This document shows positions 1 through 64,000 of a stretch of 64,000 nt of DNA, one piece after another. Location of the stretch: NCBI GenBank assembly GCA_032433765.1, contig JAVIAB010000046.1, forward strand, positions 62,098,951 through 62,162,950. Direction: 5' to 3'. This DNA comes from Megaustenia siamemsis (lineage: Eukaryota; Mollusca; Gastropoda; Stylommatophora; Ariophantidae). The translations under genes and the position numbers were made by a program. The number at the start of each line of letters is the position of its first letter. The stretch's first letter is position 1. A model generated the notes under the pieces. It was not told the DNA's origin. It was given only the letters and a program-made list of their open reading frames with translations, and did no database searches.

Positions 1-2013
1 TGTTCTAGTTGTAGTAATGCTACACGATCACAGAGTGATGTTCTAGTTGTAGTAATGCTACACGATCACAGAGTGATGTTTTAGTTGTAGTAATGCTACA
101 CGATCACAGAATGATGTTTTAGTTGTAGTAATGCTACACGATCACAGAATGATGTTTTAGTTGTAGTAATGCTACACGATCACAGAGTGATGTTTTAGTT
201 GTAGTAATGCTACACGATCACAGAGTGATGTTTTAGTTGTAGTAATGCTACACGATCATAGAGTGATGTTTTAGTTGTAGTAATGCTTCACGATTACAGA
301 GTGATGTTTTAGTTGTAGTAATGCTACACGATCACAGAGTGATGTTTTAGTTGTAGTAATGCTACACGATCACAGAGTGATGTTTTAGTTGTAGTAATGC
401 TACACGATCACAGAGTGATGTTTTAGTTGTAGTAATGCTACACGATCACAGAGTGATGTTTTAGTTGTAGTAATGCTACACGATCACAGAGTGATGTTTT
501 AGTTGTAGTAATGATACACGATCATAGAGTGATGTTTTAGTTGTAGTAATGCTACACGATCACAGAGTGATGTTTTAGTTGTAGTAATGCTACACGATCA
601 TAGAGTGATGTTTTAGTTGTAGTAATGCTACACGATCATAGAGTGATGTTTTAGTTGTAGTAATGCTACACGATCATAGAGTGATGTTTTAGTTGTAGTA
701 ATGCTACACGATCACAGAGTGATGTTCTAGTTGTCGTAATGCTACACGATCACTGAGTGATGTTTTAGTTGTAGTAATGCTACACGATCACAGAGTGATG
801 TTTTAGTTGTAGTAATGCTACACGATCACAGAGTGATGTTCTAGTTGTAGTAATGCTACACGATCACAGAGTGATGTTTTAGTTGTAGTAATGCTACACG
901 ATCACTGAGTGATGTTTTAGTTGTAGTAATGCTACACGATCATAGAGTGATGTTCTAGTTGTAGTAATGCTACACGATCACTGACTGATGTTCTAGTTGT
1001 CGTAATGCTAATCGATCACAGAATGATGTTTTAGCTGTAGTAATGCTACACGATCACAGAGTGATGTTCTAGTTGTAGTAATGCTACACGATCACAGAGT
1101 GATGTTCTAGTTGTAGTAATGCTACACGATCACAGAATGATGTTTTAGTTGTAGTAATGCGACACGATCACAGAGTGCTGTTCTAGTTGTCGTAACGTTA
1201 CACGATCACAGAGTGATGTTTTAGTTGTAGTAATGCTTCACGATCACAGAGTGATGTTCTAGTTGTCGTAACGTTACACGATCACAGAGTGATGTTTTAG
1301 TTGTAGTAATGCTACACTATCACAGAGTGATGTTCTAGTTGTAGTAATGCTACACGATCACAGCGTGATGTTCTAGTTGTCGTAACGTTACACGATCACA
1401 GAGTGATGTTTTAGTTGTAGTAATGCGACACGATCACAGAGTGCTGTTCTAGTTGTCGTAACGTTACACGATCACAGAGTGATGTTTTAGTTGTAGTAAT
1501 GCTTCACGATCACAGAGTGATGTTCTAGTTGTCGTAACGTTACACGATCACAGAGTGATGTTTTAGTTGTAGTAATGCTACACTATCACAGCGTGATGTT
1601 CTAGTTTTAGTAATGCTACACGATCACAGCGTGATGTTCTAGTTGTAGTAATGCTACACGATCACAGAGTGATGTTTTAGTTGTAGTAATGCTTCACGAT
1701 CACACAATGATGTTCTAGTTGTCGTAATGCTACACGATCACACAATGATGTTCTAGTTGTCGTAATGCTTCACGATCACACAATGATGTTTTAGTTGTAG
1801 TAATGCTTCACGATCACACAATGATGTTCTAGTTGTAGTAATGCTACACGATCACAGAGTGATGTTCTAGTTGTAGTAATGCTACACGATCACAGAGTGA
1901 TGTTCTAGTTGTAGTAATGCTACACGATCACAGAGTGATGTTCTAGTTGTAATAATGCTACACGATCACTGAGTGATTTTTTAATTGTAGTAATGCTACA
2001 CGATCACTGAGTG
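1..2013. repeat. 38-bp minisatellite array (about 53 copies)
   Basis: A 38-bp unit begins tgttctagttgtagtaatgc and runs from base 1 to about 2013, so the array probably extends beyond the window. Copies differ by point changes such as ttctag/ttttag, gtagta/gtcgta and cagag/catag. Variants cluster locally: copies with gtcgtaacgtt lie between 1180 and 1560. No reading frame stays open through it. Confidence 0.97.
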
Positions 2014-2076
2014 GTCGTACTCAATTAAATTTAGTCACTTAACAGATTTAGACAGCACACGATTCTCCTGTTTCAC

Positions 2077-2262
2077 AGAAAATGTGATTGCAACAATCGA
2101 TATCTGACATGTGTCCAAGTTTGGAGAGAAAATGTGATTGTAACAATCGATATCCGACATGTGTCCAAGTTTGTAGAGAAAATGTGATTGTAACAATCGA
2201 TATCCGACATGTGTCCAAGTTTGTAGAGAAAATGGATTGTAACAATCAATATCTGACATGCT
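2077..2262. repeat. 50-bp tandem repeat, 4 copies
   Basis: The motif aatgtgattg recurs at 2081, 2131 and 2181, and a shortened form at 2231. The short ORFs crossing it on both strands come from the repetition and are not genes. Confidence 0.9.
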
Positions 2263-2501
2263 CTAACGTGTCAGTCCCTCCCATTGCTGAGCCAACTGTA
2301 GCCAGTACTCTAACATTTCAGTCCCTCCTCTTACTGAGCCAGCTGTAGCCAGTACACTAACATGCCAATCTTTCCTATCACTGAGCCAACTGTAGCCAGT
2401 ACACTAACGTGTCAATCTCTCCTATTACTGAGCCAACTGTAACCAGTACACTAACATGTTAATCTCTCCTATTACTGAGCCAGCTGTAGCCAGTAAACTA
2501 A
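2263..2501. repeat. 47-bp tandem repeat, 5 copies
   Basis: The unit contains actgagccaactgtagccag and repeats five times with several differences per copy, so it is older than most arrays here. It directly abuts the unrelated 50-bp repeat. Confidence 0.88.
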
Positions 2502-3040
2502 CACACACGTACATACAACAAAGTAATGACGTCACTCTATTATTTCAGAGTCAAACATGATCCTTATTACATTAACGAGAGAAGAAGTCTATGTCATGTT
2601 CGGTGTGTTCGTTAAATCATCAAGTTAGAGCTGATCTGGGGGTGCAACTGAAATGAGAGGAACACAAAGATAACAGGAAGGTGATGGAGCTGGATAGGTG
2701 ATGGGAACAGGAGAGATGGAGAAACAAGCACAAGAACGGCTACGCGGTGAACTCTGGGTGGGAGACTGAGCAAGAATAACACGGTGGAGAACAGTGGGGA
2801 AATGATTCATTAATAGTGTGAGCCAGACATAACACACTCTCCGAAAGGATAACCACGGAACTCAAGAAGCAGTGGAACAAATGTGTTTGCTGTACAAGAC
2901 AACTGAAGGAGTAGCATCTTTGTTTCTGCAAATACTGTCAACAAATAAAGAACAACTGATGATGATGGTATTGATGATGAAAGTAAGGTAAATATCAAGA
3001 GACTACCGATAATGAGAAATCATTCTCTAACTCAAACACT
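2502..3040. other. Non-repetitive stretch, no gene seen
   Basis: Apparently unique, A-rich sequence. Short minus-strand ORFs overlap each other and have no recognisable content. I see no convincing splice-bounded exon. Confidence 0.5.
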
Positions 3041-3044
3041 ACAC

Positions 3045-3630
3045 AGCAAACCACACAGTCTAGCCAGCGCTAAGTCACACACAACAAACCACACAGTCTA
3101 GCCAGCGCTAAGTCACACACAACAAACCACACAGTCTAGCCAGCGCTAAGTCACATAGAACAAATCACAGAGTCTAGCCAGCGCTAAGTCACACACAACA
3201 AATCACACAGTCTAGCTAGCGTTAAGCCACACACAACAAATCACACAGTCTAGCCAGCGCTAAGCCACACACAACAAATCACACAGTCTAGCCAGCGTTA
3301 AGCCACACACACAACAAATCACACAGTCTAGCTAGCGCTAAGCCACACACAACAAATCACACAGTCTAGCCAGCGCTAAGCCACACACAACAAATAACAC
3401 AGTCTAGCCAGCGCTAAGCCACACACAACAAATCACACAGTCTAGCCAGCGCTAGCCACACACACACAACAAATCACACAGTCTAGCCAGCGCTATGTCA
3501 CACACACACACACAACAAATCACACAGACTAGCCAGTGCTAAGCCACACACAACAAATCACACAGTCTAGCTAGTGCTAAGCCACGCACACACACACACA
3601 ATAAATCAAACAGTCTAGCCAGCGCTAAGC

Positions 3631-3661
<31 letters not shown>

Positions 3662-6600
3662 TCACACAGTCTAGCCAGCGCTAAGCCACACACATACACA
3701 CACACAGCAAATCACACAGTCTAGCCAGCGCTAAACCACACACACACACAGCAAATCACACAGTCTAGCCAGCGCTAAGCCACACACAGCAAATCACACA
3801 GCCTAGCCAGCGCTAAGCCACACACAGCAAATCACACAGTCTAGCCAGCGCTAATCCACACACACACACGCAACAAATCACACAGTCTAGCCAGCGCTAC
3901 GCCACACGCAACAAATCACACAGTCTAGCCAGCGCTACGCCACACGCAACAAATCACACAGTCTAGCCAGCGCTAAGCCACACACAACAAATCACACATT
4001 CTAGCCAGCGCTAAGCCACACACAACAAATCACACAGTCTAACAAGCGCTAAGCCACACACAACAAATTACACAGTCTAGCCAGCGCTAGCCACACACAC
4101 ACAACAAATCACACAGTCTAGCCAGCGCTAAGTCACACACACACACACATACAACAAATCACACAGACTAGCCAGTGCTAAGCCACACACAACAAATCAC
4201 ACAGTCTAACCAGTGCTAAGCCACACACACACACACAGCAAATCAAACAGTCTAGCCAGCGCTAAGCCACACACACACACAGCAAATCCCACAGTCTAGC
4301 CAGCGCTAAGCCACACACACACACACAGCAAATCAAACAGTCTAGCCAGCGTTAAACCACACACACACAGCAAATCACACAGTCTATCTAGCGCTAAGCC
4401 ACACACACACACACAACAAATCACACAGTCTAGCCAGCGCTAAGCCACACAGTCTAGCCAGCGCTAAGCCACACACACACACACACAATAAATCACACAG
4501 TCTAGCCAGCGCTAAGCCACATACATACAGCAAATCACACAGTCTAGCCAGCGCTAAGCCACACACACAGAAAATCACACAGTCTAGCCAGCGCTAAGCC
4601 ACACACACATACACAACAAATCACACAGTCTAGCAAGCACTAAGCCACACACAACAAATCACACAGTCTAGCCAGCGCTAAGCCACACACAATAAATCAC
4701 AGTCTAGCAAGCGCTAAGCCACACACAAAAAATCACACAGTCTAGCCAGCGCTAAGCCACACACACACACACAACAAATCACACAGTCTAGCCATCGTTA
4801 AGCCATACACACACAACAAATCACACAATGTAGCTAGCGCTAAGCCACACACACACAACAAATCACAGAGTCTAGCCAGCGCTAAGCCATACACACACAC
4901 ACACAAAATCACACAGTCTAGCCAGCGCTAAGCCACACACACACACACAACAAATCACACAGTCTAGCTAGCGCTAAGCCACACACAACAAATCACACAG
5001 TCTAGCCAGCGCTAAGCCACACACAACAAATCACACAGTCTAGCCAGCGTTAAGCCACACACACAACAAATCACACAGTCTAGCTAGCGCTAAGCCACAC
5101 ACAACAAATCACACAGTCTAGCCAGCGCTAAGCCACACACAACAAATAACACAGTCTAGCCAGCGCTAAGCCACACACAACAAATCACACAGTCTAGCCA
5201 GCGCTAGCCACACACACACAACAAATCACACAGTCTAGTCAGCGCTATGTCACACACACACACACAACAAATCACACAGACTAGCCAGTGCTAAGCCACA
5301 CACAACAAATCACACAGTCTAGCTAGTGCTAAGCCACGCACACACACACAATAAACCAAACAGTCTAGCCAGCGCTAAGGCACACACACACACACACACA
5401 GTAAATCACACAGTCTAGCCAGCGCTAAGCCACACACATACACACACACAGCAAATCACACAGTCTAGCCAGCGCTAAACCACACACACACAGCAAATCA
5501 CACAGTCTAGCCAGCGCTAAGCCACACACAGCAAATCACACAGCCTAGCCAGCGCTAAGCCACACACAGCAAATCACACAGTCTAGCCAGCGCTAATCCA
5601 CACACACACACGCAACAAATCACACAGTCTAGCCAGCGCTACGCCACACGCAACAAATCACACAGTCTAGCCAGCGCTACGCCACACGCAACAAATCACA
5701 CAGTCTAGCCAGCGCTAAGCCACACACAACAAATCACACAGTCTAGCCAGCGCTAAGCCACACACAACAAATCACACAGTCTAACAAGCGCTAAGCCACA
5801 CACAACAAATTACACAGTCTAGCCAGCGCTAGCCACACACACACAACAAATCACACAGTCTAGCCAGCGCTAAGTCACACACACACACACATACAACAAA
5901 TCACACAGACTAGCCAGTGCTAAGCCACACACAACAAATCACACAGTCTAACCAGTGCTAAGCCACACACACACACACAGCAAATCAAACAGTCTAGCCA
6001 GCGCTAAACCACACACACACAGCAAATCACACAGTCTAGCCAGCGCTAAGCCACACACACACACACAGCAAATCAAACAGTCTAGCCAGCATTAAACCAC
6101 ACACACACAGCAAATCACACAGTCTATTTAGCGCTAAGCCACACACACACAACAAATCACACAGTCTAGCCAGCGCTAAACCACACACACACAACAAATC
6201 ACACAGTCTAACCAGCGCTAAGCCATCCACACACACAACAAATCACACAGTCTAGCCAGCGCTAAGCCACACACACACACACACAATAAATCACACAGTC
6301 TAGCCAGCGCTAAGCCACACACATACAGCAAATCACACAGTCTAGCCAGCGCTAAGCCACACACACAGAAAATCACACAGTCTAGCCAGCGCTAAGCCAC
6401 ACACACATACACAACAAATCACACAGTCTAGCAAGCGCTAAGCCACACACAACAAATCACACAGTCTAGCCAGCGCTAAGCCACACACAATAAATCACAC
6501 AGTCTAGCAAGCGCTAAGCCACACACAACAAATCACACAGTCTAGCCAGCGCTAAGCCACACACACACACACACACACAACAAATCACACAGTCTAGCCA

Positions 6601-6795
6601 GCGCTAAGCCATACACACACAACAAATCACACAGTCTAGCCAGCGCTAAGCCACACACACACAACAAATCACACAGTCTAGCCAGCGCTAAGCCATACAC
6701 ACACACAACAAATCACACAATGTAGCTAGCGCTAAGCCACACACACACAACAAATCACAGAGTCTAGCCAGCGCTAAGCCATACACACACACTAC
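3045..6795. repeat. CA-rich minisatellite, about 38-bp core with variable (CA)n
   Basis: The core ctagccagcgctaagcc is followed by a variable (CA)n run and then aacaaatcacacagt. There are roughly 90-95 units over 3.75 kb. Unit length varies because each unit carries its own CA microsatellite. Private variants recur in the same order in the first and second halves, with an offset of about 1.74-1.9 kb, so a large block has been duplicated. Confidence 0.96.
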
Positions 6796-7425
6796 ACAAA
6801 GAGTGAAAGCAGACTAATTCTGTTCTCTTAAAAAAACTGCACTTCCAGGCTAGAAATAGCCGTAGATGACGACATTGAGATAGTGAGCTATTCGACCAGG
6901 CCTGAAGCAAATATTGACTTTGATTGAGCTGTCAATAACCGCTAAGAATGTAGACCTATTGCAAATTCTTCTTTAGACTGACTTACCTTTGAAAGGAAAT
7001 TGAAAAGCAGACAGAAATAAACGTAGACTATCGCAAAGGAAAGAAGCCATATCCGACAGGCCAAACGACAAAGAGCGATCACTATGGAGACAGGGTTATG
7101 TTTGGTGTTCAACACTCCCATATCTTATTACGGCTATGGGGTGCACCCATTTACTCCGGAGTTATGGGGCTTGAATTAAGGACTATTTGAACAACACCTA
7201 AATCACACTGACGCGCATGCTCAATTGAATCTTAAAAGACGCCATCTGTAACCAGGTAATCTACGCTGTCGCTAATACCGACTCTACAACTCAAAGTGTT
7301 CTTCTTGTCCGGGTAAGTGCGTCAATACTTGGCCTGTGTTTACATTTTCTATTCTGTTTAAAGGATATAGAAGGGTTTTGTTGATGTTGTTGTTGTTTTT
7401 ATTATATATTTTATTTAGCGTACAA
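6796..7425. other. Non-repetitive stretch between two arrays
   Basis: Apparently unique DNA with no retroelement homology that I can see. One weak exon-like stretch at 6849-6927 is listed separately. Confidence 0.5.
6849..6927 (+). CDS. Possible terminal exon (weak)
   Basis: An acceptor-like sequence ending cacttccag precedes an open stretch of 25 codons ending in TGA. Its peptide is acidic: it begins LEIAVDDDIEIVSYS and ends ANIDFD. The incoming phase would be 2, with one base before the first full codon. A 25-codon open frame is easily found by chance and no family is recognised, so this is a candidate only. It could be the 3' end of a gene upstream of the window. Confidence 0.18.
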
Positions 7426-7429
7426 TTCT

Positions 7430-8470
7430 TCCGATTGAGTATTGTTTTGAGTGTTTAGTGGACGAACTTTGAGATGATGGTAGAGAGTGTTTAGTGGACG
7501 AACTTTGAGATGATGGTAGAGAGTGTTTAGTGGACGAACTTTGAGATGATGGTAGAGAGTGTTTAGTGGACGAACTTCGAGATGATGGTAGAGAGTGTTT
7601 AGTGGACGAACTTTGAGATGATGGTAGAGAGTGTTTAGTGGACGAACTTTGAGATGATGGTAGAGAGTGTTTAGTGGACGAACTTTGAGATGATGGTAGA
7701 GAGTGTTTAGTGGACGAACTTTGAGATGATGGTAGAGAGTGTTTAGTGGACGAACTTTGAGATGATGGTAGAGAGTGTTTAGTTGACGAACTTTGAGATG
7801 ATGATAGACAGTGTTTAGTGGACGAACTTTGAGATGATGGTAGAGAGTGTTTAGTGGACGGACTTTGAGATGATGGTAGAGAGTGTTTAGTGGACGAACT
7901 TTGAGATGATGGTAGAGAGTGTTTAGTGGACGAACTTTGAGATGATTGTAGAGAGTGTTTAGTGGACGAACTTCTAGATGATGTAAGAGAGTGTTTAGTG
8001 GACGAACTTCGAGATGATGGTAGAGAGTGTTTAGTGGGCGCACTTTCAGATGATGGTAGAGAGTGTTTAGTGGACGAACTTCGAGATGATGGTAGAGAGT
8101 GTTAAGTGGACGAACTTTGAGATGTCGGTAGAGAGTGTTTAGTGGACGAACTTTGAGATGATGGTAGAGAGTGTTTAGTGGGCGCACTTTCAGATGATGG
8201 TAGAGAGTGTTTAGTTGACGAACTTTGAGATGACGGTAGAGAGTGTTTAGTGGACTGTAAGATGATGGTAGAGAGTGTTTAGTGGGCGCACTTTCAGATG
8301 ATGGTAGAGAGTGTTTAGTGGGAGAACTTTGAGATGATGGTAGAGAGTGTTTAGTGGATGAACTTTGAGATAATGTAGAGAGTGTTTAGTGGACGCACAT
8401 TGAGATGATGTAGAGAGTGTTTAGTGGACGGACTTTAAGATGATGTAGAGAGTGTTTAGTGGACGGACTT
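7430..8470 (-). repeat. 36-bp LINE-derived satellite (about 29 copies)
   Basis: The 36-bp unit contains gagtgtttagtggacgaact. On the minus strand it reads as a 12-residue unit, VRPLNTLYHHLK, open for 258 codons because 36 is a multiple of 3. The array starts exactly where recognisable LINE A coding sequence stops (about 8470). LINE A reads straight into it: NENV, then ERGKVRPLNTLYHHL. In the related copy at 54795-55640 the matching position reads NENVLKETKVKRQLISNIRK. I infer that the unit is an expanded 12-codon piece of the LINE C-terminal region. Confidence 0.93.
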
Positions 8471-8632
8471 TGCCTCTTTCAGTAACGTTTTCATTACGCT
8501 TCTAAGCTGTCATTGGCATTCTTAACATTCTTCAGTAAAACCACATTTCTACAGCCTCCATTAATTTTCTTGTCTGTTGTTCTATTATCCATGATACACA
8601 TTCATAGGTTAAGACTGGCTCTACATAGCATT

Positions 8633-8802
8633 CATCATCATCATCATTGAGTGCCGTCTCCGCATCGAAGGTTGGCTACCATGGAGCGCCATTCCGCTCT
8701 GTCTCTAGCTTTGATGGTGCAGATTGTCATAGGTTGATTTGTCTATCTTTTGATGTTAATCGTTCATGTTAGTCTTGGTCTGCCTCTACCTCTATTATAA
8801 AT
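8633..8802 (-). mobile_element. LINE 3'-end fragment nested in LINE A
   Basis: About 170 bp of LINE C-terminal coding sequence on the minus strand (RGRGRPRLT, then RDRAEWRSMVANLR), ending in an (ATG)n tail seen as catcatcatcat on the + strand. It interrupts LINE A between sequence matching FVEPVL and the VIKC codons of the sister copy. The flanks form a near-perfect 10-bp target-site duplication: acatagcatt at 8623-8632 and acataacatt at 8803-8812. It is a severely 5'-truncated insertion of the same family as the 9720-9890 end. Confidence 0.8.
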
Positions 8803-8950
8803 ACATAACATTTAAGAACTCTTTATCTTGTTTCTATTGTCAAAAATGGATTGCACAGTCTATTCCTCATTTTTTAGAAAGCTGCTTTTGCCTGAGCCAT
8901 TCTACATCTCACCTCTTTTGTACATCTTCCGTCTGAGGTTAACAAAGTTC

Positions 8951-9556
8951 CTAATATTTAAATTCATTTACCTGTTTTAATATTGTTCCACTTGTCTTTA
9001 TTTTGCATTGAGGTAATGTCTTTTTCTTTGTTGTTACCATTACCTCTGTCTTTTTGCTATTAAGTCTGAGTCCTTTATTTTTTCTTTCTTTCATTATAAT
9101 GTCCAACATTTCTTGTAACTCATTTTCGCTCTTAGCGATTAAGACTGTATCATCGGCATACCTTAGATTATTTATATTATGACCTGCAATTGTTATTCTA
9201 GGCGTGCCCCTTATGGATCTTAAAATAATCTCACTATAAATATTAAATAAATATGGTGACAGCACACAACCTTGTCTAACACCTTGTTTTATTTGTTGAA
9301 ACATTCCCAATTGGTTTCCAGTTCTTATGGCCGCTGTTTGTTGCCAGTACATGTTCTTTATTATTCTTAGATCTTTGCTATCTACTTTTATGCCTTCTAA
9401 AATTTTGATTATTTCTTGGTGCTTTACTTTGTCAAATGCCTTGGTGTAATCTATGAAACATAGGTGTAGATCTGTTTTCACCTCTATGGCTTTTTCTGCT
9501 AAAGATCTTATGATATAAATGGCATTACTTGTTCCTTTACCTCCACCAAACCACAC
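8951..9556 (-). pseudogene. Reverse transcriptase fragment of LINE A
   Basis: An open stretch of about 200 codons holds the central RT palm and fingers. Visible blocks are FIDYTKAFDKV (motif A with its Asp), GVRQGCVLSPYLFN (motif B), NNLRYADDTVLIA (motif C, the catalytic YADD), and KTEVMVT followed by FKY. An RT of this type copies LINE RNA at nicked chromosomal DNA. The N-terminal fingers continue in another frame (9508-9816), starting near HRTISFMSH, so a frameshift separates them. Just past FKY the frame is lost again (a stop where the sister copy has FKYLGTLL). No endonuclease or start is present, so this is a dead copy. Confidence 0.88.
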
Positions 9557-9719
9557 TGTTCATCACTAATTTCTGGACTGATTTTGTTTCGCACTCTTCG
9601 CATGATGATTCTTAGTAATATCTTAGTCATGTGACTCATAAAGCTTATTGTGCGATGATCATCGCATTCAATCGCACTCGATTTATTGTGGCAACTCGGT
9701 AATATTAGAGCACTACCGT

Positions 9720-9890
9720 CATCAACATTGAGTGGCGAACATTGGCTACCATGGAGCGCCATTCTGCTCTGTCTCTTGTTTTGATGGTGCAGGTTGTCAT
9801 AGGCTGGCTTGTCCATCTATTGATGTTACTCCTCCATGTTAGTCTTGCTCTGATCCTGCCTCTTTTATCCTGTATTTCCCCTTCCAAGAT
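9720..9890 (-). mobile_element. LINE B 3' coding end
   Basis: On the minus strand this reads EGEIQDKRGRIRARLTWRSN and then RDRAEWRSMVANVR, the typical C-terminus of an RTE-like LINE ORF, followed by an ATG-rich tail. It lies immediately downstream, in the minus direction, of the 57/63-bp array. The array itself lies downstream of the LINE B RT at 19376-20011. The three parts therefore read as one LINE copy with a hugely expanded internal segment. A one-base frame change separates array and tail: the array frame exits as HVKRDGRLSN. Confidence 0.8.
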
Positions 9891-12800
9891 TACTTAGGCG
9901 GCCGTCTCTTTTAACATGTAGCAAAAATTGTATTTGTCTTGTTTGAATTGTGTTTAGTGGTTCTCTTTTAACATGTAGCAAAAATTGTATTTCTCTTGTT
10001 TGAATTGTGTTTAGTGGTTCTCTTTTAACATGTAGCAAAAATTGTATTTGTCTTGTTTGAATTGTGTTTAGTGGTTCTCTTTTAACATGTAGCAAAAATT
10101 GTATTTGTCTTGTTTGAATTGTGTTTAGTGGTTCTCTTTTAACATGTAGCAAAAATTGTATTTGTCTTGTTTGAATTGTGTTTAGTGGTTCTCTTTTAAC
10201 ATGTAGCAAAAATTGTATTTGTCTTGTTTGAATTGTGTTTAGTGGTTCTCTTTTAACATGTAGCAAAAATTGTATTTCTCTTGTTTGAATTGTGTTTAGT
10301 GGTTCTCTTTTAACATGTAGCAAAAATTGTATTTCTCTTGTTTGAATTGTGTTTAGTGGTTCTCTTTTAACATGTAGCAAAAATTGTATTTCTCTTGTTT
10401 GAATTGTGTTTAGTGGTTCTCTTTAACATGTAGCAAAAATTGTATTTGTCTTGTTTGAGTTGTGTTTAGTGGTTCTCTTTTAACATGTAGCAAAAATTGT
10501 ATTTCTCTTGTTTGAATTGTGTTTAGTGGTTCTCTTTTAACATGTAGCAAAAATTGTATTTCTCTTGTTTGAATTGTGTTTAGTGGTTCTCTTTTAACAT
10601 GTAGCAAAAATTGTATTTCTCTTGTTTGAATTGTGTTTAGTGGTTCTCTTTTAACATGTAGCAAAAATTGTATTTCTCTTGTTTGAATTGTGTTTAGTGG
10701 TTCTCTTTTAACATGTAGCAAAAATTGTATTTGTCTTGTTTGAGTTGTGTTTAGTGGTTCTCTTTTAACATGTAGCAAAAATTGTATTTCTCTTGTTTGA
10801 ATTGTGTTTAGTGGTTCTCTTTTAACATGTAGCAAAAATTGTATTTCTCTTGTTTGAATTGTGTTTAGTGGTTCTCTTTTAACATGTAGCAAAAATTGTA
10901 TTTCTCTTGTTTGAATTGTGTTTAGTGGTTCTCTTTTAACATGTAGCAAAAATTGTATTTGTCTTGTTTGAATTGTGTTTAGTGGTTCTCTTTTAACATG
11001 TAGCAAAAATTGTATTTGTCTTGTTTGAATTGTGTTTAGTGGTTCTCTTTTAACATGTAGCAAAAATTGTATTTCTCTTGTTTGAGTTGTGTTTAGTGGT
11101 TCTCTTTTAACATGTAGCAAAAATTGTATTTCTCTTGTTTGAATTGTGTTTAGTGGTTCTCTTTTAACATGTAGCAAAAATTGTATTTCTCTTGTTTGAA
11201 TTGTGTTTAGTGGTTCTCTTTTAACATGTAGCAAAAATTGTATTTCTCTTGTTTGAATTGTGTTTAGTGGTTCTCTTTTAACATGTAGCAAAAATTGTAT
11301 TTCTCTTGTTTGAATTGTGTTTAGTGGTTCTCTTTTAACATGTAGCAAAAATTGTATTTCTCTTGTTTGAATTGTGTTTAGTGGTTCTCTTTTAACATGT
11401 AGCAAAAATTGTATTTCTCTTGTTTGAATTGTGTTTAGTGGTTCTCTTTTAACATGTAGCAAAAATTGTATTTCTCTTGTTTCAATTGTGTTTAGTGGTT
11501 CTCTTTTAACATGTAGCAAAATTGTATTTCTCTTGTTTGAATTGTGTTTAGTGGTTCTCTTTTAACATGTAGCAAAAATTGTATTTCTCTTGTTTGAATT
11601 GTGTTTAGTGGTTCTCTTTTAACATGTAGCAAAAATTGTATTTCTCTTGTTTGAATTGTGTTTAGTGGTTCTCTTTTAACATGTAGCAAAAATTGTATTT
11701 GTCTTGTTTGAATTGTGTTTAGTGGTTCTCTTTTAACATGTAGCAAAAATTGTATTTGTCTTGTTTGAATTGTGTTTAGTGGTTCTCTTTTAACATGTAG
11801 CAAAAATTGTATTTGTCTTGTTTGAATTGTGTTTAGTGGTTCTCTTTTAACATGTAGCAAAAATTGTATTTGTCTTGTTTGAATTGTGTTTAGTGGTTCT
11901 CTTTTAACATGTAGCAAAAATTGTATTTCTCTTGTTTCAATTGTGTTTAGTGGTTCTCTTTTAACATGTAGCAAAAATTGTATTTCTCTTGTTTCAATTG
12001 TGTTTAGTGGTTCTCTTTTAACATGTAGCAAAAATTGTATTTCTCTTGTTTGAATTGTGTTTAGTGGTTCTCTTTTAACATGTAGCAAAAATTGTATTTG
12101 TCTTGTTTGAATTGTGTTTAGTGGTTCTCTTTTAACATGTAGCAAAAATTGTATTTCTCTTGTTTGAATTGTGTTTAGTGGTTCTCTTTTAACATGTAGC
12201 AAAAATTGTATTTGTCTTGTTTGAATTGTGTTTAGTGGTTCTCTTTTAACATGTAGCAAAAATTGTATTTGTCTTGTTTGAATTGTGTTTAGTGGTTCTC
12301 TTTTAACATGTAGCAAAAATTGCATTTGTCTTGTTTGAATTGTGTTTAGTGGTTCTCTTTTAACATGTAGCAAAAATTGCATTTGTCTTGTTTGAATTGT
12401 GTTTAGTGGTTCTCTTTTAACATGTAGCAAAAATTGCATTTGTCTTGTTTGAATTGTGTTTAGTGGTTCTCTTTTAACATGTAGCAAAAATTGCATTTCT
12501 CTTGTTTGAATTGTGTTTAGTGGTTCTCTTTTAACATGTAGCAAAAATTGCATTTGTCTTGTTTGAATTGTGTTTAGTGGTTCTCTTTTAACATGTAGCA
12601 AAAATTGCATTTGTCTTGTTTGAATTGTGTTTAGTGGTTCTCTTTTAACATGTAGCAAAAATTGCATTTGTCTTGTTTGAATTGTGTTTAGTGGTTCTCT
12701 TTTAACATGTAGCAAAAATTGTATTTCTCTTGTTTGAATTGTGTTTAGTGGTTCTCTTTTAACATGTAGCAAAAATTGTATTTCTCTTGTTTGAATTGTG

Positions 12801-15800
12801 TTTAGTGGTTCTCTTTTAACATGTAGCAAAAATTGTATTTCTCTTGTTTGAATTGTGTTTAGTGGTTCTCTTTTAACATGTAGCAAAAATTGTATTTCTC
12901 TTGTTTGAATTGTGTTTAGTGGTTCTCTTTTAACATGTAGCAAAAATTGTATTTCTCTTGTTTGAATTGTGTTTAGTGGTTCTCTTTTAACATGTAGCAA
13001 AAATTGCATTTCTCTTGTTTGAATTGTGTTTAGTGGTTCTCTTTTAACATGTAGCAAAAATTGTATTTCTCTTGTTTGAATTGTGTTTAGTGGTTCTCTT
13101 TTAACATGTAGCAAAAATTGTATTTCTCTTGTTTGAATTGTGTTTAGTGGTTCTCTTTTATTTTACATGTAGCAAAAATTGTATTTGTCTTGTTTGAATT
13201 GTGTTTAGTGGTTCTCTTTTAACATGTAGCAAAAATTGTATTTCTCTTGTTTGAATTGTGTTTAGTGGTTCTCTTTTCATTTTACATGTAGCAAAAATTG
13301 CATTTGTCTTGTTTGAATTGTGTTTAGTGGTTCTCTTTCATTTTAACATGTAGCAAAAATTGTATTTCTCTTGTTTGAATTGTGTTTAGTGGTTCTCTTT
13401 TCATTTAACATGTAGCAAAAATTGCATTTGTCTTGTTTGAATTGTGTTTAGTGGTTCTCTTTTCATTTTAACATGTAGCAAAAATTGCATTTGTCTTGTT
13501 TGAATTGTGTTTAGTGGTTCTCTTTTAACATGTAGCAAAAATTGCATTTGTCTTGTTTGAATTGTGTTTAGTGGTTCTCTTTTAACATGTAGCAAAAATT
13601 GCATTTGTCTTGTTTGAATTGTGTTTAGTGGTTCTCTTTTAACATGTAGCAAAAATTGCATTTGTCTTGTTTGAATTGTGTTTAGTGGTTCTCTTTTAAC
13701 ATGTAGCAAAAATTGCATTTGTCTTGTTTGAATTGTGTTTAGTGGTTCTCTTTTAACATGTAGCAAAAATTGCATTTCTCTTGTTTGAATTGTGTTTAGT
13801 GGTTCTCTTTTCATTTTAACATGTAGCAAAAATTGCATTTGTCTTGTTTGAATTGTGTTTAGTGGTTCTCTTTTAACATGTAGCAAAAATTGCATTTGTC
13901 TTGTTTGAATTGTGTTTAGTGGTTCTCTTTTCATTTTAACATGTAGCAAAAATTGCATTTGTCTTGTTTGAATTGTGTTTAGTGGTTCTCTTTTAACATG
14001 TAGCAAAAATTGCATTTGTCTTGTTTGAATTGTGTTTAGTGGTTCTCTTTTCATTTTAACATGTAGCAAAAATTGCATTTGTCTTGTTTGAATTGTGTTT
14101 AGTGGTTCTCTTTTCATTTTAACATGTAGCAAAAATTGCATTTGTCTTGTTTGAATTGTGTTTAGTGGTTCTCTTTTCATTTAACATGTAGCAAAAATTG
14201 CATTTGTCTTGTTTGAATTGTGTTTAGTGGTTCTCTTTTCATTTTAACATGTAGCAAAAATTGCATTTGTCTTGTTTGAATTGTGTTTAGTGGTTCTCTT
14301 TTCATTTTAACATGTAGCAAAAATTGCATTTGTCTTGTTTGAATTGTGTTTAGTGGTTCTCTTTTCATTTTAACATGTAGCAAAAATTGCATTTGTCTTG
14401 TTTGAATTGTGTTTAGTGGTTCTCTTTTCATTTTAACATGTAGCAAAAATTGTATTTGTCTTGTTTGAATTGTGTTTAGTGGTTCTCTTTTCATTTTAAC
14501 ATGTAGCAAAAATTGTATTTGTCTTGTTTGAATTGTGTTTAGTGGTTCTCTTTTAACATGTAGCAAAAATTGCATTTCTCTTGTTTGAATTGTGTTTAGT
14601 GGTTCTCTTTTAACATGTAGCAAAAATTGCATTTGTCTTGTTTGAATTGTGTTTAGTGGTTCTCTTTTAACATGTAGCAAAAATTGCATTTCTCTTGTTT
14701 GAATTGTGTTTAGTGGTTCTCTTTTAACATGTAGCAAAAATTGCATTTGTCTTGTTTGAATTGTGTTTAGTGGTTCTCTTTTCATTTTAACATGTAGCAA
14801 AAATTGCATTTGTCTTGTTTGAATTGTGTTTAGTGGTTCTCTTTTCATTTTAACATGTAGCAAAAATTGCATTTCTCTTGTTTGAATTGTGTTTAGTGGT
14901 TCTCTTTTCATTTTAACATGTAGCAAAAATTGCATTTCTCTTGTTTGAATTGTGTTTAGTGGTTCTCTTTTCATTTTAACATGTAGCAAAAATTGCATTT
15001 CTCTTGTTTGAATTGTGTTTAGTGGTTCTCTTTTCATTTTAACATGTAACAAAAATTGCATTTCTCTTGTTTGAATTGTGTTTAGTGGTTCTCTTTTCAT
15101 TTTAACATGTAACAAAAATTGCATTTCTCTTGTTTGAATTGTGTTTAGTGGTTCTCTTTTCATTTTAACATGTAACAAAAATTGCATTTCTCTTGTTTGA
15201 ATTGTGTTTAGTGGTTCTCTTTTCATTTTAACATGTAGCAAAAATTGCATTTCTCTTGTTTGAATTGTGTTTAGTGGTTCTCTTTTCATTTTAACATGTA
15301 GCAAAAATTGCATTTCTCTTGTTTGAATTGTGTTTAGTGGTTCTCTTTTAACATGTAGCAAAAATTGCATTTCTCTTGTTTGAATTGTGTTTAGTGGTTC
15401 TCTTTTAACATGTAGCAAAAATTGCATTTGTCTTGTTTGAATTGTGTTTAGTGGTTCTCTTTTAACATGTAGCAAAAATTGCATTTCTCTTGTTTGAATT
15501 GTGTTTAGTGGTTCTCTTTTAACATGTAACAAAAATTGCATTTGTCTTGTTTGAATTGTGTTTAGTGGTTCTCTTTTAACATGTAGCAAAATTGCATTTG
15601 TCTTGTTTGAATTGTGTTTAGTGGTTCTCTTTTAACATGTAGCAAAAATTGTATTTCTCTTGTTTGAATTGTGTTTAGTGGTTCTCTTTTCATTTTAACA
15701 TGTAGCAAAAATTGTATTTGTCTTGTTTGAATTGTGTTTAGTGGTTCTCTTTTAACATGTAGCAAAAATTGCATTTGTCTTGTTTGAATTGTGTTTAGTG

Positions 15801-18800
15801 GTTCTCTTTTCATTTTAACATGTAGCAAAAATTGCATTTGTCTTGTTTGAATTGTGTTTAGTGGTTCTCTTTTCATTTTAACATGTAGCAAAATTGTATT
15901 TGTCTTGTTTGAATTGTGTTTAGTGGTTCTCTTTTCATTTTAACATGTAGCAAAAATTGCATTTGTCTTGTTTGAATTGTGTTTAGTGGTTCTCTTTTCA
16001 TTTTAACATGTAGCAAAAATTGCATTTGTCTTGTTTGAATTGTGTTTAGTGGTTCTCTTTTAACATGTAGCAAAAATTGCATTTGTCTTGTTTGAATTGT
16101 GTTTAGTGGTTCTCTTTTAACATGTAGCAAAAATTGCATTTGTCTTGTTTGAATTGTGTTTAGTGGTTCTCTTTTAACATGTAGCAAAAATTGCATTTGT
16201 CTTGTTTGAATTGTGTTTAGTGGTTCTCTTTTAACATGTAGCAAAAATTGCATTTGTCTTGTTTGAATTGTGTTTAGTGGTTCTCTTTTAACATGTAGCA
16301 AAAATTGCATTTGTCTTGTTTGAATTGTGTTTAGTGGTTCTCTTTTCATTTTAACATGTAGCAAAAATTGCATTTGTCTTGTTTGAATTGTGTTTAGTGG
16401 TTCTCTTTTAACATGTAGCAAAAATTGCATTTGTCTTGTTTGAATTGTGTTTAGTGGTTCTCTTTTCATTTTAACATGTAGCAAAAATTGCATTTGTCTT
16501 GTTTGAATTGTGTTTAGTGGTTCTCTTTTAACATGTAGCAAAAATTGCATTTGTCTTGTTTGAATTGTGTTTAGTGGTTCTCTTTTCATTTTAACATGTA
16601 GCAAAAATTGCATTTGTCTTGTTTGAATTGTGTTTAGTGGTTCTCTTTTCATTTTAACATGTAGCAAAAATTGCATTTGTCTTGTTTGAATTGTGTTTAG
16701 TGGTTCTCTTTTCATTTTAACATGTAGCAAAAATTGCATTTGTCTTGTTTGAATTGTGTTTAGTGGTTCTCTTTTCATTTTAACATGTAGCAAAAATTGC
16801 ATTTGTCTTGTTTGAATTGTGTTTAGTGGTTCTCTTTTCATTTTAACATGTAGCAAAAATTGCATTTGTCTTGTTTGAATTGTGTTTAGTGGTTCTCTTT
16901 TCATTTTAACATGTAGCAAAAATTGCATTTGTCTTGTTTGAATTGTGTTTAGTGGTTCTCTTTTCATTTTAACATGTAGCAAAAATTGTATTTGTCTTGT
17001 TTGAATTGTGTTTAGTGGTTCTCTTTTCATTTTAACATGTAGCAAAAATTGTATTTGTCTTGTTTGAATTGTGTTTAGTGGTTCTCTTTTAACATGTAGC
17101 AAAAATTGCATTTCTCTTGTTTGAATTGTGTTTAGTGGTTCTCTTTTAACATGTAGCAAAAATTGCATTTGTCTTGTTTGAATTGTGTTTAGTGGTTCTC
17201 TTTTAACATGTAGCAAAAATTGCATTTCTCTTGTTTGAATTGTGTTTAGTGGTTCTCTTTTAACATGTAACAAAATTGCATTTGTCTTGTTTGAATTGTG
17301 TTTAGTGGTTCTCTTTTCATTTTAACATGTAGCAAAAATTGCATTTGTCTTGTTTGAATTGTGTTTAGTGGTTCTCTTTTCATTTTAACATGTAGCAAAA
17401 ATTGCATTTCTCTTGTTTGAATTGTGTTTAGTGGTTCTCTTTTCATTTTAACATGTAGCAAAAATTGCATTTCTCTTGTTTGAATTGTGTTTAGTGGTTC
17501 TCTTTTCATTTTAACATGTAGCAAAAATTGCATTTCTCTTGTTTGAATTGTGTTTAGTGGTTCTCTTTTCATTTTAACATGTAACAAAAATTGCATTTCT
17601 CTTGTTTGAATTGTGTTTAGTGGTTCTCTTTTCATTTTAACATGTAACAAAAATTGCATTTCTCTTGTTTGAATTGTGTTTAGTGGTTCTCTTTTCATTT
17701 TAACATGTAACAAAAATTGCATTTCTCTTGTTTGAATTGTGTTTAGTGGTTCTCTTTTCATTTTAACATGTAACAAAAATTGCATTTCTCTTGTTTGAAT
17801 TGTGTTTAGTGGTTCTCTTTTCATTTTAACATGTAGCAAAAATTGCATTTCTCTTGTTTGAATTGTGTTTAGTGGTTCTCTTTTAACATGTAGCAAAAAT
17901 TGCATTTCTCTTGTTTGAATTGTGTTTAGTGGTTCTCTTTTAACATGTAGCAAAAATTGCATTTGTCTTGTTTGAATTGTGTTTAGTGGTTCTCTTTTAA
18001 CATGTAGCAAAAATTGCATTTCTCTTGTTTGAATTGTGTTTAGTGGTTCTCTTTTAACATGTAACAAAAATTGCATTTGTCTTGTTTGAATTGTGTTTAG
18101 TGGTTCTCTTTTCATTTTAACATGTAGCAAAAATTGCATTTGTCTTGTTTGAATTGTGTTTAGTGGTTCTCTTTTCATTTTAACATGTAGCAAAAATTGC
18201 ATTTCTCTTGTTTGAATTGTGTTTAGTGGTTCTCTTTTCATTTTAACATGTAGCAAAAATTGCATTTCTCTTGTTTGAATTGTGTTTAGTGGTTCTCTTT
18301 TCATTTTAACATGTAGCAAAAATTGCATTTCTCTTGTTTGAATTGTGTTTAGTGGTTCTCTTTTCATTTTAACATGTAACAAAAATTGCATTTCTCTTGT
18401 TTGAATTGTGTTTAGTGGTTCTCTTTTCATTTTAACATGTAACAAAAATTGCATTTCTCTTGTTTGAATTGTGTTTAGTGGTTCTCTTTTCATTTTAACA
18501 TGTAACAAAAATTGCATTTCTCTTGTTTGAATTGTGTTTAGTGGTTCTCTTTTCATTTTAACATGTAACAAAAATTGCATTTCTCTTGTTTGAATTGTGT
18601 TTAGTGGTTCTCTTTTCATTTTAACATGTAGCAAAAATTGCATTTGTCTTGTTTGAATTGTGTTTAGTGGTTCTCTTTTCATTTTAACATGTAGCAAAAA
18701 TTGCATTTCTCTTGTTTGAATTGTGTTTAGTGGTTCTCTTTTCATTTTAACATGTAGCAAAAATTGCATTTCTCTTGTTTGAATTGTGTTTAGTGGTTCT

Positions 18801-19375
18801 CTTTTCATTTTAACATGTAGCAAAAATTGCATTTCTCTTGTTTGAATTGTGTTTAGTGGTTCTCTTTTCATTTTAACATGTAGCAAAAATTGCATTTGTC
18901 TTGTTTGAATTGTGTTTAGTGGTTCTCTTTTCATTTTAACATGTAGCAAAAATTGCATTTGTCTTGTTTGAATTGTGTTTAGTGGTTCTCTTTTCATTTT
19001 AACATGTAGCAAAAATTGCATTTGTCTTGTTTGAATTGTGTTTAGTGGTTCTCTTTTCATTTTAACATGTAGCAAAAATTGCATTTGTCTTGTTTGAATT
19101 GTGTTTAGTGGTTCTCTTTTCATTTTAACATGTAGCAAAAATTGCATTTCTCTTGTTTGAATTGTGTTTAGTGGTTCTCTTTTCATTTTAACATGTAGCA
19201 AAAATTGCATTTGTCTTGTTTGAATTGTGTTTAGTGGTTCTCTTTTCATTTTAACATGTAGCAAAAATTGCATTTGTCTTGTTTGAATTGTGTTTAGTGG
19301 TTCTCTTTTCATTTTAACATGTAGCAAAAATTGCATTTGTCTTGTTTGAATTGTGTTTAGTGGTTCTCTTTTCAT
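9891..19375 (-). repeat. 57/63-bp LINE-derived satellite, 9.5 kb, about 160 copies
   Basis: The unit contains taacatgtagcaaaaattg. Units are 57 bp, or 63 bp when six extra bases (tttcat type) are present. On the minus strand they encode 19- or 21-residue units: (MK)REPLNTIQTRQMQFLLHVK. Frame is preserved almost throughout, broken only by a few small indels near 10430, 11520, 13165, 15590, 15893 and 17272. Units at 9.9-13.1 kb are all 57 bp, 13.1-17.3 kb is mixed, and 17.3-19.4 kb is nearly all 63 bp. The unit corresponds to the LINE C-terminal block (L)xxI(x)xRQxxFxGHVMR. Both ends join LINE B coding sequence. The encoded long ORFs are very unlikely to be genes. Confidence 0.97.
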
Positions 19376-20011
19376 TTTTTGTTGTTTAAAGACGTCATCG
19401 TTTACTTTCTTTTCTTTCCATCCAATTCTACCTATTCTTCTATAAATCCACATTTCAAAGGCTTCAATTTTCTCTTCTGTTTTCTTGTCAAATGTCCATG
19501 TTTCTGCACCATACAGGAATGTTGAGAAGATATACCATTTTGCTATTCTTAGTTTTAGCCCTGGTGTTATTTGTTTTGATGTTAGAATATTGTTCATGAC
19601 ATTAAAATTACGTTTTGCTATTCCTATTCTTTTGTTTATTTCAGTTGTACATTTTCCATCACTGGTTATAGTATGTCCAGGGTAGTTGTAGTTCTGATCC
19701 AGGTCTATTCCTTCTATTTTGATATCCACTTGTGGGTTTTGAGTATTTTCTTTGTTTATGATCATAGTTTTAGTCTTTTTGATATTTATATCTAATCCAT
19801 ATATTTTGCTTGTCATGTTGATTTCATTAAGTAATTGTTGTAGATCTTTAGGATTTTCTGCTAGTAGTTCAATATCATCAGTATATCTTAGGTTTTTGAT
19901 TATCTTTCCATTAATGTTTAGGTCTGGCATCTCTATGATGTTTTTAAAGATTTGCTCTGTGTATAGATTGAACAAACTTGGTGATAGGATGCATCCCTGC
20001 CTTACACCTTA
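19376..20011 (-). pseudogene. LINE B reverse transcriptase fragment, 5'-truncated
   Basis: Minus-strand LINE RT C-terminal half. It enters at GVRQGCILSPSLFNLYTEQIF (about 20011), then shows NLRYTDDIELLAE, which is the catalytic YADD box with Ala changed to Thr. KTKTMIINKE, ITSDGKCTTEI, WYIFSTFLYGAETWTF and EAFEMWIYRRIGRIGW follow. The frame then runs without a stop into the 57/63-bp array at VNDDVFKQQ-MKREPLNT. Endonuclease and N-terminal RT are missing, so it is a non-autonomous remnant. Its continuation at 9720-9890 suggests the array is internal to it. Confidence 0.88.
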
Positions 20012-20866
20012 TTACTTAGTAGATGACTGTACCAATAGTGTCAAAGTGGAGTCAACGATGGACTGACCTGTGAGTTAGCTTCACAGCTACATCGGTCAGT
20101 AAACTATCACCACTCAGCTACAACTATTTAGCGAAGAACTTGATAGACAGACTACAACAAAAATACCAGAAGGCAAACGAGTTGGCGTAGCAACAGTCAC
20201 TAATAGCCAAGCATGAAAATAGCAACAACATAACATATAACAAATAATATAGTCATGTCATCCCAGTGTTATCCCTGCTGTAGCCGTTATCTATATCACA
20301 CAAAGGGCGCCACTCAAGTGAAAGGCTCAAGAACAGGATCGTTAGACAGGCTTACGTCGACGCCCAGTCGTCTTTGTATCCATTTGGGAAATGATCGTCG
20401 GCGGATTTAGTGAATGACGTCACTAGTGAGGACAGAAAGACACGCGGTTACGTCATTCAGTAGCACTACAAGGTGTGTCAGACAAACAGATAAGAAAATA
20501 CAGTGTTCCTACACGTTGGGAAAACTATATAGTCACAGAATTCAGTTGAGAAATGTAAACATTAACTCTTTCCGTACGTCTAGCCGCTCCATGCGCCATG
20601 GCGGTTTCGGTCAAGTACGTTTAGCCGCACAGTGCGTCACTCTCAATTTGATTTCTGTAAACTATCACCAAACCATATTTTTAAGATAGGCCTTATATCA
20701 TGTGGGTATTGGTGAAACATAATTCCTTGTTTAATTATTTAAAAATGCATATATAATATGTCAAGTGTTCGATAAATATAAACATGTAGATTGATATATT
20801 AAAACCATTAAATATTTTGCCTCTGAAATCTCTACATGCAAAATTGATAAAAAACTATATATATAT
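20012..20866. other. Non-repetitive stretch
   Basis: Apparently unique sequence, AT-rich toward its end, with no exon I can defend. It is the 5' flank of LINE B. I found no target-site duplication matching the flank at 9719. Confidence 0.5.
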
Positions 20867-21355
20867 ACATGACATTACATACAGTATCAAGCTGAGAAAC
20901 AGAATGTGGTACAACACATGACATTACATACAGTATCAAGCAGAGAAACATAATGTGGTACAACACAAGACATTACATACAGTATCAAGCAGAGAAACAG
21001 AATGTGGTACAACACATGACATTACATACAGTATAAAGCAGAGAAATAGAATGTGGTACAATAAATGACATTACATACAGTATCAAGCAGAGAAACAGAA
21101 TGTGGAACAACACATGACATTACATACAATATCAAGCAGAGAAACAGAATGTGGTACAACACATGACATTACATACAGTATCAAGCTGAGAAACAGAATG
21201 TGGTACAACACATGACATTACATACAGTATAAAGCAGAGAAATAGAATGTGGTACAATACATGACATTACATACAGTATCAAGCAGAGAAACAGAATGTG
21301 GTACAACACATGACATTACATACAGTATCAAACAGAGAAACAGAATGTGGTATAC
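20867..21355. repeat. 49-bp minisatellite, 10 copies
   Basis: The unit contains acatgacattacatacagta. Starts at 20867 and 20916 give a 49-bp period. Copies differ by only a few changes (tcaagc/tataagc, aaacag/aatag). Confidence 0.94.
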
Positions 21356-21381
21356 CACATCATGAACACAACTTGTTATCA

Positions 21382-21483
21382 ATGAGCGATTTCGATGGTC
21401 GACATAGTGACTACAGGATTAGCGGAAAGACAAAGAGCCAAAATGATAGACAGTACGATATAAATACTGCAGGATTTACAAAT
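21382..21483 (+). CDS. Candidate exon 1 of the host gene (weak)
   Basis: An open stretch of 34 codons starts at ATG 21382 and ends in phase 0 at the donor-like sequence AAT|gtgagt (21484). The peptide is polar and protein-like: it starts MSDFDGRHSDYRISGK and ends YDINTAGFTN. The ATG context is weak, with T at -3. An alternative is an internal exon entered at the AG at 21385-21386. Its phase-0 exit would join the exon at 25340, which starts in phase 0. A chance open frame of this length is possible, and no family is recognised. Confidence 0.35.
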
Positions 21484-21506
21484 GTGAGTGTGACAAACTT
21501 GGTCCT

Positions 21507-21685
21507 GGTTCTTGAGTGGTTATTGTTAATATTGAGGTCACCTTTCTTGAGTGGTTATTGTTAATATTGAGGTCACCTTTCTTGAGTGGTTATTGTCAAT
21601 ATTGAGATCACCGTTCTTAAGTGGTTATTGTTAATATGGAGGTCACCTTTCTTGAGTGGTTATTGTTAATATTGAGGTCACCTAA
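21507..21685. repeat. 35-bp tandem repeat, 5 copies
   Basis: The unit contains cttgagtggttattgttaat. Motif positions 21514, 21549, 21584, 21619 and 21654 give an exact 35-bp period. Confidence 0.93.
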
Positions 21686-21689
21686 CACC

Positions 21690-22085
21690 CACAAACATGT
21701 TAATCTCCACATCTTGACATCGGTCCGGAAGAGCCACAATCCTCGTGGCTTTAGACAACAAGGAGAGACAACCTATGAAATTAGCTCTCTTCTCTTTCTG
21801 TGATCGTCGTCAGAAACGACAGTCGTAAATCGAATAACTAAAAACGTCATTTTAATCAATTAAGTAAGAGAAAGTTTGAAAGGCAAACTCTAATGGACAA
21901 AGAGATGCGACAAAGCCGAAAGCGTTGGTTAGGACACACAGAGAAGTGTTTGCATGAACAAGACCTTATTAAAACAATAGGCACTTTGTTCTGTTTAATT
22001 TGTAAGGGAAAAGTAACTTCTAACTAAGGGGAGAGAAGCAAGCAAGCACAAGTGGCCAAGAAGCTGCAGCATTGGCAATGGAATT
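21690..22085. other. Non-repetitive stretch, no gene seen
   Basis: Apparently unique sequence between the 35-bp repeat and LINE D. No supported feature. Confidence 0.5.
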
Positions 22086-22304
22086 ATGGGACTGCTGGGG
22101 CCAACTGAGAGAATTACACAACAGGCTCTTTTTGGGAATCAGCATGGGAGGAGGCAAAGGGGAAGGCCAAAATATTCTTGCATAAGACAGGTGGAAGCAG
22201 AGATGAAGATGTTGGTGAAGACATGGAATGAACTTACGAGAAATGCACAAATTAGGACGGCTTGGAAATTGTTTATTGAAGACCTATGCTCCAAAGTGAG
22301 ATGA
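22086..22304 (+). pseudogene. LINE D C-terminal coding fragment
   Basis: A 72-codon open stretch on the + strand reads QQALFGNQHGRRQRGRPKYS, then TWNELTRNAQIRTAWKLF, and ends IEDLCSKVR plus stop. The order GRPK, W, then a WxxFxxxLCS ending is the C-terminus of RTE-like LINE ORFs (established family pattern). All upstream domains are missing. The last 38 bases of this coding end are the founder unit of the array that follows. Confidence 0.75.
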
Positions 22305-23788
22305 AAGTGTTTGTTGAAGACCTACGCTCCACAGGGGAGCTGAAAGCGTTTGTTGAAGATCTACGCTCCACAAGGAGCTGAAATCATTTGTTGAAGTCCT
22401 ATGCTCCACAAGGAGCTGAAAGTGTTTGTTGAAGACCTACGCTCCACAAGGAGCTGAAAGTGTTTGTTGAAGACCTACGCTCCACAAGGAGCTGAAAGTG
22501 TTTGTTGAAGATCTACGCTCCACAAGGAGCTGAAAGTGTTTGTTGAAGATCTACGCTCCACAAGGAGCTGAAATCATTTGTTGAAGTCCTATGCTCCACA
22601 AGGAGCTGAAAGTGTTTGTTCAAGACCTACGCTCCACAGGGAGCTGAAAGTGTTTGTTGAAGACCTACGCTCCACAGGGAGCTGAAAGTGTTTGTTGAAG
22701 ACCTACGCTCCACAGGGAGCTGAAAGTGTTTGTTGAAGACCTACGCTCCACAGGGAGCTGAAAGTATTTGTTGAAGACCTATGCTCCACAGGGAGCTGAA
22801 AGTGTTTGTTGAAGACCTACGCTCCAAAGGGAGCTGAAAGTGTTTTTTGAAGACCTACGCTCCACAGGAAGCTGAAAGTATTTGTTGAAGACCTATGCTC
22901 CACAGGGAGCTGAAAGTATTTGTTGAAGACCTACGCTCCACAGGGAGCTGAAAGTGTTTGTTGAAGACCTACGCTCCACAGGGAGCTGAAAGTGTTTGTT
23001 GAAGACCTACGCTCCACAGGGAGCTGAAAGTGTTTGTTGAAGACCTACGCTCCACAGGGAGCTGAAAGTGTTTGTTGAAGACCTACGCTCCACAGGGAGC
23101 TGAAAGTGTTTGTTGAAGACCTACGCTCCACAGGGAGCTGAAAGTGTTTGTTGAAGACCTACGCTCCATGGGGAGCTGAAAGTGTTTATTGAAGACTTAC
23201 GCTCCACAGGGAGCTGAAAGTGTTTGTTGGAGACCTATGCTCCACAGGGAGCTGAAAGTGTTTGTTGAAGACCTACGCTCCACAGGGAGCTGAAAGCGTT
23301 TGTTGGAGACCTATGCTCCACAGGGAGCTAAAAGTGTTTATTGGAGACCTATGCTCCACAGGGAGCTGAAAGTGTTTGTTGGAGACCTATGCTCCACAGG
23401 GAGCTGAAAGTGTTTGTTGGAGACCTATGCTCCACAGGGAGCTGAAAGTGTTTGTTGGAGACCTACGCTCCACAGGGAGCTGAAAGTGTTTGTTGAAGAC
23501 CTACGCTCCACAGGGAGCTGATAGTGTTTGTTGGAGACCTATGCTCCACAGGGAGCTGAAAGTGTTTGTTGGAGACCTATGCTCCACAGGGAGCTGAAAG
23601 TGTTTGTTGGAGACCTATGCTCCACAGGGAGCTGAAAGTGTTTGTTGGAGACCTATGCTCCACAGGGAGCTGAAAGTGTTTGTTGAAGACCTATGCTCCA
23701 CAGGGAGCTGAAAGTGTTTGTTGAAGACCTATGCTCCACAGGGAGCTGAAAGTGTTTGTTGGAGACCTATGCTCCACAGGGAGCTGAT
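22265..23788 (+). repeat. 38-bp LINE-derived satellite (about 40 copies)
   Basis: The unit contains gtttgttgaagacctacgct, then ccacagggagctgaaa. The first unit is the end of the LINE D ORF itself (KLFIEDLCSKVR plus stop, starting at the aaattg of 22265). Later units encode the same piece as K-FVEDL-CSTG/RS. The array ends at 23788 in tgataaatagaagaag, which looks like a LINE 3' tail, so the array seems to lie within the 3' end of the element. Two subfamilies (gttgaag and gttggag) form blocks, and the second is confined to about 23220-23780. Confidence 0.95.
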
Positions 23789-24170
23789 AAATAGAAGAAG
23801 TTAAACAAAGAGACAAACAGGTTAAACATTAGTTTGAGAAGAGAAGTTGAAATATGAAAATATTGAGGAAATCATGGACGAAATGTCCAGTTGTAAATGT
23901 TCTTGAACTTGTTCAGAGCGAGCAAGCCTTATTTCTGAGATCATCTCCGACAGGATAGCCTCGTGCTATTTGATATCCCTAGGACGGTCGTATTCTAATC
24001 AGTGAGAGACGGAGTGGGCTTTCGTACATGCCTTGTCTTCATCGGTGAGACTCCCGGAAGTTCGTGTTAGTTAGGAGGGACTTCACGATTCGCATTGCTG
24101 GAAGACCGTATAGTCTGCTGTTTGATGTGTGATGGAGATGGTCTAATCACCAACTAATAACTACATCAAG
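23789..24170. other. Non-repetitive stretch
   Basis: Apparently unique sequence after the LINE D tail. No supported gene. Confidence 0.5.
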
Positions 24171-24375
24171 TTCGGACAGATGGTGCTCCTAAACCTGGGA
24201 GGGCCGACCATCTAAGAGCAAAATCACCCTACAGAAAAGACAATCTGCTGCCTTGCAGGAAGATTGGGGACAATCGAAGGCTAAGGAAAGCAAATCTGAA
24301 TAAAATGCTGGCAGAAATCGGATGCACTGGCGCAGAACACAGTGCAACGTTTTAACAGGTATTCAATCAGAATAT
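24171..24375 (+). repeat. Dispersed repeat, copy 1
   Basis: About 205 bp containing cagatggtgctc, gccttgcaggaagattgggg and cgcagaacacagtgcaacg. A second copy in the same orientation lies at 39231-39442, with clear similarity along its length. No coding content is recognised. It could be the end of a larger retroelement or a SINE body. Confidence 0.75.
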
Positions 24376-24404
24376 ATTTGTTATGATTTGTACCGTCAAT
24401 TTTC

Positions 24405-24635
24405 TGCGCAGACTTTCAGATACTGAACATGACGGTCGCGCGCAGAAGCAACATTCGACATCTCTCCGGCCCCATGTGGCTACTGCTGCTGCCAGGGCTA
24501 AATGCTCTCAGGCGTTTACGCCGATATCTGTAGTTACTGGACTAGAAATCTGGATCATTCCATGGCAGATCTGAACCGAGTGATTTGGGGCTCACGGCCA
24601 ACACTCTAACCTCTACGCTACAGTGGTTTCTATTC
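24405..24635 (-). mobile_element. tRNA-derived SINE
   Basis: The minus strand shows a tRNA-like head: an A-box-like gtagcgtagaggttagagtg, and a B-box-like ggttcagatct about 40 bases later. The body carries cggcgtaaacgcctgagagc and ends near gcgcgcgacc. The head is too degenerate to be a working tRNA gene. The 3' end and target duplication are not clear. Confidence 0.55.
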
Positions 24636-24944
24636 TTTATTGTCTCTGATATTACTCGAGCCGTGCTTGGTTCTCTAACAATGGCAGCTCTTTCAATCTC
24701 TCGTGAGGAACACACTAAAGCAGTAGTCAGCTGCTGAGCTGGATGACCGGTTTTGATCACTGTCGACGGCTGTTAGGTTCACCCAGGCATTAATGATAGA
24801 AGAGAGAAACATCTCTGACGTATTGACGATAAAATTAACCCTCTCTCCCCCACATCGACCAACAAAATTGATAAATAAAAAGTACCGAAGGTTCACGAAA
24901 TTACAAAGTTAACGTTAACATAAATGTCCCTGTACAGTATCGCA
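24636..24944. other. Non-repetitive stretch
   Basis: No supported feature. Short ORFs on both strands look random. Confidence 0.45.
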
Positions 24945-25165
24945 CTTGTGTACAGGCTGCACTGGGTGTACGGGTTGTATTGGGTGTACAGGGTGTACGA
25001 GTTATACGTGATAAAATACTGGGTGTACGAGATGTACTGTGTGTACTAGATGTATCGGATGTACTATATGTTTTGGATGTACGAACTGTAAAGGGTGAGT
25101 TGAGCGCACGGTCTGTACTGGTTGTACGGCTGTGCCGAGTGTATATGGTGTATGGGTGCCCCGAG
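24945..25165. repeat. Degenerate short-period repeat (gggtgtac type)
   Basis: Irregular 9- to 12-base steps of ggtgtac/ggatgtac/gttgtac run through the segment. The short ORFs on both strands follow from this low complexity. Confidence 0.7.
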
Positions 25166-25339
25166 ATACGACAGGAATTCTATTCACTTGTCACTAACCT
25201 TATCTCAAAGGCCCGTAACTGAGTGCTGTATCTGAAATATTCATCATTTCCTTCATTACATCATCAAAGAGCCCTCGCGCTGTCCTCATGTCGAGATAAG
25301 CAACTCTCGTATAATTGTCTCGTTTTGTCTTGTCTACAG

Positions 25340-25388
25340 AAAATATCCAATGAGAGGGACAAACTACAGAGGCCACAGAGTGAAGCCT
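25340..25388 (+). CDS. Host gene exon (49 nt)
   Basis: A strong acceptor, cgttttgtcttgtctacag, precedes 16 open codons plus one base. The peptide is KISNERDKLQRPQSEA, and the donor is CCT|gtaagttcc. It enters in phase 0 and leaves in phase 1. That single leftover T joins the two leading bases CG of the exon at 51276 to make a Ser codon, so splicing across the 25.9-kb satellite-filled intron keeps the frame. The charged, helical character agrees with the next exon. The short length keeps confidence moderate. Confidence 0.55.
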
Positions 25389-25558
25389 GTAAGTTCCTTC
25401 TTCTTATTTGTGTTTCTACGACATCTCTAGTGCCATTAACTCTTAATCTCCAGACAATACTGATGACTATTCGACAGTGATATTTTCAACCGCTCAATAA
25501 ACTAACGTTCCCAAGCTTTTATGTTCATGACATTCTGCAGTAGTCTCCATTTTATTAA

Positions 25559-25911
25559 CTCTCTAACCCCGTTTGAAGATAACATGAGCAAACTTTATTA
25601 AATAAGTGTCAAGATATTATCAACTTATTGTGCTTTAGTCTCTCTCCTTACACTCTTCAAGCCCGCCATTAATTTAGTACTTTTGGCAGAATTTTTTTTC
25701 CTTCTTGAAATTGCAAAGTACCTAATGTTATCAAATTCAAATTTTGCATAAATGTTGTTCCTAATTTAAACTTATTACAGGAGTAAAATAACCTTAAATG
25801 AGAATGTTACTGAGTAACATTAGCAGCGCAAAATAAATTGGGCTATTTGTGATGTAACGCTATTTGGGCACAGTTTTTCAATCGTCAAGGCATGGATCCG
25901 GAGTTGAAGAG
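25559..25911. mobile_element. Possible TTAA-flanked MITE (piggyBac-like)
   Basis: TTAA occurs at 25555-25558 and 25912-25915. Just inside lie imperfect inverted ends: ctctctaaccccg on the left, and the complement of cggagttgaagag, read as ctcttcaactccg, on the right. They match at 10 of 13 positions. The interior is AT-rich and non-coding. TTAA duplication is characteristic of piggyBac-type elements, but TTAA is common in AT-rich DNA and the inverted ends are short. Confidence 0.4.
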
Positions 25912-25915
25912 TTAA

Positions 25916-26440
25916 TGGGACCTATAATTTGACAAGTTATATTTAGCAATAACATGTGTACAGAATTTAGAATATGGTGATAGGAAGTATTGAACTATTC
26001 CAGATCGATAATTGATCTTTATGTGAAGGAAGATCTGGTACTGAATAGATATTATATGTAGGAGGAGTCCATTTTGAAGTTTGAGTAGCTCAACTCAGCT
26101 CCGTTAGCTCGCCAATTACTATTCTTCACTTTTCTCCCATAAAAGGATCTAATTGGACGTACACGAATTTTGGCGTAGGTTTACAACATGTTGCGACATT
26201 AGCGCCTTTCGGCCCAGCACATCAGTCTTCAACATAACACTTTTAGGTACCCAGGTTGTCTGCCTTCTATAGAGTAGTTATGCATATCCACACCGTTTTT
26301 AAGAGATAGAGGAACATGATAGAGGAACACAGATAGAGAAATACGGACAGAGAAACACACAGAGAACATACAGTTAGATCAGTTAGGAAGACATAGTTTA
26401 GTTTAGATGTGTTCCAAGTTTCTGAAGTATTTTGCTCCAG
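25916..26440. other. Non-repetitive stretch
   Basis: AT-rich apparently unique intronic sequence. Near 26300-26370 a loose gagaaacac/gaggaacac short repeat is visible. No exon seen. Confidence 0.5.
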
Positions 26441-26444
26441 AGAG

Positions 26445-28618
26445 TAAGTAGATAAATATAGCATAGAGTAAGTCAAGATTTAGATATATAATAGAATAGA
26501 GTAAGTCAAGATGTAGATATAGAATAGAATAGAGTAAATCAAGATGTAGATATAGAATAGAATGGAGTAAGTCAAGATGTAGATATAGAATAGAATGGAG
26601 TAAGTCAAGATGTAGATATAGAATAGAATGGAGTAAGTCAAGATGTAGATATAGAATAGCATAGAGTAAGTCAAGATGTAGATATATAATAGAATAGAGT
26701 AAATCAAGATGTAGATATAGAATAGAGTAAGTCAAGATGTAGATATAGAATAGTATAGAGTAAGTCAAGATGTAGATATAGAATAGAATGGAGTAAGTCA
26801 AGATGTAGATATAGAAGAGAATGGAGTAAGTCAAGATGTAGATATAGAATAGTATAGAGTAAGTCAAGATGTAGATATAGAATAGAATGGAGTAAGTCAA
26901 GATGTAGATATAGAATAGTATAGAGTAAATCAAGATGTAGATATAGAATAGAATAGAGTAAATCAAGATGTAGATATAGAATAGTATAGAGTAAATCAAG
27001 ATGTAGATATAGAATACTATAGAGTAAATCAAGATGTAGATATAGAATAGTATAGAGTAAGTCAAGATGTAGATATAGAATAGAATGGAGTAAGTCAAGA
27101 TGTAGATATAGAATAGAATGGAGTAAGTCAAGATGTAGATATAGAATAGAATGGAGTAAATCAAGATGTAGATATAGAATAGAATGGAGTAAGTCAAGAT
27201 GTAGATATAGAATAATATAGAGTAAATCAAGATGTAGATATAGAATAGTATAGAGTAAATCAAGATGTAGATATAGAATACTATAGAGTAAATCAAGATG
27301 TAGATATAGAATAGTATAGAGTAAATCAAGATGTAGATATAGAATAGTATAGAGTAAATCAAGATGTAGATATAGAATAGAATAGAGTAAATCAAGATGT
27401 AGATATAGAATAGTATAGAGTAAATCAAGATGTAGATATAGAACACTATAGAGTAAATCAAGATGTAGATATAGAATAATATAGAGTAAATCAAGATGTA
27501 GATATAGAATAGTATAGAGTAAATCAAGATGTAGATATAGAATAGTATAGAGTTAAATCAAGATGTAGATATAGCATAGTATAGAGTAAATCAAGATGTA
27601 AATATAGAATACTATAAAGTAAATCAAGATGTAGATATAGAATAGTATAGAGTAAATCTAGATGTAGATATAGAATAGAATGGAGTAAGTCAGGATGTAG
27701 ATGTAGAATAGAATGGAGTAAGTCAAGATGTAGATATAGAATAGTATAGAGTAAATCAAGATGTAGATATAGTATAGTATAGAGTAAATCAAGATGTAGA
27801 TATAGAATACTATAGAGTAAATCAAGATGTAGATATAGAATAGTATAGAGTAAATCAAGATGTAGATATAGAATAGAATGGAGTAAGTGAAGATGTAGAT
27901 ATAGAATAGAATGGAGTAAGTCAAGATGTAGATATAGAATAGTATAGAGTAAATCGATATGTAGATATGGAATAGAATGGAGTAAGTCAAGATGTAGATA
28001 TAGAATAGAATGGAGTAAGTCAAGATGTATATATAGAATAGAATGGAGTAAGTCAAGATGTAGATATAGAATAGAATGGAGTAAGTCAAGATGTAGATAT
28101 AGAATAGAATGGAGTAAGTCAAGATGTAGATATAGAATAGTATAGAGTAAGTCAAGATGTCGATATAGAATAGAATAGAGTAAGTCATGATGTCGATATA
28201 GAAAAGAGTAAGTCAAGATGTCGATATAGAAAAGAGTAAGTCAAGATGTCGATATAGAAAAGTGTGTCAAGATGTCGATATAGAAAAGAGTAAGTCAAGA
28301 TGTCGATGCAGAATAGAGTAAGCCAAGATGTCGATATAGAATAGCATAGAGTAAGTTAAGATGTCGATATAGAATAGAGTAAGCCAAGATGTCGATATAG
28401 AATAGCATAGAGTAAGCCAAGATGTCGATATAGAATAGCATAGAGTAAGTCAAGATGTCGATATAGAATAGCATAGAGTAAGTCAAGATGTAGATATAGA
28501 ATAGCATTGAGTAAGTCAAGATGTAGATATAGAATAGCATTGAGTAAGTCAAGATGTAGATATAGAATAGCATTGAGTAAGTCAAGATGTATGTAAGGAA
28601 TAGCATTGAGTAAAACAA
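26445..28618. repeat. 33-bp minisatellite (about 66 copies)
   Basis: The unit contains agtcaagatgtagatataga. The 33-bp period is divisible by 3, which makes long Ile/Leu/Tyr-rich minus-strand ORFs in several frames, with no gene-like features. Units with tcgatata rather than tagatata occupy only 28150-28480. In the same zone shorter units (atagaaaagagtaag) appear. Confidence 0.97.
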
Positions 28619-28790
28619 GACGAGTTGTAATATATTAATAGAGACCTTGAGATGATACTATATATGTCACAGACAAGATGTATTAAATAAAAGATGCCTC
28701 AAATAAGTAACGGTGTTAACCTGTTGAGCGCATCAGATCAAAACCTTTAGAATCAGAAATGCATGAGATGTACACTACCAAGACTAGCAG

Positions 28791-29195
28791 ACATGTACAG
28801 ACGACGATCTAACAACTCAAATATAACAGTGAGTACTTGTTTGGCTGTTAGTAGAGCGGTGTGAGCCGTCTGTTGTTGCTCTGTGTAAACACATGAGTAT
28901 ATCTCCATGACAACCCAGACATGTACAGACGACGATCTAACAACTCAAATATAACAGTGAGTACTTGTTTGGCTGTTAGTAGAGCGGTGTGAGCCGTCTG
29001 TTGTTGCTCTGTGTAAACACATGAGTATATCTCCATGACAACCCAGACATGTACAGACGACGATCTAACAACTCAAATATAACAGTGAGTACTTGTTTGG
29101 CTGTAGTGACCATGTCAGGAGCGGTGTGAGCCGTCTGTTGTTGCTCTGTGTAAACACATGAGTATATCTCCATGACAACCCAGACATGTTGTCTG
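28791..29195. repeat. 128-bp tandem repeat, 3 copies
   Basis: The motif atgtacag occurs at 28793, 28921 and 29049. The first two copies are nearly identical, and the third carries about ten extra bases near 29103. No coding content is recognised. Confidence 0.93.
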
Positions 29196-29394
29196 TACAC
29201 AGTTTGATTGTTCCGGCATTTCTGAATCCTATCTCTAGGGAGTGTCATGGTTAATAGCGAATAAAGATCGCATACCCAGTGCAGCCGTGCGAGATGTTAT
29301 GGTCAAAAGTGTTATTTTAACGCCGCGAAGAGAAACTTTTTTTTTTTACTGTAGGGTGATGCAAGTCGAAGTTAATCTTATTTGGGAGAACTAC

Positions 29395-30340
29395 ATGTTT
29401 TTGATCGAGTCGATCACCCGCTTTCTTACAGTCTAAATTTTAAACTAGACGATTACCCGCTTTCTTACAGTCTAAATTGTAAACTAGACGATTACACGCT
29501 TTCATACAGTCCAAATTTCAAACTACTCGATTACCCGCTTTCATGCAGTCCAAATTTTAAACTAGTCGATCACCCGCTTTCATACAGTCCAAATTTTAAA
29601 CGAGTCGATCACCCACTTTCTTACAGTCCAAATTTTAAACTAGTCGATCACCCGCTTTCTTACACAGTCCAAATTTTAAACTATATAGTCGATCACCCGC
29701 TTTCTTACACAGTCCAAATTTTAAACTATATAGTCGATCACCCGCTTTCTTACACAGTCCAAATTTTAAACTATATAGTCGATCACCCGCTTTCTTACAC
29801 AGTCCAAGTTTTAAACTATATAGTCGATCACCCGCTTTCTTACACAGTCCAAATTTTAAACTAGTTGATCACCCGCTTTCTTACACAGTCCAAATTTTAA
29901 ACTAGTTGATCACCCGCTTTCTTACACAGTCCAAATTTTAAACTACTCGATTACCCGCTTTCATGCAGTCTAAATTTTAAACTAGTCGATCACCCGCTTT
30001 CTTACACAGTCCAAATTTTAAACTAGTCGATCACCCACTTTCTTACAGTCCAAATTTTAAACTAGTCGATCACCCGCTTTCTTACACAGTCCAAATTTTA
30101 AACTATATAGTCGATCACCCGCTTTCTTACACAGTCCAAATTTTAAACTAGTTGATCACCCGCTTTCTTACACAGTCCAAATTTTAAACTAGTCGATCAC
30201 CCGCTTTCTTACACAGTCCAAATTTTAAACTAGTCGATCACCCGCTTTCTTACACAGTCCAAATTTTAAACTAGTCGATCACCCGCTTTCTTACACGGTA
30301 CACATTTTAAATTAGTTCATCACCTGCTTTCTTACATAGT
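29395..30340. repeat. 42-bp minisatellite (about 22 copies, 40-48 bp forms)
   Basis: The unit contains gatcacccgctttcttacac, then agtccaaattttaaacta. Lengths differ by presence of ac after cttac and of atatagt after aaacta. The atatag form makes a block at 29670-29830 and one later copy near 30105. Confidence 0.95.
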
Positions 30341-30409
30341 GCTGATAAATAATTACTACCGGCTATAGTAGTGAGACCACATGGCAGTGGAGGGAAGTCC
30401 CAGAAAAAC

Positions 30410-30512
30410 CCCAAATTTGTGACGTTTTCAGCTATGCGAAGTATAGAAGGCTGAGGTCATTTTACCAACAACCGCCCCTGCTCCCAAAGCTGAAAACGTC
30501 ACAAACTTTGGG
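30410..30512 (-). mobile_element. Foldback / MITE-like hairpin, copy 1
   Basis: Inverted arms of about 24 bases flank a spacer of about 54 bases. The left arm, 30410-30433, contains gtgacgttttcagct. The right arm, 30488-30512, contains agctgaaaacgtcac. The arms differ at one or two positions. A second, more diverged copy in opposite orientation lies at 48933-49026, so this is a dispersed family rather than a chance hairpin. Confidence 0.65.
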
Positions 30513-30842
30513 TGACTCCTTTCTTCCTGCTTGTCTAGTACCAAAGAAAGCTATGAAACGAGTAATTAATAACTAGAATTTTATTTTGTAATATCATGCG
30601 GAGCCGTGTGAAAGACGATACAGATGCTAGGGGAACAAGTCAAACGTTTCTGCTTATTTGACAAGTTAACCTCTTATTTCTGATAAACCAATTGTCGTGG
30701 CTTGCTTCCCTTAGCTGGCTAGTGGAGCTTTCTGTGAGTCTAGCTTGTATCCGGTTCTCACTTCACCAGTTAAGACATTTCAGGCCGAAACGTTGGTTGC
30801 CTAGTCGTCTATACATCCACAAAGCTGTGACATAAAATATCT

Positions 30843-31169
30843 CCTCCTCCTCTTAGTGCGCCAGCTTTGACCTCTGACGAAGTCCCTAGAGACTAGGACC
30901 TGAATTTTGCGTGTCAATCCGTTTTTCCCTGGCAGCCGTGTGAACAGGGGTCCCTCGCCACACGGGCAGATAACTCCGTCTTCGGAGGTACTCATATTTT
31001 TTCCGTCTATGAGTAATTGACGTTTTAAGCCGGGCCTCGCTGCTGAGACCAGAGGTGGTTGCCGCAGAAAGAAACCATAGATAAAAATCCCAACTGGGGG
31101 AGCCGGGATCTGAACCCACAACCTCTCTGTCTCGAGTCCGGCGTCTTGCCACGAGACCAACCAGTCCCT
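30843..31169 (-). mobile_element. tRNA-derived SINE with 12-bp target duplication
   Basis: The minus-strand head has an A-box-like tggtctcgtggcaag and a B-box ggttcagatcc. A body of about 250 bp follows, ending in an (AGG)n tail. The flanks are a perfect 12-bp duplication, cataaaatatct, at 30831-30842 and 31170-31181. The 139-codon minus-strand ORF crossing it (30801-31220) is the SINE read through, not a gene. Confidence 0.85.
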
Positions 31170-31181
31170 CATAAAATATCT

Positions 31182-31444
31182 AAGATGTGTTTTCTTTCCT
31201 GTAACAATTACCCAAGCCACGCCAGGTTAGCAGCTAATTGGAAATTATTCTCAAAAGCGACCGTTAATGTGGGATTGCAGTTCAAGTAGTTGATCTCTCT
31301 CTGGTAATCAATAACGTGGGACAATTACTTCCCTTGCACTTTGGTTTGGAATTGTTGTCTAAGGGGTTCAGATGAACAATAAAAACACGATTAGGTCTAT
31401 GGAAACACTTGAGCTGAAGTGTTTAGATGACGGGAGAGTGTTTC
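31182..31444. other. Non-repetitive stretch
   Basis: Short apparently unique sequence between the SINE and the 33/22-bp array. No supported feature. Confidence 0.5.
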
Positions 31445-33535
31445 AGTAGCGCGTTAGTTTATGTGATTGAGTGAGTCTATAGTATGTTAGTTTGTGTGAT
31501 TGAGTGAGTCTGTAGTATGTTAGTTTGTGTGATTGAGCGAGTCTGTAGTGTGTTAGTTTGTGTGATTGAGTAAGTCTGTAGTATGTTAGTTTGTGTGATT
31601 GAGTGAGTCTGTAGTATGTTAGTTTGTGTGATTGAGTGAGTCTGTAATATGTTAGCTTGTGTGATTGAGTGAGTCTGTAGTATGTTAGCTTGTGTGATTG
31701 AGTGAGTCTGTAATATGTTAGCTTGTGTGATTGAGTGAGTCTGTAGTATGTTAGTTTGTTTGATTGAGTGAGTCTGTAGTATAATAGTTTGTGTGATGTA
31801 GTGTGTTAGTTTGTGTGATTGAGTGAGTCTGTAGTATGTTGGTTTGTGTGATTGAGTGAGTCTGTAGTATGTTAGATTGTGTGATTGAGTGATCCTGTAG
31901 TATGTTAGTTTGTGTGATTGAGTGAGTCTGTAGTATGTTAGTTTGTGTGATTGAGTGATTCTGTAATATGTTAGCTTATGTGATTGAGTGAGTCTGTAGT
32001 ATGTTAGCTTGTGTGATTGAGTGAGTCTGTAATATGTTTGCTTGTGTGATTGAGTGAGTCTGTAGTATGTTAGTTTGTTTGATTGAGTGAGTCTGTAGTA
32101 TGTTAGTTTGTGTGATGTAGTGTGTTAGTTTGTGTGATTGAGTGAGTCTGTAGTATGTTAGTTTGTGTGATGTAGTGTGTTAGTTTGTGTGATTGAGTGA
32201 GTCTGTAGTATGTTAGTTTGTGTGATGTAGTGTGCTAGTTTGTGTGATGTAGTGTGCTAGTTTTTTTGATGTAGTGTTTTACTTTGTTGATGTAGTGTGT
32301 TAGTTTGTGTGATTGAGTGAGTCTGTAGTATGTTAGTTTGTGTGATTGAGTGAGTCTGTAGTATGTTAGATTGTGTGATTGAGTGAGTCTGTAGTATGTT
32401 AGTTTGTGTGATTGAGTGAGTCTGTAGTATGTTAGTTTGTTTGATTGAGTGAGTCTGTAGTATGTTAGATTGTGTGATTGAGTGATTCTGTAGTATGTTA
32501 GTTTGTGTGATTGAGTGAGTCTGTAGTATGTTAGATTGTGTGATTGAGTGATTCTGTAGTATGTTAGTTTGTGTGATTGAGTGATTCTGTAGTATGTTAG
32601 TTTGTGTGATTGAGTGAGTCTGTAGTATGTTAGTTTGTGTGATTGAGTGATTCTGTAGTATGTTAGTTTGTGGGATTGAGTGAGTATGTAGTATGTTAGA
32701 TTGTGGGATTGAGTGAGTCTGTAGTATGTTAGATTGTGGGATTGAGTGAGTCTGTAGTATGTTAGATTGTGGGATTGAGTGAGTCTGTAGTATGTGAGAT
32801 TGTGTGATGTAGTGTGTTAGTTTGTTGATGTAGTATGTTAGTTTGTGTGATTGAGTGATTCAATAGTATGTTAGTTTGTGGGATTGAGTGAGTCTGTAGT
32901 ATGTTAGTTTGTGGGATTGAGTGAGTCTGTAGTATGTTAGATTGTGGGATTGAGTGAGTCTGTAGTATGTTAGATTGTGTGATGTAGTGTGTTAGTTTGT
33001 TGATGTAGTATGTTAGTTTGTGGGATTGAGTGTGTCTGTAGTATGTTAGTTTGTGTGATTGAGTGAGTCTGTAGTATGTTGGTTTGTGTGATGTAGTGTG
33101 TTAGTTTGTTGATGTAGTATGTTAGTTTGTGTGATGAGTGAATCTATAGTATGTTAGTTTGTGTGATTGAGTGAGTCTGTAGTATGTTAGTTTGTGTGAT
33201 GAGTGAATCTATAGTATGTTAGTTTGTGTGATTGAGTGAGTCTGTAGTATGTTAGTTTGTGTGATGAGTGAATCTATAGTATGTTAGTTTGTGTGATTGA
33301 GTGAGTCTGTAGTATGTTAGTTTGTGTGATGTAGTGTGTTAGTTTGTGTGATGTAGTGTGTTAGTTTGTGGGATTGAGTGAGTCCATAGTATGTTAGTTT
33401 GTGTGATTGAGTGAGTCTGTAGTATGTTAGTTTGTGTGATTGAGTGAGTCTGTAGTATGTTAGTTTGTGTGATTGAGTGAGTCTGTAGTATGTTAGTTTG
33501 TGGGATTGAGTGAGTCTGTAGTATATTAGTTTGTG
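31445..33535. repeat. 33-bp minisatellite (array A)
   Basis: The unit contains gattgagtgagtctgtagta, then tgttagtttgtgt. A few 22-bp units (gatgtagtgtgttagtttgt type) are interspersed from about 31790 on and become more frequent toward the right edge. A 32-bp variant, gatgagtgaatctatagta, forms three copies alternating with standard units at 33130-33290. Confidence 0.95.
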
Positions 33536-36500
33536 TTATGTAGTGTGCTAGTTTGTTGATGTACTGTGCTAGTTTGTGTGATGTAGTGTGCTAGTTTGTG
33601 TGATGTAGTGTGTGATGTAGTGTGCTAGTTTGTGTGATGTAGAGTGCTAGTTTGTGTGATGTAGTGCGCTAATTTGTTGATGTAGTTTGCTAGTTTGTTG
33701 ATGTAGTGTGCTAGTTTGTGTGATGTAGTGTGCTAGTTTGTGTGATGTAGTGTGCTAGTTTGTGTGATGTAGTGAGTTAGTTTGTGTTATGTAGTGTGCT
33801 ATTTTGTTTATGTAGTATGTTAGTTTGTATTATGTAGTGTGCTAGTTTGTTGATGTAGTGTCCTAGTTTGTGTGATGTAGTGTGCTAGTTTGTGTGATGT
33901 TGTGTGCTAGTTTGTTTGATGTAGTGTGCTAGTTTGTGTGATGTAGTGTGCTAGTTTGTTGATGTAGTTTGCTAGTTTGTTGATGTAGTGTGCTAGTTTG
34001 TGTGATGTAGTGTACTAGTTTGTGTGATGTAGTGTGCTAGTTTGTGTGATGTAGTGAGTTAGTTTGTGTTATGTCGTGTGCTATTTTGTTTATGTAGTGT
34101 GTTAGTTTGTATCATGTAGTGTGCTAGTTTGTTTGATGTAGTGTGCTAGTTTGTGTGATGTAGTGTGCTAGTTTGTATGATGTAGTGTGCTAGTTTGTTT
34201 GATGTAGTGTGCTAGTTTGTTGATGTAGTGTGTTAGTTTGTGTGATGTAGTGTGCTAGTTTGTTGATGTAGTGTGTTAATTTGTGTGATGTAGTGTGCTA
34301 ATTTGTTGATATAGTGTGTTAGTTTGTGTGATGTAGTTTGCTAGTTTGTTGATGTGGTGTGCTAGTTTGTGTGATGTAGTGTGGTAGTTTGTTTGATGTA
34401 GTGTGCTAGTTTGTATGATGTAGTGTGCTAGTTTGTGTGATGTAGAGTGGCTGTAGTGTGTTAGTTTGTATGATGTAGTGTGCTAGTTTGTTGATGTAGT
34501 GTGCTAGTTTGTGTGATGTAGTGTGCTAGTTTGTGTGATGTAGTGTGCTAGTTTGTTGATGTAGTTTGCTAGTTTGTTGATGTAGTGTGCTAGTTTGTGT
34601 GATGTAGTGTGCTAGTTTGTGGGATGTAGTGTGCTAGTTTGTGTGATGTAGTGAGTTAGTTTGGGTTATGTCGTGTGCTATTTTGTTTATGTAGTGTGTT
34701 AGTTTGTGTTATGTAGTGTGCTAGTTTGTTTGATGTAGTGTGCTAGTTTGTGTGATGTAGTGTGCTAGTTTGTGTGATGTAGTGTGCTAGTTTGTTTGAT
34801 GTAGTGTGCTAGTTTGTTGATGTAGTGTGTTAGTTTGTGTGATGTAGTGTCCTAGTTTGTTGATGTAGTGTGTTAATTTGTGTGATGTAGCGTGCTAGTT
34901 TGTTGATATAGTGTGTTAGTTTGTGTGATGTAGTTTGCTAGTTTGTTGATGTAGTGTGCTAGTTTGTGTGATGTAGTGTGGTAGTTTGTTTGATGTAGTG
35001 TGCTAGTTTGTTGATGTAGAGTGATAGTTTGTGATGTAGTGTGCTAGTTTGTTGATGTAGTGTGCTAGTTTGTGTAATGTAATGTGCTAGTTTGTGTGAT
35101 GTAGTGTGCTAGTTTGTGTGATGTGGTGTGTGATGTAGTGTGCTAGTTTGTGTGATGTAGAGTGCTAGTTTGTGTGATGTAGTGTGCTAGTTTGTTGATG
35201 TAGTTTGCTAGTTTGTATGATGTAGTGTGCTAGTTTGTGTGATGTAGTGTGACTGTAGTGTGTTAGTTTGTGTGATGTAGTGTGCTAGTTTGTGTGATTT
35301 AGTGTGCTAGTTTGTGTGATGTAGTGTGACTGTAGTGTGTTAGTTTCTGTGATGTAGTGTTCTCGATTGTGTGATGTAGTTTGCTAGTTTGTTGATGTAG
35401 TGTGCTAGTTTGTGGGATGTAGTGTGCTAGCTTGTGTGATGTACTGTGCTAGTTTGTGTGATGTAGTGTGTTAGATTGTGTGATGTAGTGTGCTAGTTTG
35501 TTTGATGTAGTGTGCTAGTTTGTATGATGTAGTGTGCTAGTTTGTTTGATGTAGTGTGCTAGTTTGTATGATGTAGTGTGCTAGTTTGTGTGATGTAGTG
35601 TGGCTGTAGTGTGTTAGTTTCTATGATGTAGTGTGCTAGTTTGTTGATGTAGTGTGCTAGTTTGTGTGATGTAGTATGCTAGTTTGTGTGTTGTAGTGTG
35701 CTAGTTTGTTGATGTAGTGTGCTAGTTTGTTGATGTAGTGTGCTAGTTTGTGTGATGTAGTGTGCTCGATTGTGTGATGTAGTGTGCTAGTTTGTTGATG
35801 TAGTGTGCTAGTTTGTGTGATGTAGTGCGCTAGCTTGTGTGATGTAGTGTACGATGTAGTGTGCTAGTTTGTTGATGTAGTTTGCTAGTTTGTATGATGT
35901 AGTGTGCTAGTTTGTGTGATGTAGTGTGACTGTAGTGTGTTAGTTTGTGTGATGTAGTGTGCTAGTTTGTGTGATTTAGTGTGCTAGTTTGTGTGATGTA
36001 GTGTGACTGTAGTGTGTTAGTTTCTGTGATGTAGTGTTCTCGATTGTGTGATGTAGTTTGCTAGTTTGTATGATGTAGTGTGACTGTAGTGTATTAGTTT
36101 GTGTGATGTAGTGTGCTATATTGTGTGATGTAGTGTGCTAGTTTGTTTGATGTAGTTTGCTAGTTTGTGTGATGTAGTGTGACTGTAGTGTGTTAGTTTC
36201 TGTGATGTAGTGTGCTCGATTGTGTGATGTAGTTTGCTAGTTTGTGTGATGTAGTGTGCTCGATTGTGTGATGTAGTGTGCTAGTTTGTTGATGTAGTGT
36301 GCTAGTTTGTGTGATGTAGTGCGCTAGCTTGTGTGATGTAGTGTACGATGTAGTGTGCTAGTTTGTGTGATGTAGTGTGTTAGATTGTGTGATGTAGTGT
36401 GGTAGTTTGTTTGATGTAGTGTGCTAGTTTGTATGATGTAGTGTGCTAGTTTGTGTGATGTAGAGTGGCTGTAGTGTGTTAGTTTGTATGATGTAGTGTG

Positions 36501-36762
36501 CTAGTTTGTTGATGTAGTGTGCTAGTTTGTGTGATGTAGTGTGCTAGTTTGTGTGATGTGGTGTGCTAGTTTGTGTAATGTAGTGTGCTAGTTTGTGTGA
36601 TGTATTGTGCTAGTTTGTGTGATGTAGGGTGCTAGTTTGTGTGATGTAGTGTGCTAGTTTGTTTGATGCAGTGTGCGAGTTTGTGTGATGTAGTGTGCTA
36701 GTTTGTGTTATGTAGTGTGCTAGTTTGTGTGATGTAGTGTGCTAGTTTGTTGATGTAGTTTG
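33536..36762. repeat. 22-bp minisatellite (array B, left part)
   Basis: The unit contains gatgtagtgtgctagtttgt. Units are 22 bp, or 20-21 bp where gtttgttgatg replaces gtttgtgtgatg. Aligned to array A it lacks an 11-bp piece (tgagtgagtct), so it looks like a deletion derivative that took over. Occasional composite units with gactgtagtgtgttag or gtgtacgatg occur in blocks. Confidence 0.95.
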
Positions 36763-36764
36763 CA

Positions 36765-37180
36765 GGTATAGAATGGAACGAATTCAAAACAAACGAGGAA
36801 ATTAGAGAAATCGCCAATCAACCACTAATATCTTCAGTAATAAAGAAAAGACGATGGTCATACGTTGGACATGTGATGAGAAGAGATAATAATCGAATAG
36901 CAAAGCAAGCCCTCATATGGGAAACAACAGGTAAAAGAAAAAGAGGAAGACCCAGGGAGACACTGAGAAGAACATTGATGAGAGAGGCAAGAGCAGCAGG
37001 AATCGGCTCCCTCAATGAGCTAGAACTGCTTGCACAGAACAGAGACAGATGGCGAGATTTAATAAAATATCTTTAAAAGAAAACTGCTAGAACAAAAATT
37101 CATATAGGAGAAGGTGTATCTTGGTCTACGCCCTATGGGCCGGTTACGGCCCTAAAGGTCAATAGATAGATAGATAGATA
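36765..37180 (+). mobile_element. LINE E 3' fragment inside the 22-bp array
   Basis: A severely 5'-truncated LINE. The + strand frame reads KKRRWSYVGHVMRRDNNRIA, then KRKRGRPRETLRRTLMREA, and ends LAQNRDRWRDLIKYL plus a TAA stop at 37075. The GHVMRR and GRPR blocks followed by RDRW are the C-terminus of RTE-like LINEs. A 3' UTR of about 100 bases and a (ATAG)n tail follow, after which the 22-bp array resumes. A target duplication cannot be told from the repetitive host sequence. Confidence 0.85.
36873..37076 (+). pseudogene. LINE E C-terminal coding remnant
   Basis: Open stretch of 67 codons from an internal Met to the natural stop. The same frame is open upstream to about 36770, where the copy is truncated: the reading begins IEWNEFKTNEEIREIA. 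Endonuclease and RT are absent, so it cannot act on its own. Confidence 0.75.
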
Positions 37181-38690
37181 GTGTGCTAGTTTGTTTGATG
37201 TAGTGTGCTAGTTTGTGTGTTGTAGTGTGCTAGTTTGTGTGATGTAGTGTGCTAGCTTGTGTGTTGTAATGTGACTGTAGTGTGTTAGTTTGGGTGATGT
37301 AGTGTGCTAGTTTGTGTGTTGTAGTGTGCTAGTTTGTGTGATGTAGTGTGCTAGTTTGTGTGTTGTAGTGTGATTGTAGTGTGTTAGTTTGGGTGATGTA
37401 GTGTGCTAATTTGTGTGATGTAGTGTGCTAGTTTATATGATGTTGTGTGCTAGTTTGTGTGATGTAGTGTGACTGTAGTGTGTTAGTTTGTGTGATGTAG
37501 TGTGTTAGTTTATATGATGTTGTGTGCTAGTTTGTGTGTTGTAGTGTGATTGTAGTGTGTTAGTTTGGGTGATGTAGTGTGCTAATTTGTGTGATGTAGT
37601 GTGCTAGTTTATATGATGTTGTGTGCTAGTTTGTGTGATGTAGTGTGACTGTAGTGTGTTAGTTTGTGTGATGTAGTGTGTTAGTTTGTTTGATGTAGTA
37701 TGCTAGTTTATGTGATGTAGTGTGCTAGTTTGGGTGATGTAGTGTGCTAGTTTGTGTGATGTAGTTTGCTAGTTTGTGTGATGTAGTGTGCTAGTTTGGG
37801 TGATGTAGTGTGCTAGTTTGGGTGATGTAGTGTGCTAGTTTGGGTGATGTAGTGTGCTAGTTTGTGTGATTTAGTGTGCTAGTTTGTATGATGTAGTGTG
37901 CTAGTTTGTATGATGTAGTGTGCTAGTTTATGTGATGTAGTGTGACTGTAGTGTGTTAGTTTGTGTGATGTAGTGTGATATATTGTGTGATGTAGTGTGC
38001 TAGTTTTTTTATGTAGTTTGCTAGTTTGTGTGATGTAGTGTGAATGTAGTGTGTTAGTTTCTGTGGTGTAGTGTGCTCGATTGTGTGATGTAGTTTGCTA
38101 GTTTGTTGATGTAGTGTGCTAGTTTGTGGGATGTAGTGTGCTAGCTTGTGTGATGTACTGTGCTAGTTTGTGTGATGTAGTGTGTTAGATTGTGTGATGT
38201 AGTGTGCTAGTTTGTTTGATGTAGTGTGCTAGTTTGTATGATGTAGTGTGCTAGTTTGTTTGATGTAGTGTGCTAGTTTGTATGATGTAGTGTGCTAGTT
38301 TGTGTGATGTAGTGTGGCTGTAGTGTGTTAGTTTCTATGATGTAGTGTGCTAGTTTGTTGATGTAGTGTGCTAGTTTGTGTGATGTAGTATGCTAGTTTG
38401 TGTGTTGTAGTGTGCTAGTTTGTTGATGTAGTGTGCTAGTTTGTTGATGTAGTGTGCTAGTTTGTGTGATGTAGTGTGCTAGTTTGTGTGATGTAGAGTG
38501 CTAGTTTGTGTGATGTAGTGTGCTAGTTTGTGTGATGTAGTGTGCTAGTTTGTGTGATGTAGTGTGTGATGTAGTTTGCTAGTATGTGTGATGTAGTGTG
38601 CTAGTTTGTGTGTTGTAGTGTGCTATTTTGTGTGATGTAGTGTGCTAGTTTGTGTGATGTAGTGTGGTAATTTTTGTGATGTAGATGTGT
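37181..38690. repeat. 22-bp minisatellite (array B, right part)
   Basis: Continuation of the 22-bp array after the LINE insertion. A block of about 200 bp with gtgtgttgtagtgtgattg and gtttatatgatgttgtgtgc occurs twice, near 37370-37480 and 37530-37640, showing local block duplication. The block at 38040-38460 repeats the variant order seen at 35340-35760 on the other side of the LINE. Confidence 0.94.
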
Positions 38691-38694
38691 TTAT

Positions 38695-39225
38695 GTGCTA
38701 GCAATGGCTCATATCTTTGCTTGTGTGTGTGTGTGTGTGCTGGACATGGCTCATATCTTGGTGTGTGGCATGTTAGTCATATCGCATATCTTAGTGTGTA
38801 TCTGTGTTAGTCATGTGTCATATCTTTGTGTGTGCATGTTTGGGTTAGTGATATCTCATATCTTTGTGTGCATGTTTATGTTAGTCATATCACATATCTT
38901 TGTATGTGCATGTCTGTATATGTCACATCTCATATCCCTGTGTGTGCATGGCTATGTTAGTCACATCTCATATCTTTGTGTGTGCATGTCTATGTTGGTC
39001 ATATCTCATATCTTTGTGTGAATGTCTATGTTAGGCAAATGTCATATCTTTCTGTGTGCATGTCTATGTCAGTCATATGTCATATCGTTATGTGCATGTT
39101 TATGTTAGGCATGTGTCATATATCTTGATGTGTCAGTGTTAGTCATGCCTCGTATCGCTGTGCACATGTCTGTGTTAGTCACATCTCATATCTTTGTGTG
39201 TGCATGTCTGTGTTAGTCACCTCTA
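38695..39225. repeat. About 38-bp minisatellite (13-14 copies)
   Basis: The unit contains catatctttgtgtgtgcatg, then tctatgttagtca. It is degenerate, with indels in the (TG) part. The 108-codon Cys/Val-rich ORF through it (38695-39021) is a by-product. Confidence 0.9.
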
Positions 39226-39230
39226 GTGAC

Positions 39231-39442
39231 TCGGGCAGATGGTGCTCGTAAACCTGGGAGGGCCAACCATCTAAGGGCAGAATCCCCCTACAGAAAAGAT
39301 CATCTGCTGCCTTGCAGGAAGATTGGGGACAATCAAAGGCTAAGGAATGCAAACCTGAATAAAATCCTGCCTGAAATCGGATGCACTGGGCCACTTGCGC
39401 AGAACACAGTGCAACGTTTTAACGGGTGTTCAGTCAGAGTGG
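39231..39442 (+). repeat. Dispersed repeat, copy 2
   Basis: Second copy of the 24171-24375 repeat in the same orientation, with shared blocks cagatggtgctcgtaaacct and gaagattggggacaatc. It has seven extra bases (gccactt) before gcgcagaac. It begins exactly where the 38-bp array ends. Confidence 0.75.
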
Positions 39443-39553
39443 ATCTGGCACACTCTAATTGTGATGTTCTGTCTGTGGGGGCGGTCAACACACTTAACCT
39501 GACAGCTGACTTCATGTGAGAGTCTGGAATCCTACTCTGATTGAGTCCTGATC

Positions 39554-39556
<3 letters not shown>

Positions 39557-39594
<38 letters not shown>
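39557..39594. repeat. (AG)n microsatellite
   Basis: About 19 uninterrupted ga dinucleotides followed by a run of G. Confidence 0.97.
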
Positions 39595-39602
<8 letters not shown>

Positions 39603-39822
39603 AATGAACATTCTAGATTTGCGTCCAGGTGTCTTGCCTCTTTTCTAACTGCATTTCTCTTTCCGAGGATAGTATCTCTGCCTCGTACTAGACTTCTAAG
39701 CAGAACTACTTTTGTGGACATTAAAAAACAAACGGCAAAACAAGAAGAACAAGACTAAATTCCTTCTGTCCTTCAACTATCTGTCTGCGTTCCTGTCTTC
39801 TTTCACCGAAATGAAAATATCT

Positions 39823-40956
39823 GAATGCAACGTACATCCTATTGGTCTAGTTTGTGTTCATGTGGATCAGCGGAGCGCTAAACATGAATGCAACGTACAT
39901 CCTATTGGTCTAGTTTGTGTTCATGTGGATCAGCGGAGCGCTAAACATGAATGCAACGTACATCCTATTGGTCTAGTTTGTGTTCATGTGGATCAGCGGA
40001 GCGCTAAACATGAATGCAACGTACATCCTATTGGTCTAGTTTGTGTTCATGTGGATCAGCGGAGCGCTAAACATGAATGCAACGTACATCCTATTGGTCT
40101 AGTTTGTGTTCATGTGGATCAGCGGAGCGCTAAACATGAATGCAACGTACATCCTATTGGTCTAGTTTGTGTTCATGTGGATCAGCGGAGCGCTAAACAT
40201 GAATGCAACGTACATCCTATTGGTCTAGTTTGTGTTCATGTGGATCAGCGGAGCGCTAAACATGAATGCAACGTACATCCTATTGGTCTAGTTTGTGTTC
40301 ATGTGGATCAGCGGAGCGCTAAACATGAATGCAACGTACATCCTATTGGTCTAGTTTGTGTTCATGTGGATCAGCGGAGCGCTAAACATGAATGCAACGT
40401 ACATCCTATTGGTCTAGTTTGTGTTCATGTGGATCAGCGGAGCGCTAAACATGAATGCAACGTACATCCTATTGGTCTAGTTTGTGTTCATGTGGATCAG
40501 CGGAGCGCTAAACATGAATGCAACGTACATCCTATTGGTCTAGTTTGTGTTCATGTGGATCAGCGGAGCGCTAAACATGAATGCAACGTACATCCTATTG
40601 GTCTAGTTTGTGTTCATGTGGATCAGCGGAGCGCTAAACATGAATGCAACGTACATCCTATTGGTCTAGTTTGTGTTCATGTGGATCAGCGGAGCGCTAA
40701 ACATGAATGCAACGTACATCCTATTGGTCTAGTTTGTGTTCATGTGGATCAGCGGAGCGCTAAACATGAATGCAACGTACATCCTATTGGTCTAGTTTGT
40801 GTTCATGTGGATCAGCGGAGCGCTAAACATGAATGCAACGTACATCCTATTGGTCTAGTTTGTGTTCATGTGGATCAGCGGAGCGCTAAACATGAATGCA
40901 ACGTACATCCTATTGGTCTAGTTTGTGTTCATGTGGATCAGCGGAGCGCTAAACAT
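39823..40956 (+). repeat. 63-bp tandem array, exactly 18 copies, apparently identical
   Basis: The unit starts gaatgcaacgtacatcctat and repeats exactly 18 times (1134 bp) with no difference I can see, unlike every other array here. The period is 21 codons and only one frame is open. It encodes ECNVHPIGLV, then CVHVDQRSAKH, inside a 441-codon frame from 39712 to 41037. That frame includes 37 Lys/Phe-rich codons upstream and 26 downstream. I see no splice sites or promoter. A coding role is unproven and a young minisatellite is the simpler view. Confidence 0.96.
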
Positions 40957-41037
40957 GAATGCATTTTTAGCAGTTTTTTATTTTTTATTTTGACGACTCG
41001 CCTGGCCGATTGTTTAAACTTGTGCTTCTCTCATTGA

Positions 41038-41404
41038 GTTACCCTCTTTATTACCAGTCTTAGATTGACTTTGCCTGATTGCTTGGTACCGTGGTTTATA
41101 GTAATGTGTCAGCCTTCTGACCAAATATCCGAACTCAAGAAGATATTATTGGTCCGGTTTTGCCTTGCCTCTTTGATCCATACTTGCACATTAAGACTGG
41201 TCGCCACTGCGAGAATCTAAAGTAGAATATTCATGGGATCTGACTCATTGATCCAGACGCAGACAATCAGCTATAAGTCGCTAACTACTTTCAGCTCATG
41301 CGCTGTCCACAGCTCTTGGTTAATGGTATTTTAGTTGTCTCGCATATTTCGGACAAATAATGAATGTTCATTACAAGACTGTGCAGCTATTGCCACACCT
41401 AGAA
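41038..41404. other. Non-repetitive stretch
   Basis: Apparently unique sequence. No supported gene. Confidence 0.5.
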
Positions 41405-41765
41405 ACTGGGCTCCACAACAATAACCAGCACCGACATGAAATGTGACAAGAGCAGCCATAGAGATATCATCACAAGTCAATTAAGTCAGAAAATAAAACG
41501 TGATGGATCTCTCCGTTACTGATTACATCAAAAGACAACCGATAAATTAGTTTGGTCACGTGATAAAACAGAAGGATCAAATTACGCGACAGCAAGCCTC
41601 CAACAAACACTGCGAGAACACTATACCCAAGGGCCGACCAGAAAAATGGATGGATTCATGGAATATTAGAAACACAAGAAAACATAACAGCAGCAGAGGC
41701 TAAGAAATAATCAAAGACAGCAAACTGTATCTCCTCTCGACGCTTAAAGTCGAAGGTGGGGATGG
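41405..41765 (+). mobile_element. LINE C 3' fragment, old copy
   Basis: The + strand is clearly related to the C-terminal end of the full-length LINE C at 56463-59737. Matching pieces are ITSTDMKC (ITSTEMKC), FGHVIKQKDQ (FGHVTRQKEQ), NKHCENTIPKGRP (NKRCENNRPKGRP), and a region equal to LPSTLKGR at the end. It has many stops and frameshifts, so it is older than the other two LINE C copies. The 5' end is truncated. A poly-G-rich stretch follows the 3' end. Confidence 0.8.
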
Positions 41766-41814
41766 GGGGAGGGGGGGGGTTAGAGAGGTTTAGAGAATTA
41801 AGGTAGACAAATTA

Positions 41815-41930
41815 TATTTTTATTGTTATTGCGTTGTTGTGTTGTTCTTGTTCTGTTGTTGCATATTGGTTGTTGTGTTGTTCTTGTTGTGTTATTGTTG
41901 CTGTGTTGTTGTGTTGTTGTTCTGTGACAA
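41815..41930. repeat. TTG-rich low-complexity tract
   Basis: Irregular repeats of gttgttgtgttgttcttg. Confidence 0.8.
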
Positions 41931-42009
41931 ATTGAGCGCCACTCCTATCAGATGACAGGGATAACCGTTGATTTGTACAATCAGGACATTTTCAGCCATC
42001 AATGCTGCA

Positions 42010-43165
42010 CAGTTTCTAGACGATGTTTCTAGACGATGTTTCTAGACGATGTTTCTTGTCGATGTTTCTAGACGATGTTTCTAGTCGATGTTTCTTGTCG
42101 ATGTTTCTAGTCGATGTTTCTAGACGATGTTACTAGTCGATGTTTCTAGACGATGTTTCTAGTCGATGTTTCTTGTCGATGTGTCTAGACGATGTTTCTT
42201 GTCGATGTTTCTAGTCGATGTTACTAGTCGATGTTTCTAGACGATGTTTCTAGACGACGTTTCTTGTCGATGTTTCTAGACGATGTTTCTAGTCGATGTT
42301 TCTTGTCGATGTTTCTAGTCGATGTTTCTAGACGATGTTACTTGTCGATGTTTCTAGACGATGTTTCTAGACGATGTTTCTTGTCGATGTTTCTAGACGA
42401 TGTTTCTTGTTGATGTTTCTAGTCGATGTTACTAGTCGATGTTTCTAGACGATGTTTCTAGTCGATGTTTCTTGTCGATGTGTCTAGACGATGTTTCTAG
42501 TCGATGTTTCTAGACGATGTTTCTTTTCGATGTTTCTAGACGATGTTTCTAGACGATGTTTCTAGACGATGTTTCTAGACGATACTTCTAATCCTAGTTT
42601 CTAGACGATACTTCTAATCCATGTTTCTAGACGATTTTTCTAGACGATGTTTCTAGACGATGCTTCTAGTCCATGTTTCTAGACGATGTTTCTAGACGAT
42701 GTTTCTAGACGATACATCTAGTCTATGTTTCTAGACGATGTTTCTAGACGATGTTTCTAGACGATGTTTCTAGACGATGCTTCTAGACGATGTTTCTAGA
42801 CGATACTTCTAGTCCTTGTTTCTAGACGATGTTTCTAGACGATGTTTCTAGAGGATGTTTCTAGACGATGTTTCTAGACGATGTTTCTAGACGATGTTTC
42901 TAGACGATGTTTCTAGACAATGTTTCTAGATGATGTTTCTAGACGATGTTTCAAGATGATGTTTCTAATCGAGGTTTCTCGTCGATGTTTCTAGATGATG
43001 TTTCTAGTCGATGTTTCTGGACGATGTTTCTAGTCCATGTTTCTAGTCGATGTTTCTAGACGATGTTTCTAGTCGATGTTTCTAGACGATGTATCTAGTC
43101 CATGTTATAGTCGATGTTTCTAGACGATGTTTCTAGTCGATGTGTCTAGACGATGTTTCTAGTCA
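42010..43165. repeat. 13-bp minisatellite (about 88 copies)
   Basis: The unit is gatgtttctagac or gatgtttctagtc, strictly 13 bp. Most gac units carry the palindrome tctaga. The left part (42010-42540) mixes gac, gtc and ttgtc units, while the middle (42540-42960) is almost pure gac. Confidence 0.96.
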
Positions 43166-43600
43166 ATGTTTCTCTCTTTGTGTGTTTACCAACAATTACG
43201 TTCTTCCCTTCATTCACTCCACAAGACAAGTCTATTTAGTGCATTCTTCCCTGTCTCTCCAACCTCTCTTTCTGCTAACTTTACGCAACAAAACGCTTTC
43301 ACAGAAAATATTCCGCTGGGAATATCTCAGCCGGTAATGATCAACTTTCACCAAATATAATAGCAAAGATAACATCGATTATTGCTACCTTAGAATTAAA
43401 CGATAGCAACGTGAGATTATGTTTCCAGAGAATATATCGCCCGCTGATTTAATCATGTTATATGAGTCGGTTGGTGTCCTACTTGAAGGTAAGTGAACTC
43501 GATTGCCTTTCGGGAACCTTTCCCTCTGAGTTAGTCTAATGACTTTACATGTCTTCCATCGTGGGCTAAGCTCGTTTTCTAGCGTGCTTGTCAGGGATGT
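43166..43600. other. Non-repetitive stretch
   Basis: Apparently unique sequence between arrays. Short overlapping ORFs are not convincing. Confidence 0.5.
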
Positions 43601-44830
43601 ATTCCCAGCGTAGCTTCATGAGTAGTTGTGTAGTTCATGTTTTCTCAACGTAGCTTCATGAATAGTTGTGTAGTTCATCTTTTCTCAACGTAGCTTCATG
43701 AATAGTTGTGTAGTTCATCTTTTCTCAACGTAGCTTCATGAATAGTTGTGTAGTTCATGTTCTCCCAACGTAACTTCATGAATAGTCGTGTAGTTCATGT
43801 TTTCTCAACGTAGCTTCATGAATAGTCGTGTAGTTCATATTCTCCCAACGTAACTTCATGAATAGTCGTGTAGTTCATGTTTTCTCAACGTAGCTTCATG
43901 AATAGTCGTGTAGTTCATGTTTTCTCAACGTAGCTTCATGAATAATTGTGTAGTTCATCTTTTCTCAACGTAACTTCATGAATAGTCGTGTAGTTCATGT
44001 TTTCTCAACGTAGCTTCATGAATAGTCGTGTAGTTCATATTCTCCCAACGTAGCTTCATGAATAGTCGTGTAGTTCATGTTTTCTCAACGTAGCTTCATG
44101 AATAATTGTGTAATTCATCTTTTCTCAACGTAGCTTCATGAATAGTCGTGTAGTTCGTGTATTCCCATCGTAGCTTCATGAATAGTTGTGTAGTTCATCT
44201 TTTCTCAACGTAGCTTCATGAATAGTCGTGTAGTTCATGTTTTCTCAACGTAGCTTCATGAATAATTGTGTAGTTCATCTTTTCTCAACGTAACTTCATG
44301 AATAGTCGTGTAGTTCATCTTTTCTCAACGTAGCTTCATGAATAGTCGTGTAGTTCATCTTTTCTCAACGTAGCTTCATGAATAGTTGTGTAGTTCATGT
44401 TCTCCCAACGTAACTTCATGAATAGTCGTGTAGTTCATGTTTTCTCAACGTAGCTTCATGAATAGTCGTGTAGTTCATGTTTTCTCAACGTAGCTTCATG
44501 AATAGTCGTGTAGTTCATGTTTTCTCAACGTAGCTTCATGAATAGTCGTGTAGTTCATGTTTTCTCAACGTAGCTTCATGAATAGTTGTGTAGTTCATGT
44601 TCTCCCAACGTAACTTCATGAATAGTCGTGTAGTTCATGTTTTCTCAACGTAGCTTCATGAATAGTCGTGTAGTTCATATTCTCCCAACGTAGCTTCATG
44701 AATAGTCGTGTAGTTCATATTCTCCCAACGTAGCTTCATGAATAGTCGTGTAGTTCATGTTTTCTCAACGTAGCTTCATGAATAATTGTGTAGTTCATCT
44801 TTTCTCATCGTAGCTTCATGAATAGTTATG
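43601..44830. repeat. 40-bp minisatellite (about 31 copies)
   Basis: The unit contains tctcaacgtagcttcatgaa, then tagtcgtgtagttcat, with an exact 40-bp period. Variants (tctcccaacgtaac, aataattg) recur in the same order at 43760-43960 and 44400-44660, suggesting block duplication. Confidence 0.96.
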
Positions 44831-45035
44831 TAGTTCGTGTATTCCCATGGTGTATTCCCATAAAGTTATGTAGTTCGTGTATTCCCATCGTGTATTCCCA
44901 TAAAGTTATGTAGTTCGTGTATTCCCATGGTGTATTCCCATAAAGTTATGTAGTTCGTGTATTCCCATCGTGTATTCCCATAAAGTTATGTAGTTCGTGT
45001 ATTCCCATGGTGTATTCCCATAAAGTTATGTAGTT
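44831..45035. repeat. 40-bp derivative array, 5 copies
   Basis: The unit contains cccataaagttatgtagttc, then gtgtattcccatsg (s = g or c). It keeps the 40-bp period and the gtagttcgtgtattcccat half of a variant unit seen at 44150-44170, while the other half is replaced by a repeated gtgtattcccat. The units alternate catgg and catcg, i.e. an 80-bp higher-order unit. Confidence 0.92.
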
Positions 45036-46394
45036 CCCAGAGCAAATTTCTCAAGTTGATCCACGATGATAGATCGGGCTGCTCAGAAACTCTTCAATCT
45101 GTTTTTTCAAACGCTGCACATTTGCTCCAAAAGGGAGGCCATTCCATTGTTATGTTATATTATGTTATATTATGTTAATGTTATGTTATATAATGTTAAT
45201 GTTATGTTGTTAAATTATGATCCTCATCACAGCACTCTCAACGCACCCATAGGTGCTACGATCGTCTCCTCAAAGTGCCCATCAGCACACAGCGACTATA
45301 ATAATTGTGCCAGTTCGGTGTTGGTTGACACATTCTCTCAAAGATGGCGCGGTCATGTTTGCGTCAACGTTCACTGTTGCTTATTTTGAGCCGGAAAGAT
45401 GGTTAATTCTATCTTTTCAATGCAGATCAGTGTATAGATAAAAAGTTCCACTGTTGGGAACTTCCCCGGTGAAGCGGAGTCCATGCATGTGATCTGAAAT
45501 CCTCTACAGTGTGCGTGATAGTGTGTTCTGTGTTGATTGCAATTCAATATACGTCATCGTTGGAATACCGGCCAATATGACGGTTAGGCGTCAGGAACTT
45601 TTAATTGCTGTGTCTGAAAAGTGTTCCTTGTTGCAGTTTCCTCATATTCCATGTCCGGCTTGCTGCAGGAGCTACTGAGTTAAGTGCCCTGTGCACACCG
45701 TGAGCTGTGTGTATCATCCGTGTTGATCATGTTCCGATATTCCAATGGTTTACGATGAATGCTGATATCGTATGACAGGGAACAGTTGGCTTTGTTCACT
45801 TTCTGTGCAGTTTCGCCTTATGTCTTTTGGTGTGTGTTGAGCCTGATATGATGAGGATTACAGCTACCTTTCTTTGTTTTGGAGATGAGTTAGTAATTCG
45901 GATGATTCCACTGGCACGGGCGGTTGAGCAATTATGGATTTTAATTCGTTTGCAGTGATACCGGGGCCTTCCATAACCAAATCCTCTCATTCCTCCTGAA
46001 AATCGCTCTGTTCTGGCAACGCCGGTCTTCACCCCCAGCTCACACAGTCTAGATAGCCATGTACTTGTACTTCTGTCAAAGTCCTTTGTTCTACCCATCT
46101 ATCGTAGATTGTTAACGATATCTGGCCCCATCCATGGGCTGTCCAGCTGCTAATATCGTTGAACGACGAGCCAGTATGTCCGCTCTGTCGTTGCCCTTAA
46201 CACCAGCATGGGCACACATACATAAAGGTAATACTGCAAATCTTGGATCTCTGTATTGATCCAACCTTGGAAGACGAACGAAGCATACTCCATGAATGAG
46301 GACGTTTCATATCCACAGAGAAGATATGAAGTGGAAATATAAATACTGAACAGCACATTGTCGTGTGGTTGAAGATGTTTGCGCTGTAGCAACT
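45036..46394. other. Longest repeat-poor stretch in this part, no gene assigned
   Basis: About 1.35 kb of mostly non-repetitive sequence. A small ttatgttatat tract lies at 45149-45215. A 100-codon minus-strand ORF at 45796-46098 starts MGRTKDFDRSTSTWLSRLCE and is Arg/Lys-rich. I recognise no family in it and no splice signals around it. It may be an old transposon piece. I found no exon compatible with the host gene phases here. Confidence 0.4.
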
Positions 46395-48475
46395 GCGTTA
46401 TGTTGCTGTTTGTTGATGGCACTTACCAGAGAGAACTGTTGCTGTTTGTTGATGGCACTTACCAGAGAGAACTGTTGCTGTTTTGTTGATGGCACTTACC
46501 AGAGAGAACTGTTGCTGTTTGTTGATGGCACTTACCAGAGAGAACTATTGCTGTTTTGTTGATGGCACTTACCAGAGAGAACTGTTGCTGTTTTGTTGAT
46601 GGCACTTACCAGAGAGAATTGTTGCTGTTTGTTGATGGCACTTACCAGAGAGAACTGTTGCTGTTTTGTTGATGGCACTTACCAGAGAGAACTGTTGCTG
46701 TTTGTTGATGGCACTTACCAGAGAGAATTGTTGCTGTTTGTTGATGGCACTTACCAGAGAGAATTGTTGCTGTTTGTTGATGGCACTTACCAGAGAGAAT
46801 TGTTGCTGTTTGTTGATGGCACTTACCAGAGAGAATTGTTGCTGTTTGTTGATGGCACTTACCAGAGAGAATTGTTGCTGTTTGTTGATGGCACTTACCA
46901 GAGAGAACTGTTGCTGTTTTGTTGATGGCACTTACCAGAGAGAACTGTTGCTGTTTGTTGATGACACTTACCAGAGAGAACTGCTGCTGTTTTGTTGATG
47001 GCACTTACCAGAGAGAACTGTTGCTGTTTTGTTGATGGCACTTACCAGAGAGAACTGTTGCTGTTTTGTTGATGACACTTACCAGAGAGAACTGTTGCTG
47101 TTTTGTTGATGGCACTTACCAAGAGAACTGTTGCTGTTTTGTTGATGGCACTTACCAGAGAGAACTGTTGCTGTTTTGTTGATGGCACTTACCAGAGAGA
47201 ACTGTTGCTGTTTTGTTGATGGCACTTACCAGAGAGAACTGTTGCTGTTTGTTGATGGCACTTACCAGAGAGAACTGTTGCTGTTTTGTTGATGGCACTT
47301 ACCAGAGAGAACTGTTGCTGTTTTGTTGATGGCACTTACCAAGAGAACTGTTGCTGTTTTGTTGATGGCACTTACCAGAGAGAACTGTTGCTGTTTTGTT
47401 GATGGCACTTACCAAGAGAACTGTTGCTGTTTGTTGATGGCACTTACCAGAGAGAACTGTTGCTGTTTTGTTGATGGCACTTACCAGAGAGAACTGTTGC
47501 TGTTTTGTTGATGGCACTTACCAGAGAGAAATGTTGCTGTTTTGTTGATGGCACTTACCAAGAGAACTGTTGCTGTTTGTTGATGGCACTTACCAGAGAG
47601 AACTATTGCTGTTTGTTGATGGCACTTACCAGAGAGAACTGTTGCTGTTTTGTTGATGGCACTTACCAGAGAGAACTGTTGCTGTTTGTTGATGGCACTT
47701 ACCAGAGAGAACTGTTGCTGTTTTGTTGATGGCACTTACCAGAGAGAACTGTTGCTGTTTTGTTGATGGCACTTACCAGAGAGAACTGTTGCTGTTTGTT
47801 GATGGCACTTACCAGAGAGAACTGTTGCTGTTTGTTGATGGCACTTATCAGAGAGAACTGTTGCTGTTTTTTGATGGCACTTACCAGAGAGAACTGTTGC
47901 TGTTTTGTTGATGGCACTTACCAAGAGAACTGTTGCTGTTTGTTGATGGCACTTACCAGAGAGAACTATTGCTGTTTGTTGATGGCACTTACCAGAGAGA
48001 ACTATTGCTGTTTGTTGATGGCACTTACCAGAGAGAACTGTTGCTGTTTTGTTGATGGCACTTACCAGAGAGAACTGTTGCTGTTTTGTTGATGGCACTT
48101 ACCAGAGAGAACTATTGCTGTTTGTTGATGGCACTTACCAGAGAGAACTGTTGCTGTTTTGTTGATGGCACTTACCAGAGAGAACTGTTGGTGTTTGTTG
48201 ATGGCACTTACCAGAGAGAACTGTTGCTGTTTGTTGATGGCACTTACCAGAGAGAACTGTTGCTGTTTTGTTGATGGCACTTACCAGAGAGAACTGTTGC
48301 TGTTTGTTGATGGCACTTACCAGAGAGAACTGTTGCTGTTTGTTGATGGCACTTACCAGAGAGAACTATTGCTGTTTGTTGATGGCACTTACCAGAGAGA
48401 ACTGTTGCTGTTTGTTGATGGCACTTACCAGAGAGAACTATTGCTGTTTTGTTGATGGCATTTACCAGAGAGAAC
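46395..48475. repeat. 36/37-bp minisatellite (about 56 copies)
   Basis: The unit contains gttgatggcacttaccagag, then agaactgttgctgttt. One T more or less makes units 36 or 37 bp, and a missing ag makes a 35-bp form (ttaccaagag). The many short ORFs on both strands arise from these shifts. On the minus strand each unit carries ctctg|gtaagtgc, which matches the 5' splice-site consensus very well. Confidence 0.96.
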
Positions 48476-48932
48476 AGATCGATTGTTTTCTTCTAATTGG
48501 CAGGTGTCCTATTTATGAACATCGTTAAAAAGAGCCATATTTTTGGCATGACGTCTACACGTCTATACGGCTACACTACTACACGGCTACACGACTACAC
48601 GGCTACTTACTGCGATGACTAACTAGCTCGTGACGCGGGTTTCTTTCTCCAGTCTGCTGGGAATTAATCTGAAAGGCGGGGGGTGGGGTCCTTCAAACTG
48701 TCAGGTTCAGTTTCGAGTAGTAAAACAGGAGCTAACAAACCATCAGTTGCCTACAACTTGTTGCTGTAGCGACTTACGTAACGATAACCCTGGCGTATGT
48801 ATGGAGTTATGTGACGTCATGCAGGTACTTTCAAGGTAAAATTGATAGCGCTATTGACTGACCATGGCCAACTATAGGCCTGCTTATACTTAGGCCTGCG
48901 GTCTGAGAGAGAATAACTGAAAAACTACCCAC
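48476..48932. other. Non-repetitive stretch
   Basis: A short ctacacggctacacgac repeat occurs at 48550-48606. The rest is apparently unique, with no supported exon. Confidence 0.5.
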
Positions 48933-49026
48933 TGGTGTGACGTTTTTAGCTTTGTGAGCAGGGGTGGTATTGGGTAGGGTAAAGTCAGCCGTCTATATCT
49001 TCTATAGTTGAACACGTCACGCTGGT
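48933..49026 (+). mobile_element. Foldback / MITE-like hairpin, copy 2
   Basis: It matches the complement of 30410-30512: gtgacgtttttagcttt, gagcaggggtgg, agtcagccgtctatat, and a closing cacgtcac. Its arms have decayed, so it no longer forms a good hairpin by itself. Confidence 0.55.
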
Positions 49027-49087
49027 TTGTGAGTTTTCCGGTTTTGTTTTATGCCCGCGTTCCTTAGTAAATCTATAGTTGGTTGTG

Positions 49088-49279
49088 CACTGATCCAACA
49101 TGAAGCAGGAGACGGTGGTCCTGGCTCACAGAACATAAACAAAACCAATACATACAGGGCCTGCCAGACGCAAGGCTGGTGTACACTGATCCAACATGAA
49201 GTAGGAGACGGTATTCCTGGCTCACCGAACATAAACAAAACCAGTACATACAGGGCCTGCCAGACACAAGGCTGGTGTA
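49088..49279. repeat. 96-bp direct duplication
   Basis: cactgatccaacatgaag occurs at 49088 and 49184. The two copies differ at only a few bases. Since 96 is a multiple of 3, frames stay open on both strands. No gene is recognised. Confidence 0.92.
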
Positions 49280-49712
49280 CACAGTGAAGGTCATGACCGG
49301 CAAAAGCCGGACGTTCTTCGCCATAGTAGGAGACTGTGAGTGTGTTCATCAAAGGCATTAATTTGTGGATCTTCAGCATTTAGTACAAACAAGTACATTG
49401 ATAACAGTGGCTCTCTGGCTTCTATAAGTTCAAAACCGTTTATGTGCTTCACACTGGACCAGTGATTCTCAAACTGTAATTCGTGGATGTCACCGCGGGA
49501 GCTTCAAGAATAGAATTGTGTAGCTAAATGGAAAGCAAGAATGAATGAACGGAAACATAAAATGGTTGATGAAGGTAACAATCAAATAAATGCAATGCTG
49601 CGGTAAATCTGTACCAGGGAACACGTGCTGGTGTGTAGAACACATTCCAATAAAGTATGGTGACAGCTTGGAGAATAAAAGGACAATACCAAATATGTGA
49701 CGTGTCGGTCTA

Positions 49713-49845
49713 CATGTGGCCTACAGAAAACATGGACAACAGAAAGAGACAAAGACATGAAGTTATACTCTACTACATGTGACCTTCAGAAAACATGGAC
49801 AACAGAAAGAGACAAAGACATGAAGTTATACTCCACTACATGTTC
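49713..49845. repeat. 63-bp direct duplication (2 copies plus start of a third)
   Basis: acatgtg, then cagaaaacatggacaacag, repeats with a 63-bp period and three differences. Confidence 0.9.
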
Positions 49846-49943
49846 TGGAGTTATACAACTAATACTACACAGACAGAATAAATAAAACGTTTAGAAAATT
49901 CATAAGGAGAATATACTATATTACATGAATAGTGTATGAGTGT

Positions 49944-50204
49944 ATATGGGAGCCGCGATAGCTCAGTGGTTAGCGAACTGGACTACACAGGACAAGAGGT
50001 AGTGTTTGATCCACACCAGCGGCTTCCGGTTCACCCAGCCTATAATGGGTACCGGAATTTTTTCTGGGAAAGTAAAGCGGCACGGGCGTAATAATGACCA
50101 CATTACCCCAAAAATCATGTGCTGAAGGTCTGAAAAATGTATGGTCACTAACACCGTATTCCCCATACGTCACTTGGCGTGACTGGGTCTCTTGACTTTT
50201 TTAC
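49944..50204 (+). mobile_element. tRNA-derived SINE, copy 1
   Basis: The head gagccgcgatagctcagtgg holds an A box. A decayed B box follows (gtttgatcc where the other copies have gttcgatcc). The body contains gggtaccggaattttttctg and ccccaaaaatcatgtgctga, with a T-rich tail. The flanks are tatgagtgt at 49935-49943 and 50205-50213, a 9-bp target duplication. The same family occurs twice at 60.8 and 61.7 kb on the minus strand. Confidence 0.88.
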
Positions 50205-50217
50205 TATGAGTGTGTAT

Positions 50218-50298
50218 ATATATAGAGAGAGAGAGAGACAGAGAGGGAGAGAGAGACAAAGAGAGACACAGAGAGAGAGACAGAGAGAGAGACACACA

Positions 50299-50330
<32 letters not shown>

Positions 50331-50702
50331 AGACAGAGAGGGAGAGAGAGACAAAGAGAGACAGAGAGAGAGATACAGATAGGGAGAGAGAGGGAGGGAG
50401 AGACACAGAGAAAGAGACAGAGAGAGACAAAGAGAGACAGAGAGGGAGAGAGAGACAGAGAGAGAGACAGAGAGATACAGATAGGGAGAGAGACACAGAA
50501 AGAGACACAGAGAGAGACACATAGAGAGACAGAGAAAGAGACAGAGTGAGACACAGAGAGAGAGCGAGAGACAGAGAGAGACAGAGAGCGACAGAGAGAG
50601 AGACAGAGAGAGACAGCGACAGAGAGAGAGACAGAGAGCGACAGAGAGAGAGAGACAGTGAATGACAGAGAAAGACAGGGAGAGAGAGACAGAGAGAGAG
50701 AT
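50218..50702. repeat. GACAGAGA-type microsatellite
   Basis: Purine-rich gagacagagaga repeats with scattered C, g-runs and two locally repeated 60- to 90-bp blocks (agatacagatagggagagag near 50370 and 50470). Long Leu/Ser-rich and Arg/Glu-rich ORFs in many frames are artefacts. Confidence 0.95.
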
Positions 50703-50794
50703 ATATTGATGCACTTGGTATGTTTTAAATTGTGAGTTTCAGTTGAATCCTGGGGGTAGATGGGGGCCGCGGTAAAGGACAGTTTGATAACCTC

Positions 50795-51072
50795 TGTATT
50801 AGACAATACTACATCATACTACACCATTCTACAACATTCTACACCATTCTACACCATACTACATCATTCTACACAATACTACACAATACTACACAATTCT
50901 ACACCATTCTACAATATACTACATCATTCTACACCATTCTATACGATACTACACCATTCTACAATATACTACATCATTCTACACCATTCTATACGATACT
51001 ACACCATTCTACAATATACTACATCATTCTACACCATTCTATACGATACTACACCATTCTACATCATACTAC
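50795..51072. repeat. 10-bp repeat (ctacaccatt) with a higher-order block
   Basis: Decamers ctacaccatt, ctacatcatt and ctacaatata alternate. From about 50900 a block of six decamers including ctatacgata occurs three times, a 60-bp higher-order unit. Confidence 0.93.
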
Positions 51073-51275
51073 ACATTACGGAACGTTCAGTAAAAGAACA
51101 AGGCATTCTCTCACATAAAATATATCACTACATTATAAGTGGAACTGAGTAGCTATATTTATATGTAGCACCAACTGCTCTATAAATATTCTCCACAACT
51201 TTTATTTTGTTTGTGATGTGGTACAAGACGCACAACCATGTCTCAATACAGATGTTTGTTTACTTTGATTCATAG

Positions 51276-51352
51276 CGGACAATGGCGACGACGATCAGCT
51301 CAAAATTCGGAATGCTGTGCTGAAGAGACAAGAGCTACTGGACAAGATCAGA
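51276..51352 (+). CDS. Host gene exon (77 nt)
   Basis: The acceptor gtttactttgattcatag precedes two bases completing a split codon and then 25 codons: DNGDDDQ, then LKIRNAVLKRQELLDKIR. It ends in phase 0 at the donor AGA|gtgagt. The two other frames are less protein-like, and one has a stop. The peptide is charged with an amphipathic helix-like spacing (possible coiled coil). Its phase-0 exit fits the exon at 53185, which starts in phase 0 with QEQLNEAR and continues the helical stretch. The protein family is not recognised. Confidence 0.7.
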
Positions 51353-51369
51353 GTGAGTAGTAACCGGTA

Positions 51370-53000
51370 TAGAGATGGTTGAGTAACTGGACACATTTAT
51401 AGCAAGGTAGCTCTAGTATAGAGATGAGTTAGTAGTTGAGTAACTACACACAATTATAGCAAGGTAGCTCTAGTATAGAGATGAGTTAGTAGTTGAGTAA
51501 CTACACACACTTATAGCAAGTTAGCTCTAGTATAGAGGTGAGTTAGTAGTTGAGTAACTGGACACATTTATAGCAAGGTAGCTCTAGTATAGAGATGAGT
51601 TAGTAGTTGAGTAACTACACACAATTATAGCAAGGTAGCTCCAGTATAGAGATGAGCTAGTGGTTGAGTAACTACACACAATTATAGCAAGGTAGCTCTA
51701 GTATAGAGGTGAGTTAGTAGTTGAGTAACTGGACACAATTATAGCAAGGTAGCTCTAGTATAGAGATGAGTTAGTAGTTGAGTAACTACACACAATTATA
51801 GCAAGGTAGCTCTAGTATAGAGATGAGTTAGTAGTTGAGTAACTGGACACAATTATAGCAAGGTAGCTCTAGTATAGAGATGAGTTAGTAGTTGAGTAAC
51901 TGGACACAATTATAGCAAGGTAGCTCTAGTATAGAGATGAGTTAGTAGTTGAGTAACTGGACACAATTATAGCAAGGTAGCTCTAGTATAGAGATGAGTT
52001 AGTAGTTGAGTAACTGGACACAATTATAGCAAGGTAGCTCTAGTATAGGGATGAGTTAGTAGTTGAGTAACTGGACACAATTATAGCAAGGTAGCTCTAG
52101 TATAGGGATGAGTTAGTAGTTGAGTAACTACACACAATTAGAGCAAGGTAGCTCCAATATAGAGATGTGTTAGTGGTTGAGTAACTGGACACAATTATAG
52201 CAAGGTAGCTCGCTCCAGTATAGAGATGAGCTAGTGGTTGAGTAACTGGACACAGTTATAGCAAGGTACCTCCAATATAGAGATGAGTTAGTGGTTGAGT
52301 AACTGGACACAATTATAGCAAGGTAGCTCCAATATAGAGATGAGTTAGTAGTTGAGAAACTACACACAATTATAGCAAGGTAGCTCCAGTGTAGAGATGA
52401 GTTAGTGGTTGGGTAACTGGACACAATTATAGCAAGGTAGCTCTAGTATAGAGATGAGTTAGTGGTTTAGTAAATGGACACAATTATAGCAAGGTAACTT
52501 TAATATAGAGATGAGCTAGTGGTTGAGTAACTACACACAATTATAGCAAGGTAGCTCTAGTATAGAGATGAGTTAGTGGTTGAATAACTACACACAATTA
52601 TAGCAAGGTAGCTCTAGTATATAGATGAGTTAGTGGATGAGTAACTACACACAATTATAGCAAGTTAGCTCTAGTATAGAGATGAGTTAGTAGTTGAGTA
52701 ACTACACACAATTATAGCAAGGTAGCTCCTGTATAAAGATGAGTTAGTGGTTGAATAACTACACACAATTATAGCAAGGTAGCTCTAGTATAGAGATGAG
52801 TTAGTGGTTGACTAACTGGACACAATTATAGCAAGGTAGCGCCAATATAGATGAGTCAGTGGTTGAGTAACGAGACACAATTATAGCAAGGTAGCTCCAA
52901 TTTAGAGATGTGTTAGTGGTTGAGTAACTTGACACAATTATAGCAAGGTAGCTCGCTCCAGTATAGAGATGAGTTAGTGGTTGAGTAAATGGACAAAACA
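51370..53000. repeat. 57-bp minisatellite (about 28 copies)
   Basis: The unit contains cacaattatagcaaggtagc, then tctagtatagagatgagtta. The period is 57 bp (for example atgagttag at 51424 and 51481). It lies wholly within the intron between exons 51276 and 53185, starting about 20 bp after the donor. A longer variant with ctcgctccag occurs at 52207 and 52952. Confidence 0.96.
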
Positions 53001-53042
53001 AGATGAAATAAAATACAGTAACATAAAACAAGACAGGACACG

Positions 53043-53077
53043 GCAAGATAAGATAAGATAAGATAAGATAAGATACA
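53043..53077. repeat. (GATAA)n microsatellite
   Basis: Six to seven pure gataa units follow a looser aagac-rich stretch. Confidence 0.93.
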
Positions 53078-53184
53078 ATTATGTGACACTAAATTATAAA
53101 GGTTTCCAAACTACTGTATGCACTAAGAGATGAGCTCTCATGATATCAGTTGTGTTCCCACAATAAAAGTCTCCGATCTTCCAG

Positions 53185-53323
53185 CAAGAGCAGCTGAACG
53201 AAGCACGACCGAGAACATACTCGCCCAGGAAAAGGCGTTCTTCTATCTCCTCGTTGACGCGTCGCTCATTGCCAGACATCAACAGGGATTACCATCTCAG
53301 TTACTACGGCAACAATAGGCCAG
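53185..53323 (+). CDS. Host gene exon (139 nt)
   Basis: The acceptor ctccgatcttccag precedes 46 open codons plus one base, then the donor CCAG|gtaatg. It starts in phase 0 as QEQLNEARPRTYSPRKRRSS and continues ISSLTRRSLPDINRDYHLSY. The Arg/Ser-rich centre has a phosphorylation- or RNA-binding-like look (inference). The leftover G joins AC of the exon at 56291 to make an Asp codon. This is the best supported exon, given its length, the phase match on both sides and its basic, non-repetitive composition. I cannot name the protein. Confidence 0.75.
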
Positions 53324-53334
53324 GTAATGTCAAG

Positions 53335-53942
53335 AGTGAGAGAGAGAGAGAGAAAGAGAAAGTGAGAGAGAGTGAGAGTGAGAGAGAGAGAGAGAGAAAG
53401 TGAAAGTGAGAGAGAGTGAGAGTGGGAGAGAGTGAAAGAGAGAGAGAGGGAAAGTGAGAGAGAGAGAGTGAAAGAGAGAGAAAGTGAGCGAGAGAGAGAG
53501 AAAGTGAAAGTGAGAGAGAGAGAGTGAAAGAGAGAGAAAGTGAGTGAGAGAGAGAGAAAGAGAAAGTGAGAGAGAGTGAGAGTGAGAGAGAGAGAGAGAG
53601 AAAGTGAAAGTGAGAGAGAGTGAGAGTGGGAGAGAGTGAAAGAGAGAGAGGGAAAGTGAGAGAGAGAGAGAGTGAAAGAGAGAGAAAGTGAGCGAGAGAG
53701 AGAGAGTGAAAGTGAGAGAGAGAGAGTGAAAGAGAGAGAAAGTGAGTGAGAGAGAGAGAGAAAGAGAAAGTGAGAGAGGGTGAGAGTGAGAGAGAGTGAA
53801 AGAGAGAGAGAGTGAAAGAGAGAGAGAGTGAAAGAGAAAGAGAATGTGAGAGAGAGAGTAAAAGTGAGAGAGAGTGAGAGTGAGCGAGAGTGAAAGAGAG
53901 AGAGAGAAAGTGAAAGAGAGAGAAAGAAAGAGAGGGAACAAG
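53335..53942. repeat. GA-rich microsatellite with internal block duplication
   Basis: gagagagagtgaaagtgag-type purine tract starting 11 bp after the donor of exon 53185. A block of roughly 240 bp (beginning near 53350 and near 53575) is duplicated with only small changes. All Ser/Leu/His ORFs here are artefacts. Confidence 0.95.
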
Positions 53943-54200
53943 TGAGAGAAGTTATAAAAGCAGCTTCATGAACACATACCCCTTACAGCTGTAACAATTA
54001 TTTGTGTGTGAACGTTGGTACGAACTTGTGACAGGACCTAGCCGAAGTCAAGTGACTGGGAACAGTGACAGTTGGAAGACAGGCACCAGACAACACAAGT
54101 GATGGCTGATGATACTAAAGACTGTATGAGTTGAAGCACAATGTGCTGACACAGCATTGAAAATTAACTTAAGACCTGCGTTTTTTCTTTCATTCCTAAT

Positions 54201-54696
54201 CTTCTTTTTCTTCTTTTGTTCCTTCCTCATCTGCCTTTCAGCGTCGAGGGGAAATACAATTTGCGGTCTTTTGCTCTTCTGTTCGCCTCTGCTGCTGTTA
54301 TGTTTCCTAGTGCTTCTAATATTCCATCGACCCATCTTTTTCGTGGTCGACCCTTGGGTCTGGTATTCTCGCAGCGTTTATTTAGTGTTCGTTGTGTTGT
54401 GTTTTGATCTTTCTGCCTTATCACATGGCCAAACCATTTTATCTGTTGTTTCTTTATATATTCTATGGTGGGGTTTATTCCAAGCTTTATTCTCAGTTCT
54501 TCATTTCTGATCTTATCTCTCAGACTGTTTCCTGTCATTCGTCTAACACATTTCATCTCTAAAGAGGTTATTTTTCTTATTGTTCTTGCATCTAGGGTCC
54601 AGGACTGGCATTGTTGGCACAACGTTGGGATGAAGATTGTATTTTATGGTGCCTGTTTTGCCTCTAGAGTTATATCCTTGTTGGACAATAGTGGTT
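54201..54696 (-). mobile_element. LINE C, 5'-truncated recent copy
   Basis: The minus strand holds the last 130 or so codons of LINE C: ITSLEMKCVRRMTGNSLRDK, IKWFGHVIRQKDQ and GRPRKRWVDGILEALG, ending LPSTLKGR... as in the full-length element. It is very similar to the copy at 56463-59737. The tail is A-rich (GAA)n type. The flanks cattcctaat (54191-54200) and catccctaat (54697-54706) form a 10-bp target duplication with one mismatch. Here the terminal stop lies in the same frame, within 54227-54622. Confidence 0.87.
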
Positions 54697-54794
54697 CATC
54701 CCTAATGTGTTCCAATAATTCATTTTCTATGATTTTAACAGTCCCGAGATACGTATTTTATCAATAATTGTAAACTAGAGTGCTGTACAGACAT

Positions 54795-55640
54795 TTTTAA
54801 AATATTTATAGTGAGATTATGTTAAGATCCATAAGGGGCATGTCTGGAATAACAATTGGAGGTCATGATATAAATAATCTAGGGTATGCTGATGATACAG
54901 TCTTTATCGCTAAGAGTGAAAATGAGTTACAAGAAATGTTGGACATAATAGTGAAGGAAAGCAAAAATAAAGGACTCAGCCTTAATAGCAAAAAGACAGA
55001 GGTAACAACAAAGAAAAAGTCATCAGAGTAATGCACAAGTGGAACAATATTGAAACAGGTAAATGAATTTAAATATTTGGGAACTTTGTTAACCTCAGAC
55101 GGAAGATGTACAACAGAGGTGAGATGCAGAATGGCTCAGGCAAAAGCAGCTTTCCAAAAAGGCTACTTACTGTTCAATCCATTTTTGACAATAGAAAGAA
55201 GAAAAAGAGTTATTAAATGTTTTGTAGAGCCAGTCTTAACAAATGGATGTGAATCATGGACAACAGACAAGAAAATCACTGGAGGCTGTAGAAATGTAGT
55301 TTTACAGAAGAATGTTGAGAATACCACGGACAGCTAAGAAGAGTAATGAAAACGTTCTGAAAGAGACCAAAGTAAAAAGACAGCTAATTTCCAATATTAG
55401 GAAGAGACAATCATCATTTTTTTGTCCGTGTGATGAGAAGAGAACAACTGGAATATATTGTAAGAACTGGGAAAAATTGTGGGACGAAGAGATAGAGGGA
55501 AGCATAGAGAAAAGATACCAGACAGCTTAAGAAAATGGCTTGGCAGAAGGTCAACAACAGAAATGATAAATAACTGTCGAGATCGAAAGTTGTGGAGAGA
55601 CGTGATCACCTACGCCAACAGGCATGGAACTTGATGATGA
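54795..55640 (+). mobile_element. LINE A-type element, 5'-truncated
   Basis: Sister copy of the minus-strand LINE A at 8471-9719. In order: ITIGGHDINNLGYADDTVFI (YADD motif), NELQEMLDIIVKESKNKGL, NEFKYLGTLLTSDGRCTTEV, FVEPVLTNGCESWTT, NENVLKETKVKRQLISNIRK, and a C-terminus in a shifted frame like CRDRKLWRDVITYANRHGT. The tail is tgatgatgatg. There are at least three frameshifts and an early stop after TTKKKSSE. It is useful as a reference because it lacks the 36-bp expansion: the matching point is about 55370. Confidence 0.87.
54819..55337 (+). pseudogene. Reverse transcriptase C-terminal remnant (LINE A-type)
   Basis: Two open stretches, 54819-55031 and 55050-55337, separated by a stop at 55029, encode the RT palm motif C (YADD) onward to the thumb region. 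Motifs A and B and the endonuclease are missing because of 5' truncation. Not functional. Confidence 0.8.
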
Positions 55641-55864
55641 TGAACTGATGATGATGAAACTGGAGTTGGTGGACTCGAATTGTGGGGCACAACAACTACT
55701 GTAATCATAATATTATTGTTAGTAATTAGTGTTGGCGCGATGTATGTGATAACGACAAGTCTGGGCTGTCACTATTTTCTCTTTTGTTGGAATAAGGTCA
55801 GGGACTTCCACTAACATTGGTCCCGCATTAGGCAGAGAAAAACATAACACAAAAACTGAATAAA

Positions 55865-56222
55865 ACACTAAGGTCATAAATGCTCTTTTTATGAAGTTGT
55901 CATAAATCATCTTTTATGACATTGTCATAATTGCTCTTTTTATGAAGTTATCATAATGCTCTTTTTATGAAGTTATCATAATTGCTCTTTTTATGAAGTT
56001 ATCATAATCGCTCTTTTTATGAAGTTATCATAAATGCTCTTTTTATGAAGTTATCATAAATGCTCTTTTTATGAAGTTATCATAAATGCTCTGTTCATGA
56101 AGTTGTCATAAATGCTCTTTTTATGAAGTTATCATAAATGCTCTGTTCATGAAGTTGTCATAAATGCTCTTTTTATGAATTTGTCATAAATGCTCTGTTC
56201 ATGAAGTTGTCATAAATGCTCT
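55865..56222. repeat. 26-bp minisatellite (about 14 copies)
   Basis: The unit contains aagttatcataaatgctctt, then tttatg. The gttcatg variant alternates with tttatg near the right end. It lies in the intron directly before exon 56291. Confidence 0.94.
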
Positions 56223-56290
56223 ACTTGTGTACATGAAATGACCTTCCTCTATATTTTACTATAAATGACCAAATGCGTGTATCTGCCCAG

Positions 56291-56421
56291 ACATGGCTCA
56301 GGTGAAACACGTGATCGAGCACCAGTTCAGACCAGCACCTCAGCAGAGCTACACTCACCTCCCCGCTATCCAGACAGCATTGCCTCAAGTTACGGCGGTC
56401 CCACAGGTCGCTGCTGTCCAG
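56291..56421 (+). CDS. Host gene exon (131 nt)
   Basis: The acceptor gtgtatctgcccag precedes two bases of a split codon and 43 open codons, then the donor CAG|gtactt. The peptide is MAQVKHVIEHQFRPAPQQSY, then THLPAIQTALPQVTAVPQVA and AVQ, with phase-0 exit. It is Gln/Pro/Val-rich, suggesting a flexible or transcription-factor-like region (inference). Entry matches the single G left by exon 53185. A full-length LINE sits 41 bp past its donor. No later exon of this gene was found before 64000. Confidence 0.75.
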
Positions 56422-56462
56422 GTACTTATTTTCGTTACTAGAGTCTCCTTGTTGATGTAATC

Positions 56463-59400
56463 TTCTTCTTCTTCTTCTTTCCTTCCTCATCTGCCTTTCA
56501 GCGTCGAGGGGAGATATAATTTGCGGTCTTTTGCTCTTATGTTCGCCTCTGCTGCTGTTATGTTTCCTAGTGCTTCTAATATTCCATCGATCCATCTTTT
56601 TCGTGGTCGACCCTTGGGTCTGTTGTTCTCACAACGTTTGTTGAAGGCTCGTTGTGTTGTGTTTTGTTCTTTCTGCCTTGTCACGTGGCCGAACCATTTT
56701 ATCTGTTGTTTCCTTATATATTCTATGGCTGGGGCTATTCCTAGCTTTTTTCTCAGTTCTACATTTCTGATCTTATCTCTCAGACTGTTTCCTGTCATTC
56801 GTCTAACACATTTCATCTCTGTAGAGGTTATTTTTCTTATTGTTCTTGCATCTAGAGTCCAGGTCTGGCATTGGTAGCACAACGTTGGGATGAAGATTGT
56901 ATTGTATAGTGCTCGTTTTGCCTCCAGGGTTATTTCCTTGTTGGACAATAGTGGTGATAACTGTCCGATGATTTGACAAGCTTTGTTGCATCTTGATTCT
57001 ATCTCTGCTGTTTGGGAATTGTCGTTTGTCATTAGACTTCCTAGGTATTTGAATTCCTCTACTTGTTTTAGTTGTCTGCCTTCTATAGTTATGTTGATGT
57101 TCTGTTTATTTTTGGCGACATTCATGACTTCTGTTTTGTTGATGTTGATTTTCATGTTGTATTTTGTTCCTAAGATGTTGAGTTTGTTTAAGTGTTCTTG
57201 TAGGTCTTCTATTGTTTCATGTATTAGTGCCTGGTCGTCTGCAAATAGAAGCTCGTTGATCTCCTCTGTCTCTGATGGGTTGGCTAGCTTGCATATATGG
57301 TCCATGTATGTAATAAACAGTAGGGGGGATAGTACGCACCCCTGTCTTACAAATGATCTAACTTCGAAGTGGACTGTGTAGCCTGTTGCTGTTCTGACCC
57401 TGCAGCTGCTGTTGGCGTAGAGACTTTTAATAAGGTTGGTTAGATGTTGGCTTACTCCGTATGTTGTTAGTATCTCCCACAGTTGTTCTCTGTTTACTCT
57501 GTCGAATGCTTTTTCCTGGTCAATGAAGGCTATGTATAAGTTTTGGTTGTGTTCTGTCGTTTTTTCTGCAAGCTGTTTTAGTGTGAATAGTGCGTCGGTA
57601 CATCCTCTGTTTTTTCGGAACCCCATTTGAGAATCGCTTAACTGTAGTTCTATTATTGGTCTCAGTCTTTTTTCCAAGATTTTGGCGTATAGCTTTCCTA
57701 CATGGCTGAGCAGAGATATACCTCTATATTGATTGCAGTCTCTTTTGCTACCTTTCTTTTTCCATATTGGTATGATGATTGCCTGTTGCCAGTCTTCTGG
57801 GGCTTGTTGTTGGTGCCATGCTGCATTAAATATTCTGTGCAGCCATGTCACTCCTGTTTCATCTGCTGCTGCTATTATTTCTATTGGTATGTTATCTATC
57901 CCCGGTGCTTTATTTCTTGGTGCATATTTGATTACTTCTTCGATTTCCTTTTTCATGATGTTGGGTTCAGTATTTGTGAGTTCTGGCGTGGTTTTAGTTG
58001 TCTTATTGGTAGTTGGTATGTTTAACAGGTCTTCAAAATATTCTTTCCATCTCTGTTGCATACATTGGTTATTTGATATTGGTTGTCCGTCTTTGTCATT
58101 TATCAGCTCAGTTGGATCATGGCTTTCTTTTCTCGCTCTTGTGGCTTTTACTGCTTTGTAGAAATCTCTTGTGGCTGTCTTGAAGTCCCTGCTCATGTTT
58201 TGTCCGAATTCTGTCCAATTCCTTTGCTTAGCTTCTTTGATCAGCATTTTGACTCTTTTTCGAACTAAGGCATATCTTTCATATTTTTCTTGGTTCTTGT
58301 TCTCCCTCCAATTTTTAAACAGTTTCTTCTTTTCTTTAATTGCTTCTCTGATTGTTTCGTTCCACCACGGGGTGCTCTTTTTCCCTTCTCTTGTTCTTAG
58401 CTTCGTTCCACAAACTGTTTTAGAGATGTTAGTTACTGTTTCCTTAAATTGTTTCCACTCTTCTTCTACTGTGCCTACTTCGTTAGGGAGTTTCTTGAAT
58501 TCCTCTCTGAGTTTTTCTTCTAGGGTTTTCCTTGTTTCTTGATCGTTTAATTGTTTTATTTTTATTGTCTGTTCTTTTCGCTTCTTTTGTTTGTTTTCGT
58601 GTTTTCTCTTTATTTTTGGCTGTCTTAGTGTGATCATAACCAACTTGTGATCCGTGTCGTCTGTAATATTTGGGATTGCTCTACTGTCGGTTACTCTTTT
58701 CTTGTTCTCTTTTCTTGTTAGTATAAAATCTATCTGGCTTCTGCATGTTGTGTCATTCCATTTGTACCAGGTGTATACTTGCGACTCTCTGTGTTTGAAG
58801 AATGTGTTGGTGATAAATAAATTGTTTTGATTGCATAGTTCCAGCAGTCTGCTTCCGTTTTCGTTTATTTCAGCTGTTTTATCGCCAAAGGGTCCTAAGA
58901 TGTCACTGTTCTCACTGTTGCGTTTCCCAAGCCTTCCATTAAAATCTCCCATCACTAACATGTCGTCGCTTTCGTCAATCTTGTTAATGATTTCACTCAA
59001 TGTGTCGTAGAATTCTTCGCTGTCTTTTACATTGTTGTTGCATGGTGCATAGATTTGAATGTAATTTGTTTTTCGATCGTCTTCTAGTAGTTTAATTGTG
59101 ATAATTCTTTCTGAATGGTATTTTATTTCTAGAATGTTCTTTGCGTGTTCTGGGTCGATGATAAAACCTACTCCATGTGTTGCTCTTTCTGTGTTGTCGA
59201 CTCCCGAGAATATTTTCGTGTAGTTCATGTGTGTTTTCTTTATCTGTTGTCCTTTTACTCTGGTGTCCGCTAATCCTAGTATTTTAATTTTCCTTTTTGT
59301 CATTTCTTCTATAAGTTCGATTTCTTTATTTTTTATCCCGCATATGTTTATCGTTGCTACTTTGATCTCCATATTCTATGTATTTCTCTGAGCATAAATA

Positions 59401-59737
59401 CAATTATCCCTTACCGACCTGCTAAGTCAGTCGTAAGTTAAGGGCTTAGTTTAAAAGAAACACACGATGGGGGTTTAGCCCGGCTGATGTTTCCCCCACG
59501 TGTGTGATCGCTAAGGTCTCACATGCGATCTTTTACGGTCTAAATATAAAACTTTAGTTGGTTACATTTAAAAAAGTACTTATCAGTTCTTATCCTCCTC
59601 CTTGGTAGAACACTTTACACAACTTTCTGAAAATTATATCCCGCTGGAAACACTATATTTAATCACATTAATCACACAGTCTACACTCCGAATATAAAAA
59701 CACCCGCCATCTTGGATTTTCACCAAACTGATCGATC
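56463..59737 (-). mobile_element. Full-length LINE C (RTE-like non-LTR retrotransposon)
   Basis: A 3275-bp element on the minus strand with a perfect 12-bp target duplication, gttgatgtaatc, at 56451-56462 and 59738-59749. It has a 5' UTR of about 365 bases (59373-59737), one ORF of 961 codons, and a 3' part of only some 24 bases ending in (GAA)n. A single ORF with endonuclease and RT, no RNase H, a tiny 3' UTR and a microsatellite tail are RTE-clade features. The perfect duplication and open ORF mark it as young and possibly still mobile. It sits in the host intron after exon 56291, antisense to the gene. Confidence 0.95.
56487..59372 (-). CDS. LINE C ORF: endonuclease and reverse transcriptase, 961 aa
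   Basis: Makes the protein that nicks target DNA and reverse-transcribes the element's RNA there (established for the family). The N-terminal APE-like endonuclease, about residues 1-250, shows GLADTR (33-38, with Asp where many relatives have Glu), YAPCNN (109), MGDFNGRLG (141), SQIDFIL (212) and DTDHKLV (239). A Lys-rich linker follows to about 480. The RT shows KAPGIDNIP (488), RGISLLSHVGKLYAK (550), GFRKNRGC (584), AFIDQEKAFD (615), VRQGCVLSP (675) and LLFADD (708-713, Phe in place of the usual Tyr). The C-terminal part has IKWFGHVTRQ and GRPRKRWIDG, ending LPSTLKGR. No frameshift or internal stop. The start chosen is the first Met, MEIKVATINICGIKN, which begins the endonuclease as expected. 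Confidence 0.95.
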   Translation of the reverse strand: MEIKVATINICGIKNKEIELIEEMTKRKIKILGLADTRVKGQQIKKTHMNYTKIFSGVDNTERATHGVGFIIDPEHAKNILEIKYHSERIITIKLLEDDRKTNYIQIYAPCNNNVKDSEEFYDTLSEIINKIDESDDMLVMGDFNGRLGKRNSENSDILGPFGDKTAEINENGSRLLELCNQNNLFITNTFFKHRESQVYTWYKWNDTTCRSQIDFILTRKENKKRVTDSRAIPNITDDTDHKLVMITLRQPKIKRKHENKQKKRKEQTIKIKQLNDQETRKTLEEKLREEFKKLPNEVGTVEEEWKQFKETVTNISKTVCGTKLRTREGKKSTPWWNETIREAIKEKKKLFKNWRENKNQEKYERYALVRKRVKMLIKEAKQRNWTEFGQNMSRDFKTATRDFYKAVKATRARKESHDPTELINDKDGQPISNNQCMQQRWKEYFEDLLNIPTTNKTTKTTPELTNTEPNIMKKEIEEVIKYAPRNKAPGIDNIPIEIIAAADETGVTWLHRIFNAAWHQQQAPEDWQQAIIIPIWKKKGSKRDCNQYRGISLLSHVGKLYAKILEKRLRPIIELQLSDSQMGFRKNRGCTDALFTLKQLAEKTTEHNQNLYIAFIDQEKAFDRVNREQLWEILTTYGVSQHLTNLIKSLYANSSCRVRTATGYTVHFEVRSFVRQGCVLSPLLFITYMDHICKLANPSETEEINELLFADDQALIHETIEDLQEHLNKLNILGTKYNMKININKTEVMNVAKNKQNINITIEGRQLKQVEEFKYLGSLMTNDNSQTAEIESRCNKACQIIGQLSPLLSNKEITLEAKRALYNTIFIPTLCYQCQTWTLDARTIRKITSTEMKCVRRMTGNSLRDKIRNVELRKKLGIAPAIEYIRKQQIKWFGHVTRQKEQNTTQRAFNKRCENNRPKGRPRKRWIDGILEALGNITAAEANIRAKDRKLYLPSTLKGR

Positions 59738-59749
59738 GTTGATGTAATC

Positions 59750-60060
59750 ATTTCGTCAAATTCGATCTTCCATGGGCACAATTAGAGACAAATAATAATA
59801 GATGAATATTATTATAGAGGGAAACTTCCGAGGCGATAATTCAGGGAATCATAGGAGGAAGAGCTATGTATTACACCACTGGAAACTACTATTTGTACAG
59901 TTTCGTCCTATAAATGTTTGTCTGCAACACAAGTATCCAGCTCTACTGGGAGATACTTGCCTTAATAGGAAAGTACAGAAATACAATTTATTTCCGAGCT
60001 GTGATCGTAACCCTATGCTATAGTCATGAGAACACCTGCGTGAAAGACATTGTCCACTAT
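59750..60060. other. Non-repetitive stretch
   Basis: Intronic or intergenic sequence after the LINE. No exon with phase-0 entry is convincing. Confidence 0.45.
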
Positions 60061-60067
60061 AGCTAAT

Positions 60068-60165
60068 TTTTTGGTTAGCTCAGTGGTAGTGTTCCCTTTG
60101 CGTTCGGCTTCTCGTGGTAAGGCGCAGTGCCAGGGAGTACAGGTTCGATCCTGCTTCGAAACATA
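60068..60165 (+). repeat. tRNA-like sequence (SINE head or tRNA pseudogene)
   Basis: An A-box-like ggttagctcagtggtag and a B-box caggttcgatcctg are about 65 bases apart, which is too far for a standard tRNA, and the acceptor stem does not pair. It is likely a SINE remnant or pseudogene. Confidence 0.45.
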
Positions 60166-60802
60166 TATGTTGTTCTTTGTTTTTTTCTGTTGTTGTTTAT
60201 TTGTCATTTTTTCTGAGTGCTGTAATACTTCATCCTATGATTCCATGGGCACAGTTGTCTGCCGCTGATATTTTAGCGGTCGTGCTCATTTATTCGTTTC
60301 AGAGATATAAACGACATGCGATTCTTCAATAGTACATATATGTTCATTTCTTCTATAGTACATATATGTTCATTTCTTCTATAGTACATATATGTTCATT
60401 TCTTCTATAGTACATATATGTTCATTTCTTCTATAGTACATATATGTTCATTTCTTCTATAGTACATATATGTTCATTTCTTCTATATTACATATGGGTT
60501 AAATACTTCTATAGCACATATAGGTTAAATACTTCTATAGCACATATAGGTTAAATACTTCTATAGTACATATAGGTTAAATACTTCTATAGCACATATA
60601 GGTTAAATACTTCTATAGTACATATAGGTTAAATACTTCTATAGTACATATAGGTTAAATACTTCTATAGCAAATATAGGTTAAATACTTCTACAGCACA
60701 TATAGGTTAAATACTTCTATAGTACATATAGGTTAAATACTTCTACAGCACATATAGGTTAAATACTTCTATAGCACATATAGGTTAAATACTTCTATAG
60801 TA

Positions 60803-61060
60803 AAAAAAAGTAAAGTACCCCCGTCACGCCAAGTGGCGTATAGGGAAATATGGTGTTAGTGACCCTATATTTTACAGACCTTCAGCACATGATTTTTGGG
60901 GTAATGTGGTCAGTATTACGCCCGTGCTGCTTCACTTTCCCAGAAAAAAATCCGGTACCCATTTAGGCTGGGTGAACCCGGAAGCCGTCGGTTGGGATCG
61001 AACCCTACCCCTTGTCCGTGGTAGTCCAGTTCACTAACCACTGAGCTATCGCGGCTCCCT
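60803..61060 (-). mobile_element. tRNA-derived SINE, copy 2
   Basis: Minus-strand copy of the SINE at 49944. It has gagccgcgatagctcagtgg with an intact B-box core, ggttcgatcc, and a cttta(c)ttttttt tail. It is inserted inside the 26-bp array: acttctatagta flanks it on both sides, but this is also host repeat sequence. Confidence 0.92.
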
Positions 61061-61722
61061 ACTTCTATAGTACATATAGGTTAAATACTTCTACAGCACA
61101 TATAGGTTAAATACTTCTATAGCACATATAGGTTAAATACTTCTATAGCACATATAGGTTAAATACTTCTACAGCACATATAGGTTAAATACTTCTATAG
61201 CACATATAGGTTAAATACTTCTATAGCACATATAGGTTAAATACTTCTACAGCACATATAGGTTAAATACTTCTATAGCACATATAGGTTAAATACTTCT
61301 ATAGCACATATAGGTTAAATACTTCTATAGCACATATAGGTTAAATACTTCTATAGTACATATAGGTTAAATACTTCTACAGCACATATAGGTTAAATAC
61401 TTCTATAGCACATATAGGTTAAATACTTCTACAGCACATATAGGTTAAATACTTCTACAGCACATATAGGTTAAATACTTCTATAGTACATATAGGTTAA
61501 ATACTTCTATAGTACATATAGGTTAAATACTTCTATAGTACATATAGGTTAAATACTTCTATAGTACATATAGGTTAAATACTTCTATAGCAAATATAGG
61601 TTAAATACTTCTACAGCACATATAGGTTAAATACTTCTATAGTACATATAGGTTAAATACTTCTACAGCACATATAGGTTAAATACTTCTATAGCACATA
61701 TAGGTTAAATACTTCTATAGTA

Positions 61723-61980
61723 AAAAAAAGTAAAGTACCCCCGTCACGCCAAGTGGCGTATAGGGAAATATGGTGTTAGTGACCCTATATTTTACAGACC
61801 TTCAGCACATGATTTTTGGGGTAATGTGGTCAGTATTACGCCCGTGCTGCTTCACTTTCCCAGAAAAAAATCCGGTACCCATTTAGGCTGGGTGAACCCG
61901 GAAGCCGTCGGTTGGGATCGAACCCTACCCCTTGTCCGTGGTAGTCCAGTTCACTAACCACTGAGCTATCGCGGCTCCCT
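61723..61980 (-). mobile_element. tRNA-derived SINE, copy 3 (duplicate of copy 2)
   Basis: Apparently identical to copy 2 at an offset of exactly 920 bp, and the flanking minisatellite also matches in variant order. It arose by tandem duplication, not by a second insertion. Confidence 0.92.
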
Positions 61981-62715
61981 ACTTCTATAGTACATATAGG
62001 TTAAATACTTCTACAGCACATATAGGTTAAATACTTCTATAGCACATATAGGTTAAATACTTCTATAGCACATATAGGTTAAATACTTCTACAGCACATA
62101 TAGGTTAAATACTTCTATAGCACATATAGGTTAAATACTTCTATAGCACATATAGGTTAAATACTTCTACAGCACATATAGGTTAAATACTTCTATAGCA
62201 CATATAGGTTAAATACTTCTATAGCACATATAGGTTAAATACTTCTATAGCACATATAGGTTAAATACTTCTATAGTACATATAGGTTAAATACTTCTAC
62301 AGCACATATAGGTTAAATACTTCTATAGCACATATAGGTTAAATACTTCTACAGCACATATAGGTTAAATACTTCTACAGCACATATAGGTTAAATACTT
62401 CTATAGTACATATAGGTTAAATACTTCTACAGCACATATAGGTTAAATACTTCTATAGCACATGTAGGTTAAATACTTCTATAGTACATATAGGTTAAAT
62501 ACTTCTATAGTACATATAGGTTAAATACTTCTACAGCACATATAGGTTAAATACTTCTACAGCACATATAGGTTAAATACTTCTATAGCACATATAGGTT
62601 AAATACTTCTATAGCACATATAGGTTAAATACTTCTATAGCACATATAGGTTAAATACTTCTATAGCACATATAGGTTAAATACTTCTATAGCACATATA
62701 GGTTAAATACTTCTA

Positions 62716-63140
62716 TAGCACATATAGGTTGATTTTATATAGTTCATATAGGTTGATTTTATATAGTTCATATAGGATGATTTTATATAATTCATATAGG
62801 TTGATTTTATATAGTTCATATAGGTTGATTTTATATAGTTCATATAGGTTGATTTTATATAGTTCATATAGGTTGATTTTATATTGTTCATATAGGTTGA
62901 TTTTATGTAGTTCATATAGGTTGATTTTATATAGTTCATATAGGCTGATTTTATATAGTTCATATAGGTTGATTTCTTCTATAGTTCATATAGGTTGATT
63001 TCTTCTATAGTTCATATAGGTTGATTTCTTCTATAGTTCATATAGGTTGATTTCTTCCATAGTTCATATAGGTTGATTTTCTATAGTTCATATAGGATGA
63101 TTTTATATAGTTCATATAGGTTGATTTTCTATGGTACATA
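62716..63140. repeat. 26-bp minisatellite, type 3
   Basis: The unit contains tataggttgattttatatag, then ttcata; 26 bp. The left edge shares catatagg with the preceding type. Confidence 0.93.
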
Positions 63141-63159
63141 TAGGTTAATTTCTTCTATA

Positions 63160-63850
63160 GTACATTCATATTGATATTTTCTACAGTACATTGATGTTGA
63201 TTTCTTCTACAGTACATTGATGTTGATTTCTTCTACAGTACATTGATGTTGATTTCTTCTATAGTACATTGATGTTGATTTCTTCTACAGTACATTGATG
63301 TTGATTTCTTCTACAGTACAGTGATGTTGATTTCTTCTACAGTACATTGATGTTGATTTCTTCTACAGTATATTGATGTTGATTTCTTCTACAGTACATT
63401 GATGTTGATTTCTTCTACAGTACATTGATGTTGATTTCTTCTACAGTACATTGATGTTGATTTCTTCTACAGTATATTGATGTTGATTTCTTCTACAGTA
63501 CATTGATGTTGATTTCTTCTACAGTACATTGATGTTGATTTCTTCTACAGTACATTGATGTTGATTTCTTCTATAGTACATTGATGTTGATTTCTTCTAC
63601 AGTACATTGATGTTGATTTCTTCTACAGTATATTGATGTTGATTTCTTCTACAGTACATTGATGTTGATTTCTTCTACAGTACATTGATGTTGATTTCTT
63701 CTACAGTATATTGATGTTGATTTCTTCTACAGTACATTGATGTTGATTTCTTCTACAGTACATTGATGTTGATTTCTTCTACAGTACACTCACGTTGACT
63801 TCTTCTATAGTACATTCAAATTGATATCTTATATAGTACACTTTAGTTGA
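63160..63850. repeat. 26-bp minisatellite, type 4
   Basis: The unit contains cattgatgttgatttcttct, then acagta; 26 bp. Edges near 63130-63170 and 63790-63840 hold transitional units. Confidence 0.95.
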
Positions 63851-64000
63851 TTAGAATACTGGTGTAAGGTCACTCTGAGGCACGTGTGGGGTGGGAAGTG
63901 CAACATTGTATATCAACAGGTGTCAAAATAGTTTATATCTTGGATGTCTACTTAAATATCAACAACATTAAAGTTAAATCGTCATTCTGCTCTATAATCA
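63851..64000. other. Non-repetitive end of window
   Basis: No feature seen. Confidence 0.5.

Follow-up and report, generated by a model that had tools for sequence, protein, structure and literature searches.

How does a coding segment of a retrotransposon become a long tandem array? The question is raised by a locus in the genome of Megaustenia siamemsis, within the 64,000-bp stretch of DNA analyzed here (the window), which lies at 62.1 Mb on a 67.3-Mb contig. An earlier reading, made from the letters of the sequence only, had proposed that a coding segment of a long interspersed element (LINE) turned into a satellite in place, within the insertion. The parts of the locus are as follows.

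19373..20008, minus strand: left flank, a 5'-truncated LINE B copy that covers the C-terminal portion of the reverse transcriptase domain (Pfam RVT_1, 1.3e-15) and what lies downstream of it up to VFKQQ
9905..19372, minus strand: 159 units in tandem, of 57 bp (REPLNTIQTRQMQFLLHVK) or 63 bp (the same plus MK), derived from the LINE block between AAAAGA repeats
9720..9904, minus strand: exit, the remaining LINE B C-terminus (RDGRLSN / ILEGEIQDKRG ... RAEWRSMVAN) in another frame, followed by the 3' end

Judged by their sequences, the left flank and the exit are adjoining parts of one LINE C-terminus. Homology to LINE B starts at about 20009, as judged by eye. The family has the features of non-LTR retrotransposons, namely an RVT_1 domain, 5'-truncated copies, and 3' ends made of TGATGA simple repeats. 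The flanks of the window copy hold only a 6-bp match as a candidate target-site duplication.

One block in the unexpanded copies

The genome (2.59 Gb in 155 contigs) was searched with the 636-bp left flank, and the 39 best-scoring of 11,093 first-look candidates were used as a comparison set of other LINE B copies. The flank matches these 39 places with 91-93% identity, in full or for the most part, which is no chance resemblance. The block is single in 38 of the 39 copies, a count in which a very diverged second unit would escape detection, and the remaining copy (L009) ends before the block. The exit sequence follows the block in 35 of the 39 (just the first 38 bp of it in L008), and three copies (L004, L035, and L038) have no match to it.

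The consensus of the other copies reads VLKQLKMKRELLNTIQTRQMRFLGHVKRHNSLLKVILEGKIQGKRG, and the window copy has the same layout with the block multiplied. The two flanks belong to one LINE family, and the unit has a counterpart in the unexpanded copies, MKRELLNTIQTRQMRFLGHVK; the array consensus is 92% identical to LINE B over 63 bp. These comparisons bear out the proposal of a LINE segment turned satellite in place, together with its prediction of exactly one unit between the flanks of an unexpanded element. Furthermore, related LINE proteins from other sources have one block here in alignment, among the first 40 of 120 listed (423 found). One of the sequences, P0016, has an additional, separate LINE-like segment further on.

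Structure of the array

Tandem Repeats Finder (TRF) reports a single array at 9905-19372, with 159.1 copies and 96% matches. Parsing into units gives 159 head-to-tail copies, close to the 160 or so first estimated, with 158 spacings of 57 bp (86), 63 bp (62), 62 bp (five), 56 bp (four), and 61 bp (one). Thus 148 of the 158 spacings correspond to 19 or 21 codons, as had been proposed, and ten are not divisible by three. The layout is uneven, with 63-bp units on the entry side and exclusively 57-bp units on the exit side. Over the first 105 units, those 42 apart match at 33 of 36 positions, where the best of 1000 block shuffles reached 20; this periodicity indicates that stretches of about 2.5 kb were duplicated within the array.

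The minus-strand frame from 20008 does pass VFKQQ and run into the REPLNTIQTRQMQFLLHVK repeats without a stop, as the sequence-only reading had it. The frame does not stay open across all of the copies, as was also claimed: it is lost in unit 34, and the open reading frame of 920 codons ends at a stop at 17248, in unit 35. The array was further said to exit into the C-terminal end of the LINE frame. The C-terminus is indeed that of the same LINE, but it is read in another frame, with a shift after RLSN. The array leads to RDGRLSN and then, past the frame change, to ILEGEIQDKRGRIRARLTWRSN ... RAEWRSMVAN; the exit protein reading is RARLTWRSN ... RAEWRSMVAN.

Substitutions vary among the 159 units at five sites (in 74, 59, 14, 3, and 3 units), four of them nonsynonymous, where the possible changes are 127 nonsynonymous to 36 synonymous. 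This is about the mix expected without selection, five sites being few for such a test. The other variation consists of the 6-bp length difference and eleven 1-bp losses across the array. Most of the losses fall within short runs of T or A, so that some of them may be sequencing errors.

Direct repeats at the unit borders and the age of the array

In the unexpanded element the block starts with AAAAGA, and the next AAAAGA comes after it, 57 bp away, which is the length of the shorter unit. The Haber-Louis model reportedly describes tandem expansion of sequences flanked by direct repeats of 5-10 bp, and the exact AAAAGA pair at 57 bp, a direct repeat of this kind, is present in 30 of the 39 LINE B copies. 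The 63-bp unit may have come from pairing at the AAAA just upstream. That both lengths are multiples of three is left to chance. Further short repeats within the block, among them one of 8 bp at a spacing of 63 bp, played no part in this expansion. Repeats of 6 bp at 20-94 bp are only about twice as common as in shuffled sequence (20 against 10.3), and those of 8 bp are not commoner (1 against 1.0). The shortness of AAAAGA, at just 6 bp, and the other short repeats left unused in the block would both count against seeding at the border repeats.

The array appears to be younger than the element that holds it. The left flank of the window copy differs from the LINE B consensus at 37 of 631 bases (5.9%) and the exit at 24 of 192 (12.5%), whereas the other 39 copies have a median difference of 2.2% over the left part; some of the divergence of the window copy may reflect an older subfamily difference and not the age of the insertion. 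We estimate that units as old as the flanks would show hundreds of differences in 9 kb. Since the 159 units vary at five sites and the flanks lie 5.9-12.5% from the consensus, the expansion, or the last homogenization, probably took place much later than the insertion. In addition, the variant TTTTTGCTACATG of the window unit, joined to the normal exit, was found in its exact form in none of the 32 other matches (up to one mismatch), which places the amplification in the window after those mutations.

Separate expansions at other loci

At four further loci this LINE region has expanded separately, to seven, about six, three, and two units. The largest (L081, on C50) has seven units, one of them cut to 48 bp, and the next (L092, on C90) has five whole units and one partial unit, of the variant AATTGTTGGGGCATG. 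At L082 (C59), two units of 48 and 57 bp follow about 75 bp of LINE sequence. These three arrays have AAAAGA borders. L090 (C47) is of a different form, with three units of 65-bp period in another register and out of frame. Its borders are four copies of an 11-bp repeat, AAAACAAATGA, which stand at a distance of 65 bp once the same copy is collapsed. LINE sequence precedes the array in L090, as it does in the window.

The unit variants differ from locus to locus, and none contains the CCACTAA of the window, so that these arrays are not fragments of the one in the window. A search with GTTAAAAGAG gave 124 matches; of the 100 listed, 86 lie in the window and 14 outside it, and among these 100 the CCACTAA junction form occurs only in the window. 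As a mark of tandem copies GTTAAAAGAG proved unspecific: of nine outside loci, seven have a single unit and two (L081 and L082) are tandem. The same holds for TTAAAATGAAAAG, for which all 30 loci read were single at the match, among the 100 of 244 matches listed; the 65-bp array of L090 surfaced in this listing. A stricter junction pattern gave 17 matches at nine loci. The exact tandem junction was present, among the loci read, only on C50 and C90, and six of the other seven loci (L093-L098; C87 was left out) have one unit each. The numbers of expanded loci given here are thus lower bounds, the patterns having been used without mismatch and the loci drawn from 100 of 124 and 100 of 244 matches.

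Origin of the array

The array is very probably an in-place expansion of a block in a dead LINE B copy, seeded by mispairing at AAAAGA and later grown and homogenized in the genome. A first duplication would have arisen by mispairing at the AAAAGA pair, or at the upstream AAAA for the 63-bp form. Growth and homogenization would have come long after insertion, through unequal crossing-over or through slippage involving whole blocks; the array visibly contains a duplicated stretch of about 42 units. The borders of the small arrays, AAAAGA at L081, L082, and L092 and the 11-bp repeat at L090, would favor seeding at direct repeats. At two of the other loci the array sits at a 5' truncation point, a position that recombination after insertion does not predict and that would weigh against it.

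These two arrays are central to a different account of the seed, which we regard as possible but doubtful. During target-primed reverse transcription the growing cDNA would slip back between AAAAGA repeats of the LINE RNA, recopy the block repeatedly, and then fall off, so that an array would stand at the 5' end of a truncated insertion; later growth in the genome would make the long array. At L081 and L092 the 5' truncation of the insertion falls at the array or within it, and the LINE 3' end follows, as such slippage would leave them. The L081 variant, CGATTTTGGGGTCATG, occurs with the normal exit at 20 other places (not read individually), so that it probably predates the L081 insertion. 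Few changes are private to whole 57-bp units, with 2 of 342 bases at L081 (the 48-bp unit excluded) and 2 of 285 at L092 (excluding the partial first unit, which has at least one more).

Several observations are harder to reconcile with slippage of this type. LINE sequence stands before the array in the window (636 bp), in L090, and in L082 (about 75 bp), and the mutations common to all window units fit later growth in the genome. At L092, the 3' flank is only 93.5% identical to its nearest relative among the loci compared, while the array has 0.7% private change, a contrast suggesting that the array is younger than the insertion; for L081 the corresponding flank value is 97.5%, and few relatives were compared in both cases. 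Furthermore, L093 and L096 are truncated near the unit and nevertheless have one unit, and the truncated arrays amount to just two cases. A broader version, in which the LINE reverse transcriptase slips at a fixed AAAAGA pair, 57 bp apart in its RNA, and seeds small arrays, often with 5' truncation as the outcome, one of which, or a similar copy, grew to 159 units, would make the element a built-in, recurrent source of satellites; we hold this to be more tentative still.

An artefact of assembly, with a short true locus, is very improbable. Long arrays of near-identical units are the hardest to assemble, and the copy number, taken from the assembly, may be wrong. Against this, the array has an internal structure of 63-bp entry, 57-bp exit, and repeated blocks, and the process is seen on a small scale at other loci.

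Neighboring repeats in the window

At least three kinds of LINE are represented by fragments in the window, and two thirds of the window (42,903 of 64,000 bases, in 25 arrays retained out of 71 TRF rows) is tandem repeat. Next to the LINE B copy, a satellite with a 36-bp unit adjoins a second LINE.

8468..9700, minus strand: adjoining LINE A copy, 5'-truncated, ending where the 36-bp satellite starts (RVT_1, 5.7e-32)
8650..8810 (approximate limits), minus strand: a second 3' end of LINE B, short and lying inside LINE A, delimited by eye
7449..8472, minus strand: satellite of 36-bp units at the corresponding point of LINE A, at most a candidate for an origin from the LINE
54780..55640, plus strand: LINE A copy without the satellite, used for comparison

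The abundance of tandem repeats, and the 36-bp satellite that interrupts LINE A at a matching place, could suggest that a pre-existing satellite had invaded LINE B or been inserted into it. For the 57-bp array this is highly improbable: the unit is the LINE block itself, it replaces that block with no extra sequence, and the single-unit copies speak against an invader.

The 36-bp satellite is at most a candidate for a second LINE-derived array. Its start coincides with the corresponding point of LINE A, and CCACTAAACAC is common to it and the 57-bp unit, but the other LINE A copies match just up to the junction, the match ending no more than about 7 bp from it in all 39 copies scored (from 4,450 first-look candidates). 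A search for the satellite part gave no match outside the window; the search skips very common words, and absence elsewhere is thus unproven. When 20 satellite units of the window were compared with its LINE DNA, only the 57-bp unit gave a strong match (1e-22), and the next-best matches were of 14-15 bp with E values of 0.001-0.003. Searches for the exact pattern in viral contigs and plasmids gave no match, nor did Rfam and tRNA searches.

Finally, the 148 spacings of 19 or 21 codons might point to a repetitive protein domain kept by selection, but the frame breaks at ten spacings, the neutral-like substitutions, and the out-of-frame array of L090 make this highly improbable. In addition, none of the 7,994 candidates scored was a repeat protein homologous to it at E <= 1e-5, and a function for an array protein is unlikely.

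Comparison with known satellites

Satellites derived from LINEs and short interspersed elements (SINEs) have already been published. Examples from LINE reading frames include PROsat (L1 ORF2, Phodopus), Pvc20 (L1 ORF2, Phoca vitulina), and HinfI/SCR1 (CR1, chicken) (PMC9659126). As in these cases, the window array is a satellite that resembles part of a LINE reading frame. Satellites derived from transposable elements (TEs) are often recognized after their birth, from similarity alone, as the cases given in PMC9659126 illustrate. The array described here has two features of a TE-derived satellite, a monomer homologous to part of a TE and a long, homogeneous, head-to-tail arrangement; a third, spread over many loci or much of the genome, is not seen, the array being found at a single locus among the matches listed. 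As far as can be seen, it is a nascent satellite or a large minisatellite.

In humans, 300 tandem repeats within a TE copy are bounded by a direct repeat of 5-20 bp, and certain TE regions can be hotspots (PMC3389668). The same source counts 6,817 human repeats with no assignable mechanism, most of them of two units. With 159 units of one LINE block, the window array is much larger than the human minisatellites described there.

The SINE-derived satellites of squamates (sSats) include loci with few units in varied registers beside long, homogeneous ones (PMC10702118). In them a portion of a retroposon is repeated in tandem, and the terminal unit is in most cases longer and continues to the end of the element, a form shared by L081 and L092. 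The window array differs in that LINE sequence flanks it at either end, a layout given for sSats only as a minor variant (PMC10702118). The sSats come from SINEs, some of them at many loci, whereas here a LINE coding block has given one long locus.

Because the array stands in place and separate small expansions occur in other copies, the birthplace of the satellite can be read directly. With loci of 1, 2, 3, 6, 7, and 159 units in one genome, the start of a satellite, its borders, and the timing of its growth become measurable. Unlike the cases as listed in PMC9659126, the window array displays the complete transition at one locus: it keeps both of its LINE flanks, and single-unit copies and small separate arrays accompany it in the same genome. 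What sets this locus apart is the intact cradle of the satellite and the presence of several stages of its formation in one genome.

Other tandem repeats and LINE sequences in the window

Tandem repeats make up two thirds of the window (1-64000), where many different units adjoin one another and a good part of these units are 33-63 bp in length. One of them, a 63-bp repeat at 39822-40963, is present in 18.1 copies with 100% matches, and is spanned by an open frame of 445 codons, measured stop to stop. The 22-bp satellite at 32.8-38.7 kb contains a LINE 3' fragment (36759-37180) that carries the GHVMRR block, one of the readings that the LINE block behind the 57-bp unit has in other copies, and ends in an ATAG repeat.

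LINE A, the adjoining 5'-truncated copy (8468-9700), is interrupted by a 36-bp satellite (7449-8472) at a position that matches that of the 57-bp array in LINE B. The 36-bp satellite and the 57-bp array have CCACTAAACAC in common, which includes one base unlike the LINE B consensus. LINE A sequence also surrounds or abuts several LINE B copies, at the loci L003, L008, and L010 elsewhere in the genome and at 8650-9700 in the window; these nested or abutting copies might reflect a target preference of one element for the other.

A third kind of LINE is found at 56487-59375, with a 962-codon reading frame that contains RVT_1 and has 50% identity to its best relative.
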